In this document: positions 1 to 64,000 of the stretch, piece after piece | Numbering within the stretch: the first letter of the stretch is position 1 | Layout: every line of letters begins with the position of its first letter | Origin: Chloroflexota bacterium | GTDB taxonomy: Bacteria > Chloroflexota > Dehalococcoidia > UBA2979 | Direction of reading: 5' to 3' | Length of the DNA stretch: 64,000 bases | Assembly: GCA_947479915.1 (NCBI GenBank) | Contig: CANKAU010000003.1 | Coordinates: 1-64,000 of the forward strand | Made by a program: the position numbers and the translations under genes | The notes under the pieces: generated by a model | Database searches by the model: none | The model's input: the letters and a program-made list of their open reading frames with translations, nothing else | What the model was told of the DNA's origin: nothing

Positions 1-134
1 ACATGAAGCCGCTCAAGCAGCTCCGCTGGTCCCCCACCCTCGACCGCGAGGTGCAGTACGACGAACTGATCAAGGGCTACGAGTACGCGAAGGACCAGTA
101 CGTCATCGTGGATGACGAGGACTTCGAGAGCTGA
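1..134 (+). pseudogene. ku: Ku protein, internal fragment (5' end outside window, truncated 3')
   Basis: Prokaryotic Ku binds DNA double-strand ends and recruits LigD for end joining. The frame read from base 3 contains EVQYDELIKGYEYAKDQYV and DDEDFE, which match the conserved early part of the Ku core (roughly residues 40-70 of a protein of about 260). The frame stops with TGA at 132-134, so about 190 residues of the Ku core and C-terminus are missing. The sequence that follows is LigD polymerase, in another frame. The real start lies upstream of the window. I infer a deletion that joined the 5' part of ku to the 3' part of a neighbouring ligD polymerase gene. An assembly misjoin is the alternative. 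Confidence 0.75.
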
Positions 135-613
135 ACCGCCACGCCTTCGAACAGACGACACAGGTCGCGCGCTGGCTGAAGGAACTCCTCGACTCCGCGG
201 GGATGTCATCGTTCATCAAGACCTCGGGCGCGACGGGGCTGCACATCTTCGTGCCGGTGGTGCGCCAGTACGAGTACGACACGATCCGCGAGGTCGCTCA
301 GACGCTGGGCGCGTTCCTCGTGCGGTCGCACCCGAAGGAAGTCACGACCGAGTGGCAGACCGAGAAGCGCCGAGGCATGGTGTTCTTCGATGCGAACCAG
401 AACGCGCGGATCAAAAACCTCGCGTGTGCGTACTCGCCGCGGTCGAAGCCGGGCGGCCCGGTCTCGATGCCGCTGAAGTGGGACGAGTTGGATCGCATCT
501 TCCCGAGCGACTTCACGATGCTGAACGCGCACGAGCGCGTCGCGAAGACCGGCGACCTGTGGGCGCACATCCTCGACGCGAAGCACGACCTGTCGGCGCT
601 GCTCGGGAAGTAG
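116..613 (+). pseudogene. ligD: LigD-type primase-polymerase domain, C-terminal fragment
   Basis: This fragment belongs to the archaeo-eukaryotic primase-like polymerase that fills ends during non-homologous end joining. The readable frame after the in-frame stop at 113-115 shows SFIKTSGATGLHIFVPV, EVTTEWQTEKRRGMVFFD, YSPRSKPGGPVSMPLKW and GDLWAHIL, all hallmark LigD-Pol segments. Only about the last 165 residues of a domain of roughly 290 remain. The N-terminal catalytic aspartates are absent, so activity is not expected. An internal ATG at 203 could still start a 136-residue product. It directly abuts the truncated Ku fragment, and the two together look like the scar of one deletion that removed most of a ku-ligD pair. 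Confidence 0.75.
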
Positions 614-683
614 CGCACGAGGCGGCCGCCCGCACCCGGTGGCCCGTTCTCTACACTGGATCGACAACAGCAAGGACGACCGC

Positions 684-1535
684 GTGCTGCTCCACCTGCG
701 TGACCGCTCGATCGATGTCACTGATCGCACGGCGATCATGGGCATCCTCAATGTCTCGGACGACTCGCCCGTCGAGTTCTCGCGCGTCAGCGTGGAGGCC
801 GCGCGCGACCGCGCCGTCGAGCTGGCGCGGCAGGGCGCGGAGATCATCGACATCGGCGCGCACAGCACGCGATCGAACGGGCGTGACCTTGAGCCCGACG
901 AGGAGGCCGCGCGCGTGGTGCCCGTGATCGAGGCAGCGGTGGCCGAAGGGTTGACCACCTCGGTCGACACGTGGACGCCGAGCGTCGCGCGCGCCGCCGC
1001 CGAGGCCGGCGTCCACCTGCTGAACGACGTCACCGGCTTCACCGACCCCGCGATGCTGGAGGTGGCGAGCGCCTTCGGGCTGCCCGGCTGCGTAATGCAC
1101 ATGCGCGGCCGCCCCAAGCACCACCGCGAGGTCAGCCAGGACTACGACGACGTGAACCTCGAGGTGCGCGACTTCCTGATGGAGCGCGCGGCGTCCATGC
1201 GCGCCGCCGGCGTGGCGGCGTGGCTCGACCCGGGGTTCGCCTTCGGCAAGTCGGCGGCGGACAACGCAGCGCTGCTCGCGGGGCTGCCGGCGCTCGTCGC
1301 CGAGGGCTACCCGGTGCTGATCTCGGCCTCACGGAAAGGCTTCCTCGCGGAGTTCCTCGGTCGCGGCGACCGGCAGGACGCCCCGGGGCTCCTCGAAGCG
1401 ACGATCGCGTTCAACGTGCTCGCGGCGTCTGCGGGCGTCCATGTAGTGCGCGTCCACGACGTCCAGCCCATGGCGGACGCGCTCGCCGTGGTGAACGCGA
1501 TCCGCCGCGAGCAAGCCCGTCGCGCCGAGGGCTAG
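684..1535 (+). CDS. folP: Dihydropteroate synthase
   Basis: FolP condenses p-aminobenzoate with 6-hydroxymethyl-dihydropterin pyrophosphate in folate synthesis. The pterin-binding TIM-barrel motifs are in order: MGILNVSDDS, GAEIIDIGAHSTR, VDTWTPSVARAA...LLNDVTG, DPGFAFGK, SRKGFL and VRVHDV. I chose the GTG at 684. It has AAGGA seven bases upstream, a -10-like TACACT at 653-658, and leaves 18 residues before MGILN, as in E. coli FolP. An upstream GTG at 639 would overlap that -10 box. The usual DSFSDGG and GGESTRPG segments are altered (DSPVEFS, GAHSTRSNG), so substrate contacts may differ. A related pterin-binding methyltransferase is less likely because the SRKGFL and RVHDV blocks are present. 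Confidence 0.85.
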   Translation: MLLHLRDRSIDVTDRTAIMGILNVSDDSPVEFSRVSVEAARDRAVELARQGAEIIDIGAHSTRSNGRDLEPDEEAARVVPVIEAAVAEGLTTSVDTWTPSVARAAAEAGVHLLNDVTGFTDPAMLEVASAFGLPGCVMHMRGRPKHHREVSQDYDDVNLEVRDFLMERAASMRAAGVAAWLDPGFAFGKSAADNAALLAGLPALVAEGYPVLISASRKGFLAEFLGRGDRQDAPGLLEATIAFNVLAASAGVHVVRVHDVQPMADALAVVNAIRREQARRAEG

Positions 1536-1580
1536 CGCGCGACCGCCCCTCAAGGTTTGCCGCCACCCCGTCGCTCCCTC

Positions 1581-1586
1581 TACGCT
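1581..1586 (+). promoter_or_regulatory. -10 element TACGCT just before the DegT-fold gene
   Basis: TACGCT ends nine bases before the ATG at 1596, so transcription would begin about three bases before the start codon. No Shine-Dalgarno is visible. This suggests a leaderless or nearly leaderless mRNA. A clear -35 is not seen. Confidence 0.4.
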
Positions 1587-1595
1587 CGCGCGACG

Positions 1596-2720
1596 ATGAC
1601 GAACGACCTCGGCCCTGCGCTCGCGGTGGACGGCGGGGCGCCCGTGCGGGCGCTGCCGTACCCCGATGCGCCCGTAGTCGAAGCGGCGCAGGACGCCTCG
1701 CCGGTGCGAGCGCTGGAAGCGGCGTTCGCGTCGCTGCTCGGCGTGCCCGAGGCGTGCGTGATGGCGTACGGCTCTCACACGGGGGCGTACGAGTCCGCCG
1801 TGATGGTGGCGGGCGTGAACGGCGGTGAGGTGGTCGTCCCGGCGCTCCTCGGGCGGCCGTGGGTGGCCGCCGTGCGCAACGCGCACTCCGTCGCCGTGCC
1901 GGGCGAGGTGGAGACGGACACCGCGGCGCTCTCCGCGCGCGGGCTGCAGCGGGCGCTCTCCGACCGCACGAGCGCGATTGCGCTGACGCACGCCTTCGGG
2001 CACCCGGGGGCGATGGCGGAACTGCTGGCGATCGCGGAGCAGCACCGCCTGCCAATAATCGAGGATGCCTCGGACGCCCTCGGCGCGTCGTACAAGGGGA
2101 CGCCGGTCGGGACGTTCGGCGTGGCGTCGGTGTTCGCGCTGGGGCCGGGGCACGCGCTGACGGGCGGCTTCCCGCGCATCCAGACGCGCGCGGCGATGGT
2201 GGTGGTGCCCGATGGGGCGCACGCCGACCGTGCCGAGCGCGCGCGCTTCGTGACGGGTGGCCGCCTCGACGACGAGTCCGCAGCGGTGGCGCTCGCCGAG
2301 CTGCGGGCGCTCCCCGCGACGCTCGAGGCGCGCCGCCAGCTGGCGTGGGAGCTGACGTTCAACCTGCGCGGGATGCGCGCGGTGGTCGCGATGCCGCACA
2401 GCCGCTGGGTGCACCACGCGTACGACCGCTACGTGATCCGCATCCGCTCCATGCTGTGGAAGCGCACGCTGGAGGACACCGTGGCCGCGATGCGCGCCGA
2501 GGGCGTCCCGGCGGAGATCGCCTGCGCGCCCTCGCTGCACCTCGACGCCAGCATCCGAGGTGCGCTGGGCGACGACACGCGGACGGCGGACGAGCACTTC
2601 TCCGCGGCGGGGCGGCTGCCGTCCGAGTTGATCGCGATCCCGCTGCACGCGAACCTCACCTCGAAGGACATGGACGACGTCGCGCAGGTGCTGCGCAAGA
2701 TCGAACGGTGGAGCACGTGA
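1596..2720 (+). CDS. DegT/DnrJ/EryC1/StrS-fold PLP protein with Lys-to-His at the cofactor position
   Basis: The 374-residue protein has the fold type I layout of DegT-family sugar aminotransferases, including the PLP-ring aspartate region IIEDASDALGASYKG. In aminotransferases the Schiff-base lysine sits in a block like FSFYPNKNITTGEGG. Here the matching block is FALGPGHALTGG, and His186 occupies the lysine position. Lys-to-His replacement is known in ColD, the GDP-4-keto-6-deoxymannose 3-dehydratase, so dehydratase-like chemistry or a non-catalytic role is more likely than transamination. The start is the ATG at 1596. The next gene overlaps the stop codon (GTGA), which indicates coupling to the ROK-like gene. 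There are no other sugar-nucleotide genes nearby, so the substrate is unknown. Confidence 0.7.
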   Translation: MTNDLGPALAVDGGAPVRALPYPDAPVVEAAQDASPVRALEAAFASLLGVPEACVMAYGSHTGAYESAVMVAGVNGGEVVVPALLGRPWVAAVRNAHSVAVPGEVETDTAALSARGLQRALSDRTSAIALTHAFGHPGAMAELLAIAEQHRLPIIEDASDALGASYKGTPVGTFGVASVFALGPGHALTGGFPRIQTRAAMVVVPDGAHADRAERARFVTGGRLDDESAAVALAELRALPATLEARRQLAWELTFNLRGMRAVVAMPHSRWVHHAYDRYVIRIRSMLWKRTLEDTVAAMRAEGVPAEIACAPSLHLDASIRGALGDDTRTADEHFSAAGRLPSELIAIPLHANLTSKDMDDVAQVLRKIERWST

Positions 2721-3508
2721 GCGAGAAACTGGCGGTGCTGGTGGGCGTGGACTTCACGCTGGACGAGGTGCGACTCGCCATGTCGTTCTTCGACGGGGAG
2801 CCGATGATCCGCGAGTCGTACCCGCTGCCCGAGTTGGCCGACGAGGCGGCGTGGGCGTGGGAGATCGGCGGGCGCATCTCCACGCTGTTCGCGCACGACG
2901 GGCAGAAGCGCTGGGCCGCCGGCATCGCCGTCGCCTGCCCCGGTGACGTGGACGAGGCGACCGGCAAGATGACGCGCTGCCCGGGCCGCCCGGAGTGGGA
3001 CGGCCTCGCCGTCGTCGACGCGCTGCGACGCCACATCGACGCGCCGATCGTCGCGCTCGACCGCACGCACGCCGCCCTGCGCGGCGAGTCCGAGCACGGC
3101 GTGGCCGAGGATGCGACGGACGCAATCTACGTGTCGCTGCGCGGCATCCCGGCGGCGGCGGTGAAGACCAGCGGGCGCATCGTGAACGGCGCGCGCGGCG
3201 GCGCGGGCACGCTGCCCGACTTCCCCACGCTGGACGCGGACGCGCCCGTGGAACAGGAGACCGTCGAGGAGATCGCGGGGCTGCTGTCGGACCTGACGGC
3301 GTTCCTGGACCCCGCGCTCGTGATCCTCGACGGGGCGGACCAGCACCTCGCGATGCTGGTGCCCGCGCTGCAGCGCGCGATCAACGCGGTGAGCGGCGAC
3401 AACGGCGGGGCGCAGGTGGTGCCCGGCGCGCTGGGCGAGCACGCGGCGCTCGCGGGCGCACTGGGCGCGGCGGCGATCGTTGCGTACGAAGGAGAGCGAT
3501 CCGCATGA
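2717..3508 (+). CDS. ROK/ASKHA-fold sugar kinase-like protein
   Basis: This 263-residue protein resembles ROK-family sugar kinases and regulators. It shows a phosphate-1-like start (LVGVDFTLDEVRLAM), GIAVACPGDVDEATG, the catalytic-aspartate region ALDRTHAALRGE, and a GARGGAGTLPDF segment that replaces the usual GxRGxAGEiGH. The ROK zinc cysteine motif is absent and the first phosphate loop lacks its normal glycines, so kinase activity is uncertain. The GTG start at 2717 overlaps the TGA of the DegT-fold gene, and its own stop overlaps the next ATG at 3505. The three genes are therefore probably one transcriptional unit. The substrate cannot be named. Confidence 0.6.
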   Translation: MSEKLAVLVGVDFTLDEVRLAMSFFDGEPMIRESYPLPELADEAAWAWEIGGRISTLFAHDGQKRWAAGIAVACPGDVDEATGKMTRCPGRPEWDGLAVVDALRRHIDAPIVALDRTHAALRGESEHGVAEDATDAIYVSLRGIPAAAVKTSGRIVNGARGGAGTLPDFPTLDADAPVEQETVEEIAGLLSDLTAFLDPALVILDGADQHLAMLVPALQRAINAVSGDNGGAQVVPGALGEHAALAGALGAAAIVAYEGERSA

Positions 3509-3912
3509 CCAGCCCCGAGGGACGTCGAGACCGCGCGATGCCGGTGCGCCTGCAGATGCGGCGCGCGGACGCGGGCACGCTGATGGGCGCGCTGGCGTGG
3601 GTGATGGGCGCGATGCAGATCATGCGCGACCGCGGCCACGCCGAGCAGGACGAGGAGTTCCACGAGCTCTACGACCGCGTCGCGCCAAAGCTGGAGCGCC
3701 TCGTGGAGCAGTTGAACGAGGCGCGCCGCTCCACGATGACGCAGCCGCAGTTCGAGGAGCCGATCGAGGAGGCCTACGCGGAGGTCCGCGAGGCGTTCGA
3801 GGCCTGGATCCAGCTCACCGCCACCGACACCCTCTCCATGGCCGTCGCGACCCGCCTCGAAGGCATCGCGAAGGACGCGCAGGAGACGCGCGAGGGGGCG
3901 GAGGGGGGGTAA
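3505..3912 (+). CDS. Small helical protein of unknown function
   Basis: The 135-residue protein begins at the ATG that overlaps the preceding stop (ATGA). It has no signal peptide or membrane span. After a short basic N-terminus it is almost entirely predicted helix, with charged heptad-like stretches (YDRVAPKLERLVEQLNEA, EAYAEVREAFEAW) that suggest a helical bundle or coiled coil. I do not recognise a family. It is translationally coupled to the ROK-like gene and ends three bases before the OLD-type ATPase gene, which has a different base composition and is probably a later insertion. Confidence 0.6.
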   Translation: MTSPEGRRDRAMPVRLQMRRADAGTLMGALAWVMGAMQIMRDRGHAEQDEEFHELYDRVAPKLERLVEQLNEARRSTMTQPQFEEPIEEAYAEVREAFEAWIQLTATDTLSMAVATRLEGIAKDAQETREGAEGG

Positions 3913-3915
3913 CAG

Positions 3916-5232
3916 ATGGAGCCGCTTGACGTCGTCTCACGGCGGGCCTATGGACCGCTGCAGGCAGATTTCGAAGTTCAGGTTCCCGTGGGTTACAGCG
4001 TGTTGGTCGGGTCTAACAACCAGGGAAAGACCTCAATCCTTCTCGCAGCCTTCAAGCACGCGCTCAACAACGGCGTGCCGCGCGATCGCGCTGTGTTTAT
4101 TCCTTCGCAGCGGGGTTACTTGGCACCCAGTACGCAGCCCGGAACTGAGACTCTCGACTCGTACAACAACCGATTCCTCGAACGAATTACCCGGGAACTC
4201 ATCGAGAACACGAGCCCTAATGCGCTCCCACAACTGGAGATGCTGCCGACCCTGCTGCTCAATCACAGCAACTTCCTGCAGCAGGTTCACACACTGAACA
4301 ATTATCTCCGACAACTTGAACTCCCCGACATGGAGTTGGGGGGTGCTCAGGCGATCCGCTTCGATCGCATCCAAGGTCATTTCCAAGGCAGCGGTCTTCG
4401 CTCCCTGCTGCCTATTCTCGCAGCGCTCAGCGACACGCAACTGCAGTTCATCGCGATCGACGAACCGGAAACAGCTCTGCATCCGGCGCTTCAGAGACGG
4501 CTCCGTGATCTCTTAATGGAATGCGCTACAGACCGCTACATCGTGGTCGCTTCTCACTCGCCACTGATGTTGGATCGGCACGAGGTCGCCCGGAATCTCC
4601 GTGTGTGCAGATCCGAGCAGATCGTCACCGTGGCCCCCGTACAGGACTCAGCGGAATTGATGGACATCACGTTCGACATGCTGGGTAGCAGCCTCGATGA
4701 CGTGTTCTTCCCCACCAACTTCATCGTGGTGGAGGGTTCGTCGGATCAGGTGATCGTCGAAGCGGTGCTGCGGTTACTCGCACCGACTAAGCAAATTAAG
4801 GTTCTTGCGGCGGGGGGCGCAGACGGCGTCGGGAATCTTCTTGGAGCTGTGACCAAGACACTGCGTCCGATCGTCACACGAGACTCGCCGTACGCGTCAC
4901 GAGTCGTTGCGATGCTCGATCGCCCAAACCACCAGCAGCAGCAGTTAGCGGACAGCCTCCGCACCACGCTCGGCCCAAGGTTGCTAGAGTTGCCCGAAAC
5001 GTCTCTGGAGGACTACCTGCCAGACGCACTATTCGTCCAAGCGAAGCTGGACAAGTCGACGATCTTGCACGAGATCCGAGAGGCACATGGCGACTACAGC
5101 AGGCTGAGCAGAGTGAAGCATCGTTGTGCGGCCGCAATCGCTGCCTGTTTGACCATCGAGGACATCGAACAGATTCCGGAGATCAAGGGGATTGTGGAAC
5201 TGGCCGTGCGACTCTCGACCGGCCGCCCGTAG
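3916..5232 (+). CDS. OLD-type ATPase with C-terminal TOPRIM domain
   Basis: This is a 438-residue ABC-class ATPase of the overcoming-lysogenization-defect type. Walker A is GSNNQGKTS at 32-40, a signature-like GSGLRSLLPILAAL follows, Walker B is FIAIDE at 178-183, and the H-loop is ASHSP with His214. A TOPRIM nuclease/primase domain follows, with FIVVEGSSDQ (Glu273) and MLDR (Asp335). OLD proteins are ATP-driven nucleases, often in phage defence. The G+C content and codon use are visibly lower than in flanking genes, which suggests transfer. No UvrD-like partner (as in Gabija) is present, so it looks like a stand-alone class 1 OLD. It is convergent with the CDF gene with two bases between stops. 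Confidence 0.8.
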   Translation: MEPLDVVSRRAYGPLQADFEVQVPVGYSVLVGSNNQGKTSILLAAFKHALNNGVPRDRAVFIPSQRGYLAPSTQPGTETLDSYNNRFLERITRELIENTSPNALPQLEMLPTLLLNHSNFLQQVHTLNNYLRQLELPDMELGGAQAIRFDRIQGHFQGSGLRSLLPILAALSDTQLQFIAIDEPETALHPALQRRLRDLLMECATDRYIVVASHSPLMLDRHEVARNLRVCRSEQIVTVAPVQDSAELMDITFDMLGSSLDDVFFPTNFIVVEGSSDQVIVEAVLRLLAPTKQIKVLAAGGADGVGNLLGAVTKTLRPIVTRDSPYASRVVAMLDRPNHQQQQLADSLRTTLGPRLLELPETSLEDYLPDALFVQAKLDKSTILHEIREAHGDYSRLSRVKHRCAAAIAACLTIEDIEQIPEIKGIVELAVRLSTGRP

Positions 5233-5234
5233 CC

Positions 5235-6155
5235 CTACCCGTGCCCGCCCGCCTCGTGCTCCACGTGGGCGGCGGGCTCGATCTGGAACGTGGTGTGCTC
5301 CACGGCGAAGTCGTGCAGCAGGCACGCCTGCAGATCGTCGAGGACGTCACCGCCGCGGCCGCTGGTGACGCGCTCGTCCTCCACCGTCACGTGCGCCGAG
5401 AGCATGGGCGCCCCGCTGCTGATGGTCCACGCATGCAGATCGTGAACCTCGATCACCCCGGGGATGCCGAGGATGTGCGCGCGCACCTCGTCCAGGTCCA
5501 GGTGCTCCGGCGTCGCCTCCATCAGCACGTGCAGCGCCTGCCCCAGCAGCGACCAGGTGCGCGGCACGATCAGCGCGCCGATCGCGAGCGCAGCGATGGA
5601 GTCGGCGCGCTGGAAGCCGGTGGTCGCGATCACCACGCCGCTCACCACCACCGCGACCGAGGTCAGCAGGTCGGCCATCGCCTCCAGGAACGCGCCGCGC
5701 ATGTTCAGGTTGTCCTGCGCGGTGCCTCGGAGCAGCCACACGCCCACCCCGCTCCCCGCTGACGCGACGAGGCCGAGCGCGATCGCAGCCGTCGGGTCCG
5801 CCTCGGGCGGCGACCACAGCCGCTGGGCCGCCTCGAACAGGATGTAGCCGCCGACGGCGAGCAGCAGCACGGCGTTCGCCGCCGCCGCGAGGATCTCCAG
5901 CCGCTGGTAGCCGAAGGTGCGGCGCGCGGTGGGCGGGCGCTGCGCCATCGTGACGGCGAACAGCGCGAGGGCGATCCCCCCGACGTCCGCGAGCAGGTGC
6001 CCCGCGTCCGCCAGCAGCGCCAGCGAGCCGGACCACCACGCCCCGGCGACCTCGGCGACGAGCACCGCGAGGCCAATGCCCAGCACGACGACGAGCCGCC
6101 AGCGGTGCTCCGCGGCGGTCGAGGCATGCGAGTGTCCGTGCGAGTGCGCGCTCAT
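5235..6155 (-). CDS. Cation diffusion facilitator (CzcD/ZitB-like zinc efflux)
   Basis: The 306-residue inner-membrane antiporter exports Zn2+ or related divalent metals in exchange for protons. The start at 6155 gives a His-rich cytosolic N-terminus (MSAHSHGHSH). Six membrane helices follow. The metal site is marked by SLALLADAGHLLADVGG on helix 2 and GAFLEAMADLLTSVAV on helix 5, giving the HxxxD/HxxxD-like pattern with one His replaced by Glu (EAMAD). The cytosolic C-terminal domain contains VIEVHDLHAWTISSG, typical of the ferredoxin-like dimerisation domain. Upstream residues readable in the same frame lack family similarity. The E-for-H change in the second metal motif may alter metal choice. 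Confidence 0.9.
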   Translation of the reverse strand: MSAHSHGHSHASTAAEHRWRLVVVLGIGLAVLVAEVAGAWWSGSLALLADAGHLLADVGGIALALFAVTMAQRPPTARRTFGYQRLEILAAAANAVLLLAVGGYILFEAAQRLWSPPEADPTAAIALGLVASAGSGVGVWLLRGTAQDNLNMRGAFLEAMADLLTSVAVVVSGVVIATTGFQRADSIAALAIGALIVPRTWSLLGQALHVLMEATPEHLDLDEVRAHILGIPGVIEVHDLHAWTISSGAPMLSAHVTVEDERVTSGRGGDVLDDLQACLLHDFAVEHTTFQIEPAAHVEHEAGGHG

Positions 6156-6278
6156 ACGCTCATCGTACGGGGCGACCTCGGTGGGTACTGAGACTGCATC
6201 GCGTTCGGAGTGCGGCGGGGTGCGGCGAGCGTCCCCGGGGAGGCGCTGGGCTGCGCGCATCGGGCGGGGAGACCCTCA

Positions 6279-6317
6279 CCCTGCCCTCTCCCACTGCGTG
6301 GGCGAGGGTTCTGAGTG
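6279..6317 (+). repeat. Dispersed intergenic repeat, copy 1
   Basis: The segment starts with CCCTGCCC, contains a near-perfect hairpin (6284-6308, 11-base arms with one mismatch), and ends with GAGGGTTCTGAGTG. A second copy with the same two ends lies at 45590-45623. It sits in the gap between the starts-side of the CDF gene and the nadE stop. The function is unknown. Confidence 0.5.
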
Positions 6318-6374
6318 GCGCACATCCTCGTGGCCTTCAGTGCCGCGGCAAGCGCCAGCCTCGACGCTCTGGGG

Positions 6375-8102
<1,728 letters not shown>

Positions 8103-8161
8103 GCGACGACTCCCCGCTCAGACTGCCGGAGGGCGCCTCGTGCGGCCCGTTCGGACAGTAA

Positions 8162-8176
8162 GCGTACCGAATACGC
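8162..8176. promoter_or_regulatory. Candidate NrtR operator upstream of nadE
   Basis: A perfect inverted repeat GCGTA-CCGAA-TACGC lies 60 bases before the nadE start. It is embedded in AGTAAGCGTACCGAATACGC followed by AAAGT. Nearly the same 25-base context occurs before nadA at 62478-62502. The regulator gene is inferred to be the NrtR homologue at 61074-61712. Confidence 0.6.
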
Positions 8177-8326
8177 AAAGTATCAGGCAGCGATGGTAGA
8201 AGCGCGCGCCTCGACGCGTCAATGAGGGGGACGAACGACGCCCGGCGCGCATGACGTTCGGCACTGCGCGCCGCCCCGGGAGCAGCGCACGGTGGGAACG
8301 ATCGGGAGCTAGAAGGGAGCCCGTCC

Positions 8327-8788
8327 GTGACGAACGCGCCTGCCGTCCAGAACCCAAACATCCCACGCCCCTGCCGGGCTGCGTACCGAAAGTTCCTGCG
8401 CGACCGGCGGGCGTACTGGCAGGCTCGCCAGTACCTGCGCGACTTCGTCCGGCAGTTCCCGAACCTCATCAACGGGGACGACTGGAAGGCCGCGAATCAG
8501 ACACTCCGTGGCGCCTGGGACACACTGAACGCGAGCTACAACGCGCTGCTGCGCTGCCTCGGGCAAAACGGCGTCGAGAACCCCGGAGCGCACGTGCAGG
8601 AGCAGCCTGAGGTGACCGCGCCGCCTCCCGAGCCCGCAACACACGGGGGTGACGAAGGCGGCGGGACCGCACCGGCGGGCGACGCTGCGCTGCACGTTCC
8701 GGCGCACCCCTGCGGCGCCGTCTGCTCCTCGAAACCCTCGCTCTGCGCCCGTCACACGACCGAGGATGCCTGCTACCAGCACGCCTGA
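8327..8788 (+). CDS. Small protein of unknown function with Cys/His-rich tail
   Basis: This 153-residue protein starts at a GTG with AAGGGAG about ten bases upstream. Residues 1-80 are rich in Arg, Tyr and Trp and look helical (YRKFLRDRRAYWQARQYLRD). A Pro/Glu/Gly-rich linker follows. The last 25 residues are Cys/His-rich (HPCGAVCSSKPSLCARHTT), possibly a small metal site. There is no signal peptide. It runs divergently from nadE, so the palindrome at 8162-8176 could affect it too. I do not recognise a family. Codon use in the first half is typical of genuine genes here, and the tail is less certain. Confidence 0.5.
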   Translation: MTNAPAVQNPNIPRPCRAAYRKFLRDRRAYWQARQYLRDFVRQFPNLINGDDWKAANQTLRGAWDTLNASYNALLRCLGQNGVENPGAHVQEQPEVTAPPPEPATHGGDEGGGTAPAGDAALHVPAHPCGAVCSSKPSLCARHTTEDACYQHA

Positions 8789-8893
8789 TTGCGAGCGGAG
8801 TCTCCGGAGCACTCGTCCCCCGCGATCGCCCGCCGATGATAGATTGAACGCCCCTGGCGGGGGGCGTCCTCGATTCACGCGAGGGCGGTAACG

Positions 8894-10228
8894 ATGGCGG
8901 CAGGGATGCTCCGCGGACAACAGCTTCGACAGTGGGCGGGAAACGCGCCGGCGATCGCCGGGCGGCTGGCTGCGGTCGGCCTCGTCTCGCTGGCGCTTCT
9001 CCTGTCCTCCGGGCCCCAGCGCGCAAACGCCGAGGCCGCGGTTACGCCGGCCGATCCCTACGGCATGATCGTGATGCTCCAGATCCGAATGCCACGCGGG
9101 GAGATGACGTGCACCGGCTTCATGGTCGGCTCGCATACCGTCGCCACTGCTGCGCACTGCCTCTTCAACAATGACATGGGCGGCTGGGCGACCGGCGCCT
9201 TCGTCACACCGGGGATCGACGGCCTCGTCGCGCCCTACGCAACCGTGTGGAGCACCTCGTTCACCGTCAGCCCGAACTGGGTCGAGACGCAGGAACTCGA
9301 CGGCGACTACGGCGCCATCAACCTGCCGACGGATGGCCTCGGCGTCGCGACCGGCTGGTTCGAGCTCTCGTCCCCCACGGACTACCAGCTCTCCACCGGC
9401 ACCTATGAGACCGCCGGATACGGCACGTCAATCCAGTACGGCACGCTGTGGCGCATGGCAAAGCCGCAACCGCTGGCCGACTATGACGCCGACTTCATGG
9501 CCTACGTCTGGGGCACGACCAGCGGGGAGAGCGGCGCGCCGATCTTCGCGTCCGGCCCGGATGGCCGCTACCGCGCCGTGGGCCTGCTGAAGGGCTCCTA
9601 CGGCCGTGAGAACTCGCGCGTGGAGTTCGGCCTGCGCATGAACGACGAGATCCTGGGCTTCTACCGTGACCAGATCGTCCGCCCGGCGGCGCCGAGCGCG
9701 GCCGCCTCGATCCCCACGATGTTCACTGCTGAGCCCGGCAGCTCCGTACGGGTCACCAGCCCGATCACGCGCATCAATGCCGAGTCCGTGCTGCAGAGCT
9801 CCACCGACCAGGTTCGATGGAGCACGATCGCCACGCAGCGCACCGACGGGCGCGGCGTCGCCAGCTACGTCATCAACCCCACCGAGACGCGCTACTACCG
9901 CGTCGTGGTGCGGGGCGTCGGCCCCGGCCGCGTCGGTCGAGGCTACGTCGCGATGGCTACCGCGTCCTTCGCGGGGGTACGCGGGACGTTCAGCGCACCG
10001 CCGATCTACTCGGAGTCGCGTGTCGCACTGACCGTGTTCCAGGGCGGAAGCGCGGAGCAGCTTACCGAGGCTCTCCGCATCGCCGGGGCGAACGCTGCGT
10101 GGGTGCAGGACGTCGATGGTGTGTGGCACGTCTTTGCGCCGGGCGCGGGCGTCCTGAACGAGGGCTTCCTGCGGACCTTCCCCAACGGCTTCGACAGTCC
10201 CATGTCGATGACGCTGATCGCCGCCTAG
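8894..10228 (+). CDS. Secreted trypsin-like (V8-type) serine protease with novel C-terminal domain
   Basis: A signal peptide (residues 1 to about 46, hydrophobic core VGLVSLALLLSSG, cut near ANA-EA) leads into a chymotrypsin-fold protease. The triad is His88 (TAAHC), Asp138 (DGDYGAI) and Ser213 (SGESGAP), closest in style to V8/glutamyl endopeptidases. Residues 275-360 form a beta-rich middle domain. Residues 364-444 form a domain shared with two other secreted proteins here (at 48720-48968 and about 61719-62000), with GTFSAPP, VFQGGS, AWVQDVDG and FPNGF. A -10-like TAGATT at 8840-8845 and a short hairpin precede the gene. The substrate is unknown, and the C-terminal domain may anchor or target the enzyme. 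Confidence 0.8.
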   Translation: MAAGMLRGQQLRQWAGNAPAIAGRLAAVGLVSLALLLSSGPQRANAEAAVTPADPYGMIVMLQIRMPRGEMTCTGFMVGSHTVATAAHCLFNNDMGGWATGAFVTPGIDGLVAPYATVWSTSFTVSPNWVETQELDGDYGAINLPTDGLGVATGWFELSSPTDYQLSTGTYETAGYGTSIQYGTLWRMAKPQPLADYDADFMAYVWGTTSGESGAPIFASGPDGRYRAVGLLKGSYGRENSRVEFGLRMNDEILGFYRDQIVRPAAPSAAASIPTMFTAEPGSSVRVTSPITRINAESVLQSSTDQVRWSTIATQRTDGRGVASYVINPTETRYYRVVVRGVGPGRVGRGYVAMATASFAGVRGTFSAPPIYSESRVALTVFQGGSAEQLTEALRIAGANAAWVQDVDGVWHVFAPGAGVLNEGFLRTFPNGFDSPMSMTLIAA

Positions 10229-10363
10229 CCTCCTCGACGGCGACGGTCCGCCGCATCTCCCCGCGGGCCGTCGAGGGCTCGCCTGACGTAGCCTCCGCGC
10301 CCTTGCTGGGGCACACTGGATCGCGCGCGCACTCGCGCGACGTGGCGCCCGCCCGGAGGCCGC

Positions 10364-11284
10364 ATGATCAGCCCGCACCTGCCCGAGGGCCTCGCTGGGG
10401 GACTCGTCACCGCGCACGGGAGCATCCCGCCGGGCCTCCCGTGGTGGCAGGCATGGAGCTTCGATCCCTCGCTGATCATCCCGGTCGCGATCGTCGGCTG
10501 GTTCTACCTGCGCGGCCTACGACGCTGGGAGCAGCGCAGCCGCGCGCACCCCTGGTGGCGCACCGCCCTGTTCTACGGCGGCCTCGCGACCTATCTGCTG
10601 GCGATGGAGTCGCCGCTCGACCGGCTGGGCGAGCATCACTTCTCGATGCACATGATCCAGCACGAGCTGGTGATGATGTACGCCGTGCCCATGCTGCTGC
10701 TGGGCGCGCCCACCACCCCCTTGCTGCGCGGCATACCCGGCTGGCTACGCCATGCCGTGGTCCGGCCGCTCGCGGGCACCTCCGGCATGCGGTTCGCCTA
10801 CCGGGCGATCACGCACCCGGCCGTCTCGATCATGGCGCTCACGACCGTCGTGTGGGCGTGGCACCTGGTGCCGGGATGGTGGGAGGCCGCGCTGGCGGAC
10901 CAGAAGATCCACGACCTCCAGCACTTCGCGTTCACCGCCGTCGCCGTGCTGTTCTGGTGGAACGTGATCGATCCGCGGCCCCTGCACTCCCGCATCCCGC
11001 ACCTGCCGCGCATCCTCTACATCTTTGGCGGCAGCCTGCCGAAGCACATCCTGGCCGCGATGATCACGTTCTCCTCGCACACCTTCTACCCCACGTACCT
11101 CGAGGCGCGGCGGGTCATCCCGATCGACCCGGCGAGCGACCAGCAGCTCGCCGGCCTGATCATGTGGGTGCCCAGCGAGGCCGCCACGCTGATCGCGATG
11201 GCAATCGTCTTCTTCATGTGGGTCGGCGCGTCCGAGCGACGCCAGCAGCGCGCGGACGCGGAGCGCCTCGGCTCTGCCGGGTAG
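10364..11284 (+). CDS. ctaG: Cytochrome c oxidase assembly factor CtaG (caa3 type)
   Basis: This 306-residue polytopic membrane protein matches the caa3_CtaG family, which helps insert copper or assemble CtaC/CtaD-type oxidases. Several helices carry the conserved His-rich elements HHFSMHMIQHELVMM and DLQHFAFTAVAVLFWW, and the late segment FSSHTFYPTYLEA is also typical. It is unrelated to the Cox11 protein that is also sometimes called CtaG. It lies tail-to-tail with the ctaCDEF operon, across a strong hairpin at 11315-11344, which fits its role in assembling that oxidase. The ATG at 10364 is the first plausible start. No clear Shine-Dalgarno was seen. Confidence 0.88.
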   Translation: MISPHLPEGLAGGLVTAHGSIPPGLPWWQAWSFDPSLIIPVAIVGWFYLRGLRRWEQRSRAHPWWRTALFYGGLATYLLAMESPLDRLGEHHFSMHMIQHELVMMYAVPMLLLGAPTTPLLRGIPGWLRHAVVRPLAGTSGMRFAYRAITHPAVSIMALTTVVWAWHLVPGWWEAALADQKIHDLQHFAFTAVAVLFWWNVIDPRPLHSRIPHLPRILYIFGGSLPKHILAAMITFSSHTFYPTYLEARRVIPIDPASDQQLAGLIMWVPSEAATLIAMAIVFFMWVGASERRQQRADAERLGSAG

Positions 11285-11314
11285 CCTCGACCGTCCCGAA
11301 CACGTACACACAGA

Positions 11315-11344
11315 ACGAGGCCCGGTCTTACGACCGGGCCTCGT
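11315..11344. terminator. Bidirectional terminator hairpin between ctaG and ctaF
   Basis: A perfect 13-base-pair stem (ACGAGGCCCGGTC and its complement) closes a TTAC loop. It lies between convergent genes. There is no strong T-tract on either side, so strength is inferred from stem stability alone. Confidence 0.75.
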
Positions 11345-11372
11345 GCGTGTCGACCGATGTCGAGGGTGGTGA

Positions 11373-11747
11373 CTAGTGCTTGGCCGGGGCGGCAGCGCCG
11401 GGAGCCGCGTTCGCCGGCACGCCACCGACGATGTCGGTGCGGTCGTTCCAGAAGAGAGCAGTCAACGCGAGGATGATGGCCGTCCCGAGAATCAGGCCGA
11501 ACGAGAAGAGGCGCCAGAGCAGCCCGTTCTCAAAGCGCAGGTGCATGAACATCGCCACGACGACCGCGAACTTGAACGCGGACAGCACCATGAGCACGCC
11601 GACGAGGAGCCCGAAGCTCATCCCGCTGTAGGAGACCCAGAGTTCCACCGCGGTCACCACCGTGAGGACGATGCCGATGAGCACGTACTCACGGATCGTG
11701 GTGGGCGGGTGCTCGCCGTGCGACTCGGCCTGCGGCATGTGGGTCAT
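11373..11747 (-). CDS. ctaF: Cytochrome c oxidase subunit IV (prokaryotic COX4 type)
   Basis: The 124-residue small subunit has three membrane helices (IREYVLIGIVLTVVTAVELW, SFGLLVGVLMVLSAFKFAVV, LFSFGLILGTAIILALTALF) and the family block KFAVVVAMFMHLRFE. It is the last gene of the ctaC-D-E-F operon and supports assembly and stability of the haem-copper core. The N-terminus is His-containing and soluble, and the C-terminus is a short Ala/Pro-rich tail. It follows ctaE by 42 bases on the same strand and ends at the bidirectional hairpin. Confidence 0.88.
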   Translation of the reverse strand: MTHMPQAESHGEHPPTTIREYVLIGIVLTVVTAVELWVSYSGMSFGLLVGVLMVLSAFKFAVVVAMFMHLRFENGLLWRLFSFGLILGTAIILALTALFWNDRTDIVGGVPANAAPGAAAPAKH

Positions 11748-11789
11748 GGGTCCTCCGATCAGCGTCGGTTGCAGCCTCGAACGCCCGGA

Positions 11790-12401
11790 CTAGTGCGGAA
11801 TCAGGTAGATGATCGTGAAGATCACGATCCAGACGATGTCGACGAAGTGCCAGTACAGGCCGGCGAGGTCGATGTGCAGCGCACGATCCGCGCCCAGCCC
11901 GGTGCGCCGCTGCGACGCGAGCAGCATCGACGTCAGGTAGAGCACACCGACGGCAACGTGGGTGCCGTGGAAGCCGGTCAGCACGTAGAACGACGAGCCG
12001 AACTGGTTCGTCGTCAGTCCCAGGCCCTCGTGCACGAACGAGGTGAACTCGTACGCCTGGAAGCCGAGGAACACGAGGCCGAGCAGGATGGTCGCCAGCA
12101 GCATGAGCTTCATCATGCCGAGGCGGCCGTGCTGCGCGCCGTAAACGGCGAGCACCATGGTCAGCGAGCTCATCAGCAGCACGAAGGTGCTGGCGGAGGT
12201 CACCGGGATATTGAGGATCTCGTGGGGCAGCGGCCCGACGAGCGACTCACCCTGGAAGATCAGGTAGGTGGAAATCAGCGCCCCGAAGAACAGGCACTCG
12301 GAGGCGAGGAAGATCCACATCATCATCTTCCGGTTGTCGATCCCGGTCGTGGTGTGGTGCTCCGTCACGTGGGGCGGGGGCTCGTGCGTGGCTGCTGCCA
12401 T
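11790..12401 (-). CDS. ctaE: Cytochrome c oxidase subunit III
   Basis: The 203-residue protein with five helices is typical of the short subunit III of caa3-type oxidases. Recognisable blocks are MMMWIFLASECLFFGALIST, GFQAYEFTSF, SFYVLTGFHGTHVAVGVLYL and GLYWHFVDIVWIVIFTIIYL. The FHGTHVxxG and YWHFVDxVW motifs are family-defining. It lies between ctaD and ctaF on the minus strand with 58- and 42-base gaps, consistent with one transcript. Subunit III stabilises the catalytic core and proton uptake. Confidence 0.95.
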   Translation of the reverse strand: MAAATHEPPPHVTEHHTTTGIDNRKMMMWIFLASECLFFGALISTYLIFQGESLVGPLPHEILNIPVTSASTFVLLMSSLTMVLAVYGAQHGRLGMMKLMLLATILLGLVFLGFQAYEFTSFVHEGLGLTTNQFGSSFYVLTGFHGTHVAVGVLYLTSMLLASQRRTGLGADRALHIDLAGLYWHFVDIVWIVIFTIIYLIPH

Positions 12402-12459
12402 TCCTGACTCCTGAACGTGGGCCCTACTGGCTCCTCGATCGCCGACTGTGCGCGAACGC

Positions 12460-14262
12460 CTAGTCGGTGGGCTCCAGTGCCCAACCCCAGATGCCGTAGA
12501 CGCTGACGACCGCGCCCAGCCCGACGATCGCGAGGGTCGAGAGTGCCCCGACCGCGATGAGCAGCACGCCCAACGCGACGATCAACGGGAAGTACGAGGG
12601 CGGCGGCATGTGAATGTGGTTGTGCTCCGGGACCGGCGTCGGCGCGATGCCGTGGTCGCGGTTGTACCAGAGCGGGTCGCGGTCACGAACCTCCGGCACC
12701 ACGTCGAAGTTGTGCGCCGGCGGCGGCGACGGAATCGCCCACTCCAGCGTCGCACCACCCCACGGGTCGTTACCCGCGTCCGGCTCCTTGCGCATCGTCT
12801 TGATGACATTCACCACGAACACCAGCACGCCGATGGCGAGGATGTACGAGCCGATGGTGGCCACCATGTTCCAGGTGTCCCAGCCCATCCCCGCGTCGTA
12901 GGTGTAGATGCGGCGGGGCATGCCCGCGAGGCCGAGGAAGTGCATCGGGAAGAACGTCAGGTTCATGCCGACGAACATCGTCCAGAAGTTGAGCTTGCCC
13001 AGGGCCTCATCCAGCAGGCGACCGCTCATCTTCGGGAACCAGTAGTAGAAGCCCGAGAAGATGCCCATGATCGCGCCGCCGAAGAGCACGTAGTGAATGT
13101 GCGCGACAACGAAGTACGAGTCCTGGTGGTGGCCGTCCACCGGCGGCGAGGCGTGCATGACGCCCGAGATGCCACCAATGGTGAACAGCGCGATGAAGCC
13201 GACCGAGAAGTACGTGGCGGTCACGAAGCGGATGTTGCCGCCGTACATCGTGCCCAGCCAGTTGAAGATCTTGATGCCGGTCGGCACGCCGATCGCCATG
13301 GTGCTCGCGGAGAACACCACCTGCGGGACGGGGCCCAGACCGGTGGTGAACATGTGGTGGGCCCACACACCGAAGCCGAGGACGCCGATGGCGGCGCCGG
13401 CGAAGACGATGGCGGAGTAGCCGAAGAGCGGCTTCTTCGACATCACCGGGAGCACCTCGGAGACGATGCCCATGGAGGGGAGGATCAGCACGTAGACCTC
13501 GGGGTGACCGAAGATCCAGAAGATGTGCTGCCAGAGGATCGGGTCGCCGCCGGTGCTGGGGCTGAAGAACGAGGTACCCCACACGCGGTCGAAGTAGAGC
13601 TGCAGCAGACCGACCGTCAGGACCGGCAGCGACAGGATGAGCAGGAACGCGACGACCAGCACCATCCAGATGAAGACGGGCAGTCGCATCATCGACATGC
13701 CGGGCGCGCGCATGTTGATGATCGTCACGGCGAAGTTCAGCGATGCCATCAGCGAGGACAGACCGAGGACGAGCAGACCGACGACGTAGAACGTCATGCC
13801 GGAGCTCTTCGCGTATTCGATGCTGCTCAGCGGGGCGTACCCGAACCAGCCGCCGTTCGGCGCGCCGCCCAGGAAGAAGCTGCTGTTCAGCAGGATGCCG
13901 CCCGAGAGGAAGATCCAGAGCGACAGCGCGTTCAGTCGCGGGAAGGCGACGTCACGAGCGCCGACGTGCAGCGGGATGAAGTAGTTGAAGAAGCCCGCGC
14001 CCATGGGCATGACGCCCAGGAAGATCATCGTGAGCGCGTGCATCGTGAAGAACTGGTTGTAGCGGTCGGCATCCAGCACGGTGCCGTTCGGCACGGCGAG
14101 CTGAGTGCGCACCATGACCGCCTCGAAGCCGCCGAGGAGGAAGAAGAGGAAGCCGGCGACCGTGTAGACCGCGCCGATGCGCTTGTGGTCGACGGTTGTC
14201 AACCACGACCACAGCCCGGTGTCTTCCTGCGTGTGGGTCATCGCGCCGAGTGCGGTGGCCAT
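12460..14262 (-). CDS. ctaD: Cytochrome c oxidase subunit I
   Basis: The 600-residue catalytic subunit holds haem a, haem a3 and CuB, reduces O2 and pumps protons. Key blocks are DHKRIGAVYT, TMHALTMIFLGVMP (haem a ligand His), HIFWIFGHPEVYVLILP (CuB His-Tyr, with the Glu of the A1-type D channel), VWAHHMFTTG (two CuB histidines) and DSYFVVAHIHYVLFGG (haem ligands). A C-terminal extension includes a His/Pro-rich loop and two more helices, as in caa3 oxidases where part of subunit III or IV is fused. A second in-frame ATG (MTHTQEDTG) seven codons later is an alternative start. It is the second gene of the ctaCDEF operon. Confidence 0.97.
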   Translation of the reverse strand: MATALGAMTHTQEDTGLWSWLTTVDHKRIGAVYTVAGFLFFLLGGFEAVMVRTQLAVPNGTVLDADRYNQFFTMHALTMIFLGVMPMGAGFFNYFIPLHVGARDVAFPRLNALSLWIFLSGGILLNSSFFLGGAPNGGWFGYAPLSSIEYAKSSGMTFYVVGLLVLGLSSLMASLNFAVTIINMRAPGMSMMRLPVFIWMVLVVAFLLILSLPVLTVGLLQLYFDRVWGTSFFSPSTGGDPILWQHIFWIFGHPEVYVLILPSMGIVSEVLPVMSKKPLFGYSAIVFAGAAIGVLGFGVWAHHMFTTGLGPVPQVVFSASTMAIGVPTGIKIFNWLGTMYGGNIRFVTATYFSVGFIALFTIGGISGVMHASPPVDGHHQDSYFVVAHIHYVLFGGAIMGIFSGFYYWFPKMSGRLLDEALGKLNFWTMFVGMNLTFFPMHFLGLAGMPRRIYTYDAGMGWDTWNMVATIGSYILAIGVLVFVVNVIKTMRKEPDAGNDPWGGATLEWAIPSPPPAHNFDVVPEVRDRDPLWYNRDHGIAPTPVPEHNHIHMPPPSYFPLIVALGVLLIAVGALSTLAIVGLGAVVSVYGIWGWALEPTD

Positions 14263-14348
14263 CTAGCAACCTCCAACCACGCGGCACCCGAGGCGGGTCC
14301 GTGCGTTGTGCATCATCGAAGCGGACAGCGTGGAGACGTCCGACACCG

Positions 14349-15398
14349 TTACTTCAGCCCATCCAGGTAGGCGACGAGCTTGTCGAGCGCCTCCGGCGAG
14401 AGGTTGAGGTTCGGCATCAGGACGCCCGGCTTCACAGCCTGCGGGTTCGACAGCCACTTGCGGATGTTCGCGGGCGTGCGGTCCAGCGTGCCCGAGGCAA
14501 GCGTGGTGCGCGCGGCGAAGTGCGACAGATCCGGGCCGATCTTGCCGGCGGCCCCCGCCTGTCCCTTCACGGTGTGGCAGGCCACACAGCCGGACGCGAC
14601 GAACTGCTGCTCGCCGGCCTTCGCGAGGTCGGCGGTCGGAGCGGTGCGGTCGCCCGCGGCGCTCTTCGCCCATGCCTCAAAGTCGCCGGTGCTGGCCACA
14701 AAGACCCGGAAGCGCATGTTCGCGTGCGAAAGGCCGCAGAACTCGGCGCACTGGCCCAGGTAGGGTTCCGCGCGCGCCTCGGTCGGCGTGAACCAGAGGT
14801 GGTTCTCGTGACCCGGGACGTTGTCGATCTTGCCGGAGAGCTGGGGCACCCAGAACGAGTGGATGACGTCCGAGGACTGCAGCGCCACGGAGACCGGGCG
14901 GTTCACCGGGAGGTAGAGCTCGTTCGCGGTGGTGATGCCGAGCTCCGGGTACTGGAACTCCCACCACCACTGGTGGCCAATGGCGACCACCTTCAGGGCG
15001 TTGTCCGGGGCCGGCTTGCTGGTGACGGACATAGTGGAGAACGTCGGGACGGCCATGGCCACGACGATCAGCACCGGAATCAGCGTCCAGACCACCTCGA
15101 GGCGAGAGTTCCCGTGGAACTGGCGCGCCTCCCCGCCCGGGCGCTCCCGGTACAGGAGGCTGAAGATCAGCGTCAGCGCCATGATGCCGACGAAGACGGC
15201 ACCGGCGAGGATGAAGATCAGCTGGTACACCCCGTGCACCAGCGATGCGTTGTCGGACTTCGGCACCCAGGTCGTCATGGGATGCCCGGCGAAGTCACCG
15301 GAATCGGCGAACCCCATCCACAGCAGGAAGCTCACCACGCCCACGAGGGCGAGCGAGCCGATAATCGCGATCATGCTCCCGGGGCGAGAACCACCCAA
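14349..15398 (-). CDS. ctaC: Cytochrome c oxidase subunit II with fused cytochrome c domain
   Basis: This is the electron entry subunit of a caa3-type oxidase. After two N-terminal helices comes the cupredoxin CuA domain (HSFWVPQL, then QCAEFCGLSHANM). A C-terminal class I cytochrome c domain follows, with CVACH and a Met ligand in GVLMPNL. The chosen TTG at 15398 has GGAGG six bases upstream. ATG at 15374 is an alternative. An upstream TTG at 15500 would overlap the promoter at 15498-15527 and adds residues without family similarity. It is first in the operon and divergent from resA and the ccm genes, which mature its haem c. Confidence 0.92.
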   Translation of the reverse strand: MGGSRPGSMIAIIGSLALVGVVSFLLWMGFADSGDFAGHPMTTWVPKSDNASLVHGVYQLIFILAGAVFVGIMALTLIFSLLYRERPGGEARQFHGNSRLEVVWTLIPVLIVVAMAVPTFSTMSVTSKPAPDNALKVVAIGHQWWWEFQYPELGITTANELYLPVNRPVSVALQSSDVIHSFWVPQLSGKIDNVPGHENHLWFTPTEARAEPYLGQCAEFCGLSHANMRFRVFVASTGDFEAWAKSAAGDRTAPTADLAKAGEQQFVASGCVACHTVKGQAGAAGKIGPDLSHFAARTTLASGTLDRTPANIRKWLSNPQAVKPGVLMPNLNLSPEALDKLVAYLDGLK

Positions 15399-15497
15399 TT
15401 GCGTCCTCCGTACACCAAGACCCGGGTCGCCGATGCCGGGAGCGCGCAGTGCGCCGCTCCGACCCCGTCGTGGGGATGTGGTGAAATAGCACTTGGA

Positions 15498-15527
15498 CAA
15501 TTAGCACCACGTTCAACACTCGGTCAA
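15498..15527 (-). promoter_or_regulatory. Sigma70-type promoter for ctaCDEF
   Basis: On the minus strand, TTGACC (15527-15522) and TAATTG (15503-15498) are separated by 18 bases. CAATTAGC occurs here (from 15498) and again about 53 bases further into the divergent gap (near 15551), a possible operator pair for oxidase and ccm control. Confidence 0.5.
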
Positions 15528-15619
15528 GGCGCGATGCTCATACGATTGAGCAATTAGCGACCGCCCAAACCCGGCCGATCGTTGATTCTGCGGGGGTTCG
15601 GCGCATAGCCTCGAAGGCA

Positions 15620-16180
15620 GTGCAGACCACTCAGATCAGCCGCGGTCGCCTGATTCTCGCCGCCGTAGGGCTCGGTGCGGCGCTGCTCCTCGCTTCGCTC
15701 GCGGTCGCGTTATGGCAGGGCGTCGGCAGCAAGGCGGACGGTCGTTCGAGCGCTGGCGGCCGGGTGATGCCGGGCTTCTCGCTCGCCCGGTTCGATGGCA
15801 CCCCGTTCAGCCTCGAACCGCAGTCCAAGGGGCCGGTGTTCGTCTACTTCTGGGCTTCCTGGTGCGTCCCGTGCCAGGCCGAGGCGCCGGTCATTCAGAA
15901 GCTGTGGCCGGAGTACCAGAAACGGGGCTACACGTTCGTAGGCGTGAACATCTGGGACGCGGAGAGCGACGCGAAGCGCTTCGTGGAGCAGCAGCGCCTC
16001 ACCTTCCCCGTCATGCCGGACGCCGAGGGCCGCGTGTACGTAGACTATGGCGTGGACGCTCTCCCCGACTCGTACTTCATGGAACCCGGATTGCGCGCCC
16101 GAACGCGCTACCAGGGTGCGCTGACGGAGGCCACGTTGCGGGAACTGCTGGACGAGCTGGCTCGTCCCGGGGGGGCCTGA
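15620..16180 (+). CDS. resA: ResA/TlpA-like thiol-disulfide oxidoreductase
   Basis: This 186-residue membrane-anchored thioredoxin-fold protein has an N-terminal helix (residues about 10-32), an active site WASWCVPCQAEAP, and the cis-proline region ALPDSYF. ResA reduces the CxxCH cysteines of apocytochrome c before haem ligation. It is the first gene of the ccm operon, and its TGA overlaps the ATG of ccmE. The GTG start at 15620 has no convincing Shine-Dalgarno. A TTGATT...CATAGC pair at 15582-15609 would put the transcript start only a few bases upstream, so the mRNA may be nearly leaderless. Confidence 0.88.
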   Translation: MQTTQISRGRLILAAVGLGAALLLASLAVALWQGVGSKADGRSSAGGRVMPGFSLARFDGTPFSLEPQSKGPVFVYFWASWCVPCQAEAPVIQKLWPEYQKRGYTFVGVNIWDAESDAKRFVEQQRLTFPVMPDAEGRVYVDYGVDALPDSYFMEPGLRARTRYQGALTEATLRELLDELARPGGA

Positions 16181-16677
16181 TGACCGGGATCCTGACGAGC
16201 CGTCGCGCGCGCCTGGTGGCGCTGCTGCTGGTCGCCACCGCGGCGATATCCGCCCTCGCCTTCCGCGCTGCGGGCGAGTCCGTCTCCTACTACATCACGC
16301 CCGAGGAGTTCCTCCGGAACGAGCGCCTGCACGACCAGCGCGTCCGCGTCGCGGGCCGGGTCATTGAGGGCACCATCCAGGAGCAGGCCGGTCGGCCGAT
16401 CGCCTTCCAGATCGTGGGCGACGCCAACGACAAGGTGCAGGTCGAGTACCCCAAGGGCGTGGTTCCGAACCTGTTCGGCCCCTACGCGCTCGTCATCGTG
16501 GAGGGCACGGGCCGCCGAGGCGGGCACGTGCAGGCCGACTCGATCATCATCAAGCACGAGAACGAGTTCTATGCGGATAAGCCGCCGGACGACTCGATCT
16601 CGTCGCACTTCGTGAAGCCGGACGCGACCCACCCGCCTTCGATCCCGAAGAGTGCCACCGGAACGCCGACCCGCTAA
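16180..16677 (+). CDS. ccmE: Cytochrome c-type biogenesis haem chaperone CcmE
   Basis: The 165-residue periplasmic haem chaperone carries an N-terminal anchor helix (residues 9-29) and an OB-fold (YYITPEEFLRNERLHDQRVRV, VEYPKGVVPNLF). The haem-attachment histidine is in IIIKHENEFYADK, matching the canonical KHDExY motif. CcmE receives haem from CcmABCD and hands it to CcmF/CcmH. It starts at an ATG overlapping the resA stop. The C-terminal 30 residues are Pro/Ser/Thr-rich and probably disordered. Confidence 0.92.
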   Translation: MTGILTSRRARLVALLLVATAAISALAFRAAGESVSYYITPEEFLRNERLHDQRVRVAGRVIEGTIQEQAGRPIAFQIVGDANDKVQVEYPKGVVPNLFGPYALVIVEGTGRRGGHVQADSIIIKHENEFYADKPPDDSISSHFVKPDATHPPSIPKSATGTPTR

Positions 16678-16713
16678 CGGACCGGCCGCTAGCGGGAATG
16701 GAATGAGCCGCCC

Positions 16714-18717
16714 GTGAACCTCGTCGCGACGCTGGGAGCCTCCGCGCTCCTCACGGCGCTTGCCGCCTCGATCGTCGCGACGGTGACGGCGGCGGCCGGG
16801 CATCGCCTGCGCAGCCGCGCACTGCTGCTGGCGAGCCGCCGCTCGATCCACGCAGCGGCACTGCTCACCAGTGGCGCGGTCGTCGCCCTTGCCTACGCGC
16901 TGCTCACGAACGACTTCTCGATCGCCCACGTGGCCTCCGTGTCGTCGAGGAACATGCAGGTCGCGATGAAGTGGGCCTCGCTCTACAGCGGTCAGCCCGG
17001 CTCGCTGTTGTTCTGGACGTGGACCATGTCGCTCTTCATGGCGGCGTTCACCTCGATCACCGTGCCGAGGATCCCGTGGGGCGCGGCGCACGCAGTCGCG
17101 ACGATGGGCATCGTCCTGTCGATGTTCCTGGTGGCGCTGATCTTCTTCGCCTCGCCGTTCCAGTTGAGCCTCGTCACGCCGCCCGACGGGCAGGGGCTCA
17201 ACCCGCTGCTCGTTGACCCCGGGATGCTGATCCACCCGCCGTTCCTGCTCACCGGGCTCGTGAGCACCTCGATCCCGTTCACGCTCGGCGCCGCGGCGCT
17301 GATGTCGGGCCGCCTCGACGCCGCCTGGGTGCGGCACGCGCGAGGCTGGGCGCTGGCCTCGTTCCTGGTGCTGAGCATCGGGAACTTCCTCGGCGGCTGG
17401 TGGGCATACACCGTGCTGGGCTGGGGCGGCTACTGGGGCTGGGACCCCGTTGAGAACTCGGCGATCCTGCCGCTGCTGCCGATGATCGCGTTCCTGCACA
17501 CGCTCATCGTCCAGGAGCGTCGAGGGATGCTGAAGACGTGGAACCTCGTGCTGGTGCTCGCGTCGTTCGCACTCGCCGTGTTCGGGACGTTCAACGTGCG
17601 CTCCGGACTGGTGGCGTCGGTGCACTCGTTCGCGCAGTCCGAGGTCGGCCCGTACTTCCTCGTGCTGATGGGGCTGACCGTGCTCGTCTCGATCGTGCTG
17701 ATCGGGTGGCGGCTGCCGCGGCTGCACGCGGAGGCTGACTTCGACGCCCTCGCGTCGCGCGAGGCGGGGCTGATCCTCAACTCCTACCTGATGATCGCGC
17801 TGGCGCTGGTGATCCTCGGCGGGACGCTGTTCCCGGTGTTCTCGGAGCTGCTGCGCGGCGTACGCGTCACGGTGGGGCCGCCGTTCTACAACGAGGTGAC
17901 CGCGCCGATCTTCGTGCTCACGCTGCTGCTGATCGTCGCCGGTACCGTGCTGCCGTGGCGCGGCGGGTCGATGCAGCACCACGTGCGCCGCTTCCGTGTT
18001 CCCGTCGTTGTCGCGCTCGCCGCGTGGATCGCCCTCGGCGCGCTCGGCATGCACGCGCCGGCGGCGCTGCTCGCGACCGGGCTGTGTGTGACGATCGGCT
18101 ACGTGACCTTCCGCGAGTACTTCATCGCCTCGCGCGGGCTGCGCGCGGCTCGAGGATCCTCGTGGCCGGGCGCCCTCGCGGGCGTCTTCGGACGCGACCC
18201 GCGGCGCGCGGGCGGCTACCTCGTCCACATCGGGGTGGCGATCATGGCCGTCGGCGTCATCGGCTCCACCGTGTACCAGGTACAGACCCGGCACGTCGTC
18301 TCCCCCGGCGACACGTTCGACGTCTCCGGCTACACCTTCCGCTACGACGACCTCGTGGCGCGCCGCCCCGGCATCAACGGCATCGAGGTCGAGGGTTTGA
18401 CGCGCCTCGAGGTCACGCGCAACGGCCGCGCGGTGACGACACTGGAGCCGGGCCGCCGGTTCTTCAGCAACTTCCCCGACCAGCCGACGGCGATCGTCGC
18501 GCTGGACTCCTCCTTCACGCGTGACCTGTACGTCTTCACGCAGGGCTGGGACGAGAACAAGAAGGCGGAGATCCAGGTCTTCGTGAACCCGCTCGCCCAG
18601 TGGCTGTGGATCGGCGGCAGCATCTACACCCTCGGCGGGCTGCTGGCCTTCGGCGTACTTCGGCGCGAGCCGGCGCGCGTCGCCGCGACGGTGCCCGCGG
18701 ACGCGGAGCCCGCGTGA
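16714..18717 (+). CDS. ccmF: Cytochrome c haem lyase subunit CcmF
   Basis: The 667-residue polytopic protein of the haem-handling family attaches haem from CcmE to reduced apocytochrome c. The tryptophan-rich WWD motif is GGWWAYTVLGWGGYWGWDPVE, and conserved periplasmic histidines occur in VDPGMLIHPPFLLTG and QERRGMLKTWN context. Other typical blocks are SLYSGQPGSLLFWTW and FNVRSGLVASVHSFA. A periplasmic domain near the C-terminus precedes the last helix. It starts at GTG 16714, 36 bases after ccmE, and its stop overlaps the ccmH GTG. Confidence 0.95.
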   Translation: MNLVATLGASALLTALAASIVATVTAAAGHRLRSRALLLASRRSIHAAALLTSGAVVALAYALLTNDFSIAHVASVSSRNMQVAMKWASLYSGQPGSLLFWTWTMSLFMAAFTSITVPRIPWGAAHAVATMGIVLSMFLVALIFFASPFQLSLVTPPDGQGLNPLLVDPGMLIHPPFLLTGLVSTSIPFTLGAAALMSGRLDAAWVRHARGWALASFLVLSIGNFLGGWWAYTVLGWGGYWGWDPVENSAILPLLPMIAFLHTLIVQERRGMLKTWNLVLVLASFALAVFGTFNVRSGLVASVHSFAQSEVGPYFLVLMGLTVLVSIVLIGWRLPRLHAEADFDALASREAGLILNSYLMIALALVILGGTLFPVFSELLRGVRVTVGPPFYNEVTAPIFVLTLLLIVAGTVLPWRGGSMQHHVRRFRVPVVVALAAWIALGALGMHAPAALLATGLCVTIGYVTFREYFIASRGLRAARGSSWPGALAGVFGRDPRRAGGYLVHIGVAIMAVGVIGSTVYQVQTRHVVSPGDTFDVSGYTFRYDDLVARRPGINGIEVEGLTRLEVTRNGRAVTTLEPGRRFFSNFPDQPTAIVALDSSFTRDLYVFTQGWDENKKAEIQVFVNPLAQWLWIGGSIYTLGGLLAFGVLRREPARVAATVPADAEPA

Positions 18718-19295
18718 TCCGCGCACTGCGGCCCGCTGCCGCCAGCCGTGCCGTCAGCAGAGCCGCGGCCGTCCTCGCGGTCGCCGCGCTGAGCCTCGCG
18801 CTCGTGACGTCCGAGGCCCACGCGCAAACGCCGAGCACGACGCCGCCCGCGCCGACAACCGCCCCCGGCCGTCCGACGCCGAGTGACGCGCAGGTGCTGG
18901 CCGTGGAGCAGCAGCTGTTGTGCCCGATCTGCACCAACGAGCGGCTGGACGTCTGCTCGAACGCGATCTGCAACGACATGAAGCGCGTCATTCGCGAGCG
19001 GCTCCAGGCAGGGTCCACCCCGGACGACATCATCCTGTACTTCGAGACGCGCTTCGGCCCGAAGGTGCGCGCCGAGCTGCCGCGCGAGGGCTTCAACCTG
19101 GTGCTGTTCGGGTGGGTGGGCGGCGCGCTGGTGCTCACGGCGCTCGCCGGCGGGTACGCGCTGTACGGCATGCGGCGCGACACCGCTCGCCGCGTCGCAC
19201 GCGCCACCGGCACGACCTCGTCGCCTGCGGCGGGCGGCGACGGCTGGGTCGACGCGCTGGTGGACGAGGCCGACGACGGCCGAGGTTCCCGCTGA
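18714..19295 (+). CDS. ccmH: Cytochrome c maturation thiol protein CcmH
   Basis: The 193-residue protein has a signal sequence, a three-helix periplasmic domain and a C-terminal membrane helix. Family CcmH proteins have an LRCxxCQN redox motif. Here it is LLCPICTNERLDVCSNAICNDM, with two extra cysteines after the CxxC, a variant that adds a possible second disulfide. The DDIILYFETRFGPKV segment is typical. CcmH reduces apocytochrome c with CcmF. The GTG start overlaps the ccmF stop (GTGA), and the stop overlaps the next ATG (TGATG). Confidence 0.88.
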   Translation: MIRALRPAAASRAVSRAAAVLAVAALSLALVTSEAHAQTPSTTPPAPTTAPGRPTPSDAQVLAVEQQLLCPICTNERLDVCSNAICNDMKRVIRERLQAGSTPDDIILYFETRFGPKVRAELPREGFNLVLFGWVGGALVLTALAGGYALYGMRRDTARRVARATGTTSSPAAGGDGWVDALVDEADDGRGSR

Positions 19296-19585
19296 TGGCA
19301 TGGCCCGTCTCGCCCGAATGGCTCATGCTCGCCGGCCTCGCGGCCCTCGTGGCGCTGTACATCGGCCTGCCCCGGCCCGAGGACGCCGACGACGACAGCG
19401 CGCCGGGCGCGGACCTCGACGACCTCCGCGCGCAACGCGACGAGCTGGTCGCTGCGCTGCGAGACCTGGACGAGGACGTCGCGGCGGGGCGCATGGCCGC
19501 CGAGGATCGCCAGCGCGGCCGGCAGGACATCGGCGCCCGCCTGCGCGAGATCATGGAGCGCATCCGCGCCGGAGAAGCCTCGTGA
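19295..19585 (+). CDS. CcmI-like small membrane protein
   Basis: This 96-residue protein has one N-terminal membrane helix (WLMLAGLAALVALYIGL). An acidic linker and a helix with coiled-coil character follow (RAQRDELVAALRDLDEDVAAG). This is the architecture of the N-terminal part of CcmI, which escorts apocytochrome c to the CcmFH lyase, but without the TPR domain. Position between ccmH and the ccmABC genes with overlapping codons supports a role in cytochrome c maturation. Assignment rests on architecture and context, not strong sequence motifs. Confidence 0.65.
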   Translation: MAWPVSPEWLMLAGLAALVALYIGLPRPEDADDDSAPGADLDDLRAQRDELVAALRDLDEDVAAGRMAAEDRQRGRQDIGARLREIMERIRAGEAS

Positions 19586-20610
19586 CCCGGCTTCGCTTCA
19601 TCGCCGCCGCCGTCGTCGTGCTGCTCGCGGGCGTCGCGATGTTCGCGCCTCGCGCTGTCGAGGCGCAGGCGGCGACGGTACGCGTCTCCGGGTCGATCAC
19701 TTCCGGCACCGAGGGAATGACGGTCTCGGATCAGGTGAAGGTGCGGCTGATCATCCTCGAGGGCGCAAAGGTGCTGGACGCCGTGTCTGCGACGGTGAGC
19801 GGCGGCCGCTACACGGCGACTGCCCCGCTGGTGGCCGGGCGTGTGCTGGTGCCCCACGCCTCGTTCGAGGGCGTCGACTACTTCGGCGAGGCGATCCCGC
19901 TCACAGACACCATGCGGGAGGCGACGCGCGACTTCCGCGTCTACGGCACCACCCACGAGGCACCCGCACTCGCCATCGCGTCGTCCACGATCACCGTGGT
20001 CGCGATCAACCGCGACGAGGCCAAGATGGGATTACTCCGCGAGGACCTGGTCGCGAACCCCTCGGACCGCGTGTACCTGGGCGACGCCTCGGGCGTGACG
20101 CTGCGCATCCCCGCACCGACCGGCACGCTGGAGGCGACGGGCGACAACCCGGAGGGCGAGTTCAAGTTCGAGCGTGGCGTGATCACCACGAGCACACCGA
20201 TCCGCCCCGGCAAGCTCACCTCGATCGTCACGCGGTATGTGGTCGGCTACGATCGCAACGCGGATCAGTACGGCCTGCGGCTCACCGCGCCGCTGACGGC
20301 TGAACGCCTGTCGGTGCGCGTCCCACAGGGCTATGCGCGATCGATCAAGCCTGAGGCCGGCGCGAAGCAGGCACCGGATGAGCGCCTCGCGGGGCAAGGG
20401 GAGGCCGAGGTGTTGCAGGTGGTGCAGTCCACCGGCACCGTGCGTCCCGGTGGCGGGATCGTCGTCAACCTCGTCGGCCTGTCGCAGGCCACCCCGCAGT
20501 CCAATCCCCTGACCGAACGTCGAGGCGCGGCGCTCGCGAGCCTGCTCGCCCTGGCGATCGTGGGCGGCGGCACCCTCGCCACCTGGCGCTGGCGCGCCCG
20601 CACCGCCTGA
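19582..20610 (+). CDS. Exported membrane-anchored protein embedded in the ccm operon, unknown function
   Basis: The 342-residue protein has a signal sequence (about residues 1-29, LAGVAMFAPRAVEAQA) and a long beta-rich extracytoplasmic region. Its first part resembles a carboxypeptidase-regulatory-like beta-sandwich (TVRVSGSITSGTEGMTVSDQ). A C-terminal helix (ALASLLALAIVGGGTLATW) is followed by a basic stop-transfer tail. It has no cysteines, CxxCH or haem-handling motif. It is translationally coupled on both sides: GTGA with the CcmI-like gene and TGATG with ccmA. The tight coupling implies a job in haem delivery or apocytochrome handling, but no established CCM subunit matches it. Confidence 0.7.
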   Translation: MTRLRFIAAAVVVLLAGVAMFAPRAVEAQAATVRVSGSITSGTEGMTVSDQVKVRLIILEGAKVLDAVSATVSGGRYTATAPLVAGRVLVPHASFEGVDYFGEAIPLTDTMREATRDFRVYGTTHEAPALAIASSTITVVAINRDEAKMGLLREDLVANPSDRVYLGDASGVTLRIPAPTGTLEATGDNPEGEFKFERGVITTSTPIRPGKLTSIVTRYVVGYDRNADQYGLRLTAPLTAERLSVRVPQGYARSIKPEAGAKQAPDERLAGQGEAEVLQVVQSTGTVRPGGGIVVNLVGLSQATPQSNPLTERRGAALASLLALAIVGGGTLATWRWRARTA

Positions 20611-21281
20611 TGGCCGACACGATCGTCGAGACGCGCGGGCTGACGAAGCGCTATGGCGGCGTGGACGTCGTCCGCTCCGTGACGCTGTCGCTGCCCGCCG
20701 GCTCTCGCACCGCACTCATCGGCGCGAACGGCGCGGGCAAGACCACGCTCCTCGCCCTGCTCTCCACGCTGGTCGCGCCGTCCGAGGGCGACGCGACGAT
20801 CGCCGGCATGTCGCTGAAGGAGCGCCCTGCTGCGCTGCGGCGCGCGATCGGCGTGCTGGCGCACCGCCCCATGCTGTACGAGGAGATGACCGCGCTGGAG
20901 AACCTCGGCTTCTTCGCGCGGCTGTACAGCGTGCCCGACCCGGCGGTCCGCATCCCGGAGCTGTTGCGCCTCGTCGGCGTGTGGGGCCGCCGCCACGAGC
21001 CGATCGCGGTGCTCTCTCGCGGCTACCACCAGCGCCTCGCGCTCGCCCGCGCGCTGCTGCACCGACCGGCCATTCTGCTGGCCGACGAGCCGGAGACGGG
21101 CCTCGACCCCGAAGGCATCGAGATGCTGGACGAGCTGGCGCTGTGCGCGCCCGACCTCACGGTGATCGCCGCGACGCATCGCGTCGACCGCATCGAGGCG
21201 TGGGCGACCGGCTTCGTGCGCCTGGAACACGGGCGTGCGGTCGAGGACACCGCGAGCGTCGCCGCGGGAGCACCGGCATGA
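20610..21281 (+). CDS. ccmA: Haem exporter/CcmABCD ATP-binding subunit CcmA
   Basis: This 223-residue ABC ATPase has Walker A IGANGAGKTTLL, a signature region VLSRGYHQRLALARALL (SRGYHQR replaces LSGGQ, as often in CcmA), Walker B ILLADEPETGLD and the switch histidine in ATHRVDR. With CcmB, CcmC and CcmD it uses ATP to release haem-loaded CcmE. Its ATG overlaps the preceding stop and its stop overlaps the ccmB start. Family assignment is firmed by the flanking ccmB and ccmC. Confidence 0.9.
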   Translation: MADTIVETRGLTKRYGGVDVVRSVTLSLPAGSRTALIGANGAGKTTLLALLSTLVAPSEGDATIAGMSLKERPAALRRAIGVLAHRPMLYEEMTALENLGFFARLYSVPDPAVRIPELLRLVGVWGRRHEPIAVLSRGYHQRLALARALLHRPAILLADEPETGLDPEGIEMLDELALCAPDLTVIAATHRVDRIEAWATGFVRLEHGRAVEDTASVAAGAPA

Positions 21282-21934
21282 GCCCGGCGATGGCGGTCGT
21301 GCTGAAGGACCTGCGCCTCGCGTGGCGAGACCGCGCGGGATGGGCCTCCGCGGGCGCGTTCGCGACGATCGCGGTGCTCACCTACTCGTTCGCGTTCGAC
21401 CTCGCGACGGGTGACGTCCGGCCGCTGCTGCCGGGGGTGCTGTGGACCACGTTCCTCTTCGCCGGCATCTTCGCGGGGGGGCAGTCATTCGCCCGCGAGT
21501 CCGAGGAGGGCACCTTCGACGCGCTGCTCCTGTCCCCCGTCGCCCCCACCGTCATCTACCTCGGCAAGGCGATCGCGAACGTGATCGCGATGCTCGTGAT
21601 CGAGTTTGCGCAGTTGTTGCTCGCGACTATCCTCTTCGATACGAACCTCGTTTCCGTGGAGTTGCTGGTGATCGTCTTCATCGGAACGGTCGGCGCCGTC
21701 TCCCTCACCACGCTCCTGGCCACCATGTCGGCCACCATGCGCGGGCGCGCGATGCTGCTGCCCGTGATGGCGCTGCCGCTGCTGGTGCCGCTGCTCATCG
21801 GCGCCGTCCGCGCGACCGGCGCCTCGCTCAACCTCGAGGCCGGCACTGCGCCGTGGACGCTGCTGCTCACCGTGTTCGCGCTGTGGAGCGCGATGCTCTC
21901 CGTGCTGTTGTTCCCGATGGCGGTGGAGCGATGA
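21278..21934 (+). CDS. ccmB: Haem exporter permease CcmB
   Basis: The 218-residue protein has six predicted membrane helices. The opening cytosolic segment VVLKDLRLAWRDRAGWASAG and SFARESEEGTFDALLLSPVAP are typical of CcmB. It pairs with CcmA in the ABC-type complex that frees holo-CcmE from CcmC. The ATG at 21278 overlaps the ccmA stop (ATGA), and its own stop overlaps the ccmC ATG at 21931. Confidence 0.92.
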   Translation: MSPAMAVVLKDLRLAWRDRAGWASAGAFATIAVLTYSFAFDLATGDVRPLLPGVLWTTFLFAGIFAGGQSFARESEEGTFDALLLSPVAPTVIYLGKAIANVIAMLVIEFAQLLLATILFDTNLVSVELLVIVFIGTVGAVSLTTLLATMSATMRGRAMLLPVMALPLLVPLLIGAVRATGASLNLEAGTAPWTLLLTVFALWSAMLSVLLFPMAVER

Positions 21935-22659
21935 ACTCGATCAGCGGTGCGCTGCGCACGGTCTACGGCTGGTGGTGGCTCGTGCTGCCCCCCGTCTCCG
22001 GTGTCGCTGTCATGGCGATGATCATCGGTGCGCTGGTCGTCGCACCGCGAGAGATCGTGGAGGGTGAGGTGCAGCGCCTGCTGTACATCCACTTCCCATC
22101 GATCCTCGCCGCGTACGGGGCGTTCGCCGTCGTCGCGGTCGCCTCGGTCGTGGTGCTGTGGCGACGCGACATGCGCTGGGACGCCGTCGCGCGCGGCGCA
22201 GCGACGGTCGGGGTGCTGTTCACGGGGCTGACGCTGGCCACGGGCGCGCTGTGGGGCAAGCCCGTGTGGGGCACGTACTGGACGTGGGACGCGCGACTCA
22301 CCTCGACCCTTGTGCTGTTCCTCATCTACGCCGCATACCTGCTGGCGCGCGCGATGGCGGACGAACTCGACGAGGCGGCCGCGCGGTTCGCGGCGGTGTT
22401 CGCGATCCTCGGGGCACTCGACATCCCGCTCGTGATGTTCAGCGTGACGTGGTGGCGGACGCTCCACCCCCAGCCGATCGTGCTGCGGCCGGGGGGAAAC
22501 CCCGCGATGCCGCCCGAGATGCTGCTGGTGCTGCTGATCGCATTCCTCGGCATCGGGGCGCTGGCCGTGTGGCTCACCGTGCTACGCAGCGAGGCCGAGT
22601 GGCTGGCGAAACGGACCGCGGCGTTGCGGGCGGTCGCCGACCGCTACGAGGGGGCGTGA
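21931..22659 (+). CDS. ccmC: Haem-handling protein CcmC
   Basis: This 242-residue six-helix protein loads haem onto CcmE. The WWD motif is GALWGKPVWGTYWTWDARLT, and the two haem-ligand histidines are in LLYIHFPS and TWWRTLHPQP. The SVTWWRTLHP block is diagnostic for CcmC. The gene lies between ccmB and the small ccmD-like gene with overlapping start and stop codons on both sides. Confidence 0.95.
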   Translation: MNSISGALRTVYGWWWLVLPPVSGVAVMAMIIGALVVAPREIVEGEVQRLLYIHFPSILAAYGAFAVVAVASVVVLWRRDMRWDAVARGAATVGVLFTGLTLATGALWGKPVWGTYWTWDARLTSTLVLFLIYAAYLLARAMADELDEAAARFAAVFAILGALDIPLVMFSVTWWRTLHPQPIVLRPGGNPAMPPEMLLVLLIAFLGIGALAVWLTVLRSEAEWLAKRTAALRAVADRYEGA

Positions 22660-22844
22660 TGGAACACCTGATGCAGTTGGAGTTCCTCTTCGCCGGGTTT
22701 GCTGTGTTCTGGGCCGGCATCTTCGTCTACCTGCTGCTGCTCCAGGGCCAGCTGCGCGCGCTCCAGCGCGAGGTCGACCGCCTCGAGGAGCGTCTCGCGG
22801 AGGCCGAGACGGCCGCTGCTCCCCGCCCTACGCCTCGCCCATAG
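22659..22844 (+). CDS. ccmD: CcmD-like small membrane protein
   Basis: The 61-residue protein has one membrane helix (LFAGFAVFWAGIFVYLLLLQ) followed by a charged helix (LRALQREVDRLEERLAEAE) and a proline-rich end. Size, topology and position right after ccmC match CcmD, which bridges CcmC, CcmE and CcmAB. CcmD is poorly conserved in sequence, so the call leans on context. A hairpin directly after the stop suggests the ccm transcript partly ends here. Confidence 0.75.
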   Translation: MEHLMQLEFLFAGFAVFWAGIFVYLLLLQGQLRALQREVDRLEERLAEAETAAAPRPTPRP

Positions 22845-22867
22845 GTGCGCCCGCAGGGGCGGGCACC
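22844..22867 (+). terminator. Hairpin after ccmD, possible partial terminator
   Basis: GGTGC...GCACC arms with inner GCCC/GGGC pairing begin at the ccmD stop codon. There is no T-tract. A -10-like TAGGAT at 22906-22911 follows, so ctaA may have its own promoter. Confidence 0.35.
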
Positions 22868-22944
22868 AGAGGCTGCGCAGCCCTGCCGGTAAGCCGACCG
22901 CGGCTTAGGATGGCAGCAGCCCACCTTTCCGTTCCGGGGGGAAC

Positions 22945-23904
22945 ATGACGAAGTTCCAGGCGCTCACGGTCGTCACGGTAATCGCGACGGTGGTGATGAT
23001 CGCGGTCGGCTCCACGGTGCGCGCCACCGGCTCAGGCCTTGGCTGCCCCGACTGGCCGCTGTGCTACGGCGGCATCTTTCCGCCGCTTGAGTTCGCCGCC
23101 ATCATCGAGTGGGTGCACCGGTTCATCGCGACCGTGATCAGCGTCCTGGTCGCGCTCGAGCTCGTCGGCGCGTTCATGATGCGCCGCGAGGATTCCGCGC
23201 TTCTGGAGCTGAACCTGCTGTCGGTCGCGTTGCTGATCTTCCAGGCCGTGCTGGGCGGCGTGACGGTGCTGACGGGCAACGCCCCGTGGACCGTGTTCGC
23301 CCACCTCGCCGCCGCGCTCACCTTCCTCGCGGTCATCACCATGATCGCCGCGCTCGCCTTCCTTGGCCCGCGCCGCACGAGGATCGACACGCCGGAGCGC
23401 GCCGCCTTCCTGCGCACCGCCGCCAAGACGATGACGATCATGGCGATCGTCCTCGCGATCGGGGCGTACACCGTGGCGACGAACGCCGGCTTCGGGTGCA
23501 CCAGCTGGCCGGGGTGCCCGGAGGGGCAGATCCCGTTCGCCAGCGGCGAGCGCTTGCAGCACATCCACTGGCTGCACCGCTTCACCGTGGCCGCCGGCTT
23601 CGGGGTGGTCGCGTGGCTGTTCCTGCACATCCGCGAGATGCGCAACGTGGGGCCGATGCTTCGACGCGGCGGGCACTCGCTCATCGGCCTCTACGGACTG
23701 CAGATCATCATCGGCGGGCTGAACCCGCTCAGCGGCTTCGCACAGAGCGCCCGTGTCGCCCACCTCGCCGTGGCGGCGAGCATCTGGGTGGTGATGATCC
23801 TCATGTGGTTCGCGGGTCGGTACAGCCCCCGGGCCGAGGCCACCGACACGCCCGACTCCGGCACCTCGCGCACGTCGCGCAGGGCGCACGGCGCGCGTGC
23901 CTAG
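22945..23904 (+). CDS. ctaA: Haem A synthase (COX15/CtaA)
   Basis: CtaA oxidises the C8 methyl of haem O to give haem A for the oxidase. The 319-residue protein has eight predicted helices in two four-helix halves. Each half has a histidine pair: EWVHRF and FAHLAAAL in the first, HWLHRF and VAHLAVA in the second. Each half also has a cysteine pair in an extracellular loop (GLGCPDWPLCYG and GFGCTSWPGCPEG). GSTVRATGSGLGCPDWPLC is diagnostic. A purine-rich Shine-Dalgarno-like stretch precedes the ATG. It is followed by ctaB, its pathway predecessor. Confidence 0.95.
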   Translation: MTKFQALTVVTVIATVVMIAVGSTVRATGSGLGCPDWPLCYGGIFPPLEFAAIIEWVHRFIATVISVLVALELVGAFMMRREDSALLELNLLSVALLIFQAVLGGVTVLTGNAPWTVFAHLAAALTFLAVITMIAALAFLGPRRTRIDTPERAAFLRTAAKTMTIMAIVLAIGAYTVATNAGFGCTSWPGCPEGQIPFASGERLQHIHWLHRFTVAAGFGVVAWLFLHIREMRNVGPMLRRGGHSLIGLYGLQIIIGGLNPLSGFAQSARVAHLAVAASIWVVMILMWFAGRYSPRAEATDTPDSGTSRTSRRAHGARA

Positions 23905-23952
23905 CCAGCCGACCGCCTGCCGCCTCGAGGCTGCCGCTCGCCGGGGGCAGCC

Positions 23953-24849
23953 GTGACCGCCGACGCCACGCGTCGCTCGTTCCTCGCCGTCGCGCGCGAC
24001 TACTTCGTGCTGACGAAGCCCTCGATCATGCTGCTCCTGCTCATCACCACCGTCCCGGCGATGGTGCTGGCGAACGGAGGCTGGCCCGGCTGGTGGCCGG
24101 TGATCGCGACGCTGATCGGCGGCGTGCTCGCATCCGGCGGCGCTGGCGCTGTGAACATGTACATCGACCGTGACATCGACGCGATCATGGTGCGCACGCG
24201 GAAGCGGCCGATCCCTCGAGGTACCGTGTCGCCGCGCGCTGCCGCGATCTTCGGCTGGACGCTCGGGCTCGCCTCGGGGCCGTGGCTGCTGCTCACGGTG
24301 AACTGGCTGTCCGCGGCCCTCGCGCTGATCGCGTTCCTGTTCTACGTCGGGCCGTACAGCCTCTACCTGAAGCGCCGCACGCTGCACAACACGGTCCTCG
24401 GCGGCGTCGCCGGGGCCATGCCGCCGCTCATCGGCTGGGCCGCGATCACGAACACCATCACCACGGAGGGCCTGCTGCTCTTCGTCATCGTGTTCTGGTG
24501 GCAGCCCCCGCACTTCTGGGCGCTCGCCCTCGGCCTGGCCGAGGACTACCGCACCGCGGGCATCCCGATGATGCCGGTGGTGCTGGGCGAGGAAGAGACG
24601 AAGCGCCAGACCATGCTCTACAGCGGCGCGACGTGGATGATCACCATCATGTTCGGCGCGGTCGCGCACATGGGACTGGTGTACTTCGCGGTCGCGGTGC
24701 TCGGCGGCGCGGGGTTCATGTACTGCGCCGCGCGCATCTACCGCGGACAGGGCACCGAGGGTACCCGCGCGATGTTCCGCTACTCCACGCTGTACCTCGC
24801 CGCGCTGTTCGGGGCAATGGTCCTCGACCGCGCGGTGTTCGGGTACTAG
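23953..24849 (+). CDS. ctaB: Protoheme IX farnesyltransferase (haem O synthase)
   Basis: CtaB farnesylates protohaem to haem O, the substrate of CtaA. This UbiA-family membrane prenyltransferase of 298 residues has the first aspartate motif in NMYIDRDIDAIMVRTRKRPI and the second in FWWQPPHFWALALGLAEDYRTAGIPMMP, read as its conserved core. A basic cytosolic loop and nine helices fit the family. The start is GTG 23953. It ends the plus-strand respiratory block and is convergent with the ABC exporter genes, with six bases between stop codons. Confidence 0.95.
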   Translation: MTADATRRSFLAVARDYFVLTKPSIMLLLLITTVPAMVLANGGWPGWWPVIATLIGGVLASGGAGAVNMYIDRDIDAIMVRTRKRPIPRGTVSPRAAAIFGWTLGLASGPWLLLTVNWLSAALALIAFLFYVGPYSLYLKRRTLHNTVLGGVAGAMPPLIGWAAITNTITTEGLLLFVIVFWWQPPHFWALALGLAEDYRTAGIPMMPVVLGEEETKRQTMLYSGATWMITIMFGAVAHMGLVYFAVAVLGGAGFMYCAARIYRGQGTEGTRAMFRYSTLYLAALFGAMVLDRAVFGY

Positions 24850-24855
24850 CGGTCG

Positions 24856-25928
24856 CTACGCGTCCGCGTACGAGAACGACCACCGCGCCAGCAGCAGCGT
24901 TCCCAGCACCCACGCCGTCATCACCAGCAGCGCGGGCCACTGCGCGAAGAACGACTCGTGTTCCAGCGCCATGGCGCGCATCGCGTGCAACATGTGCGTG
25001 AGCGGCAGCAGCTCCACGAACGGGCGCACCGCTGCCGGCAGCGACGAGGTCGGGAAGAACGACCCGCTGAGGAACATCATCGGCATCGTCACGGCGTTCG
25101 CGGCGCCCTCGACGGCCCCGCGCCCGTGCACGCGCCCGGCGATGATCACGCCGATATTCAGGAAGATCACGGTGCCGTAGACGGCGACGAGGATGAATCC
25201 GATGCCGCCGTCGAACACCTTCGCGCCCAGCAGCTGCGCGACCACGGCGAGCACGATCACCTGCATCAGCGACACGAGGATGTGCGCGCCCAGCACGGAC
25301 GAGAAGAACCGCCACGGCGGCAGCGGGGTCGCGCGGATGCGCCGGAGCACGCCCTCCTCGCGATAGCGCGAGAGCGACCCCGCGAGGCTGATCGTGGCGA
25401 ACGTCATCAGGCCCATGCCGATGATGCCCGGGCCCAGGAACTGGAAGAACGTGGTGCGCTCCACGCGTGCGGTGCGCGCGGTCAGATCAATCGCCCGCGG
25501 CACCCCGGTGAGCGCGAGGTTCGTGCCGTCGATGACGGAGCGGATGGCGGCCGTGGTGACGGAGGATCCGATCGGGTCGTTGATCGCATCGATCATCTCG
25601 GCCTTCGCGGGCTGACCGGGGGCGCTCGAAGGGGTGAGGAGCAGGGCAACGTCCGCGCGGTTCGCGGCCAACTCGGTGAGCGCGGCCGCTTCGGTCAGTC
25701 CGGGCTCGACGCGCATCTGCAGGAACTGCACGCCCTTCAGCGACTCCACGAGCGCTGCGCCCGCCGGCGTCCTCGTGTCGGCGCCGACGACGATGTCCGT
25801 CGTGTCGACGCTGCCGAACGAGAACAGGCGGAACACGCCGAGGAAGAGGATGGGGAAGGCGAGCGCCCAGAACACGGCCTGCTTGTCACGCACGACCATC
25901 TTCAGGCTCGCGCCGAGCATGGTGCGCG

Positions 25929-25932
<4 letters not shown>
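24856..25932 (-). CDS. ABC-2 type transporter permease
   Basis: The 358-residue permease has one N-terminal helix (QAVFWALAFPILFLGVFRLF), a large extracytoplasmic domain and five C-terminal helices. This is the YhgE/ABC-2 topology of exporters for drugs, lipids or polymers. The block GSLSRYREEGVLRRIRATPLP is characteristic of ABC-2 coupling helices. The ATG at 25932 overlaps the ATPase stop (ATGA), so the two subunits are coupled. The substrate cannot be inferred, and no regulator or export partner is adjacent. Confidence 0.85.
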
Positions 25933-26885
<953 letters not shown>

Positions 26886-26892
26886 CGTCTCG

Positions 26893-27690
26893 CTAGCCTT
26901 GGACTTCGAGGACGCGGAAGGTCATCGGACCGGAGGGGGCGTTCACCGTCACCTCGTCGCCAACGCCGTGGTTGATCACCGCGACGCCGATGGGCGAGGC
27001 GACGGACACCTTGCCGTTGGCGGGATCCACCTCGGTCGGGCTGACCAGGGTGATGACCTGCTCCTTGTTCGCCTTGAGGTTGAGGAGCTTCACGACCGAA
27101 CCAACGTTCGCACGCCCGCCCTTCGAGTCCTCGTCGATGATGACCGCGTTGCGGAGGCGGTTCTCCAGGTCGCGGATGCGGGCCTCCAGGTGCGCCTGCT
27201 CGTCGCGGGCGGCGTCCAGCGGAGCGTTCTCGCGGAAGTCCTTGTCCTGCATCGCGTCGTGGAGCTTCTGGGCGATCTCCGGGCGACGGGACTTCTCTTC
27301 CTCGATCTGCTTCTCCAGCCGCTTCAGGCCGTCGAAGGTCACGTGGTAGGCGTTGCCACCCAGCTCCTGCCCGGCGTTCCGGCCGCGGGCGCCACCGGCG
27401 TTCGGCCCGAGGTGCAGCGCGGGGACGAGGTTCTCCTCCGTGAACGTGAGGCGCGAGGCGTAGGCGAGGAAGGAGCGCAGCGGCTCCAGGTGCTCCGGGC
27501 TGGAGTCCAGGTGTTCCTTCACGTAGCGGGCAACGTCCGAGGCGCGGACCTCGCTCATCTGCCGGTCGTTGCCGACGAACGCGATGAACCTGGCGACCAC
27601 GGGCACCTCGACGCGCGCCTTCTCGGGCTCGAGCGCGAGCGAGTTCTCGAAGTGGTCCAGCGCCTCGATCGCAGTGATGCGCTCCGCCAT
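26893..27690 (-). CDS. Gre-type transcript cleavage factor with extra N-terminal integrase-SAM-like domain
   Basis: Residues 113-265 form a GreA/GreB-type protein. The antiparallel coiled coil has the acidic tip DKDFRENAPLDAARDEQ, keeping both catalytic positions (Asp151, Glu154), and the FKBP-like C-terminal domain ends in SPIGVAVINHGVGDEV. Residues 28-95 form an extra helical domain whose pattern resembles the SAM-like core-binding domain of tyrosine recombinases (FIAFVGNDRQMSEVRASDV, LEPLRSFLAYASR). A Gly/Arg-rich linker joins the two. No recombinase catalytic domain is present. The start at 27690 has GGAGG upstream. It should bind the RNA polymerase secondary channel and reactivate backtracked complexes, with the extra domain perhaps binding DNA. 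Confidence 0.75.
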   Translation of the reverse strand: MAERITAIEALDHFENSLALEPEKARVEVPVVARFIAFVGNDRQMSEVRASDVARYVKEHLDSSPEHLEPLRSFLAYASRLTFTEENLVPALHLGPNAGGARGRNAGQELGGNAYHVTFDGLKRLEKQIEEEKSRRPEIAQKLHDAMQDKDFRENAPLDAARDEQAHLEARIRDLENRLRNAVIIDEDSKGGRANVGSVVKLLNLKANKEQVITLVSPTEVDPANGKVSVASPIGVAVINHGVGDEVTVNAPSGPMTFRVLEVQG

Positions 27691-27810
27691 GGGCGGCCTC
27701 CGCAGTGTCGTCCGGTGATGTTTCGTTGTTGAGGGGTAGAAGACGGGCGCCCCTCGCACCGCCGAGCGGTGCCTTGGATCGCCGGGGGCCGCTGCCACCG
27801 CGTTTCCAGC

Positions 27811-27841
27811 AGTCTAGAAGATGTGGGACGCTACGTGTCAA
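27811..27841 (-). promoter_or_regulatory. Promoter for the Gre fusion gene
   Basis: On the minus strand a perfect TTGACA (27841-27836) is followed after 19 bases by TAGACT (27816-27811), or after 18 by CTAGAC. It abuts the rsmG start, so the two divergent genes share this gap. Confidence 0.5.
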
Positions 27842-27842
27842 C

Positions 27843-28616
27843 GTGACAGACCAATCCGCCGTTCCCCCGCTCTCCGCCGATCCCGGCGCGCTCCCCGTCC
27901 TTCGCGCCGAGGCGGCCCGCTTGGACCTCGCGCTGCCCGAGGTGGCGATCGAGCGGTTCCAGCGCTACCTCGAGCTGCTGGACGAGTGGAACGACCGCGC
28001 CGGGCTGACTGCGATCACGGACGCCGAGACGGCGCAGCGACGTCACTTCGGTGAATCTCTCGCGCTGCTGGTAGCCCTGCGGCGCGCCGGCCTGCTCCGC
28101 GAGGGCGAGGCCGCCCGCGTCGCCGACCTCGGCCCCGGCGGCGGCTTCCCCGGCGTGCCAATGGCGATCGCCGACCCCGCGATGACGCTCGTACTGATCG
28201 AGTCGCAGGAGCGGCGCTGCGCGTTCCTCCGTGCGGTGGCCGAGGACCTCGGGCTGACCGGCGTCTCCGTCGTCCACGCCCGCGCCGAGGAGGCCGGGCG
28301 CGCCACAGCGCTCCGCGCGTCGTTCGACCTCGTCGTCGCACGCGCGCTCGCGGCAATGCCGGTGCTCGTGGAGTACGCGCTGCCGCTGCTGCGCGACGAC
28401 GGCGTGCTGGCGACGCCCAAGGGCAGCCGCGGCGACGACGAACTGACCGAGGCCGCCCATGCCATCGAGGCGCTCGGCGGGGTCGCCCTCGAACCGCTCG
28501 CGCTGCCGCTCCCCGACGACGTGCCGCCTCAGCGCGTGTACCTGGTACGGCGCAGCGGGCCGCTGGATGACCGCTACCCCCGCCGACCGGGGATGCCGCT
28601 GAAGCGCCCGCTCTAG
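27843..28616 (+). CDS. rsmG: 16S rRNA (guanine-N7) methyltransferase RsmG
   Basis: RsmG methylates N7 of G527 in 16S rRNA using S-adenosylmethionine. The 257-residue protein has the N-terminal helical segment RFQRYLELLDEWNDRAGLTAI, the SAM loop VADLGPGGGFPGVPMAI, the acidic end LIESQERRCAFLRAV, and VVARALAAMPVLVEYALPLL with TPKGSR. All match the GidB/RsmG family. The GTG at 27843 is the only reasonable start close to the conserved region. It is divergent from the Gre fusion gene. Confidence 0.93.
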   Translation: MTDQSAVPPLSADPGALPVLRAEAARLDLALPEVAIERFQRYLELLDEWNDRAGLTAITDAETAQRRHFGESLALLVALRRAGLLREGEAARVADLGPGGGFPGVPMAIADPAMTLVLIESQERRCAFLRAVAEDLGLTGVSVVHARAEEAGRATALRASFDLVVARALAAMPVLVEYALPLLRDDGVLATPKGSRGDDELTEAAHAIEALGGVALEPLALPLPDDVPPQRVYLVRRSGPLDDRYPRRPGMPLKRPL

Positions 28617-28725
28617 CGCACCCTGTTCGCGCGCTCACGACGCGCTACGATGTGGCCCTCCCCGCGGCACCGTTCCTGCCCCAGCGCCCGCGCCTCCGGT
28701 CGCGCGCGCCCTGTCGAGGAGACCC

Positions 28726-29337
28726 ATGCCCATCACGCTCGAACGCCTCCGCCGCCTCGCCACGCTTGACCTGGGCGTGCTGGACGAGGTGCGCCTCGAC
28801 GCGTCGGCGACGCTCCCGGCAGTGCTCGTCGCGCTCGGCAGCATCGCGATGCTCGGCCTCGGCGGGTGGTTCTGGTGGATCGCCAGTGGGCTCGGGGAGC
28901 GCTGGCCGGTCTTCCTGAAGAGCGTGGTCCTGGGCACCGGCTTCGCAGGGGCCGCATGGATCGTCTGGCTGATCGTCGCCTACATCGTGCTGAACCGGCT
29001 CGCGCACGTCGCTCTCGATGTCGGCGCGCTGCTGCGCGCGGCGGGGTTCGCCGCGCTGCCGCTGTCGCTCGCGCTGCTGATGGCGATCCGGCCGGTGGCG
29101 TTCGGCATCGGGCTGACCGCGCTCGCGGCATGGGTCGCCACCACGCAGGTGGCGCTTCAGCGCACCTCCGGTCGCACCGGCGGCGAGGTCGTCGTCGCCA
29201 ATCTTGCGGGCTTCGCGGCGTGGGCCGTGATCATGTCGCTGCTGGCGAGCGCGACGAACCAGACCGCGCCCGGGCCGTTCCTCGCGGAGTCGATCTGGGA
29301 AGCCGTGACCAGCGGCAAGGTGACGTTCCTCCCCTAG
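28726..29337 (+). CDS. Yip1-like integral membrane protein, unknown function
   Basis: The 203-residue protein has an N-terminal amphipathic segment and about five hydrophobic helices (VLVALGSIAMLGLGGWFWWI, VVLGTGFAGAAWIVWLIVAY, ALPLSLALLMAIRP, IGLTALAAWVATTQVAL, FAAWAVIMSLLASATNQ). This pattern resembles bacterial Yip1-domain membrane proteins. There are no catalytic motifs. GAGGAG lies seven bases before the ATG, and a -10-like TACGAT is at 28646-28651. It lies between rsmG and a GDPD gene on the same strand, with no functional clue from context. Confidence 0.6.
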   Translation: MPITLERLRRLATLDLGVLDEVRLDASATLPAVLVALGSIAMLGLGGWFWWIASGLGERWPVFLKSVVLGTGFAGAAWIVWLIVAYIVLNRLAHVALDVGALLRAAGFAALPLSLALLMAIRPVAFGIGLTALAAWVATTQVALQRTSGRTGGEVVVANLAGFAAWAVIMSLLASATNQTAPGPFLAESIWEAVTSGKVTFLP

Positions 29338-29369
29338 TCTGCCGCGTCACCTCGACGCGAGGAGGCACG

Positions 29370-30122
29370 ATGCGTCCCACCGCCCCACCCGAGGTCGTCT
29401 CCCACCGCACGAATGCCGGGGATGCCCCGGAGAACACGCTTGCGGGCATCGAGGCTGCCGTACGCGACGGCTGCGCCGCCGTCGAGGTCGACGTACGCGC
29501 GACGCGCGACGGTGCGCTGGTGCTGCTCCACGACGAGACTCTGCTGCGCACCACCGGCGACCCGCGCCGCGTGGACGCCGTGACGCTCGCGGAGCTCCTC
29601 GCGCTCACCGTCCTCGACCAGTTCGGGACGAGTGCGCCGCAGCGCGTGCCGACGCTCGCGGAGGCGCTCGCGGTGCTGGACGGGCGGATCGCGATCGAAA
29701 TCGACCTGCCGATGCGCGCGCTCGAGTCGGCGATCATTCAAGCGGTGCGCGCCGCCGACGCTGAGTCGTGGACGTGGTTCACCGCGCACCCGCCGAGGGA
29801 TGCCGAGCTGCTGCGCCATGCCTGCCCCGCCGCACGCGTCTACCTGTCGGTGGCGCCGCACCCCACGTGGGTGCGCGACCTGGAGGACGGGATCGAGGTG
29901 GCCGCGCGCCTCGGCCTGACGGGGGTGAATCCCAGCCTCGGCGCGCTCACACCGTCCACGGTCGCCGAGGCGCACGAGCGGGGGCTGGCGGTCGGCACGT
30001 GGACCGTGAACGGCCCCGAGGACATCGAGCGGGCGCTGGACCTCGGCGTGGACGCGATCACCACGGACGTGCCCGCGCGGGTGTTCGAGGCAATCGCGCG
30101 ACGAGGTGCACCGGGGCGCTAG
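29370..30122 (+). CDS. Glycerophosphodiester phosphodiesterase
   Basis: This 250-residue TIM-barrel enzyme hydrolyses glycerophosphodiesters to glycerol-3-phosphate and an alcohol. Motifs are SHRTNAGDAPENTLAG (catalytic His, with R replacing the usual HRG glycine pattern), EVDVRATRDGALVLLHDETLLRTT (Ca/Mg ligands and second His), IAIEIDLP and GLAVGTWTVNGPEDIERALDLGVDAITTD. Loss of the exact HRG triad suggests a divergent member. There is no signal peptide, so it is cytosolic. The ATG at 29370 has GAGGAGG upstream and follows the membrane protein gene by 32 bases. Confidence 0.88.
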   Translation: MRPTAPPEVVSHRTNAGDAPENTLAGIEAAVRDGCAAVEVDVRATRDGALVLLHDETLLRTTGDPRRVDAVTLAELLALTVLDQFGTSAPQRVPTLAEALAVLDGRIAIEIDLPMRALESAIIQAVRAADAESWTWFTAHPPRDAELLRHACPAARVYLSVAPHPTWVRDLEDGIEVAARLGLTGVNPSLGALTPSTVAEAHERGLAVGTWTVNGPEDIERALDLGVDAITTDVPARVFEAIARRGAPGR

Positions 30123-30174
30123 ACCTCGAACGGAATCCCCCCGTACACTCGAAGTCCGGCGTCAGGCCGGATGT

Positions 30175-30250
30175 GGGGCCGTAGCTCAGTTGGTAGAGCG
30201 CTACACTGGCAGTGTCGAGGTCAGGGGTTCGAATCCCCTCGGCTCCACCA
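30175..30250 (+). tRNA. tRNA-Ala (GGC), CCA encoded
   Basis: The cloverleaf reads GGGGCCG acceptor, GCTC/GAGC D stem, anticodon loop CTGGCAG, AGGGG/CCCCT T stem with TTCGAAT, and CGGCTCC acceptor, discriminator A, then CCA. The anticodon GGC gives alanine. The anticodon stem CTACA/TGTCG has one T-C mismatch (positions 28-42). A -10-like TACACT lies at 30144-30149. Confidence 0.93.
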
Positions 30251-30402
30251 CCTCCAACCACCGTTTCCGGTGACTTCGACCCCCGCCCGGGGGTCGTTTC
30301 GTGCCCGGCTCCTCCGCCGTGACGCCCCGAACCCGCCTCGCACGATCCGGTAGCATCGATGAGGCCCTGCCGCTCACGGGCGGCGCCGATCGAGGTGATG
30401 TG

Positions 30403-31713
30403 ATGCGCCCAATCCGCCGGATCCTGCTCGCGTTCCTCGGCCTGCTCGCCGTCACGCTGACGGCGTGCGGCGGTGGGACGGCCGCCGGTACATCCGGCGC
30501 GACGGGCACCGCCAGGGCGGGCGAGCCGACGGCACCCGCAGACTCCGCGTCGCCGTCGCCGTCGACAGGCGCATCCGGCGCGACCGGGAGCGCCTCGGCG
30601 TCTCCGGTTGGAGGCGCGCAGGGCGCGCCCGGCGCCGCACCTCGCCCCGTGCGCCTCGTCCCGGTCTCGAGCCGCGCCTGGACCCGCCCGACCGAGACGG
30701 GGCCGTACCCCTCGGCGAGCGGCGGCGCGGCGGGGACGTTCGTGGTGGAGCAGGACGGCACCGTGTCCGAGGTCACCGCGAACGGGACGGTGTCCACGAT
30801 CCTCGACCTGCGCGACATCGTGCTGCGATCGGGGAACGAGGAGGGGCTGCTGTCGCTCGCGCTCGACCCGAACTTCGCGAGCAACCGCGCGGTGTGGGTG
30901 TACTACTCCGCCGCCAACCCCCGCCGCACCGTCCTCGCGCGGTTCACCCGGCAGGCGAACGCCGCGACGATCGACCGCACGAGCCAGCTCGTGGTGCTCG
31001 AGGTCGGGCAGCCGTTCGCCAACCACAACGGCGGCGCGATCCGCTTCGGGCCGGACGGGATGCTGTACCTGGGGCTGGGCGACGGCGGGTCGGCGGGTGA
31101 CCCCAGCGGCAACGGGCAGAACCTGAACACCCTGCTGGGGAAGATCATCCGCCTCGACGTGCGGAACGCCTCCGGCAGCCAGCCGTACGCCATCCCGGGC
31201 GACAACCCGTTCGTCGGACGCGCTGGCACCCGTGGCGAGATCTGGGCCTACGGCCTCCGCAACCCGTGGCGCATGTCCTTCGACCTCGCGACGGGCGCGC
31301 TCTGGGTCGGTGACGTCGGGCAGAACGCCGTCGAGGAGGTCAGCGTCGTGACCCGAGGCGGCAACTTTGGCTGGAACGTCGTCGAGGGCGACCGCTGCTT
31401 CAAGCCGAGCAGCAACTGCGATCGCACCGGGATGACGCCCCCCGTCGCGGTCTACAGCCACGAGAACGGTCGCTGCTCAATCGTCGGTGGTTATGTCTAC
31501 CACGGAACAGCGGTGCCCGAGATCGCGGGTGCGTACGTCTACGGCGACACCTGCTCGGGGGAGATCTGGGCGATCAGCGCCCGGAGCCCCGGGACGCCCA
31601 TCCTGATCGCCAGTGGGGTCAAGAACATGACCTCGTTCGGCCTCGATGCTTCCGGGGAGATCGTGGTGCTCTCGTTCGGGCAGCCGATCCGGCGTCTCGC
31701 GCCCGCTTCCTGA
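30403..31713 (+). CDS. PQQ-dependent sugar dehydrogenase-like lipoprotein (glucose/sorbosone dehydrogenase fold)
   Basis: The 436-residue protein begins with a lipoprotein signal (MRPIRRILLAFLGLLAVTLTACGG, lipobox LTAC). A Gly/Ser/Ala/Thr-rich tether of about 60 residues leads into a six-bladed beta-propeller of the soluble glucose dehydrogenase/HHIP-like family. Recognisable blocks are EEGLLSLALDPNFASNRAVWV, NHNGGAIRFGPDGMLYLGLGDGG, GLRNPWRMSFD and GGNFGWNVVEGDRC. The His and Arg expected for PQQ contact are in ANHNGG and GLRNPWR. A conserved Cys pair (DRCFKPSSNCD) probably forms a disulfide. The ATG at 30403 follows GAGGTG. It likely oxidises aldoses at the cell surface. Confidence 0.85.
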   Translation: MRPIRRILLAFLGLLAVTLTACGGGTAAGTSGATGTARAGEPTAPADSASPSPSTGASGATGSASASPVGGAQGAPGAAPRPVRLVPVSSRAWTRPTETGPYPSASGGAAGTFVVEQDGTVSEVTANGTVSTILDLRDIVLRSGNEEGLLSLALDPNFASNRAVWVYYSAANPRRTVLARFTRQANAATIDRTSQLVVLEVGQPFANHNGGAIRFGPDGMLYLGLGDGGSAGDPSGNGQNLNTLLGKIIRLDVRNASGSQPYAIPGDNPFVGRAGTRGEIWAYGLRNPWRMSFDLATGALWVGDVGQNAVEEVSVVTRGGNFGWNVVEGDRCFKPSSNCDRTGMTPPVAVYSHENGRCSIVGGYVYHGTAVPEIAGAYVYGDTCSGEIWAISARSPGTPILIASGVKNMTSFGLDASGEIVVLSFGQPIRRLAPAS

Positions 31714-31815
31714 CGTCCCGCCCTAATGCAGCTCGACCGCTCCTGACGATCCACTGACCCGGTCTTTTCGGGGACTGCCCCCCTGTCAGATTCACGTTCC
31801 GCTGTCGAACATCTG

Positions 31816-31844
31816 TTGAGACGCATACGGCGTCCTGATGTGAT
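31816..31844 (+). promoter_or_regulatory. Promoter for the carbonic anhydrase gene
   Basis: TTGAGA and TGTGAT are separated by 17 bases. The -10 ends 18 bases before the ATG at 31863, with AAGGAACG as Shine-Dalgarno between them. Confidence 0.5.
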
Positions 31845-31862
31845 CTGACGAAGGAACGGACG

Positions 31863-32750
31863 ATGACTGACCGGATGCTCGACGGCGTGACGCCCTCCGG
31901 GCTCACGCGCCGCCGATTCGCCCGCCGTGCCGCCACGTGGGTCGTGGCGAGCGGCGCGATGGCCGCCCTTGCCGCCTGCGGCAGCAAGGCGCCCGCGAAG
32001 AGCGCCGCGAAGAAGACCACCAAGCCGCACGGCGCCACCGAGTCCGCGCATGGCGCGGAGGCCGGCGCCCACGGCGCGCCGCACTGGGACTACGAGGGCG
32101 TGGGCGGCCCCGACCGCTGGGCCGAGCTCGCGCCCGAGAACGCCGTGTGCTCCGCCGGGTCGACGCAGTCGCCCATCGACATCGCCGGCACGCAGCCGGG
32201 CCTGCTGGGTCGCACCGGCATCAAGTGGCAGTCCGCGCCGCTGAGCGTGGTGAACAACGGGCACACGATCCAGGCGGACGTGACTAACGGCGGTGCGATC
32301 GAGGTGGACGGCGTGCCGTACAACCTCGTGCAGTTCCACTTCCACGCCCCGTCCGAGCACACCGTGGACGGCAAGCGCTTCGCGCTGGAGACGCACTTCG
32401 TGCACAAGAGCGCGAAGGGCGACCTCGCGGTGATCGGCGTGCTCCATGACATGGGCGCCGCGAACGCCGCACTCGCTCCGCTCTGGGCCGCGCTCCCGGC
32501 GACCACCGATGAGCGCAAGGAGCTGCCGAGCTTCGACCTCGCGCGGATGCTGCCGCAGAGCCGATCGATGTACCGCTACGCCGGATCGCTGACGACACCG
32601 CCGTGCACCGAGGGCGTGCGCTGGCACGTCCTCCAGGCACCGACCACGGTGTCCGAGGCGCAGGTGCAGGCCTTCAACACGATCATCAAACCGAACGCGC
32701 GTCCCGTGCAGCCCCTGAAGGCCCGAGACCTGCTGAAGGAGTCGCTGTAA
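31863..32750 (+). CDS. Alpha-type carbonic anhydrase, exported lipoprotein
   Basis: The enzyme interconverts CO2 and bicarbonate. The 295-residue protein has a twin-arginine-like signal ([14 protein letters not shown]) ending in a lipobox (LAAC), so it is probably Tat-exported and lipid-anchored. A His/Ala/Lys-rich linker precedes the alpha-CA domain. The domain has STQSPIDI, the zinc ligands in [11 protein letters not shown] and ETHFVHKS, and the late block [19 protein letters not shown] with the substrate-site threonines. Two cysteines (NAVCSAGS and PPCTEG) form the usual disulfide. Downstream, 67 bases separate it from the chemoreceptor gene. Confidence 0.95.
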
Positions 32751-32817
32751 TCGACATGACGAGGCGTCACCAGGACCAGCACCGGGGCCACCACGGCCCG
32801 CAACTCGGAGGCACACG

Positions 32818-34866
32818 ATGAAACTGACCGTTGCAAGGAAGCTCTATGGAGGGTTCGGCGTGGTGCTGGTGCTCCTCGCCGCCGTCGCGTTCGTCGGCTA
32901 CTCGTCGCTGAACACGGCGCGTGACGACGCGGAGACGGTGGATAACGAGCACTTCGCGCAGTACCAGGCGTCCGCCTCTCTGCGCATGAACCTCGCGCAG
33001 GCGGCGCAGAACGCGCGCACCGCAGTGCTCCAGTCCGAGGCCGCGAAGATCGAAGCCGCCATCAAGGCGACCGAGCAGAACCTCGCCACCGCGACCGAAG
33101 ACCTCGGCACGATGAAGCAGTTCAACGCCAACGCTGACGAGGCGGCACAGCTGGCTCAGCTGGAGACCAACCTCAACAAGTTCCGCACGTCCTTCGTGGG
33201 CATCACCCCCGACCTCCGTAAGAACACGCCGGAGAGCAAGGCGGCGGCGACGAAGGTGTTGCTTGGCCCGGCCACCGAGGCGTTCACGCTCGCGGAACAG
33301 GCCGTCGGCGGATTCGAGGAAGACAACCGCGTCACCGTTGATGAGCAGCTCGCGGACATCGTCAGCAGCGCGGTTCGCGCCGAGCAGATCATGATCGGGC
33401 TGTCGCTCGTCGCGATCGCGGTTGGCATGGGCGTCGCGTTCTGGCTCTCGCGCGGGATCTCCCGCGGCGTGAACAAGATGAAGGCTGCGGCGCAGGGAAT
33501 CGCGACCGGCGACGTGGAGCAGGACGTCGATGTCCAGTCCTCGGACGAGATCGGCGAGATGGCGACCGCGTTCAAGGAAATGATCGGCTACCTCTCGGAG
33601 ACCGCCGCAACTGCCGAGCAGATCGCCGCCGGCAACCTGACGGTGCGCGTGGCCCCGAAGTCCGACCGTGATGTGCTGGGCAACGCCTTCGCACGCATGG
33701 TGGCCATGCTGCACGCCGCGCTGTCGGAGACGCGCACCGCGTCGATCGCGCTGGCGGAGGCGAAGGACCAGCTCGCGACCGTCGCCGAGGAGGCCGCGCG
33801 CGCCACCCAGGAGGTCGCTCGCGCCTCCAGCCAGGTCGCCGAGGGCACCGCGCAGCAGGCGGAGGGCGTGCAGGAGATCAACCGCAGCATTGAGGGCCTC
33901 GCCCGTGACCTGGAGCAGGTGACGGGCGGCGCCGCGGAGCAGGCGACCGCCATCGAGGAGACAAGCGCCGTGAGCGACCGCGTGGCCGCGGCCGCGACGG
34001 AGATGGCCGCGAACGCGCAGGCTGCCGCGGACGGCGCACGCAACACGGCCGAGACCGCACAGGAGGGCGCCGCGCGGGTGGCGCAGACCATCGACGGCAT
34101 CGACCGCATCAAGCGCGCCCTCGACGCGGCCTCGAGCGAGGTCAGCACGCTGGGCGAGCGCTCGGCCGAAATCGGCAAGATCGTCGCGACGATCGATGAC
34201 ATCGCCGCGCAGACCAACCTCCTCGCGCTCAACGCCGCGATCGAGGCGGCCCGTGCGGGCGAGCAGGGACGCGGCTTCGCCGTCGTCGCGGACGAGGTGC
34301 GGCAGCTCGCCGAGCGCTCGTCCAACGCGACGAAGGAGATCGCGGCGCTCATCGAGGGCGTGCAGGCGGGCGTCAACGCCTCGGTTCACGCGATGGAGGA
34401 CGGCACCGCGGAGATGAACTCCGGGACCGCCGCCGCCGCGGACGCCGGGCAGGCGCTGGACCGCATCCTGGAGGCCGTCGGCCGTGTGAGCGCGCAGATC
34501 GGCCAGATCGCGGACGGGGCCACCGACCTGCGGGCGGCCGGTGCCGAAATGGCCAAGCGCATCGTCGACATCCGCACGGTGGCGGAGGAGAACGCGCGCA
34601 CCGCGCGCGCGATGAGCGCGACGGCGGAGGCGGTGGGTGACTCTGTCACCTCGATCGCTTCGGTCGCCGAGGAGAACAGCGCCTCGATGGAGGAGGTCTC
34701 CGCGAGCGCCGAGGAGATGTCCGCGCAGGTCGAGGAGATCTCGGCCTCCACGAACGAGCTCGGCCGCATGGCGGACCGCCTCAACGAGCAGATCGAGCGC
34801 TTCACGCTCGACGAGGGGACCTCGAACGCCCCGGTGCGACTGGACCAGGTACGCCGCGCCGCCTAG
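32818..34866 (+). CDS. Methyl-accepting chemotaxis protein
   Basis: The 682-residue receptor has TM1 (about 10-30), a periplasmic four-helix-bundle sensor of about 165 residues, TM2 ([19 protein letters not shown]), and a HAMP domain followed by a second HAMP-like stretch ([19 protein letters not shown]). A long methylation and signalling coiled coil follows. The hairpin tip is [20 protein letters not shown] with [18 protein letters not shown]. There is no C-terminal CheR-tethering pentapeptide. No che or flagellar genes are in the window, so it may act with a remote array controlling flagella or pili. A perfect hairpin follows at 34890. Confidence 0.95.
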
Positions 34867-34889
34867 CGGCCGACTCGCCTGACGACGAC

Positions 34890-34917
34890 GACGAGGGCGG
34901 CCTGTGCCGCCCTCGTC
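34890..34917 (+). terminator. Terminator hairpin after the chemoreceptor gene
   Basis: A perfect 12-base-pair stem (GACGAGGGCGGC and its complement) closes a CTGT loop 24 bases after the stop. No T-tract follows. Confidence 0.7.
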
Positions 34918-34970
34918 CTGTGTCCGGAGCAGACCGGGGGCTACACTCCCGGCGCATCCGGGAGGCAACC

Positions 34971-35730
34971 ATGGACTTCACCAGCGAGCGGACGCTCAAC
35001 AACGGCCTGCGCGAGCGCCGCTTCACCACCGCGGGCGCAGACGGGCGCGCCGTCCCCGGCGTGCTGTGGACGCGCCCCGGGGCCGCGTCCGGCGCCCCCT
35101 TGGTGCTCGTGGGGCACGGCGGCAGCGGCCACAAGGATGATGACGGCACGGCGCACACCCGCGACGCGTTCACGCTCGCCCACGGCATCGCCACTGCGGC
35201 CATCGACGGGCCTGTGCACGGCGAGCGCGGCGGCGTGACGAGCATCCTCGATGCCTGCCTACGCGGAGCTGTGGAAGAGCCCGACCGCCGTGGACGACAT
35301 GGTCACCGACTGGACGCGCACCCTGGACGCGCTGCTCGGCCTCGACGAGTTCGACGCGAGCCGGGTCGGCTACCACGGCCTCTCGATGGGCACGCTCTTC
35401 GGGCTGCCGCTGGTGGCCGCGGAGCCGCGCATCCGCCTCGCCGTCCTCGGCCTGTGCGGCTTCCGAGGCACCTCGATGGTGCGGACGGGGATCGCGCCAC
35501 GGCTGGCGCAGGACGCGCCGCGCATCACGTGCCCGGTGTACTACCACGTCCAGTGGGACGACGAGCGCTTCGACCGCGACAGCGCCTTCGAGCTGTACGG
35601 GATGCTGGGCAGCACGGACAAGCGACTCCAGTCGACGCCCGGCCTGCACGGCGGCGTGGGCGCCGAGGCACGCGACGCTCTCCGCGGGTGGCTCGCCGAC
35701 CGCCTGCTCGCCACGCCCGCCTCGAAGTAG
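34971..35730 (+). pseudogene. Alpha/beta hydrolase split by a frameshift
   Basis: The first part (ATG 34971, GGAGG upstream) reads to about 35250 and includes the oxyanion region PLVLVGHGGSGHKDDD and TAAIDGPVHGERGG. The family then continues in the +1 frame: AYAELWKSPTAVDDMVTDW, the nucleophile elbow GYHGLSMGTLFG, and PVYYHVQWDDERFDRD with the acid residue, then LHGG with the catalytic His. The combined product would be about 252 residues, like a dienelactone-hydrolase-type enzyme. One base gained or lost near 35250-35265 explains the break. Either it is a recent mutation or a sequence error, since both halves are otherwise intact. Confidence 0.75.
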
Positions 35731-35809
35731 CCGTTCCGCCTCCCGAGGGGACGCGATACGCTCGCCAGGCAGGAGGCGCGCCGATGATGCCCAGATCGTG
35801 GATGCCCAG

Positions 35810-35980
35810 ATGATGCCCGGTCTGATCGTGCTCTTCATCGCCTACGCCGCACTGTCCGCGTGGCAGGGGAAGCGCGCGCTGGCCGCACCGCCGGCGACGA
35901 AGCAGGCCGAGGCGATCCGGTTCCTCCTGGTGACGTTTCTTGGCGTGCCGATCGCGGTCGGGATGATCCTCGCGCTCTAG
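35810..35980 (+). CDS. Small two-helix membrane protein
   Basis: A 56-residue protein (from ATG 35810; GTG 35798 would add four residues) has two hydrophobic helices (GLIVLFIAYAALSAWQG and LLVTFLGVPIAVGMILAL) joined by a charged turn. A strong AGGAGG at 35771-35776 sits before an out-of-frame ATG pair at 35784, about 35 bases from the in-frame start. A local duplication of ATGATGCCC...ATCGTG seems to have pushed the two apart. No family is recognised. Expression is uncertain. Confidence 0.4.
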   Translation: MMPGLIVLFIAYAALSAWQGKRALAAPPATKQAEAIRFLLVTFLGVPIAVGMILAL

Positions 35981-36012
35981 GCGCGCGAGGGGCGGCTCCG
36001 ACGGCGGATTGG

Positions 36013-36137
36013 TAAACTCGACGTGAGCACAGGACGGTGACATGCACGCTGCCCGGCACCCCCTGCCCGTCGCACACCTCGTGAGCCTTACCTAGGCGAC
36101 GCCGCCCCCCGCGACGTCGCCCGCCCGGCTCCCGGGC
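36013..36137 (+). promoter_or_regulatory. leuS leader: -10 element, leader ORF and hairpins (attenuator-like)
   Basis: TAAACT at 36013-36018 is a plausible -10. A 17-codon reading frame follows at 36042-36095, with AGGACGG upstream. It encodes a short peptide with three Leu codons (CTG, CTC, CTT). Directly at its stop are two inverted repeats, 36095-36121 (7-base arms) and 36123-36137 (GCCCGG/CCGGGC). The arrangement resembles a leader-peptide attenuator for leucyl-tRNA synthetase. T-box consensus is absent. It is an inference only. Confidence 0.35.
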
Positions 36138-36191
36138 ACGGCCACTCACCCAGCCTCGACCGAGGCACGACTGCAGGACGGGAACCGAGCG

Positions 36192-38687
36192 ATGACCCAG
36201 GACCCCACGACGACCGGATCAGGCCGCGGCGAGCGCTACGCCCCACGCAGCATCGAGCGCGCGTGGCAGGCGCGGTGGGAGCAGGACGACCTGTACCGCA
36301 CCCCCGACCACGTGGAGGGCCGCCCGAACCGCTACCACCTCACGATGTTCCCGTACCCCTCGGGCGATCTGCACGTCGGCCACTGGTTCGCGATGGCGCC
36401 CTCGGACACGCTCGCGCGCTACTTCCGCATGCGCGGGTGGAACGTGCTCTTCCCGATGGGCTTCGATGCCTTCGGTCTTCCCGCGGAGAACGCCGCGCTG
36501 AAGGGCGGCCTGCACCCGGCGGACTGGACCAGCGGCAACATCAACCGCATGCGCGGCCAGCTCAAGAGCATGGGCGCGACCTTCGACTGGTCGCGCGAGG
36601 TGAACACCAGCTCGCCCGAGTACTACAAGTGGACGCAGTGGTGGTTCGTGCAGCTGTTCAAGCGCGGACTCGCCTACCGCAAGCACGCTGCCGCCAACTG
36701 GTGTCCCTCCTGCAACACCACGCTCGCCAACGAGCAGGTGGTGGACGGCCGCTGCGAGCGCTGCGACACCCTGGTCGAGCAGCGCGCGATGGAGCAGTGG
36801 TTCTTCCGCATCACCCAGTACGCCGAGGAGCTCCTGCACAACGAGGATCTCGACTGGCCCGAGCACGTGAAGACGATGCAGCGGAACTGGATCGGCCGCT
36901 CCGAGGGCGCCGAGGCCGCGTTCGCCCTCGAGGCGCCGACCGCCGCGGGCGTCGATGAGATCCGCGTGTTCACCACGCGCCCGGACACGCTGCACGGCGT
37001 GACCTTCATGGTGCTGGCGCCGGAGCACCCGCTGGTCGAGCAGATCACGACGCCCGAGCAGCAGGCCGAGGTCCGCGCCTACCAGGAGCGCGCGAGCCAC
37101 GCGACGGAGATCGAGCGCCTGTCGACGGAGCGCGAGAAGACCGGCGCCTTCACCGGCGCGTACTGCGTGAACCACCTGACCGGCGACCGCGTGCCGATCT
37201 GGGTCGCGGACTACGTGCTCGCCTCGTACGGCACGGGCGCGGTAATGGCGGTGCCCGCGCACGACCAGCGCGACTTCGAGTTCGCGAAGAAGTACGACAT
37301 GCCGATCCGCGTCGTCATCGCGCCGCCGCCCGTCGACGGGAAGCCGTGGGACGGCGCCGAGTTCACGGAAGCGTGGACCGGCGAGGGCACGCTGATCGCC
37401 TCGAAGCAGTTCGATGGCATGGCGAACGTGCCGGCGAAGAAGGCGATCGCGGAGCACATGGCCGCGAACGGCTGGGGCGGGCCGACGGTGAACTACCGCC
37501 TGCGCGACTGGCTGATCTCGCGCCAGCGCTACTGGGGCGCGCCGATTCCGATCGTCCACTGCCCCGACTGCGGCCCCGTTGCCGTGCCCGAGGATCAGCT
37601 TCCGGTCGCGCTGCCCTACGACGTGGAGTTCGTGCCCACCGGCCAGTCGCCCCTCGCGCTGTCCGAGGCGTTCGTGAACACCACGTGCCCCGAGTGCGGC
37701 AAGCCGGCGCGCCGCGAGACGGACACCATGGACACGTTCATGTGCTCGTCCTGGTACTACATGCGCTACCCGGACGCGCACAACGCCTCGCTGCCCTTTG
37801 GGCCGGAGGCGACGCAGGCGTGGCTGCCGGTCGACCAGTACACCGGCGGCTCCGAGCACGCGACCATGCACCTGCTCTACGCGCGGTTCTTCTACAAGGT
37901 CGCGCGCGACATGGGCCTCGTCCCGGGCGATGAGCCGTTCACGCGGTACTTCTCGCAGGGCCAGATCCTCGGCCCGGACGGCCGCCGCATGTCGAAGTCG
38001 CGCGGCAACGTGGTGGCGCCGGACGACCAGGTGGAGAAGTGGGGCGCGGACGTGTTCCGTGCCTACCTCATGTTCCTCGGCCCGTGGGATCAGGGCGGAC
38101 CGTACGACGTCGACAGCATCGTCGGCGTCTCGCGCTGGCTGAGCCGCGTGTGGACCGTGATGAACGAGCCCCCGGCGTTCGTCGACGATCCGTCGCGAGG
38201 CAAGACGCTGCGGCGCGCCGTGCACACGACGCTGGCGAAGGTCACCGAGGACCTCGAGGCGAAGCGCTTCAACACGGCGATCGCCTCGATGATGGAATTG
38301 ACCAACGAGATGCAGCGCCTGCGCGACGAAGGCACCACGGACGAGGCCGCGTGGAACGAGGCCTGCCATCTGCTCACGCTGATGCTCGCGCCGCCGTGCC
38401 CACACATCGCCGAAGAGCTGTGGCAGCGACAGGGTGGCGGCTACTCCGTCCACCAGCAGTCGTGGCCCGAGGTGGACGAGGCGGCCACCGTCCGCGACAG
38501 CGTGGACGTGGTGGTACAGGTCAACGGCAAGGTGCGCGACCGCGTCGCCCTCGCGCCGGACGCAGACGAGGCGACGGCGCGATCGCAGGCGGAGGCGATG
38601 CCCCGCATCGCAGAGCAACTCGACGGCAAGGAGATCGTGCGCGTCGTGTACGTCGCGGGCCGGCTCCTGAACTTCGTGGTCAAGTAG
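36192..38687 (+). CDS. leuS: Leucyl-tRNA synthetase
   Basis: LeuS charges tRNA-Leu. This 831-residue class I synthetase has the HIGH motif in MFPYPSGDLHVGHW, the zinc-like region NWCPSCNTTLANEQV...CERCD, and the CP1 editing domain with FTTRPDTLHG and the specificity region GAVMAVPAHDQRD. It also has the catalytic RDWLISRQRYWGAPIP, the KMSKS loop GRRMSKSRGN, and the C-terminal tRNA-binding domain VVQVNGKVRDRV. All domains are present at normal length. The TAG overlaps the GTG of the next gene. The 211-base gap upstream holds the leader described at 36013-36137. Confidence 0.97.
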   Translation: MTQDPTTTGSGRGERYAPRSIERAWQARWEQDDLYRTPDHVEGRPNRYHLTMFPYPSGDLHVGHWFAMAPSDTLARYFRMRGWNVLFPMGFDAFGLPAENAALKGGLHPADWTSGNINRMRGQLKSMGATFDWSREVNTSSPEYYKWTQWWFVQLFKRGLAYRKHAAANWCPSCNTTLANEQVVDGRCERCDTLVEQRAMEQWFFRITQYAEELLHNEDLDWPEHVKTMQRNWIGRSEGAEAAFALEAPTAAGVDEIRVFTTRPDTLHGVTFMVLAPEHPLVEQITTPEQQAEVRAYQERASHATEIERLSTEREKTGAFTGAYCVNHLTGDRVPIWVADYVLASYGTGAVMAVPAHDQRDFEFAKKYDMPIRVVIAPPPVDGKPWDGAEFTEAWTGEGTLIASKQFDGMANVPAKKAIAEHMAANGWGGPTVNYRLRDWLISRQRYWGAPIPIVHCPDCGPVAVPEDQLPVALPYDVEFVPTGQSPLALSEAFVNTTCPECGKPARRETDTMDTFMCSSWYYMRYPDAHNASLPFGPEATQAWLPVDQYTGGSEHATMHLLYARFFYKVARDMGLVPGDEPFTRYFSQGQILGPDGRRMSKSRGNVVAPDDQVEKWGADVFRAYLMFLGPWDQGGPYDVDSIVGVSRWLSRVWTVMNEPPAFVDDPSRGKTLRRAVHTTLAKVTEDLEAKRFNTAIASMMELTNEMQRLRDEGTTDEAAWNEACHLLTLMLAPPCPHIAEELWQRQGGGYSVHQQSWPEVDEAATVRDSVDVVVQVNGKVRDRVALAPDADEATARSQAEAMPRIAEQLDGKEIVRVVYVAGRLLNFVVK

Positions 38688-39427
38688 TGACCGGAGTCCG
38701 CCTCCGCGCGCTGCTGACCGCACTGATCGGCCTGGCGGTCGTCGCGGCGTCCGCGTGCCTCGACCGCCCGGCGGGACGTCCCGACCGAGGGCGCGCGCCG
38801 GGGGCGACCAGCGTCTCCGTGCGCGCGAGCGACGGTGTGACGCTGAACGGACGATTGTGGACGCGCGATCCGCGCCGCATCGTGATCTACCTGCACGAGT
38901 ACCGCGACAACCAGACCACGTGGTGGCCGGCTGCCGAACAGGGCGCGACGGCAGATCCCTCCGCGCTCACCCTCGACTTCCGCGGCCACGGCACGTCCGA
39001 GGGCGACCCGGACGACGTGGGCGGGGTCGCCCGCGACGCGGACGCAGCGATCGCCTTTGCACGGGAACACGGCTATGACCGGGCGGTGATCGTCGGATCG
39101 GGCATGGGTGCGACGGCCGGAATCATCGCCGCATCAAACCAGCCGCGCGTCGCGGTCCTGGCGCTGTCGGCACCCAGTGAGTTCGCGGATCTCCGTGCCG
39201 ATCAGGCAATCGGGGGCCTCGCGTCGCGCATCGCGCTCATGGCGTCCGAGGGGGACCTATCGGCGCGCGAGTCGATCGCGGAGTTTCGGAAGCGCGCGAC
39301 GATTCCCGCCTCGCGGGTGGTGGTGCTGAAGGGCATCGATCACGGCGAGGCGCTGCTCACCGGCGACCAGGCGCCCGACGGCATGAGCGCGTTCCGCCGG
39401 CTGCTCGCCGAGCTCTGGGCTTCCTAG
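38687..39427 (+). CDS. Lipoprotein alpha/beta-hydrolase fold protein, nucleophile replaced
   Basis: The 246-residue protein begins with a lipoprotein signal (LLTALIGLAVVAASAC). The hydrolase fold follows, with the oxyanion region VIYLHEYRDNQTTWW, LDFRGHGTSEGDP, the elbow VIVGSGMGATAG, an acid region MASEGDLSA and KGIDHGEALL with the expected His. In active enzymes the elbow reads GHSMGG. Here the serine position is Gly (GSGMGA), so ordinary serine hydrolysis is doubtful unless the shifted Ser acts. The GTG start at 38687 overlaps the leuS stop (TAGTG), indicating translational coupling to a functionally unrelated gene. Confidence 0.75.
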   Translation: MTGVRLRALLTALIGLAVVAASACLDRPAGRPDRGRAPGATSVSVRASDGVTLNGRLWTRDPRRIVIYLHEYRDNQTTWWPAAEQGATADPSALTLDFRGHGTSEGDPDDVGGVARDADAAIAFAREHGYDRAVIVGSGMGATAGIIAASNQPRVAVLALSAPSEFADLRADQAIGGLASRIALMASEGDLSARESIAEFRKRATIPASRVVVLKGIDHGEALLTGDQAPDGMSAFRRLLAELWAS

Positions 39428-39467
39428 CGAAAGCCCGCGGCGCGCGAGCCGATCGCCGCCTGCCGCC

Positions 39468-40370
39468 CTACTCGTCGTCGCTGTAGTCGTCATCCTCGCG
39501 CCGGGCGCGCGGGCGATCGCGGTCGTCGGCCCGCGAGTCACGCGCGTCACGACCCTCGCGACGCGGCTGCAGCAGCGGGTCGTCGTCCAGCGGCTCGTTG
39601 TCGAAGTCGTCGATGACCACGGGCGCCTGCTGCGGGACTTCGCGGCGGCGCGGGCGCAGCAGGTTCTCCAGGTCGTCGTCCTCGTCATCACGGTGCAGCG
39701 GGATCGGGGAGCGGCTCGAGCTGCGCGGTTCCGGCACCGGCGCGTCGTAGGGGGTGTCGTCCTCGAAGTCGTCAACGCGCAGGTCACGCATCTCGCGCGG
39801 CGCGCGCGCGACGGGTTCGCGGACGATCGGGGCAGCCGAGGCATCGCGACGCAGGGTCGGCGCCTGCGGCTCCAGCTGCTCGACGCCGTTGCGGACGCTG
39901 CCCACGAACGCCTCGAGCTGACGCTGCAGTCGGAGCAGCAGCTCGCGCGCGTAGTCGTCCGCAGCGGACATCTGCTCACGCGCGATCTGACGCGACTCCG
40001 CGATTCGCTGCTGGATGTCCGCGTTCGCCTCGGCGATGCGTTCTTCGAGGCGCGCCTCGGCCTCGTGCGCAATCTCCTCGGCGCGCTGACGAGCGGCCTG
40101 GGTGATCTCGTGCGACTCGACGAGGCGGGACGCACGCTCCTCGGCCTGCGCCAGCAGGATGCGCCCTTCCTCCTCGGCCTCGCGGCGGATCGAATCGCGG
40201 TGCGCGACGATGTCCTGCGCCTCGCGCACCTCCTGCGGGACGGCGATGCGCATCTGATCGACGACGTCGAGCAGGCGACGGCGATCGAGGATCGCGCGGT
40301 TGCCGATGGGCATCTTCTGGGCGCTGGCCACCAGTTCTTCCAGCCGGTCGACCAGGTGCAGCAGATCCAT
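39468..40370 (-). CDS. Coiled-coil protein with charged disordered tail
   Basis: Residues 1-155 of this 300-residue protein are a long helical coiled coil (REAEEEGRILLAQAEERASR, AEEIAHEAEARLEERIAEA), resembling ATP synthase b-subunit or DivIVA-like stalks but with no membrane span. From about residue 165 the chain is Arg/Asp/Glu-rich and low complexity, ending in a run of acidic residues (EDDDYSDDE). The start MDLLHLVDRLEELVASAQKM is similar to a family common in Chloroflexota and placed next to coaD and rsmD. Its role is unknown. A scaffold or cell-division role is speculation. It follows coaD on the same strand with a 26-base gap. Confidence 0.65.
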   Translation of the reverse strand: MDLLHLVDRLEELVASAQKMPIGNRAILDRRRLLDVVDQMRIAVPQEVREAQDIVAHRDSIRREAEEEGRILLAQAEERASRLVESHEITQAARQRAEEIAHEAEARLEERIAEANADIQQRIAESRQIAREQMSAADDYARELLLRLQRQLEAFVGSVRNGVEQLEPQAPTLRRDASAAPIVREPVARAPREMRDLRVDDFEDDTPYDAPVPEPRSSSRSPIPLHRDDEDDDLENLLRPRRREVPQQAPVVIDDFDNEPLDDDPLLQPRREGRDARDSRADDRDRPRARREDDDYSDDE

Positions 40371-40396
40371 CTCAGCAGCCTTCCACGCGAGACGCG

Positions 40397-40873
40397 CTAG
40401 GACGTCTTCGCGAACTTCTTCTCAATCGCCTCGCTCACCCCGGCCGGGACGAACTCGGTCACGTCGCGTCCGAAGCTGGAGAGCTCACGGATGCGGGTCG
40501 CGCTGACGAACAGGTGCTCCAGCGCGGTCATCATGTACACAGACTCGATGTCTGGCGCCATGTTCCGGTTCATCAGCGCCATGTCGAACTCGTACGTGAA
40601 GTCCGCGACACGAAGCCCTCGGACGATCACGCTCGCGCCGCAGGCCTTCGCGGAGTCGACGGTCAGACCCTCGATCGCGGTGACGCGGACGTTGTCCCAG
40701 CCCTTGAGGGCGTTCCGCATCATCTCGATGCGTTCCTCTAGCGAGAAGATCGCGGAGCGGCTCATCGCCACGCCCACGACCACTTCCTCGAAGATACGCG
40801 CCGCGCGCTGAACGATGTCGACGTGACCGTTGGTCACGGGGTCAAAACGTCCGGGATACAGCGCAACGGTCAT
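40397..40873 (-). CDS. coaD: Phosphopantetheine adenylyltransferase
   Basis: CoaD makes dephospho-CoA from 4'-phosphopantetheine and ATP. The 158-residue nucleotidyltransferase has ALYPGRFDPVTNGHVDI (TxGH motif), IVRGLRVADFTYEFDMALMNR and the C-terminal LFVSATRIRELSSFG, with FVPAGV. The length matches the family. The ATG at 40873 overlaps the stop of rsmD (ATGA), so the rsmD-coaD pair found in many bacteria is preserved and coupled. Confidence 0.96.
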   Translation of the reverse strand: MTVALYPGRFDPVTNGHVDIVQRAARIFEEVVVGVAMSRSAIFSLEERIEMMRNALKGWDNVRVTAIEGLTVDSAKACGASVIVRGLRVADFTYEFDMALMNRNMAPDIESVYMMTALEHLFVSATRIRELSSFGRDVTEFVPAGVSEAIEKKFAKTS

Positions 40874-41439
40874 GACGCATCCTCTCCTGCGGGCCCTGCG
40901 GCGGGCCGATAGACGGCGACGGAACCCGCACCCTGCCGGCGGGCGCGCCACAGCGGTCGACCCGCCAGCGCCTCCGGGGGCACCGTGTGTGCCTCGTGCT
41001 CCACGACGACCATGGCGTGCGGGGCGAGGATGCCTTGCACGGCCGTGTCGATCGCGTCCCACGCGGCTGCGTCATGATACGGGGGGTCGGCCACTACGAG
41101 CGTGTAGGCCGCCCCGGCGGGGGCACGCCACCGCTCGACCCGAGCGAGCGTGACGCGGGCGCGATCCTGCAGCCGGGTCTTGTCGAGGTTCTCTCGGATC
41201 GCCTCGAGGGCGCGCGGGTCGGCCTCCACGAACGTTGCCTCGCCGTCGCCCCGCGACAGCGCCTCGATGCCGAGCGCGCCACTGCCGGCGTACAGGTCGA
41301 GCACCTGCTCGAAGTCCGCGTCGGCCGCCTCCAGCATGGAGAACAGCGCTTCGCGCAGCCGGGCCGCAGTCGGGCGCGTGTCCGCGCCCTTCGGGCCACG
41401 CAGCGGGACGCCTCGGGCGCTACCCGCGATCACCCGCAT
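40870..41439 (-). CDS. rsmD: 16S rRNA (guanine966-N2) methyltransferase RsmD
   Basis: RsmD methylates G966 of 16S rRNA. Blocks are MRVIAGSARGVPLRGPKG, TRPTAARLREALFSML, the SAM loop VLDLYAGSGALGIEALSRG, VEADPRALEAI and the catalytic VVADPPYHD (DPPY). The ATG at 41439 gives the family-typical N-terminus, but GGAGG is almost touching it. A GTG at 41478 overlaps the preceding stop (GTGA) and would add 13 residues, so coupled initiation there is possible. It is followed by coaD. Confidence 0.93.
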   Translation of the reverse strand: MRVIAGSARGVPLRGPKGADTRPTAARLREALFSMLEAADADFEQVLDLYAGSGALGIEALSRGDGEATFVEADPRALEAIRENLDKTRLQDRARVTLARVERWRAPAGAAYTLVVADPPYHDAAAWDAIDTAVQGILAPHAMVVVEHEAHTVPPEALAGRPLWRARRQGAGSVAVYRPAAGPAGEDAS

Positions 41440-41474
41440 CCCTCCGGCGTGCGGCGCCTGCCGCCGGACGTGAC

Positions 41475-43643
41475 TCACTGGCCCGCGGGTCCCGGCGGCA
41501 CGCCACCGGGGAACGTCGTCGGGGGCGTCGTTGCCGGCGGGGGCGTCGTGCTCGGCACCGGCGTCGAGGTCTGGATCGGCGGGGGCGTCGGCGCGCTCGT
41601 GGGAGCGGGCGTCGCCGTCGGAGCGGCGGTCGGGGCCGTGGTCGGGCGCGGCGTCGGCGTCGAGGTCGGCGCGGGCGTGGTCCCGCCGGGGCGCGCCGTC
41701 GCGGTCGGCGTGGGCGTCGCGGTGCCCGTCGGTGTCGGTGTGGGCGTCGCGGTACCGACGCGTAGCCCCAACTCCTGCCCGACGAACGTAGTGCCGTCCG
41801 AGACGACGAGGCGCACGTTGTACGTCCCGCTCTGCTGCGGTGCGCGCCAGTTCACGCTGGCCGGGGTCGCGTCCGCGCTCCAGCACTTGGAGCCCTCCAC
41901 GGTGCCCTGCGCGGCGCTCCAGCACGGGGCGAGGTACGGGCCAAAGGGCCGCTCCAGCTTCACCGAGCCGTCCTGCGCGAACAGCAGCGCGGTCGACCAG
42001 AGGTCCGGCAGCGCGTCGTCCTGCTTCGCCTGGTCCACCACGATCCCGGCGAGGCCGAGCCTCGACGCGAGGTCCATGCGGAAGGCCGCCGAGAAGCGGT
42101 TCTCGATCCAGACGTTGTGTGCACCATCCGCCGCGTTGTAGGCGAAGGCCACCGAGCGAGCGGTGGTGTCCCACCGCAGGCCCGCGCCCTGCTGCGCGTC
42201 GCCGAGGTTCAGCGCGCGGAGCGCCACGGTGCCGCCGGCCGCGGCTGCGGTGGCCTCGGCCTTCGGGTCGATCGTGCTGGCGATGGTCAGCGCGTCTCGG
42301 AGGGAGAGCTGCGACATCTGCTGCGCGCGGCGGTCGACGGAGCGGCGGTCGAGGATCAGCGACACCTTGGCGAGGTCGGTGTTGCCAGCCTTCCTCGTGC
42401 TCAGCAGCTGCTCCATCTGGTCGTAGTACACCGCCGGATCGGCGACGCCGCGGAGCCAGATCCCATCAGCCGAACCCGCGAGGGCGTTCCAGTCATACGC
42501 GCCGTTGGCGCCAGCGCTCCCCGGGATCCCGATGACGAGCCCCAGCTGGTCGCGCTGCAGCCGCTCGCGCAGCATCTTCACGAAAGCGCTAAAGGCATCC
42601 TTCTGCGCACCCGGCAGGTTGCGGTAGTCGAGGTACACGCCCGCGGCGTTCTGGCTCTTCGCCGCGGCGGCAATGGACTCGGCGTGCGCGCCTTGCAGCG
42701 TGGTCGAGGACAGCGCCTTCACCAGGCCCTGCGTCTCGGTGCCGTCGCTGACGCCGAGGTAGACCTTCGCCTTGCCCGCGCTCGGGGCGATGCCCTGGAG
42801 CGCGCCGTTGGTCGCCTGCAGTGCGCCGTCGTTGCCGACGGACGCGCCCATGACCGCGACGATCGAGGTCGCATCGAGCGCGCGCGTGTCGAGGCGATCG
42901 CCGGCCTGCACGATCAGCGCGAGCGCCTTCGCCTGCCCCGTTCGCCGCAGCACGGCGAGCGCGCCGGGCGGGCTCGCCACATCACCCGATGCGGCCGTGC
43001 CGCCGGGTGCGAGCGCGACGTTCGCGATCCGCGTCCACCGCGACCCGTCGTAGGCGTACATGCCAAGGTTCGAGGCATCCTGCGTCGCCTGCGTGAGCGT
43101 GACCTCGATGGACCACGGGCCCTTCGCGCCGTCCGGAACGCGGACGTCGTAGAGCTTGCTGAGCGCGGTGAAGCCGTTGGGGAGCGTCGGCATGTTGTCG
43201 CGCGCGCTCGCGGTGATGCCGTCCGTGCCTGTCGGGGCCGTGGAGTCGCGGCCGATCACGCGCACCGGGGACCACGGCAGCACCAGTGCGGCCACGATCG
43301 CGCCAAGCACCGCCAGCAGCGCCACGATGCGCACCAGCCCGCGGTCGCTGGCGTATCCGCCACCACCGTCGCCGCGACCGCGATTGCTGCGGCGGCCACC
43401 GAAGTCGTCGAACTCGTCGTCCTCGTCCCAGCGCCACGGCTCGCCCGGAGGCGCTGGGGGCGAATCGTTGCCGTCGTCGAATACGGGAGCGGGCGCGTCA
43501 CGCTCGAAGCGCGGCGTGAGATCCTCGTGCTCCTCGCGGCGACGACGAGGACGCACCAGCGGCTCGTCCTCCGGCCCGTCGTCGTCGGGCGGGAACAGGG
43601 GCGGGTCCGGCCGGTACGGGTTCGGCGGGCGGCGGTCGTCCAT
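41475..43643 (-). CDS. Single-pass membrane protein with GH18/YaaH-like barrel lacking the catalytic Glu
   Basis: This 722-residue protein starts with a long Pro/Asp/Arg-rich cytosolic region and one membrane helix at about 105-127 (IVALLAVLGAIVAALVLPW). A beta-rich domain follows. A region with GH18-like features then appears: KVYLGVSDG, QNAAGVYLDYRNLPGAQKD, LGLVIGIPGSAG and ADGIWLRGVADPAVYY. Active GH18 enzymes have DxxDxDxE. Here the corresponding site is YLDYRN, with Arg where the acid should be, so it is probably a binding protein. Residues about 590-640 form another small domain. The C-terminal 80 residues are Thr/Pro repeats, typical of wall-spanning tails. Confidence 0.65.
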   Translation of the reverse strand: MDDRRPPNPYRPDPPLFPPDDDGPEDEPLVRPRRRREEHEDLTPRFERDAPAPVFDDGNDSPPAPPGEPWRWDEDDEFDDFGGRRSNRGRGDGGGGYASDRGLVRIVALLAVLGAIVAALVLPWSPVRVIGRDSTAPTGTDGITASARDNMPTLPNGFTALSKLYDVRVPDGAKGPWSIEVTLTQATQDASNLGMYAYDGSRWTRIANVALAPGGTAASGDVASPPGALAVLRRTGQAKALALIVQAGDRLDTRALDATSIVAVMGASVGNDGALQATNGALQGIAPSAGKAKVYLGVSDGTETQGLVKALSSTTLQGAHAESIAAAAKSQNAAGVYLDYRNLPGAQKDAFSAFVKMLRERLQRDQLGLVIGIPGSAGANGAYDWNALAGSADGIWLRGVADPAVYYDQMEQLLSTRKAGNTDLAKVSLILDRRSVDRRAQQMSQLSLRDALTIASTIDPKAEATAAAAGGTVALRALNLGDAQQGAGLRWDTTARSVAFAYNAADGAHNVWIENRFSAAFRMDLASRLGLAGIVVDQAKQDDALPDLWSTALLFAQDGSVKLERPFGPYLAPCWSAAQGTVEGSKCWSADATPASVNWRAPQQSGTYNVRLVVSDGTTFVGQELGLRVGTATPTPTPTGTATPTPTATARPGGTTPAPTSTPTPRPTTAPTAAPTATPAPTSAPTPPPIQTSTPVPSTTPPPATTPPTTFPGGVPPGPAGQ

Positions 43644-43656
43644 GGCGATCTCCCTG

Positions 43657-44865
43657 TCAGCGAGCGGCGGCAGCCGGTCGAGGCGAAACGGTCACAGCGC
43701 GCTGGCGTCCGTCTCGGAAGACGGTCAGCTGCACATCACGCCCGGCGGGGGAGACACCGAGCAGGTTCACGAACGGGGCCAGCGATTCAATCGGCTGCCC
43801 GTTCACGGCGGTGACCACGTCGCCTACGCGGATGCCGGCGGCCTCGGCCGGGCTTCCACGGTCTACCGCCACGATAGCCACGCCGTCCGCGTACGGCGAG
43901 TTCGCGGGCAACTTCGTGCGGTCGACCGGCGTGTGCTGTGTCCCCAGCCGTTCGATGCCCAGGCGGGGGCGCGGGTTCACGCCCGAGGCGACCACGGCGT
44001 CCACGGTCTTGCGCAGCGAGTTCATCGAGTGGGCGAGGCCGACACCCTCGACAGACTCGCCGCTGGGGTTCTGTCGCACGACCGTGGTGACCAGGCCCAC
44101 CACCTCGCCGCGGTCGTTCAGCACCGCTCCGCCGGAGTCGCCGTGGTTCACCGCCGCGTCCGTCTGCAGCATGTCCTGCAGCACCACGCCGGGGCGCGGG
44201 AAGTCGAGGTGCACCGCAGAGACCACGCCGGCCTTCACCTGGTTCTCGAAGGTCACGAGCCCGCTGGAGATGACGGTGAGCGAGTCGCCGGGCTTCAGCG
44301 CGTCAGAGTCGCCCAGGGCGACCGCTCGCAGACCGCCTCCCTGCACTCGGAGGAGCGCCATGTCGTTGAACGGCGAGTCATCCGCCACATAGCTCGCCGA
44401 ACGGCGCTCGCCGGTGCTCAGCACGACCGTGAGCCGCGCGGCACCCGAGACGACGTGGTAGTTCGTGAGGACGAGGCCGGCCTCGTGGATGACGATCCCG
44501 GAGCCGATGTTCTCCGACTCGATGCGCTGGCCCTGCGCGTCCGTGCGCGCCGGGAGGTCGGCGAGCACCGTGACGATGCCCGGCATGGCACGCTCGACGA
44601 TCGCGGCGCGGGCGCTCGTGACGGCGACCTCGGCGGTGGGGGCGGCAGCGGGCACGGCGGCGACACGGGGTACGACGAGGCGCACAGTAACCAGCGCCCC
44701 GGCGACGCCGCCAAGGAGCGCGAGCACCAGTACGGCGCCGGCCAGTGCTGCAACTCGCGTGGGGGTGGCAGGAATGGCGACGCCCTCCGATCCGAGGATC
44801 GACCTCGGACGCCCCGCCTCCCCGAGTCTAGCACCGCCCTCCCGCGACCGGTCGAACGCCCGCAT
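43657..44865 (-). CDS. HtrA/DegP-like serine protease with PDZ domain
   Basis: The 402-residue membrane-anchored protease has a helix at about 38-62, then the trypsin fold with the triad His (VLTNYHVVSG), Asp (SPFNDMALLRV) and Ser (NHGDSGGAVLND). One PDZ domain ends the protein (AIVAVDRGSPAEAAGIRVGDV, TAVNGQP). The Ser motif is HGDSGG, not the usual GNSGG. Such enzymes degrade misfolded envelope proteins. The gene is 13 bases downstream of nothing else on its strand and directly upstream of the GH18-like gene, separated by 13 bases, so the two are likely cotranscribed. Confidence 0.88.
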   Translation of the reverse strand: MRAFDRSREGGARLGEAGRPRSILGSEGVAIPATPTRVAALAGAVLVLALLGGVAGALVTVRLVVPRVAAVPAAAPTAEVAVTSARAAIVERAMPGIVTVLADLPARTDAQGQRIESENIGSGIVIHEAGLVLTNYHVVSGAARLTVVLSTGERRSASYVADDSPFNDMALLRVQGGGLRAVALGDSDALKPGDSLTVISSGLVTFENQVKAGVVSAVHLDFPRPGVVLQDMLQTDAAVNHGDSGGAVLNDRGEVVGLVTTVVRQNPSGESVEGVGLAHSMNSLRKTVDAVVASGVNPRPRLGIERLGTQHTPVDRTKLPANSPYADGVAIVAVDRGSPAEAAGIRVGDVVTAVNGQPIESLAPFVNLLGVSPAGRDVQLTVFRDGRQRAVTVSPRPAAAAR

Positions 44866-44929
44866 GGCCCACCCGGAGCGACGGGCGGCATTCGTTGCGG
44901 GTCTGCAATCGAACGCTCGTGCTACTCGC

Positions 44930-44959
44930 TTGTGAGCGAGGGCGCGATCTGGCTATAAT
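44930..44959 (+). promoter_or_regulatory. Strong sigma70-type promoter for greA
   Basis: TTGTGA (44930-44935) and a perfect TATAAT (44954-44959) are separated by 18 bases. The predicted mRNA leader to the ATG at 45081 is about 115 bases. This is the best consensus promoter seen in the window. Confidence 0.75.
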
Positions 44960-45080
44960 GCCTCAACAGATTCAGATCTGGTCAGCGGACCGGCCCCGCG
45001 CTGGCCCGCTTCGTGACGTTGAGACGCAGCGAGGATTTCCGGCGCGCCCGCGCCCACCTCCGCGGATGAGGACTCCCGAG

Positions 45081-45554
45081 ATGGCAGAAGAGCCTGTACT
45101 CCTGACTCGCGCTGGCTTGCAGCGCCTGGAGGCGGAGCTTCATGAGCTCAAGACGGTGCGCCGTGCCGAGGTCGCCGCAGCGATCCGCGAAGCGCAGGAG
45201 CTGGGCCCGGACCAGCTGGACGCCCAGTACGAAGACGCCAAGAACCAGCAGGCTTTCCTCGAAGGCCGCATCGGCGAGATCGAGCGGCAGCTCGAGAACG
45301 TCTCGATCATCGACGAGAACGCGGCTTCGAAGTCGAAGCAGGTACAGGTCGGCTCGACCGTGACGGTGAAGAACGCCGCGGGGAAGAGCCAGAAGTACCA
45401 GGTGGTCGGCCCGGCCGAGGCGGACCCGACGCAGGGCCGCATCAGCCACAAGTCTCCCGTCGGCCGGGCGCTGCTCGGCAAGAAGAAGGGCGACACGGTG
45501 ATGATCAAGGCTCCCGCCGGCGACGTGGAGCTCACGGTCACGACCATCGCGTAG
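45081..45554 (+). CDS. greA: Transcription elongation factor GreA with altered coiled-coil tip
   Basis: The 157-residue protein has the full GreA layout: an N-terminal coiled coil (LLTRAGLQRLEAELHELKTV...YEDAKNQQAFLEGRIGEIER) and a C-terminal FKBP-like domain (SIIDENAASKSKQVQVGSTV, ISHKSPVGRALLGKKKGD). GreA enters the polymerase secondary channel and stimulates RNA cleavage using acidic tip residues, DLxENAEY in E. coli. Here the tip is GPDQLDAQY: the positions of Asp41 and Glu44 are Pro and Leu. Cleavage stimulation may therefore be weak or lost, giving a Gfh1-like or chaperone role. The ATG at 45081 was chosen over ATG 45066 because GAGGA lies upstream. Confidence 0.85.
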   Translation: MAEEPVLLTRAGLQRLEAELHELKTVRRAEVAAAIREAQELGPDQLDAQYEDAKNQQAFLEGRIGEIERQLENVSIIDENAASKSKQVQVGSTVTVKNAAGKSQKYQVVGPAEADPTQGRISHKSPVGRALLGKKKGDTVMIKAPAGDVELTVTTIA

Positions 45555-45563
45555 CGAGGTCGC

Positions 45564-45590
45564 GCCGCCGCCGAGACATCGAGCGGCGGC
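45564..45590 (+). terminator. Hairpin after greA
   Basis: GCCGCCGC and GCGGCGGC arms flank an 11-base loop, ten bases after the greA stop. There is no T-tract, so it may also act as an mRNA-stabilising hairpin. Confidence 0.5.
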
Positions 45591-45623
45591 CCTGCCCGTC
45601 CCGGCGCGGGAGGGTTCTGAGTG
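45590..45623 (+). repeat. Dispersed intergenic repeat, copy 2
   Basis: It begins with CCCTGCCC and ends with GAGGGTTCTGAGTG, like the copy at 6279-6317, with a short GC-rich palindromic centre. A second hairpin, CGGGGC-TTC-GCCCCG, follows at 45629-45643. Confidence 0.5.
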
Positions 45624-45707
45624 AGAGACGGGGCTTCGCCCCGCACCCCGCCGAGCCGAACGCCCACCCCCGAGCGCGTATTTCCGCGCTATGCGTTACT
45701 GAGAGCC

Positions 45708-47282
45708 ATGCCCTCCGAACAGGAACTCATCGCCCAGCGCCTCGACAAGCGGGAGCGCCTCCTCGCGCAGGGGGACGCCTACCCGGCGCGCGTCGCACGT
45801 ACGCACACCACCGCCGAAGCCGTCGCCACGTACGAGGCGTTCGAGGTTGAGCGCGGTGGCCCCGAGGCCGCTGCCGAGGCGATCGCGGCGCTCGCGGAGT
45901 CGTCCGACCCGTTCCATCGGCTGGGCGTCACCATCGTCGGGCGCGTCACCGCGCAGCGCGTGATGGGCAAGGCCGCCTTCCTCGACCTGCGCGACGTCTC
46001 CGGGCGCATCCAGCTGCACTTCCGCCGCGACGCGCTGCCGGACTTCGGCAACCTCGACCTCGTCGACCTCGGTGACTTCCTCGAGGTCTCCGGGACGCTC
46101 TTCCGGACGCGCACCGGCGAGGTCACCGTCTCGGTGGTGTCGTGGCGCGTGATCACGAAGGCCGTGCGGCCGATGCCGGACGCGTACCACGGGCTGACGG
46201 ACGTCGAGACGCGCTACCGCCAGCGCTACCTCGACCTGATCGCCAACGAGCGCTCCCGCGAGATCGCGTTCCAGCGCGCGCGGATCGTCTCCGCCGTGCG
46301 CCGCTTCTTCCTCGACCGCGAGTTCGTCGAGGTGGAGACACCGGTGCTTCAGGAGGAGGCCGGCGGCGCCGCCGCGCGTCCGTTCATCACGCACCACAAC
46401 GAGTTGAACCGCGACCTGTTCATGCGCATTTCGCTGGAGCTCCACCTGAAGCGGCTGCTGGTCGGCGGCTTCGAGAAGGTGTTCGAGATCGGCCGCGTGT
46501 TCCGCAACGAGGGCGTCTCCTTCCGCCACAACCCGGAGTTCACGCTCCTCGAGTCGTACGAGGCCTACGCCGACTACAACGACGTTGCGCGGATGGTGGA
46601 AGAGCTCCTCGCCAGTGTCGCCACCAGCGTCCTCGGCACGCCGGAGGTGCAGCACGGCGACCACGTGGTCAGCCTGCGCGCGCCGTTCGCGCGGATCACG
46701 TACCGCGACGCCCTGATGCAGCACGGCGGCATCGACTACAAGGACTACCCGACGACCGAGACCCTCGCCGCGCTCGCGCAGCAGCGGCACGTCGCGTTCG
46801 CACCCGGCGCTTCGTGGGCCACGATCCTCGACGCGCTGGTGTCCGAGTACGTGGAGCCGAAGTTGATCCAGCCCACGTTCCTGATGGACTACCCGACCGC
46901 GCTCTCTCCGCTGGCGAAGAAGAAGATCGATGACCCCGACACCGTCGAGCGCTTCGAGTTGTTCGCGCTCGGCTTCGAGATCGCCAACGCCTACTCCGAG
47001 CTGAACGACCCGGTCGACCAGCGCGAGCGCATGGAGGAGCAGGCCCGCAAGGCCGCCGCCGGCGACGAGGAGGCCGAGATGATGGACGTCGACTTCCTCA
47101 CCGCGCTGGAGCACGGCATGCCCCCCGCGGGCGGCCTCGGCATCGGCATCGATCGCCTCGTCTCGCTGATCACAGGCGAGCACTCGCTGCGCGAGGTCAT
47201 TCTGTTCCCGGCGCTCCGCGAGCGGGCGACGACCGACACGATCCACGAGGATCGAGAACCGACCGAGGACGGCGGGGCCTGA
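45708..47282 (+). CDS. lysS: Lysyl-tRNA synthetase, class II
   Basis: LysS charges tRNA-Lys. The 524-residue protein has an OB-fold anticodon domain (VTIVGRVTAQRVMGKAAFLDL, RIQLHFRRD). The class II core includes motif 1 around REFVEVETPVLQEEAGGAAARPF, motif 2 FEIGRVFRNEGVSFRHNPEFTLLE and motif 3 GGLGIGIDRLVSLI with LREVILFPAL. GVSFRHNPEF replaces the common GMDxxHNPEF. The ATG at 45708 begins the protein at the expected place. The TGA overlaps the next ATG. Confidence 0.96.
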   Translation: MPSEQELIAQRLDKRERLLAQGDAYPARVARTHTTAEAVATYEAFEVERGGPEAAAEAIAALAESSDPFHRLGVTIVGRVTAQRVMGKAAFLDLRDVSGRIQLHFRRDALPDFGNLDLVDLGDFLEVSGTLFRTRTGEVTVSVVSWRVITKAVRPMPDAYHGLTDVETRYRQRYLDLIANERSREIAFQRARIVSAVRRFFLDREFVEVETPVLQEEAGGAAARPFITHHNELNRDLFMRISLELHLKRLLVGGFEKVFEIGRVFRNEGVSFRHNPEFTLLESYEAYADYNDVARMVEELLASVATSVLGTPEVQHGDHVVSLRAPFARITYRDALMQHGGIDYKDYPTTETLAALAQQRHVAFAPGASWATILDALVSEYVEPKLIQPTFLMDYPTALSPLAKKKIDDPDTVERFELFALGFEIANAYSELNDPVDQRERMEEQARKAAAGDEEAEMMDVDFLTALEHGMPPAGGLGIGIDRLVSLITGEHSLREVILFPALRERATTDTIHEDREPTEDGGA

Positions 47283-47716
47283 TGCCCGCCCCCGCGCGCA
47301 TCCGCGAGGACGTGCACCTGCATGCCCCCGCGCACGCCGTCCAGCAGCGCATCCTCGACCTCAACACGTACGACCAGTGGCTCGCGCCCGCGTTCCGTGA
47401 CTTCCGCGCGGACGACGAGGGCTGGTCGTTCACGCTCGTCCTCCCCGGGCGCAGCGAGCAGGGTCGCCTGCGGCGCGGGGGCATCGAGGCCGGCGCGGTG
47501 ACCTTCGTGCGCGACGGCGACGGCGCAGTAGAGGCCCTGACGTGGGCGGTGCACGCGGAGAGCACCCGCGAGGTGCACCTGACGGTCGAGCTCACCTACA
47601 TCCCCGCGGGCGGCCTCGCCGGCAACATCCTCGAGGCGACGCTGCACCGCCCGAATCGCGTGCAGGCGCTCCGCGACTCGCTGTGGGCGTTCAAGCAGCT
47701 CGTCGAGCAGCGCTAG
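47282..47716 (+). CDS. SRPBCC/polyketide-cyclase-like protein
   Basis: The 144-residue protein shows the START/SRPBCC helix-grip pattern: an N-terminal strand with VHLHAPAHAVQQRILDLNTYDQW, a curved sheet, and a long C-terminal helix (RPNRVQALRDSLWAFKQLVEQ). Such domains bind hydrophobic ligands. There is no signal peptide. It is coupled to lysS through TGATG overlap. The ligand is unknown and context gives no clue. Confidence 0.7.
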   Translation: MPAPARIREDVHLHAPAHAVQQRILDLNTYDQWLAPAFRDFRADDEGWSFTLVLPGRSEQGRLRRGGIEAGAVTFVRDGDGAVEALTWAVHAESTREVHLTVELTYIPAGGLAGNILEATLHRPNRVQALRDSLWAFKQLVEQR

Positions 47717-47759
47717 CCGCGAGGGCTCCGGCGCCCCCAGACCTGGTGCGATTTCACCT

Positions 47760-48971
47760 GTGATTGACGCGCCCGATGCACGCGCGTACGGTCAGCGGCG
47801 CCTGATCGGCACGCGGACAGGAGGGCTGCATGCGCACAGGATCGCGTTCCGACGATGGACTGGCGGGCTGGCTCTCGTCACCATCGGGCTCGTCACCTCG
47901 CTCGCGTTCATCGCGACCGCGTCTGCGGCACTGCCTCCAAATGAGACGTACAGCGGCGGCATGAGCAGCAACGACTCCGTCAAGCTGATCTCCGACGCTG
48001 ATGGCGGCAAGGTCACGATCACCACCACCTTCTCCGGACTGGATGGTTGCAGCGGCACCCGAGGCGCGACGATCACCCTCGCTCCAAACACCACCAGCTT
48101 CTTCGGAGGATCCGCGACTCCGAGCGCCCCGGGAGACAGTGCCACCAACCGCTGGTTCGGCGGTGCGACGGGTGATGGCGGCATGATGATCGGCACGGTG
48201 AGCTACGACTATCCGGTGTCCAACACGTCATGCACCACGCGTGCGACGTACCTCGCGAAAGGCACATCGGCCGGGACCGCCGGGCCGGGGATTCCCCCGC
48301 GAACCGTCTACCGCGGAGCGGTGAGTTCATCGATCAACCTCGGCGTGGGCGGCACCATCGAACTGTCGTCCGGCGCGGACAAGAACGTGATCGACCGCCT
48401 GACCATTAGCTACACCGAGGGCACATGCAGCTACCCGGTCGACCTTCGTGACATCACGCTCGCGGACGGCATGTCCTTCCACGTTGGGGTGCGCACACCT
48501 AGCCGACCGGCGCCGACGGCGTCGGTGGTTGGCCTGACCTCTGGGTCGTCCACCATCCTCGGTGGCTTCTCGGCTCCCGCGAAGGCGGGCTGCCCGGCGG
48601 TGGCGGGACAGTGGACCGCCCGGATCGTGACGGCGCAGAGCGCAGCACCGACGCCGACGCCCACGGTCACCGCGCCCGGCGCATCTTCGACGCCGGCCGC
48701 CGGCGCGACCGGTGTGAGCGGCCGGTTCGCGGGCTCCGTCGCGTTCACCACCTCCGGCCAAGGGCTCGCCGTGTTCCTCGGCGGCTCCGTGGCGGATCTT
48801 GAGGCGAGCGCGCGCGGACTACAGACCGGCGTAAAGGGCGTCTGGGCGCAGGAGCCCAACGGCAACTACCAGCTGCTGGTCGTGGACGGCCCTGCATTCC
48901 TCAGCGACGGGTTCCGCAAGGCGTTCCCCACCGGGTTCGCCGGAACCACGGCCGTGACGCTCGTCCGCTAG
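47760..48971 (+). CDS. Secreted protein with novel shared C-terminal domain; start uncertain (possible frameshift)
   Basis: The reading frame opens at GTG 47760 and gives 403 residues. A signal peptide is evident (RRWTGGLALVTIGLVTSLAF, cut after ATASA). Two beta-rich repeats of about 110 residues follow, both starting with Y-x-G-x(2)-S (ETYSGGMSSNDSVK, TVYRGAVSSSINLG), then a Pro/Thr-rich linker. Residues 321-403 (bases 48720-48968) are the domain shared with the proteins at 8894-10228 and 61716-62384. A consensus promoter (47764-47792), AGGAGG (47819-47824) and ATG 47830 line up perfectly, but that ATG is in the +1 frame. A one-base frameshift between 47833 and about 47850 may be present. 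Confidence 0.7.
   Translation: MIDAPDARAYGQRRLIGTRTGGLHAHRIAFRRWTGGLALVTIGLVTSLAFIATASAALPPNETYSGGMSSNDSVKLISDADGGKVTITTTFSGLDGCSGTRGATITLAPNTTSFFGGSATPSAPGDSATNRWFGGATGDGGMMIGTVSYDYPVSNTSCTTRATYLAKGTSAGTAGPGIPPRTVYRGAVSSSINLGVGGTIELSSGADKNVIDRLTISYTEGTCSYPVDLRDITLADGMSFHVGVRTPSRPAPTASVVGLTSGSSTILGGFSAPAKAGCPAVAGQWTARIVTAQSAAPTPTPTVTAPGASSTPAAGATGVSGRFAGSVAFTTSGQGLAVFLGGSVADLEASARGLQTGVKGVWAQEPNGNYQLLVVDGPAFLSDGFRKAFPTGFAGTTAVTLVR
47764..47792 (+). promoter_or_regulatory. Promoter for the secreted protein gene
   Basis: TTGACG and TACGGT are separated by 17 bases. AGGAGG and ATG 47830 follow at proper spacing. The promoter lies inside the frame opened by GTG 47760, which argues against that start. 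Confidence 0.55.
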
Positions 48972-49017
48972 GTCGTCGCCGCCGCAGCGCGCCTCGCGCG
49001 GGGTCGAGGGGCGCTGC

Positions 49018-49023
49018 TACGCT
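49018..49023 (+). promoter_or_regulatory. -10 element TACGCT before the Nudix gene
   Basis: TACGCT ends seven bases before ATG 49031, with no Shine-Dalgarno between. Transcription would start at about the A of ATG, so the message is probably leaderless. Confidence 0.4.
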
Positions 49024-49030
49024 CGGGCGC

Positions 49031-49570
49031 ATGACCGACACGCCACCGTCCGATGCGCCCCTCGACGCCAGCGCGCTGCCGCGGCACTACACCGTGACGG
49101 GGTTCGTCTCCGTCGGCGGGCGCACCGCCCTGCACTGGCACCCGCGCCTCGACCGCTGGCTGCCGCCCGGCGGGCACGTCGAGGTCAACGAAGACCCGGT
49201 GCAGGCCGTGCTGCGCGAGGTGCGCGAGGAGACCGGGCTGGAAGTGGAGATCGTCGGTGGGTTCCCCTTCGCCTACTCGCACCCCCCGCAGCTCGCCGTG
49301 CCTGCGGCGATGGCGGTGTACGACATCCCGCGTGATGGCAGCCTGCCCGGCCCGCACCAGCACATCGACCTGATCTACTTCACCCGGCCCATCGGCGACG
49401 CTACAGCGCTGCCGCACGACGCCGACCATTGGGCGTGGGTGGACGAGGCAACCCTGATGCGTCGCCCCGCGTTCTTCGAGGAGCGCGGTCGGCGGGGCGA
49501 GGTGGCGGAGGACGTGCGTGAACTGGCGCTCGCCGCCATCGCCGCGGTGCGCGACACTTCGGGTTCGTAG
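49031..49570 (+). CDS. Nudix hydrolase
   Basis: The 179-residue protein has a complete Nudix box, GGHVEVNEDPVQAVLREVREETGLEV (written here as Gx5Ex7REVxEExGL), so it should hydrolyse a nucleoside diphosphate linked to another group with Mg2+. The N-terminal HYTVTGFVSVGGRTALHWHP is the usual first strand region. There is no DNA-binding domain, unlike the NrtR protein at 61074. The substrate is unknown. It sits alone between the secreted protein gene and serS on the same strand. Confidence 0.88.
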   Translation: MTDTPPSDAPLDASALPRHYTVTGFVSVGGRTALHWHPRLDRWLPPGGHVEVNEDPVQAVLREVREETGLEVEIVGGFPFAYSHPPQLAVPAAMAVYDIPRDGSLPGPHQHIDLIYFTRPIGDATALPHDADHWAWVDEATLMRRPAFFEERGRRGEVAEDVRELALAAIAAVRDTSGS

Positions 49571-49637
49571 CAGCATCCAGCCGGCCTCGCGGCCAGCGCT
49601 CAGTCAGCGAAGCCCGCGGCGTAGCCGCATAGCGAGG

Positions 49638-50966
49638 ATGACCGCCGTGCTCTCCATCCAGACCATCCGCGAACGCACCGACGAGGTCCGCCAGTCGCTG
49701 GCCGATCGACACACCGACGCACCGCTGGAGGCAATCCTCGCGGCGGACGAGCAGCGCCGCTCCGTCCTCGCGGACGTCGAGCGCATGCGGCACGAGCGCA
49801 ACGACGCGGGCAAGCGCATCGGCGCGGCGAAGGATGCTGCCGAGCGGCAGGCGCTCATCGACGCACAGCGCGCCGTGGCCACTGACCTCGACCGGTACGA
49901 GGAGATCCTGCGCAACGCGGAGCGCGAGCTGGAGTCGCTGCTGCTCTACATGCCCAACCTGCCGCACCCCGACGTCCCCGTCGGCGGCGAGGAGGACTCC
50001 GTCGTCGTGATCGAGGGCGACGGGGCGACCGGATTCGAGCGCCGCCTGGACACCCCGGTGCCGATCAAGGACTGGCCCACGCCCGCGATCGACGACGCGA
50101 TGCACCCGCACTGGCACCTCGGCCCGGAGCTCGGCGTCATCGACTTCGAGCGCGGCACGAAGATCTCCGGCGCGCCGTTCTACATCCTGAAGGGCGACGG
50201 CGCCCGCCTGCAGCGCGCGCTCATCTCGTGGATGCTGGATGTGCACCTCGCGCAGGGCTACAGCGAGATCTACCCGCCCGCACTGGTGCGGGAGGAGACG
50301 CTGGTCGGCACCGGCCAGCTGCCGAAGTTCGCGAACACCATGTTCCACGCGGAGGACACCGACCTCTGGCTGATCCCCACCGCCGAGGTCCCCGTGACCA
50401 ACATGTACCGCGAGGAGATCCTGGACGCGGCGATGCTGCCGCTGAAGCACGCGGCCTACACGCCCTGCTTCCGACACGAGCAGTTCAGCGCCGGCCGCGA
50501 CGTGCGCGGCATCAAGCGAGGCTTCCAGTTCGACAAGGTGGAGATGGTGCAGTTCGTCCCCGAGGAAGACTCGTGGGCCGCGCTGGAGCAGATCGTGCAG
50601 GACGCGCTGGACATCATCCGGCCGCTGGGCCTGAAGTACCGCGTGCTGCGCCTGGCCACCGCCGACCTGACGTTCAGCAGCGCCATGACCTATGACATCG
50701 AAGTGTGGGCGCCCGGCGCGAACGAGTGGCTGGAAGTCTCCAGCGTCTCGAACTTCCTCGACTTCCAGTCGCGCCGCGCGAACCTGCGCTACCGCGACGC
50801 CGAGGGCCGCGTGCGCCACCTGCACACGCTCAACGGCTCAGGCGTCGCGCTCCCGCGCACCTTCGCCGCGATCCTCGAGACGCACCAGCAGCCGGACGGC
50901 ACCGTCACGCTGCCGGAGGCGATCCGCCCGTACCTCGGGGGGTTGTCGCGGATCGCGAAGCAGTAG
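49638..50966 (+). CDS. serS: Seryl-tRNA synthetase
   Basis: SerS charges the serine tRNAs, two of which (UGA, GCU anticodons) lie elsewhere in this window. The 442-residue class II enzyme has an N-terminal antiparallel coiled coil for the long variable arm (SVLADVERMRHERNDAGKRI, TDLDRYEEILRNAERELE). Its catalytic core has motif 2 CFRHEQFSAGRDVRGIKRGF with QFDKVEMV, and motif 3 LNGSGVALPRTFAAILE. The ATG at 49638 follows AGCGAGG. All domains are at normal length. Confidence 0.96.
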   Translation: MTAVLSIQTIRERTDEVRQSLADRHTDAPLEAILAADEQRRSVLADVERMRHERNDAGKRIGAAKDAAERQALIDAQRAVATDLDRYEEILRNAERELESLLLYMPNLPHPDVPVGGEEDSVVVIEGDGATGFERRLDTPVPIKDWPTPAIDDAMHPHWHLGPELGVIDFERGTKISGAPFYILKGDGARLQRALISWMLDVHLAQGYSEIYPPALVREETLVGTGQLPKFANTMFHAEDTDLWLIPTAEVPVTNMYREEILDAAMLPLKHAAYTPCFRHEQFSAGRDVRGIKRGFQFDKVEMVQFVPEEDSWAALEQIVQDALDIIRPLGLKYRVLRLATADLTFSSAMTYDIEVWAPGANEWLEVSSVSNFLDFQSRRANLRYRDAEGRVRHLHTLNGSGVALPRTFAAILETHQQPDGTVTLPEAIRPYLGGLSRIAKQ

Positions 50967-51003
50967 TCGAGGGCCCCGTGCTAGGAACGACGAGGGAAGG
51001 GAG

Positions 51004-51834
51004 ATGAGCCCCCTCGGGGCGTTTCAAGGATGCCGGGACCGCGTTCGGCGCGCGGAGTCACACAACGAAGCATTCGCTGCGACGTGGAACGCGTTCATCG
51101 AGAGCGAGCCCTATCACGCCTTCATCAGGGTGAACAACGACGGCAGCGGCGAGTTGCACGCGGAGTGCAGCTACGACCTTCCGAAGGCGCTTTCCTTCGA
51201 GTTGGGTGAACTGCTCTACCAACTTCGCGCGGCTCTCGACGGCTGCGTGTACGCGGCCGCCGTGCTCGAGACGGGCAAGAATCCACCCCCGAACGAGCAT
51301 CAGTTGGAGTTTCCGGTCTGCTACTCGCAGGAGGAGTTCCGGAGAGCTCGGTGGCATCTAAAACCGGTGCTCGGAAACCAGCGACTCATGTCCCTCGTGG
51401 AATCCATTCAGCCTTACAACGTGCCAGCAATCGACGCTCATCTGATGATCCTGAACGGCAATCGGACGATCGGAATCCTGCACGACTGGGCGCGCAAAGA
51501 CAGACACCGTCAACTTCACCTCGTGGGATCCTGGCGCTCCAACATGAACCCGGTGATTCTCTTGCCGGAGGGATGCGCACTCGATTACCTAATGGTGACT
51601 TCCGATGGTCTCTTGGAGTCCGGCACCCTCGTCGCTCGATTCAGGTTGTCCGGCTATGTACCTGGGATGAACGTCCAAGGGAATCCCGACATGGCGATCG
51701 ACGTGGCCGTCCGGGAGGCTCCAGAACCCTGCGCTGACAATGACACACTCGACATGCGGGTACGCTCGATGATCGCCTGGACGCGCATGGTTATCGACAG
51801 CATCGAGAACCTGTTTAGCGACGCTAAGCAGTAA
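51004..51834 (+). CDS. Protein of unknown function with atypical base composition
   Basis: The 276-residue protein starts at ATG 51004 with AAGGGAG upstream. It has no signal peptide, membrane span or known catalytic motif. A helical segment ELGELLYQLRAALDGCVYAA matches a pattern seen in many orphan proteins of mobile regions (x-L-R-x-A-L-D near the N-terminal third). C-terminal residues MRVRSMIAWTRMVIDSIENLF form another helix. G+C and codon choice are visibly lower than in serS and sucD, suggesting transfer. It ends at a bidirectional hairpin. The function is unknown. Confidence 0.65.
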   Translation: MSPLGAFQGCRDRVRRAESHNEAFAATWNAFIESEPYHAFIRVNNDGSGELHAECSYDLPKALSFELGELLYQLRAALDGCVYAAAVLETGKNPPPNEHQLEFPVCYSQEEFRRARWHLKPVLGNQRLMSLVESIQPYNVPAIDAHLMILNGNRTIGILHDWARKDRHRQLHLVGSWRSNMNPVILLPEGCALDYLMVTSDGLLESGTLVARFRLSGYVPGMNVQGNPDMAIDVAVREAPEPCADNDTLDMRVRSMIAWTRMVIDSIENLFSDAKQ

Positions 51835-51848
51835 CGTGCACCAAACCA

Positions 51849-51876
51849 ACAGGGGCGCCCTCTCGGGCGCCCCTGT
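51849..51876. terminator. Bidirectional terminator between the orphan gene and sucD
   Basis: A perfect 12-base-pair stem (ACAGGGGCGCCC and its complement) has a TCTC loop, and CGTT follows on the plus side. It lies between convergent genes. Confidence 0.75.
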
Positions 51877-51902
51877 CGTTCTGGAACCGAAGCGATCGAG
51901 GG

Positions 51903-52784
51903 CTACGCGAGCCCCTTCTCCTTCAGCACGCGCTGCATCGTGCTGCCGATGTCACCGGGGTTCTCCACCACGGTGGCGCCGGCCTCGCGGAGCGCCTGCT
52001 GCTTCGCGGAGGCGGTGCCCGCCGCGCCGGAGATGATCGCGCCCGCGTGGCCCATGCGGCGGCCCGGAGGCGCCGTGGCGCCGCCGATGAAGGCGACAAC
52101 CGGCTTCTTCATCGTCTTGATGTACTCGGCCGCTTCCTGCTCCGCCGTGCCACCGATCTCGCCGATCAGCACGATCGCCGCGGTGTCGGGGTCGGCCTCG
52201 AACAGCTCGAGCGCCTCGCGCTGGGTCGTGCCGATGATCGGGTCACCGCCGACGCCGAGGCTGCCCGACTGGCCGATGCCGAGGCGAGTGAGCTGGTCGA
52301 CCGCCTCGTACACCAGCGTGCCGGAACGGGAGATGACGCCGACGCTGCCCTCCAGGTAGACGTCCACCGGCATGATGCCGGCGCGCGAGCGCTCGGCGAC
52401 CGAGATGACGCCCGGGCAGTTCGGGCCGATGAGGCGCGACTTGGAGTTCTTGAGGACGCGCTTCACCTTCACCATGTCGAGGGTCGGAATGCCCTCGGTG
52501 ATGCAGATGATCAGCGGCACGCCCGCGCGCTCCGCCTCCAGGATCGCGTCCGCGGCGAAGGGCGCCGGGACGAAGATCAGCGAGACGTTCGCCTGGTGGG
52601 CCGTGACGGCCTCCTCGACGGTGTTGTAGATCGGGACGCCCTCGATCGTCTGTCCCCCACGGCCGGGGGTGACGCCGGCGACGACCTGCGTGCCGTAGGC
52701 GATGCTCGTCTTGGCCTCGCGCTGGCCCGCGCCGCCGAAGCCCTGGATGACGACGCGGCTGTCCTTGTTCATCAATACGGCCAT
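51903..52784 (-). CDS. sucD: Succinate-CoA ligase, alpha subunit
   Basis: SucD with SucC makes succinate and ATP or GTP from succinyl-CoA in the TCA cycle. The 293-residue protein has the CoA-binding Rossmann start [52 protein letters not shown] and the phosphohistidine loop [12 protein letters not shown]. The length is normal. It lies 12 bases after sucC on the minus strand, so the two form one operon. Confidence 0.96.
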
Positions 52785-52796
52785 CGTGCGGCCCCC

Positions 52797-53969
52797 TTAC
52801 TTCTCGCCGCGCGAGGCCGCGACGGCCTTGCGGGCGCCGTCTGCGAAGCCGTCCGCGCGGATCAGCTCAACGTCGGTCGCGTCGTCGAGGATCTTGTTGC
52901 CGATGTCCACGTTGGTGCCCGACAGGCGCACCACGGTGGGCTGGGAGATCATCCCCTGCCGCTTGGCCAGGATGACGCCCTCGGCGATCACGTCCGTGCG
53001 CGCCAGGCCACCGAAGATGTTGACCAGCACGGCCTTCACGTTCGGGTCCGAGCCGATGAGGCGGAGCGCCGCGGCGATCGCCTCCGGGTTGTTCGCCGTG
53101 CCGATGTCCAGGAAGTTCGCCGGCTCGCCGCCCGCGAACTTGATGCCGTCCATCGTCGCCATCGCGAGGCCCGCGCCGTTGACGAGGCAGCCGATGTCCC
53201 CGTCCAGCGCGACGTAGTTCTGGATGCCGTGGTCGTGGGCGTCCAGCTCGCGGTCGTCCTCCTGAGAGCGGTCACGCTGCTCGGTGAGCGCCTTCTGGCG
53301 GTAGTCGGCGTTGTCGTCCGTGGAGAACTTGGCGTCGGCGGCCAGCAGGCGACCGTCCTTCGTCACCACGACCGGGTTGATCTCCGCGATCGCCCCATCG
53401 CTCGCCTCGAACGCCTTCACCAGGTCGCCGATGAGCTTGGTGGCCGGGCCGAGCAGGTCGCCGCCGAGGCCGATCTTGAAGGCCAGGTCGCGGCCCTGGA
53501 ACGGCTGGAAGCCGCAGGCCGGGTCGACGTGCTGCTTGTGGATCGCGTCCGGGCTGGTGGCCGCGACTTCCTCGATGTCCATGCCGCCCTGAGCGGAGGC
53601 GATGATCACCGGCATGCCGGGCGTGTTGTCGATCGCGACCGAGAGGTAGATCTCGCGGTCGATGTCGACGAGCTCCTCGACCAGCACGGCGGAGACGGGC
53701 AGTCCGGCGGGGCCGGTCTGGTGGGTGACGAGCTGCATGCCCAGGATCGCCTGAGCGTGCGCCTTCGCCTCCTCGGGGGTCTTGGCGACCTTCACGCCGC
53801 CGGCCTTGCCGCGGGCGCCGGTGTGGGCCTGCGCCTTAATGACGCTACTGCCGCCCAGCTCTCGCGTGATGGCCTCGGCCTCCTCGGGGGTGCGCGCAAC
53901 GCGCCCCTTCGGCACCGGCACGCCAAAGCGAGCCAGCAGCTCCTTCGCCTGATACTCGTGCAGCTTCAT
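52797..53969 (-). CDS. sucC: Succinate-CoA ligase, beta subunit
   Basis: The 390-residue ATP-grasp subunit begins MKLHEYQAKELLARFGVPVP. It continues with VIKAQAHTGARGKAGGVKVA, SAQGGMDIEEVAATSPD, AEINPVVVTKDGRLLAADAK and VNIFGGLARTDVIAEGV. It binds nucleotide and Mg2+ and forms the active site with SucD. Upstream, 53970-54107 holds the probable operon promoter region. A TAGTAT box is visible on the minus strand there, but no convincing -35. Confidence 0.96.
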   Translation of the reverse strand: MKLHEYQAKELLARFGVPVPKGRVARTPEEAEAITRELGGSSVIKAQAHTGARGKAGGVKVAKTPEEAKAHAQAILGMQLVTHQTGPAGLPVSAVLVEELVDIDREIYLSVAIDNTPGMPVIIASAQGGMDIEEVAATSPDAIHKQHVDPACGFQPFQGRDLAFKIGLGGDLLGPATKLIGDLVKAFEASDGAIAEINPVVVTKDGRLLAADAKFSTDDNADYRQKALTEQRDRSQEDDRELDAHDHGIQNYVALDGDIGCLVNGAGLAMATMDGIKFAGGEPANFLDIGTANNPEAIAAALRLIGSDPNVKAVLVNIFGGLARTDVIAEGVILAKRQGMISQPTVVRLSGTNVDIGNKILDDATDVELIRADGFADGARKAVAASRGEK

Positions 53970-54107
53970 GACGCCTCGAATCCCGCCTCGCTAGAGGCCG
54001 CGGAGCGGCCGAACGTTGACGTAAAAGAGGGCCACCGACGGCGGCCCGCTGGCGATACTACCACTACCGAGCATGGGGGCTAGGCGCGAGCGGCCCGAGC
54101 GCGACCG

Positions 54108-54365
54108 TTAGACCGAGGTGCCGAACGGCGGCGGGGCCGACGGGGCAGCCTCCGCGGTGGGCGAAGCCATGTCCGCGAGCCCCGCGGTCGGCTCCAGCGC
54201 CTGGACAAAGGCATCCCAGTCCGCGACCCGGAACACGATTTCGTTCTCGTGGACGGCCTCGCCGTGCCGCGTCTCGATCGACAGTGGCCCTCCAGCCTGG
54301 AGGTAGCCATGGAGCGAGGCGAGGACATTCCCGAGGTTACGGGCGTTCAGTTCGGCGCGGGACAC
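54108..54365 (-). CDS. Small protein of unknown function
   Basis: The 85-residue protein starts at GTG 54365 with AGGT upstream. The first 60 residues are predicted alpha/beta (RNLGNVLASLHGYLQAGGPL, HENEIVFRVADWDAFVQAL), and the last 25 are Ala/Pro/Ser-rich. There is no membrane span or known motif. It is alone on its strand between sucC and the HDOD gene. Codon use fits a real gene, but no family is recognised. Confidence 0.45.
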   Translation of the reverse strand: MSRAELNARNLGNVLASLHGYLQAGGPLSIETRHGEAVHENEIVFRVADWDAFVQALEPTAGLADMASPTAEAAPSAPPPFGTSV

Positions 54366-54496
54366 AGGTGAGACCTAACGCTGGCAGACGGGGCGAGATG
54401 GCTTCTGTCTGCTTGAATACAGAGCATCGGCCATGGCCGTCACGAGCCCGTGACGCCAACGCGACTCCTCGAAGCATTCTCGATACTGCGGGCCCA

Positions 54497-55408
54497 CTAA
54501 GCCCGGGCGACGGCGCTCTCCACGAAGGCGGCCACGCGCTCCGCGATGCCGGCGATGCCGCCCGTCTGCGCGAGGCTGCGCGAGAGCGGCGGGACGTTCC
54601 ATTCCTCGGATGCCGGCTCGACCGAGAGCGGCTCCACGCCGTCCGTGAGGCCGGAGGCGCGAGCGAAGAGCCGCGCACGGATGACGAAAGCCGCGAGGCT
54701 CTTCGGGTCCGGCAGCGCGTTCACATCGAGATTATGTCGCGCAACCGCGTCCGCGAGGTTCGGCGGGAAGTTCCAGTGCAGGGCGAGCGCCCCACCCACC
54801 TCGGCGTCGGTGTAGCCGAGGACCTGGCGCTCGGCCTGGGCGACGGTCCACCCGCGCGTCTGAGCCACCTCGACGCAGCGGCGCAGGTCGTCCGGGCGGT
54901 GCTGGTCCATGGCGAGGCGGCCGATGTTGTGCAGGACGCCCGCGGTGAACGCCTCGTCGGTGTGCTCACGCGTGGCGCGGGAGAGCACCTCGGCGAGCAT
55001 GCCGACGCTGACGGAGAAGCGCCATGCCTCTGCCGGGTCCATCACCGTGCCCCCCGGGAGCGCCTCGATGACGCAGGAGGCAAGGGTGGCGGAGCGCACG
55101 GCGCGGAAGCCGAGCAGCACCACGGCGTCGCGGACGGTAGTGATGCGGCGAGGGAAGCCGTAGTAGGCGGAGTTGGAGAGGCGGAGGATCTTGGCGGTCA
55201 GCGCCTGGTCGGCGGACACGGTCTGCGCCAGCTCGTGCGCGGAGAACCGGTCGCCCTCGGCGAGCTCGAGGACGCGCAGGGCGACGACGGGCAGCGGGCG
55301 CAGCTCGGCAATCTCGGTGACGAGGACGTCAAGTTCCGGGTTCGGTTGAACCACCACAGACGCCGTTTCAACTCTGGGCCGCATGTTGGAGAACACGCGT
55401 CTTTCCAT
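54497..55408 (-). CDS. HDOD domain protein
   Basis: The 303-residue protein carries an HDOD domain, a catalytically degenerate HD-type output domain. It has LPVVALRVLELAEGD, LAQTVSADQALTAKILRLSNSAYYG, RITTVRDAVVLLGFRAVRSATL and the degenerate site FTAGVLHNIGRLAMD, where the HD pair of true phosphohydrolases is HN. Such proteins act in signalling or metabolic regulation and usually do not hydrolyse cyclic nucleotides. The C-terminal 60 residues are helical without a recognised output domain. There is no signal peptide. Confidence 0.85.
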   Translation of the reverse strand: MERRVFSNMRPRVETASVVVQPNPELDVLVTEIAELRPLPVVALRVLELAEGDRFSAHELAQTVSADQALTAKILRLSNSAYYGFPRRITTVRDAVVLLGFRAVRSATLASCVIEALPGGTVMDPAEAWRFSVSVGMLAEVLSRATREHTDEAFTAGVLHNIGRLAMDQHRPDDLRRCVEVAQTRGWTVAQAERQVLGYTDAEVGGALALHWNFPPNLADAVARHNLDVNALPDPKSLAAFVIRARLFARASGLTDGVEPLSVEPASEEWNVPPLSRSLAQTGGIAGIAERVAAFVESAVARA

Positions 55409-55484
55409 ATAGTCGGCAACCCGCGCCGATTCACGAGGGTCGTCCGGGATGCGGACTCCTCAGCCGACGGCTGGATTGGGAAAC

Positions 55485-55574
55485 TGGCGGAGGGGGTGGG
55501 ATTCGAACCCACGGTCCACTTGCGAGGACGACCGTTTTCAAGACGGTTCCGTTCGACCGCTCCGGCACCCCTCC
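55485..55574 (-). tRNA. tRNA-Ser (UGA), CCA encoded
   Basis: Read on the minus strand, GGAGGGG acceptor, anticodon loop CTTGAAA (anticodon TGA) in an ACCGT/ACGGT stem, a long class II variable arm, GTGGG/CCCAC T stem with TTCGAAT, and CCCCTCC acceptor, G, CCA. The long variable arm and UGA anticodon identify tRNA-Ser. Confidence 0.95.
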
Positions 55575-55739
55575 GAGCCGACAGGGTAGCGCCCCCGCCC
55601 TCCTGCCGCAGCCGCCGGCCCGCGCGATGGGGCCGCCCGCCTCGGGCGATGGCGGGGACGAATAGACGGCACGGGAGCGCGACAGTAGGATCGCGGCGAG
55701 TCCGCTGTGACGCCGTAGTGTCTACGGGAAGGTGTCCCT

Positions 55740-56849
55740 GTGCCGTTCGTCATCACCGATCCCTGCATCGATACGAAGGACCAGGCGTGCGTTTCGGTCT
55801 GCCCGGTGGATTGCATCCACTTCGAGGACAGCGACCGGATGCTCTACATCAACCCCTCGGAGTGCATCGACTGCGGCGCGTGCCAGCCGGCCTGCCCCGT
55901 AAGCGCGATCTTCCCGGACAGCGCCGTGCCGGATGCCTCCAAGAAGTTCGTCCAGATCAACGAGCTCTGGTACGCCGACAAGGCTGCCGCCCGCTCGATG
56001 GTCGGTGGTGGCTCCGGCGCTCCCGCCGCCGCTGACGCCGGTCACTCCCCCGCCGCCGCGCCGGCCGCCAAGGCCGAGGCTCCGGCGAAGGCAGAAAAGG
56101 CCGACGAGCCGCCCCCCGTCCTGCAGGTGCCCGCGACCAAGGGCATCCACCAGCCGGTCGTCTCCACCTACCGTGCGCCGTCCGCCAAGAGCTTCATCGC
56201 GCTGACGCTGTTCGCCGCGCTGTATGCCCTCGCGTTCATCGTCCCGGGCCCGGCGATCGTCGTGCTCGCAGGCGTGACCATCGGCCCGGTCACGGTGCTG
56301 GCGCTGGTCGTGTCGCTGGTCTTCCTCCTCGGCTTCCTCGTGAACCAGGCGATGGACCTCTCGCGCTTCGCTGCGCGCCAGCGCCGCGAGAAGGCGCCGT
56401 GGCGTGGAGTCCGCGTCGAGTGGCGTCGCAACGAGGAGTCGCGCCGCTACAACCTCGCCGAGACCGTGAACGCGATCGCGCGCGAGCGCTTCGCGTTCCC
56501 GAACGAGGAGAACCCGGACCTCCGCACCTACGTGAACCTCCCCGAGCCGACCATGGCGATCGAGCCGCGCGGCACGGGCGAGAAGGTCTTCCCGGACATC
56601 GTGACCGTCGCCTACCCGGGCAACTACCCGGTGGCGGTGGCGCAGGTGGAGTCCAAGGAGACAGTCTCCCTCGACCAGGCGAAGTACGTGTGGTCGAGGC
56701 TGCAGACGAAGAACACCGACCTCTACCTGTACGTCCCCGCGGGGACGCTGGCCGAGGCGAAGGACTTCGCGAAGGTCGCGGGTATCAAGAACGCGAAGTT
56801 CCGTACCTGGCGCTGGGCGCCGAACGGCATGGTCGTCCGCGAGATCTAG
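55740..56849 (+). CDS. 7Fe ferredoxin fused through a membrane hairpin to a PD-(D/E)XK-like domain
   Basis: Residues 1-75 are a 7Fe-8S ferredoxin of the Mycobacterium/Thermus type, with Cys9, 17, 21, 25 and Cys42, 45, 48, 52 (DPCIDTKDQACVSVCPVDC, CIDCGACQPACP). Residues 85-130 are a Pro/Ala/Lys linker. Two hydrophobic helices follow (about 152-172 and 176-204). Residues 225-369 are a soluble alpha/beta domain containing FPDIVTVAYPG (Asp286) and AQVESKETVSLDQA (Glu304-x-Lys306), the spacing of a PD-(D/E)XK nuclease-fold core. The start is GTG 55740. An electron carrier tied to a membrane and a nuclease-like fold is unusual. The function is unknown, and the nuclease-fold call is an inference. 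Confidence 0.75.
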   Translation: MPFVITDPCIDTKDQACVSVCPVDCIHFEDSDRMLYINPSECIDCGACQPACPVSAIFPDSAVPDASKKFVQINELWYADKAAARSMVGGGSGAPAAADAGHSPAAAPAAKAEAPAKAEKADEPPPVLQVPATKGIHQPVVSTYRAPSAKSFIALTLFAALYALAFIVPGPAIVVLAGVTIGPVTVLALVVSLVFLLGFLVNQAMDLSRFAARQRREKAPWRGVRVEWRRNEESRRYNLAETVNAIARERFAFPNEENPDLRTYVNLPEPTMAIEPRGTGEKVFPDIVTVAYPGNYPVAVAQVESKETVSLDQAKYVWSRLQTKNTDLYLYVPAGTLAEAKDFAKVAGIKNAKFRTWRWAPNGMVVREI

Positions 56850-56873
56850 TCCCGCGCCCACCTCGACTCATCG

Positions 56874-56901
56874 CAACGCCCCGAGGCAACTCGGGGCGTT
56901 G
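56874..56901. terminator. Strong terminator hairpin after the ferredoxin fusion
   Basis: A perfect 12-base-pair stem (CAACGCCCCGAG and its complement) has a GCAA loop, followed by TTCTTG. It lies between convergent genes and could serve both. Confidence 0.8.
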
Positions 56902-56928
56902 TTCTTGTCCCGGACATTCGAGGTGGCC

Positions 56929-57645
56929 CTAGGGGATCGCGGCGATCGCGCCCGACTTCAGGACGTTCTTCAGCGCCTCCCGCTTGCTGAGCGGGCTGAG
57001 CCGGTCGGCGTGTGCGGTGACGTAGCGCACCACCTCGGGCGGATCTGTCCACGCGTACTGGCGGAGCGCCCAGCCGATCGCCTTGCGGATGAAGAACTCG
57101 CGATCGTCGAGGTTCGCCTCGATGCACGCGTACAGCAGGTCGAGGTCCGTGTCGGCCTTACGGCCGAGCTGGCAGATGATCGAGACGCGCCGCTTCCACA
57201 GCACCTGGTCGGTGCTCCACGCACGCATCTCCAGCGTCATCGCCGCGCGATCGCTGCGCATCACCTCGCCGATGAGCCGCACCGTGCCGTCCACGAGATC
57301 CCACCACGCGCCGGTGACGACGAACTCCTCGAGCATCGGCAGCGCCGCGAGCGTCAGATAGCGCGCGTAGGGGCGGCGTCCCGCGAGATCGAGAACGGCG
57401 TAGCGCTCCTCGCGGTGCGTTGCCTCGCGCCACAGAGCGAGCAGCGTGTCGCGCCATGCCTCAAACGTGTCGAGGTGATGCGCAACATGGACGGCCGAGC
57501 ACACGCGCCGGACGACAGGGCTCGGCACGCCGTAGAACGGCATGGCGGACTTCATGTACGCCTGCATGGGCGCGGCCTTCGACGGGTCGGCAGCATCGGC
57601 CAGTCCGGCGCGCACGGCCTCGATCAGGGCGCGGTCCGCGGTCAC
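56929..57645 (-). CDS. DNA alkylation repair protein (AlkD-like HEAT repeat family)
   Basis: The 238-residue all-helical protein resembles AlkC/AlkD-type alkylpurine glycosylases: MKSAMPFYGVPSPVVRRV near the start, RREERYAVLDLAG-like block (HREERYAVLDLAGRRP), WWDLVDGTVRLIGEVM, and FFIRKAIGWALRQYAWTDPP with RKAIGWALR as the signature. AlkD removes N3- and N7-alkylpurines. The GTG at 57645 overlaps the DUF488 stop (GTGA). It is last in the DinB-DUF488-AlkD operon. Confidence 0.88.
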   Translation of the reverse strand: MTADRALIEAVRAGLADAADPSKAAPMQAYMKSAMPFYGVPSPVVRRVCSAVHVAHHLDTFEAWRDTLLALWREATHREERYAVLDLAGRRPYARYLTLAALPMLEEFVVTGAWWDLVDGTVRLIGEVMRSDRAAMTLEMRAWSTDQVLWKRRVSIICQLGRKADTDLDLLYACIEANLDDREFFIRKAIGWALRQYAWTDPPEVVRYVTAHADRLSPLSKREALKNVLKSGAIAAIP

Positions 57646-58013
57646 GCGCCGAGTCGCTCGCGCAGGATCTCGGCGAGCAGCGTGCAGTGGCACGGCGTGC
57701 CCTCGGGCGACTCGCAGAGCAACGCGACGCCCGTGTTCGTCGCCATACGCGCAGCCCAGTCGAGGAGGCTCGGCCGCTCCGCGACCTGCCCGCGATAAGC
57801 ATCCTCGAACGCAGCGCGAGTCAGCGTGCCCGCGGCGAACGCGTCGGCGATCTCAGCACGGGGGCCGAGGTTCGGCTCCCACTGGTCGACCGAGCCGCGC
57901 ACGATGCCGCTCGGCCAGTGGCGCGTCACGAGTAATCGCGGCAGCGGATCGTCCGGCGGCGCGAAGACCGAGCCGACGATGATCTGCGGGCCGACCGCCG
58001 GCGCGCCCGTCAT
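57642..58013 (-). CDS. DUF488 family protein
   Basis: The 123-residue protein has the DUF488 pattern: LLVTRHWPSGIVRGSVDQWEPNLGPRAE near the start, a region with AFEDAYRGQVAE, and the C-terminal GVALLCESPEGTPCHCTLLAEIL where the CxxxxxxxCH core is typical. DUF488 members are small cytosolic proteins of unknown activity, with suspected nucleic-acid or stress links. Its ATG at 58013 overlaps the DinB-like gene stop and its own stop overlaps the AlkD-like start, so coexpression with both is near certain. Confidence 0.8.
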   Translation of the reverse strand: MTGAPAVGPQIIVGSVFAPPDDPLPRLLVTRHWPSGIVRGSVDQWEPNLGPRAEIADAFAAGTLTRAAFEDAYRGQVAERPSLLDWAARMATNTGVALLCESPEGTPCHCTLLAEILRERLGA

Positions 58014-59026
58014 GCGGGCTGCTCCGCGACGTGCGCGAGGCTCCCCGGCAGGCCGAGGTCCTCGCCACCGAACAGCGAGGCGAGCGCGTTCAACTCACCG
58101 GCCCGCGCGAACAGCAGCGCCGCGCTGCGGACGACCTCGACGCCGATCGTGCTGTCACTCATCGGCCGCGCGAGGTCGTCCGCACTCAATGCAGCGAGCA
58201 CGGGGGCGCTGCCCTCGAGCGCTGCGCGGTAGGCGGCGCGCGCCTCGTCGTAGGTGGGCACGGGGTCGAGGGAGGCGCGGCCGAGGATCGCGGCGCCGGA
58301 CCAGATGCGCGGCTCCGTGCTCCAGGACTCGGACTCGTGGTTCGCGACCTCGGCGATCGTCTTTGCGCCGGGATGCACGCGCGCGATGGAGCCGACGGCA
58401 GCGGGCTGCGGCATCGCCTCCACGACGCGGGCGAACTCGTGCTGCGCGTCCAGGAGCAGTCGCACGATCAGCGGCGGGCGAGCCGACGCCTCGCCCTCCT
58501 CGGACGGGACGATGTCGGTGCCAGCGACACGGGGGAGCGCGCCCGGCAGGTCGAGGTCGGGTGCGGTCACCAGCGCACCGATGACGGCGAGCTCACCGGC
58601 GTGCGCGAACAGGTGCGCGGGCGCGCGGCAGATGACGTATCCGACGGTGCTCGGGCCGTAGCGCGTCTGGATCTCGCGCCCGAACGTCGAGGCATCGAGC
58701 GACTCGACGACCTCGCTCGCTCGCGCAGTGATGGCGAGGTAGGCGTCGCGTGCCTCGGCGTAGGGCGTGGGGAGCGGGCGCGCGAGCGTCGCCTCGCGCT
58801 GGGCGGCAGCCCACTGCGCGGCCCATGCATCGGGCTCGCGACCGGCGGCGAGGACGTTGACGAAGTAGTCGTGCGACCACGCGGCGTGGGCGATCACCCA
58901 GCCCGCCGCGTTGAGGCGGCCGAGCGGGCCTCCTCGACCGGGCGCGGGGATGTGGTCGATGGCGCGGAGGAACTCATCCTGAGCGTCGAGGAGGAAGCGT
59001 GCCGCGAGCGGGTGCGGGGGCGTCAT
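58010..59026 (-). CDS. Tandem DinB-like four-helix-bundle protein
   Basis: This 338-residue protein is an internal duplication of a DinB/mycothiol-dependent-type fold. Each half starts with a similar block (ARFLLDAQDEFLRAIDHIP and VRLLLDAQHEFARVVEAMP) and has a STVGYVICRAPAHLFAHAGEL-like late segment (second copy STIGVEVVRSAALLFARAGEL). The metal-binding His set (IAHAAWSHDYF, LFAHAGEL) is kept in the first half. The second keeps only VANHESESW and has Arg in place of the late His. Only the N-terminal domain is likely active. It heads the DinB-DUF488-AlkD operon. Confidence 0.75.
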   Translation of the reverse strand: MTPPHPLAARFLLDAQDEFLRAIDHIPAPGRGGPLGRLNAAGWVIAHAAWSHDYFVNVLAAGREPDAWAAQWAAAQREATLARPLPTPYAEARDAYLAITARASEVVESLDASTFGREIQTRYGPSTVGYVICRAPAHLFAHAGELAVIGALVTAPDLDLPGALPRVAGTDIVPSEEGEASARPPLIVRLLLDAQHEFARVVEAMPQPAAVGSIARVHPGAKTIAEVANHESESWSTEPRIWSGAAILGRASLDPVPTYDEARAAYRAALEGSAPVLAALSADDLARPMSDSTIGVEVVRSAALLFARAGELNALASLFGGEDLGLPGSLAHVAEQPA

Positions 59027-59093
59027 GACGCGAGTCTACGACAGCCCCCGAGCACCGGCCCCCGCCGCTGGCCCGGCGTGATCTAGACGGCGG

Positions 59094-59282
59094 CTAGGCG
59101 GCGCGGTGCCACAGACGCGGGGTGTACCGCGGCACTCGCTCTGAGGGCGCAAGCCGAGGGAAGAAGGCGGGCGTGATGACCGCGTAGTCCTCCCCGGCGT
59201 TCAAGGCGCCCCCAGCCCACTGGCGAAGCAGGGTCGCCCCGGCCGCGCCGATGATCGTTCCGAGAACGATGGCAAACATCAT
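59094..59282 (-). CDS. Small membrane-anchored protein of unknown function
   Basis: The 62-residue protein (start ATG 59282; adjacent ATG 59279) has one N-terminal helix, MMFAIVLGTIIGAAGATLL, then a soluble Pro/Arg-rich tail (ITPAFFPRLAPSERVPRYTP). A consensus promoter lies upstream on the same strand (59356-59385), with a leader of about 65 bases that can fold into a GGGAGCG/CGCTCCC hairpin. No family is recognised. The good promoter supports a real gene. Confidence 0.55.
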   Translation of the reverse strand: MMFAIVLGTIIGAAGATLLRQWAGGALNAGEDYAVITPAFFPRLAPSERVPRYTPRLWHRAA

Positions 59283-59355
59283 GGTGGAACCCCCGTAACC
59301 GCACATCCGACACCGGGAGCGCCTGAGCAGAACGCCTGTTCGCTCCCGTTCGAGG

Positions 59356-59385
59356 AGACTAGAACAACCGTCCTAGTGCTGTCAA
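59356..59385 (-). promoter_or_regulatory. Promoter for the small membrane protein gene
   Basis: On the minus strand a perfect TTGACA (59385-59380) is followed after 18 bases by TAGTCT (59361-59356). Confidence 0.6.
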
Positions 59386-59495
59386 GGCATGTTCGGAACG
59401 GATTTCCGGACGCATGGCGTGCTCGAAGGAGGACCGACCGCGCACGCTCCGCTCGACGCGCGACGGGTACGCCGAATATGATCGGCGTCCGGCCT

Positions 59496-59588
59496 GGAGG
59501 GGTCGCATAGTGGTCTAGTGCGGGCGCCTGCTAAGCGCTTGTCTCGGGTTCTCTGGGACCGAGGGTTCGAATCCCTCCCCCTCCGCCA
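59496..59588 (+). tRNA. tRNA-Ser (GCU), CCA encoded
   Basis: GGAGGGG acceptor, anticodon loop CTGCTAA (anticodon GCT) in a GGCGC/GCGCT stem, a long class II variable arm, GAGGG/CCCTC T stem with TTCGAAT, CCCCTCC acceptor, G, CCA. A -10-like TATGAT lies at 59477-59482. The acceptor stem is the same as that of tRNA-Ser(UGA) at 55485-55574. Confidence 0.95.
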
Positions 59589-59668
59589 CCGAATCCCCTC
59601 GACCCGCCCGGCAAGCGGAGCCACGTCGAGGGAGCCCGGAACCGCGCCCCCCAGAGAGGGAGCCACCC

Positions 59669-61051
59669 GTGTCGACCTTCCACATCTGGACGCTGGGCTG
59701 CCAGATGAACCAGGCAGACTCGCTCAAGCTCGCCGCGGGCCTCGAAGGACTCGGGTACCACGCCGTCGATGACGACGTGGACGCCGACCTCGTCGTCATC
59801 AACACCTGCTCCGTTCGACAGCACGCCGAGGACCGCGCGTACTCGCGCATGGGTGTTCTGCGCAAGCGCCGCAACGAGGGCAAGCGGTTCAAGATCGCCG
59901 TCATGGGCTGCATGGTCGGCCCGAAGACGGACGACCTGCGCAAGCGCTTCCCCTACGTGGACGTGTGGGCGCGACCGCAGGAGTTCGATGGCATCCTGCA
60001 GGTCGCGGGCGACCTCCGCGACGTGTCCGGTGGCGAGCTGGGCGCGCTGATGGGCGACCTCGACGGCGGCGCGATCAAGATGGCGCCCGGCACCTACGGG
60101 CTGCCGAAGGGGCCGACTGCGTACGTGCCCGTGATCCACGGCTGCGACAAGTTCTGCACGTACTGCATCGTCCCGCTGCGACGCGGCCGCGAGGACTCGC
60201 GCCCGGCGGCGGACATCCTCGACGAAGTGCGCTTCCTCGCCGCCCACGGCGTGCGAGAGGTGACGCTGCTCGGGCAGACCGTCGAGGCCTACGGGCACGA
60301 CCTGGAGCCCGACACGACCGGGCTGTACGCCGAGACCGGCGGACGCCCCGACCTCGCGACGCTGTTCGAGGGCATCGACGCGATCGAGGGCATCTCGCGC
60401 GTGCGCTTCCTCACGTCGTACCCGAAGGACATGACCGACCGCATCATCGACGCGGTCGCCGACCAGCCGAAGGTCTGCGAGCACTTCAACATCCCGGTGC
60501 AGTCCGGCTCGGAGTCCATGCTGCTGCGCATGCGCCGCGGCTACACCGTCGCGGACTTCGAGGATCGTGTGGCGCGCATCCGCTCGCGCATGCCGGACGC
60601 GGCGATCGTGACCGACGTGATCGTGGGCTGCCCCGGCGAGACCGAGGCCGAGTTCGCGGACACCATCGCGCTGCTCGAGCGCACGCAGTTCGACATCATC
60701 CACGTCGCCGCGTACTCGCCGCGCCCCGGCACGTACGCCGCACGCAACCTGCCGGACGACGTCCCCGCCGAGGTGAAGAAGGAACGTCTGCACATCGTGG
60801 AGGCGCTCCACGCTGCCTCGTCCGAGCGCATCAACCAGCGTTTGCTCGGCCGCGAGGTCGAGGTGCTGGTGGAGCAGAACGAGAACGGTCGCGCGACGGG
60901 CCGCACGCGTCAGGGCCAGCTGGTTCACTTCGACGTCATCGGCGCGCAGGGCCGCACGCTCGGTGACCTCGTCCGTGTCGAGATCTCGCAGGCCACGCCG
61001 TGGTCGCTGCAGGGTCACGTCGCCGGCATGCTCACGCTCTCCGTGCTGTAG
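59669..61051 (+). CDS. miaB: tRNA-2-methylthio-N6-dimethylallyladenosine synthase MiaB
   Basis: MiaB adds a methylthio group to i6A37 of tRNAs that read UNN codons. The 460-residue radical SAM methylthiotransferase has an N-terminal UPF0004 domain with three cluster cysteines (TLGCQMN, NTCSVR, VMGCMVG). The radical SAM motif is HGCDKFCTYCIVPLRRGRE, LLGQTVEAYGHD replaces the common GQNVNSYG, and the C-terminal TRAM domain starts at RTRQGQLVHFD. The GTG at 59669 is followed at once by the conserved HIWTLGCQMN. It lies 80 bases after tRNA-Ser(GCU). Confidence 0.94.
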   Translation: MSTFHIWTLGCQMNQADSLKLAAGLEGLGYHAVDDDVDADLVVINTCSVRQHAEDRAYSRMGVLRKRRNEGKRFKIAVMGCMVGPKTDDLRKRFPYVDVWARPQEFDGILQVAGDLRDVSGGELGALMGDLDGGAIKMAPGTYGLPKGPTAYVPVIHGCDKFCTYCIVPLRRGREDSRPAADILDEVRFLAAHGVREVTLLGQTVEAYGHDLEPDTTGLYAETGGRPDLATLFEGIDAIEGISRVRFLTSYPKDMTDRIIDAVADQPKVCEHFNIPVQSGSESMLLRMRRGYTVADFEDRVARIRSRMPDAAIVTDVIVGCPGETEAEFADTIALLERTQFDIIHVAAYSPRPGTYAARNLPDDVPAEVKKERLHIVEALHAASSERINQRLLGREVEVLVEQNENGRATGRTRQGQLVHFDVIGAQGRTLGDLVRVEISQATPWSLQGHVAGMLTLSVL

Positions 61052-61073
61052 CGCGGAGCCCGAAGAGAACACG

Positions 61074-61712
61074 ATGCCCACCGCCCCTGTCGTCGCCACG
61101 ATCGTCGTCATCTTCGCGATCGTGGAGGCGCGCCTGCAGGTGCTGCTGATCCATCGCTCCGCCGGCCACGAGGAAGACCGCTGGGCACTCCCTGGCGGCG
61201 TGTGGGACGGCAGCGAGTCGCTGCGTCAGAGCGCGCAGCGCAAGCTCGTCGGCGAGACCGGCGCGACCGACCTCTACCTGGAGCAGTTGTTCACCATGTC
61301 CGGCCTGGACGGCGCGCAGCCCTCGGTCGCCGTCGCGTACTTCGCGCTCATCGAGGCGTCGAAGGTGCGACTGCGCGAGGAGGAGGCGTGGCGTCCGGCG
61401 TGGTTCCCGGTGGAGGATCTGCCGCCGCTCGCCTTCGACAACAACCGCGTCATCGAGCAGGCGGTCGCGCGCGTCGGCGCGAAACTGGACTACACGAACA
61501 TCGCGTACGGCCTGCTCCCCGACCTCTTCACGATCCGCGAGCTACAGGTCACGTACGAGGCGATCCTGCGCCGCCCGCTGGACCGCCGGAACTTCCGCAA
61601 GCGCATGATCTCCACGGGCATCATCGAAGCCACCGAGGAGGTCCGCCGCCGCGGCGCGCACCGCCCGGCGCAGCTCTTCCGCTTCACCTCGAAGGCTCCG
61701 GTGGTGCTGTAG
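61074..61712 (+). CDS. nrtR: NrtR-type Nudix-related transcriptional regulator of NAD metabolism
   Basis: The 212-residue protein joins a Nudix-fold ligand domain to a C-terminal winged helix. The first part has VEARLQVLLIHRS, RWALPGGVWDGSESLRQSAQRKLVGETG, a decayed Nudix box (KLVGETGA instead of RELxEExG), and WFPVEDLPPLAFDNNRVIEQAV. The second part has LLPDLFTIRELQVTYEAILR and LDRRNFRKRMISTGIIEAT, the NrtR DNA-binding signature, ending in RPAQLFRF. NrtR proteins sense ADP-ribose-type metabolites and repress NAD genes. The gene lies between miaB and nadA, and candidate operators lie at 62457-62497 and 8162-8176. Confidence 0.9.
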   Translation: MPTAPVVATIVVIFAIVEARLQVLLIHRSAGHEEDRWALPGGVWDGSESLRQSAQRKLVGETGATDLYLEQLFTMSGLDGAQPSVAVAYFALIEASKVRLREEEAWRPAWFPVEDLPPLAFDNNRVIEQAVARVGAKLDYTNIAYGLLPDLFTIRELQVTYEAILRRPLDRRNFRKRMISTGIIEATEEVRRRGAHRPAQLFRFTSKAPVVL

Positions 61713-61715
61713 CGG

Positions 61716-62384
61716 CTAGGCGATCTCGGGGTACGCGGCAGGGCAGTCACCGGAGTGCCGAACAAGCGTTACCGCGCGCGGATTCTTCAGCGGGAATCGC
61801 GCGATGTACACGCGCTTCCACCACGCGGGACCGTCCACGATCAGCAGATCGTGGTCTCCGGCCGCGTCCTGTAGCCACACGCCGCGCGCGCAGACGCGCG
61901 CCGCCGCGCCCTCCAGTTCGCCCAGCGACCCTCCGAAGAACACCGCGGACGCGAAGCCCTGTGCATCGAAGACCGGGGGCGAGGAGAACCTCCCGCCGAT
62001 CGGCTGATACCGAACGAGCGGCTCGCGCCGCACGGGCTTCACTCCCGGCAGCGGCGTAGTTGTGCCCGGGACGAAGGTCACGGTGTCCGCGAGCAGCCAG
62101 CCATCCACCGCGAACTCGACCTGGACACCGGTCGCTCGCACGCGGCTCACGTCCTGGGCCGGCGTAGCACCAGGGCCGTAAAGGTGGATCAGCCAGTCCC
62201 CGCCCGCGTTCGAGAACGCAACGCCGACCAGCTTCCCCTCGCTGAACGCCTCGACGTACTGGCTTGGCCCCAGTCCTCGCCCGACCGCCCACATCGGCGG
62301 CACCTCGGCGGCCGTTGCCGGGCTGGGCCGCTCGACGAGCGGCATCAGGAGCGCCGCCAACACCAGCAGGACGATGCGCTTCAC
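61716..62384 (-). CDS. Secreted protein with novel shared C-terminal domain
   Basis: The GTG at 62384 has a perfect GGAGG seven bases upstream and gives 222 residues. A signal peptide (VKRIVLLVLAALLMPLVERP, cut near ATAA) precedes a beta-rich domain of about 100 residues (GWLLADTVTFVPGTTTPLPG). The C-terminal domain is shared with the proteins at 8894-10228 and 47760-48971: GGRFSSPPVF, VFFGGSLGELE, GVWLQDAAG, LLIVDGPAWW and AVTLVR. A short Cys-containing tail (HSGDCPAAYPEIA) follows. It is transcribed divergently from nadA, and the NrtR-type sites lie between them, so coregulation is possible but unproven. Confidence 0.7.
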   Translation of the reverse strand: MKRIVLLVLAALLMPLVERPSPATAAEVPPMWAVGRGLGPSQYVEAFSEGKLVGVAFSNAGGDWLIHLYGPGATPAQDVSRVRATGVQVEFAVDGWLLADTVTFVPGTTTPLPGVKPVRREPLVRYQPIGGRFSSPPVFDAQGFASAVFFGGSLGELEGAAARVCARGVWLQDAAGDHDLLIVDGPAWWKRVYIARFPLKNPRAVTLVRHSGDCPAAYPEIA

Positions 62385-62456
62385 GGGAGAACCTCCACTC
62401 GCGGGAAACCTACCACGACGCGTTGCGAGCCCCAATTGACGCCCCTCGGCGAGTAA

Positions 62457-62471
62457 GCGTACCCTCGACGC
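62457..62471. promoter_or_regulatory. Candidate NrtR operator 1 upstream of nadA (one mismatch)
   Basis: GCGTA-CCCTC-GACGC differs from the perfect repeat by one base in the right arm. Its left flank, AGTAAGCGTACC, is identical to that of the nadE site at 8162-8176. Confidence 0.45.
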
Positions 62472-62482
62472 ATAGTCAGTTA

Positions 62483-62497
62483 GCGTACTGAGTACGC
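62483..62497. promoter_or_regulatory. Candidate NrtR operator 2 upstream of nadA (perfect)
   Basis: GCGTAC-TGA-GTACGC is a perfect 6-3-6 inverted repeat, 90 bases before the nadA start. It is followed by AAAGT, as at the nadE site. Spacing to operator 1 is 26 bases centre to centre, so two dimers could bind near one face of the helix. Confidence 0.6.
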
Positions 62498-62586
62498 AAA
62501 GTGCGTGAATCGGACGGCCCGAGGATCGCGCGGCGTGCGAGGCCCACCGGGGCGCAGACGCGAGACGCAAGAGTCGAGGCTCCTCG

Positions 62587-63813
62587 ATGACTTCTCCGGC
62601 GGCCGCGAGGCCGAACCCGTACTTCCCCATCGGTCAGCTCCAGTGCGAGACCGACAGCGGGATCGACACCATCCCGCTCGCCCTCGAGCAGTCGTTCCCG
62701 TCGTGGCAGACCACGATCCCGGAGCGCTACCGCGGCATGGACGCGGAGGAGCTGACGCGCCGCATCCGGAACGCGCGCGCGACGCTGGGCGACAAGGTCG
62801 TGATCCTCGGCCACCACTACCAGCGCGAGGACATCATCCAGTTCGCCGACGATCGAGGTGACTCGTTCGCGCTGGCGCAGTACGCGGCTTCGCATCCCGA
62901 GGCGCCGTACATCGTCTTCGCGGGCGTGCACTTCATGGCGGAGGCGGCAGACATTCTGGCCGCGCCGCACCAGCAGGTGATCCTGCCGAATATCGAGGCC
63001 GGCTGCTCCATGGCGGATATGGCCGCCGAGCCGGACGTCCACCAGGCGTGGCGCGAGCTGGGCGAGCTGTACGGCGGCACGGACGACATCATCCCTGTGA
63101 CGTACATGAACAGCGCGGCGAGCCTGAAGGCGTTCTGCGGCGCGAACGGCGGGGTGGTCTGCACCTCGTCCAACGCGAAGCAAGTGCTGGAGTGGGCCTT
63201 CACGCAGGGCAAGCGCGTGTTCTTCTTCCCGGACCAGCACCTGGGCCGCAACACGGGCGCGGCGATGGGCATTCCGCTCGACGAGATGGTGCTGTGGAAC
63301 TGGCGCGTGCCGGCAGGCAACCTCGGCGGCGCTTCCGAGGAGGCGCTGCAGGGTGCACGCATCATCCTGTGGCAGGGCCACTGCTCCGTGCACCAGCGCT
63401 TCAGCCTGACGCAGATCGAGGACGCCCGCGCGAAGTACGCCGCCCTCGGACAGCAGGTGCAGATCGTCGTGCACCCGGAGTGCCGCTACGAGGTGGTGCA
63501 GGCCGCGGACGCCAACGGCTCCACGGCATACATCGCGAAGTACGTGGCGAACGCTGCGCCGGGCTCGATCATCGGCGTAGGCACGGAGATCAACCTCGTC
63601 GCTCGGCTGGCGAAGGAGAACCCGGACAAGACCGTGTTCTGCCTCGACCCCGTCGTGTGCCCGTGCAGCACCATGTACCGCGTGCACCCGGCCTACCTCG
63701 CGTGGGTCATGGAGGAGCTCCTGGACGGGCGCGTGGTGAACCGCATCCAGGTCCCGGAGCACCACCGCAAGGACGCCCGCGTCGCCCTCGAGCGCATGTT
63801 GGCGCTGAAGTAG
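62587..63813 (+). CDS. nadA: Quinolinate synthase
   Basis: NadA condenses iminoaspartate with dihydroxyacetone phosphate to quinolinate using a 4Fe-4S cluster. The 408-residue protein belongs to the longer NadA type. It has KVVILGHHYQREDIIQFADD, YIVFAGVHFMAEAADILA, LPNIEAGCSMADMA (first cluster Cys), VVCTSSNAKQVL, FFFPDQHLGRN, IILWQGHCSVHQRF, VVHPECRYEVVQAAD, VGTEINLVARLA and VCPCSTMYRVHPAYLAWVMEEL (later Cys residues). The start at ATG 62587 has a short leader behind the NrtR-type sites. It is followed by nadB on the same strand after 115 bases that contain only a GGCGGG/CCCGCC hairpin. Confidence 0.95.
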   Translation: MTSPAAARPNPYFPIGQLQCETDSGIDTIPLALEQSFPSWQTTIPERYRGMDAEELTRRIRNARATLGDKVVILGHHYQREDIIQFADDRGDSFALAQYAASHPEAPYIVFAGVHFMAEAADILAAPHQQVILPNIEAGCSMADMAAEPDVHQAWRELGELYGGTDDIIPVTYMNSAASLKAFCGANGGVVCTSSNAKQVLEWAFTQGKRVFFFPDQHLGRNTGAAMGIPLDEMVLWNWRVPAGNLGGASEEALQGARIILWQGHCSVHQRFSLTQIEDARAKYAALGQQVQIVVHPECRYEVVQAADANGSTAYIAKYVANAAPGSIIGVGTEINLVARLAKENPDKTVFCLDPVVCPCSTMYRVHPAYLAWVMEELLDGRVVNRIQVPEHHRKDARVALERMLALK

Positions 63814-63928
63814 ACCAGTATTTCGTGCGCGCTCATGGCGGGGATACCCGCCCCGCGCTCCGGGAGGTCGCAAGACGTCTCGGCCACTCCCGGATCCGCC
63901 TGCGAATCGCCGCCGGAAAGATCGCGCA

Positions 63929-64000
63929 ATGACCTCATCTCCTGAATCCGGCGGAGCGTACGACCTCGTGGTCGTCGGGTCGGGGATCGCCGGGCTGTAC
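63929..64000 (+). CDS. nadB: L-aspartate oxidase, N-terminus only (runs off window)
   Basis: The 24 codons visible start with MTSSPESGGAYDLVVVGSGIAGLY, written here only to show the Rossmann FAD motif VVVGSGIAGLY. NadB oxidises aspartate to iminoaspartate, the substrate of NadA, and it commonly follows nadA. The motif alone fits many flavoproteins. The nadB call rests on the adjoining nadA and the NAD context. Confidence 0.75.
   Translation, partial: MTSSPESGGAYDLVVVGSGIAGLY

Follow-up and report, generated by a model that had tools for sequence, protein, structure and literature searches.

A tyrosine-recombinase core-binding domain fused to a complete GreA-type factor in Dehalococcoidia and other Chloroflexota

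Gre factors are usually regarded as small proteins of two domains, and greA is counted among the conserved housekeeping genes. Known Gre structures place the N-terminus outside the polymerase, where the coiled coil has its base. For E. coli GreA (1GRJ; PF03449 plus PF01272), residues D41 and E44 have been reported as required for transcript cleavage (PMC7527559). Non-cleaving Gre paralogues such as Gfh1 of Thermus and Rv3788 of M. tuberculosis combine the Gre fold with an altered tip and occur beside an intact Gre factor. A Gre domain may also form part of a larger multidomain protein, as in the conflict proteins (eLife 2021, PMC8195603) encoded by sporadic defence-type genes, in which the Gre C-terminal domain only is joined to TPR and PIN domains. 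The protein analyzed here resembles the latter in having its Gre domain inside a larger polypeptide, but contains a whole Gre factor and is vertically kept. We found no description of a fusion of Gre with a recombinase domain in the open-access full texts that we searched.

The window, that is, the whole stretch of 64,000 nucleotides that was analyzed, carries the fusion gene (P0002, here termed CB-Gre) on the minus strand at positions 26893-27690. The gene encodes 265 amino acids plus a stop; its ATG is at 27690, with a GGAGG Shine-Dalgarno motif read from the sequence 6 nt ahead of it (27697-27701, minus strand). The product consists of a core-binding (CB, integrase SAM-like) domain (residues ~7-93; 27412-27672), a flexible linker (residues 94-112; 27355-27411) delimited by the AlphaFold model, and a complete GreA-type factor (residues 113-265). 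The latter comprises the N-terminal coiled coil (residues 113-184; 27139-27354), delimited by Pfam, the model and the alignment with 1grj, and the C-terminal FKBP-like domain (residues 192-264; 26899-27117), recognized by Pfam and by fold match. Both Gre domains score far above their Pfam cut-offs (GreA_GreB_N at 117-184, E 6e-19, 68.4 bits versus 24.5; GreA_GreB at 192-264, E 6e-22, 77.9 bits versus 26.9), and the best NCBIfam match, PRK00226.1-4, reaches 143.3 bits, just below its cut-off of 145. The coiled-coil tip DKDFREN (residues 149-155; 27226-27246) aligns without gaps with that of 1grj, such that D151 and E154 correspond to E. coli D41 and E44, and a fold search with the modeled Gre half returned 1grj and RNAP-bound Gfh1 at a target TM of ~0.79. 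The protein thus belongs to the Gre factors by both of its domains and by the catalytic Asp/Glu pair at the tip, as a preliminary description of this DNA had proposed for a full Gre factor with Asp and Glu in DFRENAP. Relative to GreA, it has an additional ~110 N-terminal residues of CB domain plus linker, a tip of the type D(F)RENAPL instead of DLKENAEY, and a locus that is not linked to lysS. In AlphaFold models built with 50-61 homologues, the CB domain forms confident helices at residues 7-17, 22-39, 50-60 and 65-80 (mean pLDDT 79.5). Linker residues 99-111 fall below a pLDDT of 50 in the full-length model, whose pTM of 0.52 leaves the rigid arrangement of CB versus Gre only loosely defined.

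By ancestry, the N-terminal domain is the CB domain of a tyrosine recombinase, since four lines of evidence concur. HHalign of 61 N-domains against CB domains taken from 29 integrases of related genomes gave a probability of 95.7% and a score of 51.9 over 94 columns, with a top score of 17.2 in the controls (eight shuffles, two reversals). A profile of the N-domain only, run against 301 Chloroflexota genomes, returned the fusions as strong matches and, in addition, true tyrosine recombinases at E values of ~5e-10 to 1e-6 per genome, among them ORFs with clear recombinase motifs and without Gre (L195, L197, L203-L207, L209, L210, L213). In Foldseek searches of the PDB with the predicted helical domain, 17 of the 19 best matches were phage or transposon integrases, including lambda Int, Tn1549 Int and phage integrase N-domains, with TM values mostly of ~0.5-0.58 and weak individual E-values (0.3-3). 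Finally, the two top PDB sequence matches to the N-domain profile were integrase N-domains (E 0.007 and 0.05), and Phage_int_SAM_4 and SAM_1 were among the Pfam families that it matched most often, below threshold. The family profile was required here: single-sequence Pfam and PDB searches of the N-domain were uninformative, with zero Pfam matches for residues 1-112. A chance likeness to SAM-like domains was ruled out by the shuffled and reversed controls together with the retrieval of genuine recombinases. The preliminary description had recognized a recombinase SAM-like domain at residues 28-95; the assignment was borne out, also at the level of predicted structure, and only the limits had to be shifted. 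The domain shares fold and sequence ancestry with the CB domains of tyrosine recombinases and phage integrases (PF13495, PF02899; lambda Int, 1z1b; XerD, 1a0p), but no recombinase catalytic domain (R...HxxR...Y) follows it. We do not class P0002 as a recombinase, because the remainder of the protein is Gre and it gave no Phage_integrase match in Pfam. E. coli GreA and XerD sequences served as seeds in our scripts, the GreA tip being verified against 1grj.

The fusion is widespread. Among 393 genomes of the class Dehalococcoidia, many of them incomplete MAGs, 374 had a Gre match at E <1e-20 and about 330, by our own count of the table, the full-length fusion, taken as E below ~1e-55. Of 37 further class genomes that were sampled, 35 had it as well, and so did ~30 genomes from elsewhere in the Chloroflexota (loci such as L188, L190-L194 and L198-L202). 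A misjoined ORF or single-genome artefact is excluded, because ORFs of the same architecture occur across most of the 393 class genomes. The named relatives of P0002 are Dehalococcoidia/Chloroflexi MAGs, and in a contig scan with Dehalococcoidia tip patterns the best 80 of 416 matches all apparently came from Chloroflexota MAGs. A few fairly complete class genomes, among them G245, G357, G382 and G213, gave no Gre match at all, reflecting either real absence or MAG gaps.

In a Gre-domain tree computed with the tip columns removed, all sampled fusions and the CB-less proteins with the D/E pair fell into one clade (63 rows, SH-aLRT 85); the deeper forks were weakly supported. The CB-less rows L019/L020 and the copies L097/L098 were nested within the clade of the family to which P0002 belongs. 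One clade with nested CB-less rows fits a single fusion event followed by CB losses, which, as far as the sequences tell, is the likely history. CB-less relatives were found in g5 (L019/L020), G013 (L047) and G363 (L253). No CB-like reading frame adjoined these homologues, and the idea that the CB domain is separately re-encoded next to them was dropped. We likewise dropped the idea that the fusion came from a phage or plasmid: tblastn of the phage and plasmid collections gave zero matches over 80% of the query, those listed being to the Gre part, and IMG/VR yielded no relative. The losses would also be expected if the CB domain were a passive, functionless leftover of gene fusion that is merely tolerated, and the CB part does evolve faster than the Gre part. 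Nevertheless, we regard this explanation as improbable, considering that the domain has been retained in nearly the whole class and in other Chloroflexota since an old origin, that its dN/dS of 0.07-0.30 (Gre part, 0.06-0.16) indicates purifying selection, and that it has a predicted folded core with invariant residues.

The window contains a second Gre gene, an ordinary greA paralogue of 157 amino acids (45081-45554, plus strand) directly upstream of lysS. Its tip, GPDQLDAQY compared with GDLKENAEY in GreA, aligns gaplessly with 1grj and has lost the catalytic pair, P-D-Q-L (45207-45218) having P in place of D41 and L in place of E44. This is a pattern of the class: every one of the 110 distinct fused Gre domains in the sample had the catalytic D and E, and the pair was missing from 70 of 74 distinct unfused ones, where GN, SN, PL or GD were found most often. 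The remaining four unfused proteins are CB-less fusion orthologues, whose tips read DFRENAPL/DVRENAPL in three cases and DFSENAPL in one. Linkage to lysS was seen for the unfused gene at 22 of 30 loci of the class and for the fused gene at none. Fusion-free Chloroflexota also have a lysS-linked unfused gene, its tip usually canonical, and in fusion genomes outside the class the unfused copy mostly has E44 changed to D or an otherwise altered tip. In our own phylum-wide tally, which leaves out the oddly aligned unfused tips L295, L296, L300 and L302, a canonical unfused Gre occurred in ~1 of 23 fusion genomes versus 11 of 13 fusion-free ones (Fisher 1e-6, a value inflated by kinship, as the genomes are not phylogenetically independent). 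At least one fusion genome from outside the class, G228 (8% contamination, very long branch), additionally encodes a Gre with a canonical tip (L317). In the complete single-contig genomes G035, G058, G068, G077, G086 and G141, putatively Dehalococcoides/Dehalogenimonas, the fusion is the single Gre-domain match; G111 of the same putative group has two. No DksA/TraR zinc-finger match was found in the genome of P0002.

Because the pair is kept in the fusion and lost in the paralogue, and because the fusion is the sole Gre factor in six genomes, CB-Gre is most likely the working transcript-cleavage factor, and the loss of the pair from the ordinary greA suggests that the fusion replaces GreA. The greA paralogue is predicted to be inactive in cleavage, with the caveat that Asp and Glu are present at shifted positions of paralogue tips and that other lineages retain D41 with E44 changed to D. 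It would then be comparable to Gfh1 and Rv3788, but its tip, with P and L at the pair, is unlike that of Gfh1, which reads SSDDYDDSG. Two further arrangements were seen in the survey. G028, which gave no fusion match, carries a tandem pair of unfused Gre genes in which D41 is retained and E44 replaced by D (L060, on C8), plus a third Gre gene on a different contig (L061). In the fusion-free Chloroflexota G048 and G061, the sole Gre factors (L272, L283) have the tip GEL(S/G)EGNE, with Glu at both positions.

Taking these observations together, we consider it probable that P0002 is the working cleavage factor of this organism and that its captured CB domain tunes docking, the lysS-linked greA being non-cleaving. 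The Gre half would act as GreA does: its globular domain would dock on the RNA polymerase beta' rim and the coiled coil would enter the secondary channel, where D151 and E154 would activate cleavage of backtracked RNA. The CB domain would have come from a tyrosine recombinase, most likely through a single capture at an early stage of Chloroflexota evolution. As the N-terminus of Gre factors is at the coiled-coil base outside the polymerase, the CB domain, tethered there by the flexible linker, would stay outside the channel at its mouth, where it could touch the polymerase, downstream DNA or a further protein. Its most likely effect is to make Gre dock more firmly on the elongation complex or to adjust this docking. 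Where the CB domain is basic, the contact would be with nucleic acid in the vicinity; in the family of P0002, where the domain is now acidic, it would probably be with a protein. In parallel, the lysS-linked greA would have lost its catalytic pair, leaving a secondary-channel factor that cannot stimulate cleavage.

The charge of the CB domain bears most directly on its role. The mean net charge of the CB core is -8.3 in the family of P0002 (-6 in P0002 itself), compared with +2.4 in other Dehalococcoidia fusions, +1.2 in fusions of other lineages and +2.6 in recombinase CB domains. Residue 72 is K/R in 61 of 61 homologues, with K/R in 93% at residue 80 and in 90% at residue 43, the latter (R43, 90%) belonging to a fusion-specific W-x-G-x-x-R motif in which G40 is invariant. 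On one reading, the CB domain would genuinely bind DNA, perhaps in a structure- or site-selective manner, and recruit Gre to particular DNA: recombinase CB domains bind DNA, fusions outside the family of P0002 are mildly basic like them, a K/R in helix D is invariant, and those same fusions have an R/K-rich tail (HLRVRK). Yet the domain is acidic in P0002 and its family, where the tail has been lost too, the helix-B stretch S-x-N-T-x3-Y common in recombinases is, by eye, not retained in the fusions, the domain is missing from several relatives, and it is not evident why a cleavage factor of general function, being the only Gre, should need sites. We therefore hold such recruitment to be rather unlikely, and the suggestion of the preliminary description that the fusion lets Gre act at chosen DNA sites was not supported, given the acidic charge and the repeated loss of the domain. 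Somewhat easier to entertain, though still tentative, is the reading that the CB domain has lost DNA binding in every lineage and serves for protein-protein contact, its partner being RNA polymerase, a regulator or another factor of elongation or repair. The conserved fusion-specific motif, the acidic surface in the family of P0002 and the flexible linker would be in line with this; however, in most lineages the charge and the basic residues of helix D are like those of DNA-binding CB domains. The charge pattern together with the conserved K/R residues favors docking or tuning with lineage-dependent partners over site-specific targeting.

GreA of D. mccartyi CBDB1 (cbdbA743) has been reported to be acetylated on K17 (PMC7918482). 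In the Dehalococcoides-type fusions L325-L327, a Lys falls on residue 17 only when numbering starts from an internal Met ahead of the Gre domain. One might conclude that a short Gre form is also made from an internal start, so that the CB domain would be relevant to a fraction of the protein only, but in most homologues this position is Leu or Val, not Met, which makes a short form quite doubtful and an annotation choice the more likely cause. Since the K17 numbering fits the internal start only, cbdbA743 has probably been annotated from there, leaving the CB domain out of the gene's annotation.

Immediately downstream of CB-Gre, an ABC ATPase gene (25929-26885) on the same strand starts after 7 nt, and upstream rsmG (27705-28616) runs in the opposite, divergent direction. 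The adjacent ABC genes had been held to give no functional link, and none is evident; the arrangement is not random, however, as rsmG lies beside the fusion at 32 of 32 loci of the family and an ABC ATPase gene near it at 27 of 32, so that the neighborhood looks like a family-level operon.

For the bacteria concerned, a large set of soil, water and ocean organisms, the job of cleavage would have passed to a protein fused with a domain of mobile-element origin, and the gene that automatic annotation would name greA no longer has the residues required for it. This bears on how transcription is read in Dehalococcoidia, with their organohalide respirers and SAR202-type marine lineages. On a more speculative and on balance unlikely view, the only transcript-cleavage activity of the class would reside in a factor whose recombinase-derived domain reads nucleic acid beyond the polymerase, with the classical GreA serving as a non-cleaving antagonist; if true, RNA cleavage would be linked to DNA state, for instance to downstream DNA or to replication or recombination intermediates. 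The fusion also provides a natural experiment on the effects that an additional domain can have at the secondary-channel mouth.

Follow-up and report, generated by a model that had tools for sequence, protein, structure and literature searches.

Loss of the catalytic acidic pair from stand-alone GreA, beside an intact fused Gre, across a class of Chloroflexota

GreA is regarded as a general bacterial cleavage factor, and databases give that name to a protein encoded in the stretch of Chloroflexota DNA analysed here (the window, 64,000 nucleotides). A first-pass annotation had proposed that this protein, although of normal size, has lost the acidic tip residues through which GreA acts, and that it shares the labour with a second Gre protein encoded as a fusion in the same window. 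The question raised by this locus is whether a GreA without its catalytic pair is peculiar to one genome or characteristic of a lineage, what such a protein would be kept for, and which protein would then stimulate transcript cleavage. The relevant features are collected in Table 1.

Table 1. Features of the window that bear on the two Gre proteins.
Feature	Position	Strand	Basis
Promoter-like site, sigma-70-type, TTGTGA-18-TATAAT, upstream of greA	44930..44959	+	
Stand-alone greA, 157 aa	45081..45554	+	translation, Pfam/NCBIfam, alignment to 1grj, AlphaFold2 model, VIA-align
Coiled-coil tip codons, GPDQLDAQY (E. coli GreA 40-48, GDLKENAEY)	45204..45230	+	sequence, alignment, codon comparison
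lysS, downstream neighbour of greA	45708..47282	+	ORF list, tblastn; named from translation, no family search
Fused Gre: tyrosine-recombinase-like core-binding domain and Gre domain, D..E tip intact (KDFRENAPL)	26893..27690	-	

The stand-alone protein belongs to the GreA/GreB family, scoring 73.9 bits against PF03449 (cut-off 24.5) and 93.8 against PF01272 (26.9), and it passes the NCBIfam cut-offs of TIGR01462 (151.2 against 139) and NF001263 (160.6 against 145). Phmmer aligns it with E. coli GreA (1grj) at an E value of 2e-31 and 112.6 bits, with no gap through the tip. An AlphaFold2 model built from 41 sequences (pLDDT 88.1) has a long coiled coil of helices 10-40 and 46-72, with confidence lowest around the tip (mean of 72 for block 41-50). 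Comparison by VIA-align gave Z scores of 18.6 for E. coli GreA 9a7t, 17.1 for Gfh1 3aoi and 16.9 for 1grj; the predicted fold is about as close to GreA as to polymerase-bound Gfh1. The genome as a whole (2.32 Mb, completeness 93.6%) encodes exactly two Gre proteins, both inside the window; a search of it for zinc-finger proteins of the DksA/TraR type gave none. The nearest named relatives, at 96 and 95% identity, are metagenome-assembled genomes (MAGs) labelled Chloroflexi or Dehalococcoidia, as do most of the closer relatives, and the class surveyed below is therefore apparently Dehalococcoidia.

The tip itself is where this protein departs from its family. In the gapless alignment, HGDLKENAEY of E. 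coli faces LGPDQLDAQY, placing P43 (codon CCG) at D41 and L46 (CTG) at E44, so that the proposed proline and leucine do stand at the two catalytic places, and the acidic pair for transcript cleavage is absent. Two aspartates, D44 and D47, lie nearby, at what are positions 42 and 45 of the E. coli protein. Among 38 sequences of the window's family, position 42 is aspartate in 59% and position 45 in 100%, the latter being the asparagine site of canonical GreA; Q47 is likewise invariant, and D45 with Q47 makes a lineage-specific tip pattern. Elsewhere in the class, Thr, Ala or Ser usually occupies position 42 and Asn position 45. Both the gapless alignment and the tips of the relatives speak against a shifted register in which D44 and D47 would fill the catalytic places.

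Work on other Gre factors gives an indication of what this loss should mean. The Gre of M. tuberculosis cannot do without its first tip acid, as D43N is dead, while E46R keeps activity (PMC3132773, available part); we equate D43/E46 with D41/E44 by motif, as that paper numbers the E. coli residues differently. Loss of D41 should therefore abolish cleavage. D45, together with D42 in the window's sub-group, leaves some negative charge at the tip, and weak activity is possible. An E. coli GreA carrying D41A E44Y has no antipause activity, yet its overexpression is still toxic, which shows that it has a cleavage-independent activity and that binding in the channel can matter without cleavage (PMC7527559, in the text accessible).

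Gre was detected in 379 of 393 class genomes searched, and proteins were read from the matches listed, covering 110 genomes in 95 families. The fused proteins form one clade of 113 rows with a FastTree support of 97 on a tree that excludes the tip columns; with one fragment added, this clade comprises 106 class proteins in 104 of the 110 class genomes, and it is also present in 8 genomes that belong to other families in the phylum. Both D41 and E44 are present in 105 of these 106 proteins, the lone exception (L251) being a divergent additional protein whose genome also encodes an intact fusion. Nine of the 78 non-fusion Gre proteins were left out, being fragments, strongly divergent sequences or, in one case, a probable contaminant. 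Three of the nine have a D..E tip: L254, a contig-end piece that groups with Selenomonad sequences and is the probable contaminant, and two fragments, L216 and L248, possibly parts of fusions. In the 69 usable stand-alone proteins that remain (66 genomes, 55 families), six retain D41, four retain E44 and none retains the two together; any acid is found at both places in 8 and at neither in 43. Where a genome has both kinds of Gre, 57 of 61 have a stand-alone protein without an acid at 41, and in 41 of the 110 genomes the fusion is the sole Gre among the matches listed. Whether the altered tip is lineage-wide, a check that the first-pass annotation had proposed, can thus be answered in the affirmative: at the level of sequence, loss of the catalytic pair from stand-alone GreA is class-wide. 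As a separate matter, strongly divergent extra Gre-like proteins with unusual tips were seen in families f22, f6 and f54 (L189, L195, L197, L198 and L251).

The situation outside the class is different. In Gre proteins of other families sampled in the phylum, from 51 genomes in which no fusion was read, an acid stands at both places in 59 of 60, with D41 and E44 in 39. Six outside genomes have a fusion and a stand-alone protein together; all seven of their stand-alone proteins keep D41 and none keeps E44. The tips can be set in a series, from GDLSENAEY outside the class, through SDTVDNAEY beside a fusion and GGTVDNAEY, GGTANNAEY and STQNNAEY within the class, to GPDQLDAQY and its relatives in the window's family, though this order is inferred and the tree is not resolved well enough to establish it. 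Loss of constraint is local, since in a comparison of the 69 class proteins with the 60 outside, positions 44 and 41 rank first and second of 142 in entropy gain (+1.77 and +1.47; mean -0.06, sd 0.46). A Fisher test for an acid at 41 inside versus outside the class gives a p value of 2e-26, a figure that ignores descent. On the stand-alone tree, built without the tip columns and including 4 fusion rows, 64 of 141 branches are open, and at least 13 changes at position 41 and at least 10 at 44 are counted, numbers in which repeated loss and poor resolution are indistinguishable. A paired phylogenetic test of fusion against loss had 6 supported pairs, too few to reach significance, and the association of fusion with loss is not independent of descent. 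A tip of GELIENAEY, with Glu for D41, was also observed in f102 and relatives outside the class (L265, L275, L278 and L289), in some cases beside a canonical GDLSENADY.

Within the class, the division of labour between Gre proteins is not universal. In one genus (g14: L339, L338 and L340 in G218, G226 and G253) the tip-less GreA stands alone in three of three genomes searched with both Pfam domains; these MAGs are 84-94% complete, so a second Gre gene may have been missed, and the genus may be one without any cleavage factor. The converse occurs in genus g5 (L344 and L343 in G074 and G241), where both genomes have only a fusion-clade Gre with a D..E tip and without the N-terminal domain. In families f3 and f5, copies with D41/D44 persist and a search for the fusion gave none; in f5 this holds for three of three genomes, all with GDITDSAQY (D41, D44) beside a TGTEENADY copy. 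One f5 genome (L023 in G005) has tandem Gre frames at 1444-1956 and 1880-2443, with tips GDITDSAQY and GDITDDSGQY.

The fused Gre was described in the first-pass annotation as active-looking and placed at 26893. Both acids are indeed present in its tip; the coordinate is correct as the 3' end of the gene and not as its start, which is probably the ATG at 27690. Its N-domain gives a profile match to 3nrw (E 2.8e-4) and a weak Pfam match to PF02899 (E 0.025, in 2 of 8 sequences). The fold model was made from a single sequence (pLDDT 59.7, first eight blocks 66-86), and with the Gre half poor, the N-domain alone was compared, giving for 3nrw a Z of 10.3 (rmsd 2.5, 92 residues aligned) and for lambda Int 1z1b a Z of 8.9 by VIA-align. 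Such Z values are near chance level for helical bundles, and the case rests on profile and fold agreeing on 3nrw; on these models the N-domain is of the tyrosine recombinase core-binding type, a four-helix SAM-like fold, and it is possibly DNA-binding. At E. coli positions 47 and 48, which in GreA are Glu and an RNA-contacting Tyr, the fusion clade has Pro (100%) and Leu (92%), and because Tyr48 is lost, the activity of the fused Gre is likewise only predicted. In a search for a conserved neighbour of the fused gre, the examples from the large clusters resembled wrong-strand reading frames. Neither a Gre fused to a recombinase domain nor a tip-less GreA variant was described in the titles and opening abstracts covered, subscription journals being mostly outside reach.

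Away from the tip, the stand-alone protein is well preserved. In the 69 proteins Y48 is kept in 91%, Q55 in 95%, E59 in 100%, S121 in 100%, S124 in 100%, P125 in 98% and G127 in 100%, and by the last four of these residues the predicted polymerase-binding face of the C-terminal domain is conserved. The window's greA has a dN/dS of 0.05-0.27 against 10 relatives, and among 11 sequences the tip codons differ only synonymously; a pseudogene is ruled out by these observations. Purifying selection has kept the polymerase-binding face and the coiled coil, and the greA-lysS neighbourhood is kept as well. By tblastn, 102 of 124 stand-alone rows have a lysS match in the locus, as do 50 of 93 outside rows but none of 114 fusion rows; the tip-less gene therefore occupies the usual greA place. 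The TATAAT promoter reported earlier is present as a promoter-like site that matches at 10 of 12 positions (one such site, where shuffled sequence gives 0.1), and the two nearest relatives (L035 and L036) have a weaker homologous site at the same place, with TATCAT and TACCAT.

Taken together, the most probable explanation is that this GreA orthologue still enters the secondary channel but without the catalytic metal ligands, cleavage being left to the fused Gre. The window gene would be the vertically inherited greA of the lineage, with the same fold and the same place beside lysS. Its product would dock on RNA polymerase with the coiled coil in the secondary channel, where the second catalytic Mg2+ and the attacking water would not be held, so that it would stimulate little or no transcript cleavage. 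Cleavage and proofreading would fall to the fused Gre, whose catalytic tip hardly ever varies, and the tip-less protein would be kept for a role in the channel that does not need cleavage, whether as a competitor of the cleaving Gre, as an obstacle to backtracked RNA, or at initiation. The loss of the pair and the divided labour proposed at the outset are thus strongly supported by comparison (105 of 106 against 0 of 69); the likeness to Gfh1 invoked with them is weak, given the 112.6 bits to GreA against about 62 to Gfh1 and the fact that most tips have fewer than four aspartates.

A Gfh1-like inhibitor, which would actively block catalysis by displacing the trigger loop and using its remaining tip aspartates, perhaps only under some condition such as low pH, is a special case of that explanation and overlaps it. 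The fold match to polymerase-bound Gfh1 is in its favour, as are D42 and the invariant D45, which align with two of the four tip aspartates of Gfh1, and there is precedent in Gfh1 and Rv3788, which act as inhibitors of Gre and displace it (PMC4598747, in the available portion). We nevertheless consider it rather unlikely, as the sequence is nearer GreA than Gfh1, and the 43 proteins without an acid at either place sit poorly with a review that, in the part available, has the acids of Rv3788 critical for inhibition. It is improbable that the stand-alone protein is simply a relaxed GreA, without special function, decaying towards loss after the fused Gre took over. The many different tips and the fusion-only genomes, which indicate that stand-alone greA is often lost, would suit such a course; purifying selection on the tip codons and the rest of the protein, the invariant D45 and Q47, and the genus that keeps the tip-less copy alone argue against it. 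Slightly less probable again is an active cleavage factor in which D42 and D45 replace D41 and E44. The i, i+3 spacing is the same, P41 could alter the turn, and model confidence is lowest at the tip, but the alignment is gapless with conserved residues flanking both sides, D42 is variable within the family, D45 replaces a conserved Asn, and other families of the class mostly have no acid at either position. A job outside the channel, for example as a chaperone, an activity that E. coli GreA reportedly has (PMC3521015, in part), is very hard to credit, since the residues of the polymerase-binding face are conserved at 98-100% and a general chaperone has no need of them.

If GreA has lost cleavage but not channel binding, the name is functionally wrong for most of the class. 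A broader proposal, which we put forward tentatively, is that the class split Gre function: the ancestral greA became a conserved non-cleaving channel factor with a new tip, and cleavage moved to a Gre tethered to a recombinase domain. Should this be true, the tethered, possibly DNA-binding domain could direct the cleavage factor to specific DNA or to DNA-bound polymerases. The class would also be a natural experiment on what GreA does beyond cleavage, the question that the E. coli D41A E44Y protein poses, and the graded tips and the lineages with one Gre alone make a cleavage-independent role directly testable. The genus with the tip-less form alone may proofread by the polymerase itself, as reported for cyanobacteria (PMC7026648, available part).

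Several known systems resemble the arrangement in part. The window protein shares with E. coli GreA (1grj) its family, length, fold, gapless tip alignment and S121/S124/P125, and differs in Pro for D41, Leu for E44, Asp for N45 and Gln for E47; with canonical Chloroflexota greA it shares a place often beside lysS (50 of 93 outside rows). TFS4 of Sulfolobus is also a cleavage-factor paralogue turned polymerase inhibitor, but it belongs to an unrelated family and has three lysines at the tip, where here there are Pro/Leu or Gly/Asn (PMC5715097, in part). Rv3788 of M. tuberculosis is likewise a Gre homologue that does not cleave and occurs together with an active Gre (PMC3132773 and PMC4598747, as far as available), and these accounts have it keeping both acids and lacking the RNA-touching Asn and Tyr, whereas the class stand-alone proteins have lost the acids and kept Tyr48. 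Gfh1 of Thermus similarly has the Gre fold without the canonical D-x-x-E-N tip and shares its cell with an active Gre, its paralogue; orthology with it is ruled out, as the window protein scores closer to GreA (best Gfh1 E value 5.2e-16). Gfh1 and Rv3788 keep tip acids, unlike the class stand-alone proteins, by the same partly available sources: the Gfh1 tip has four aspartates, the window protein has two and most of the class fewer. In the window's genome, unlike the Gfh1 case, it is the tip-less protein that stands at the ordinary greA place and the predicted catalytic one that is the fusion.
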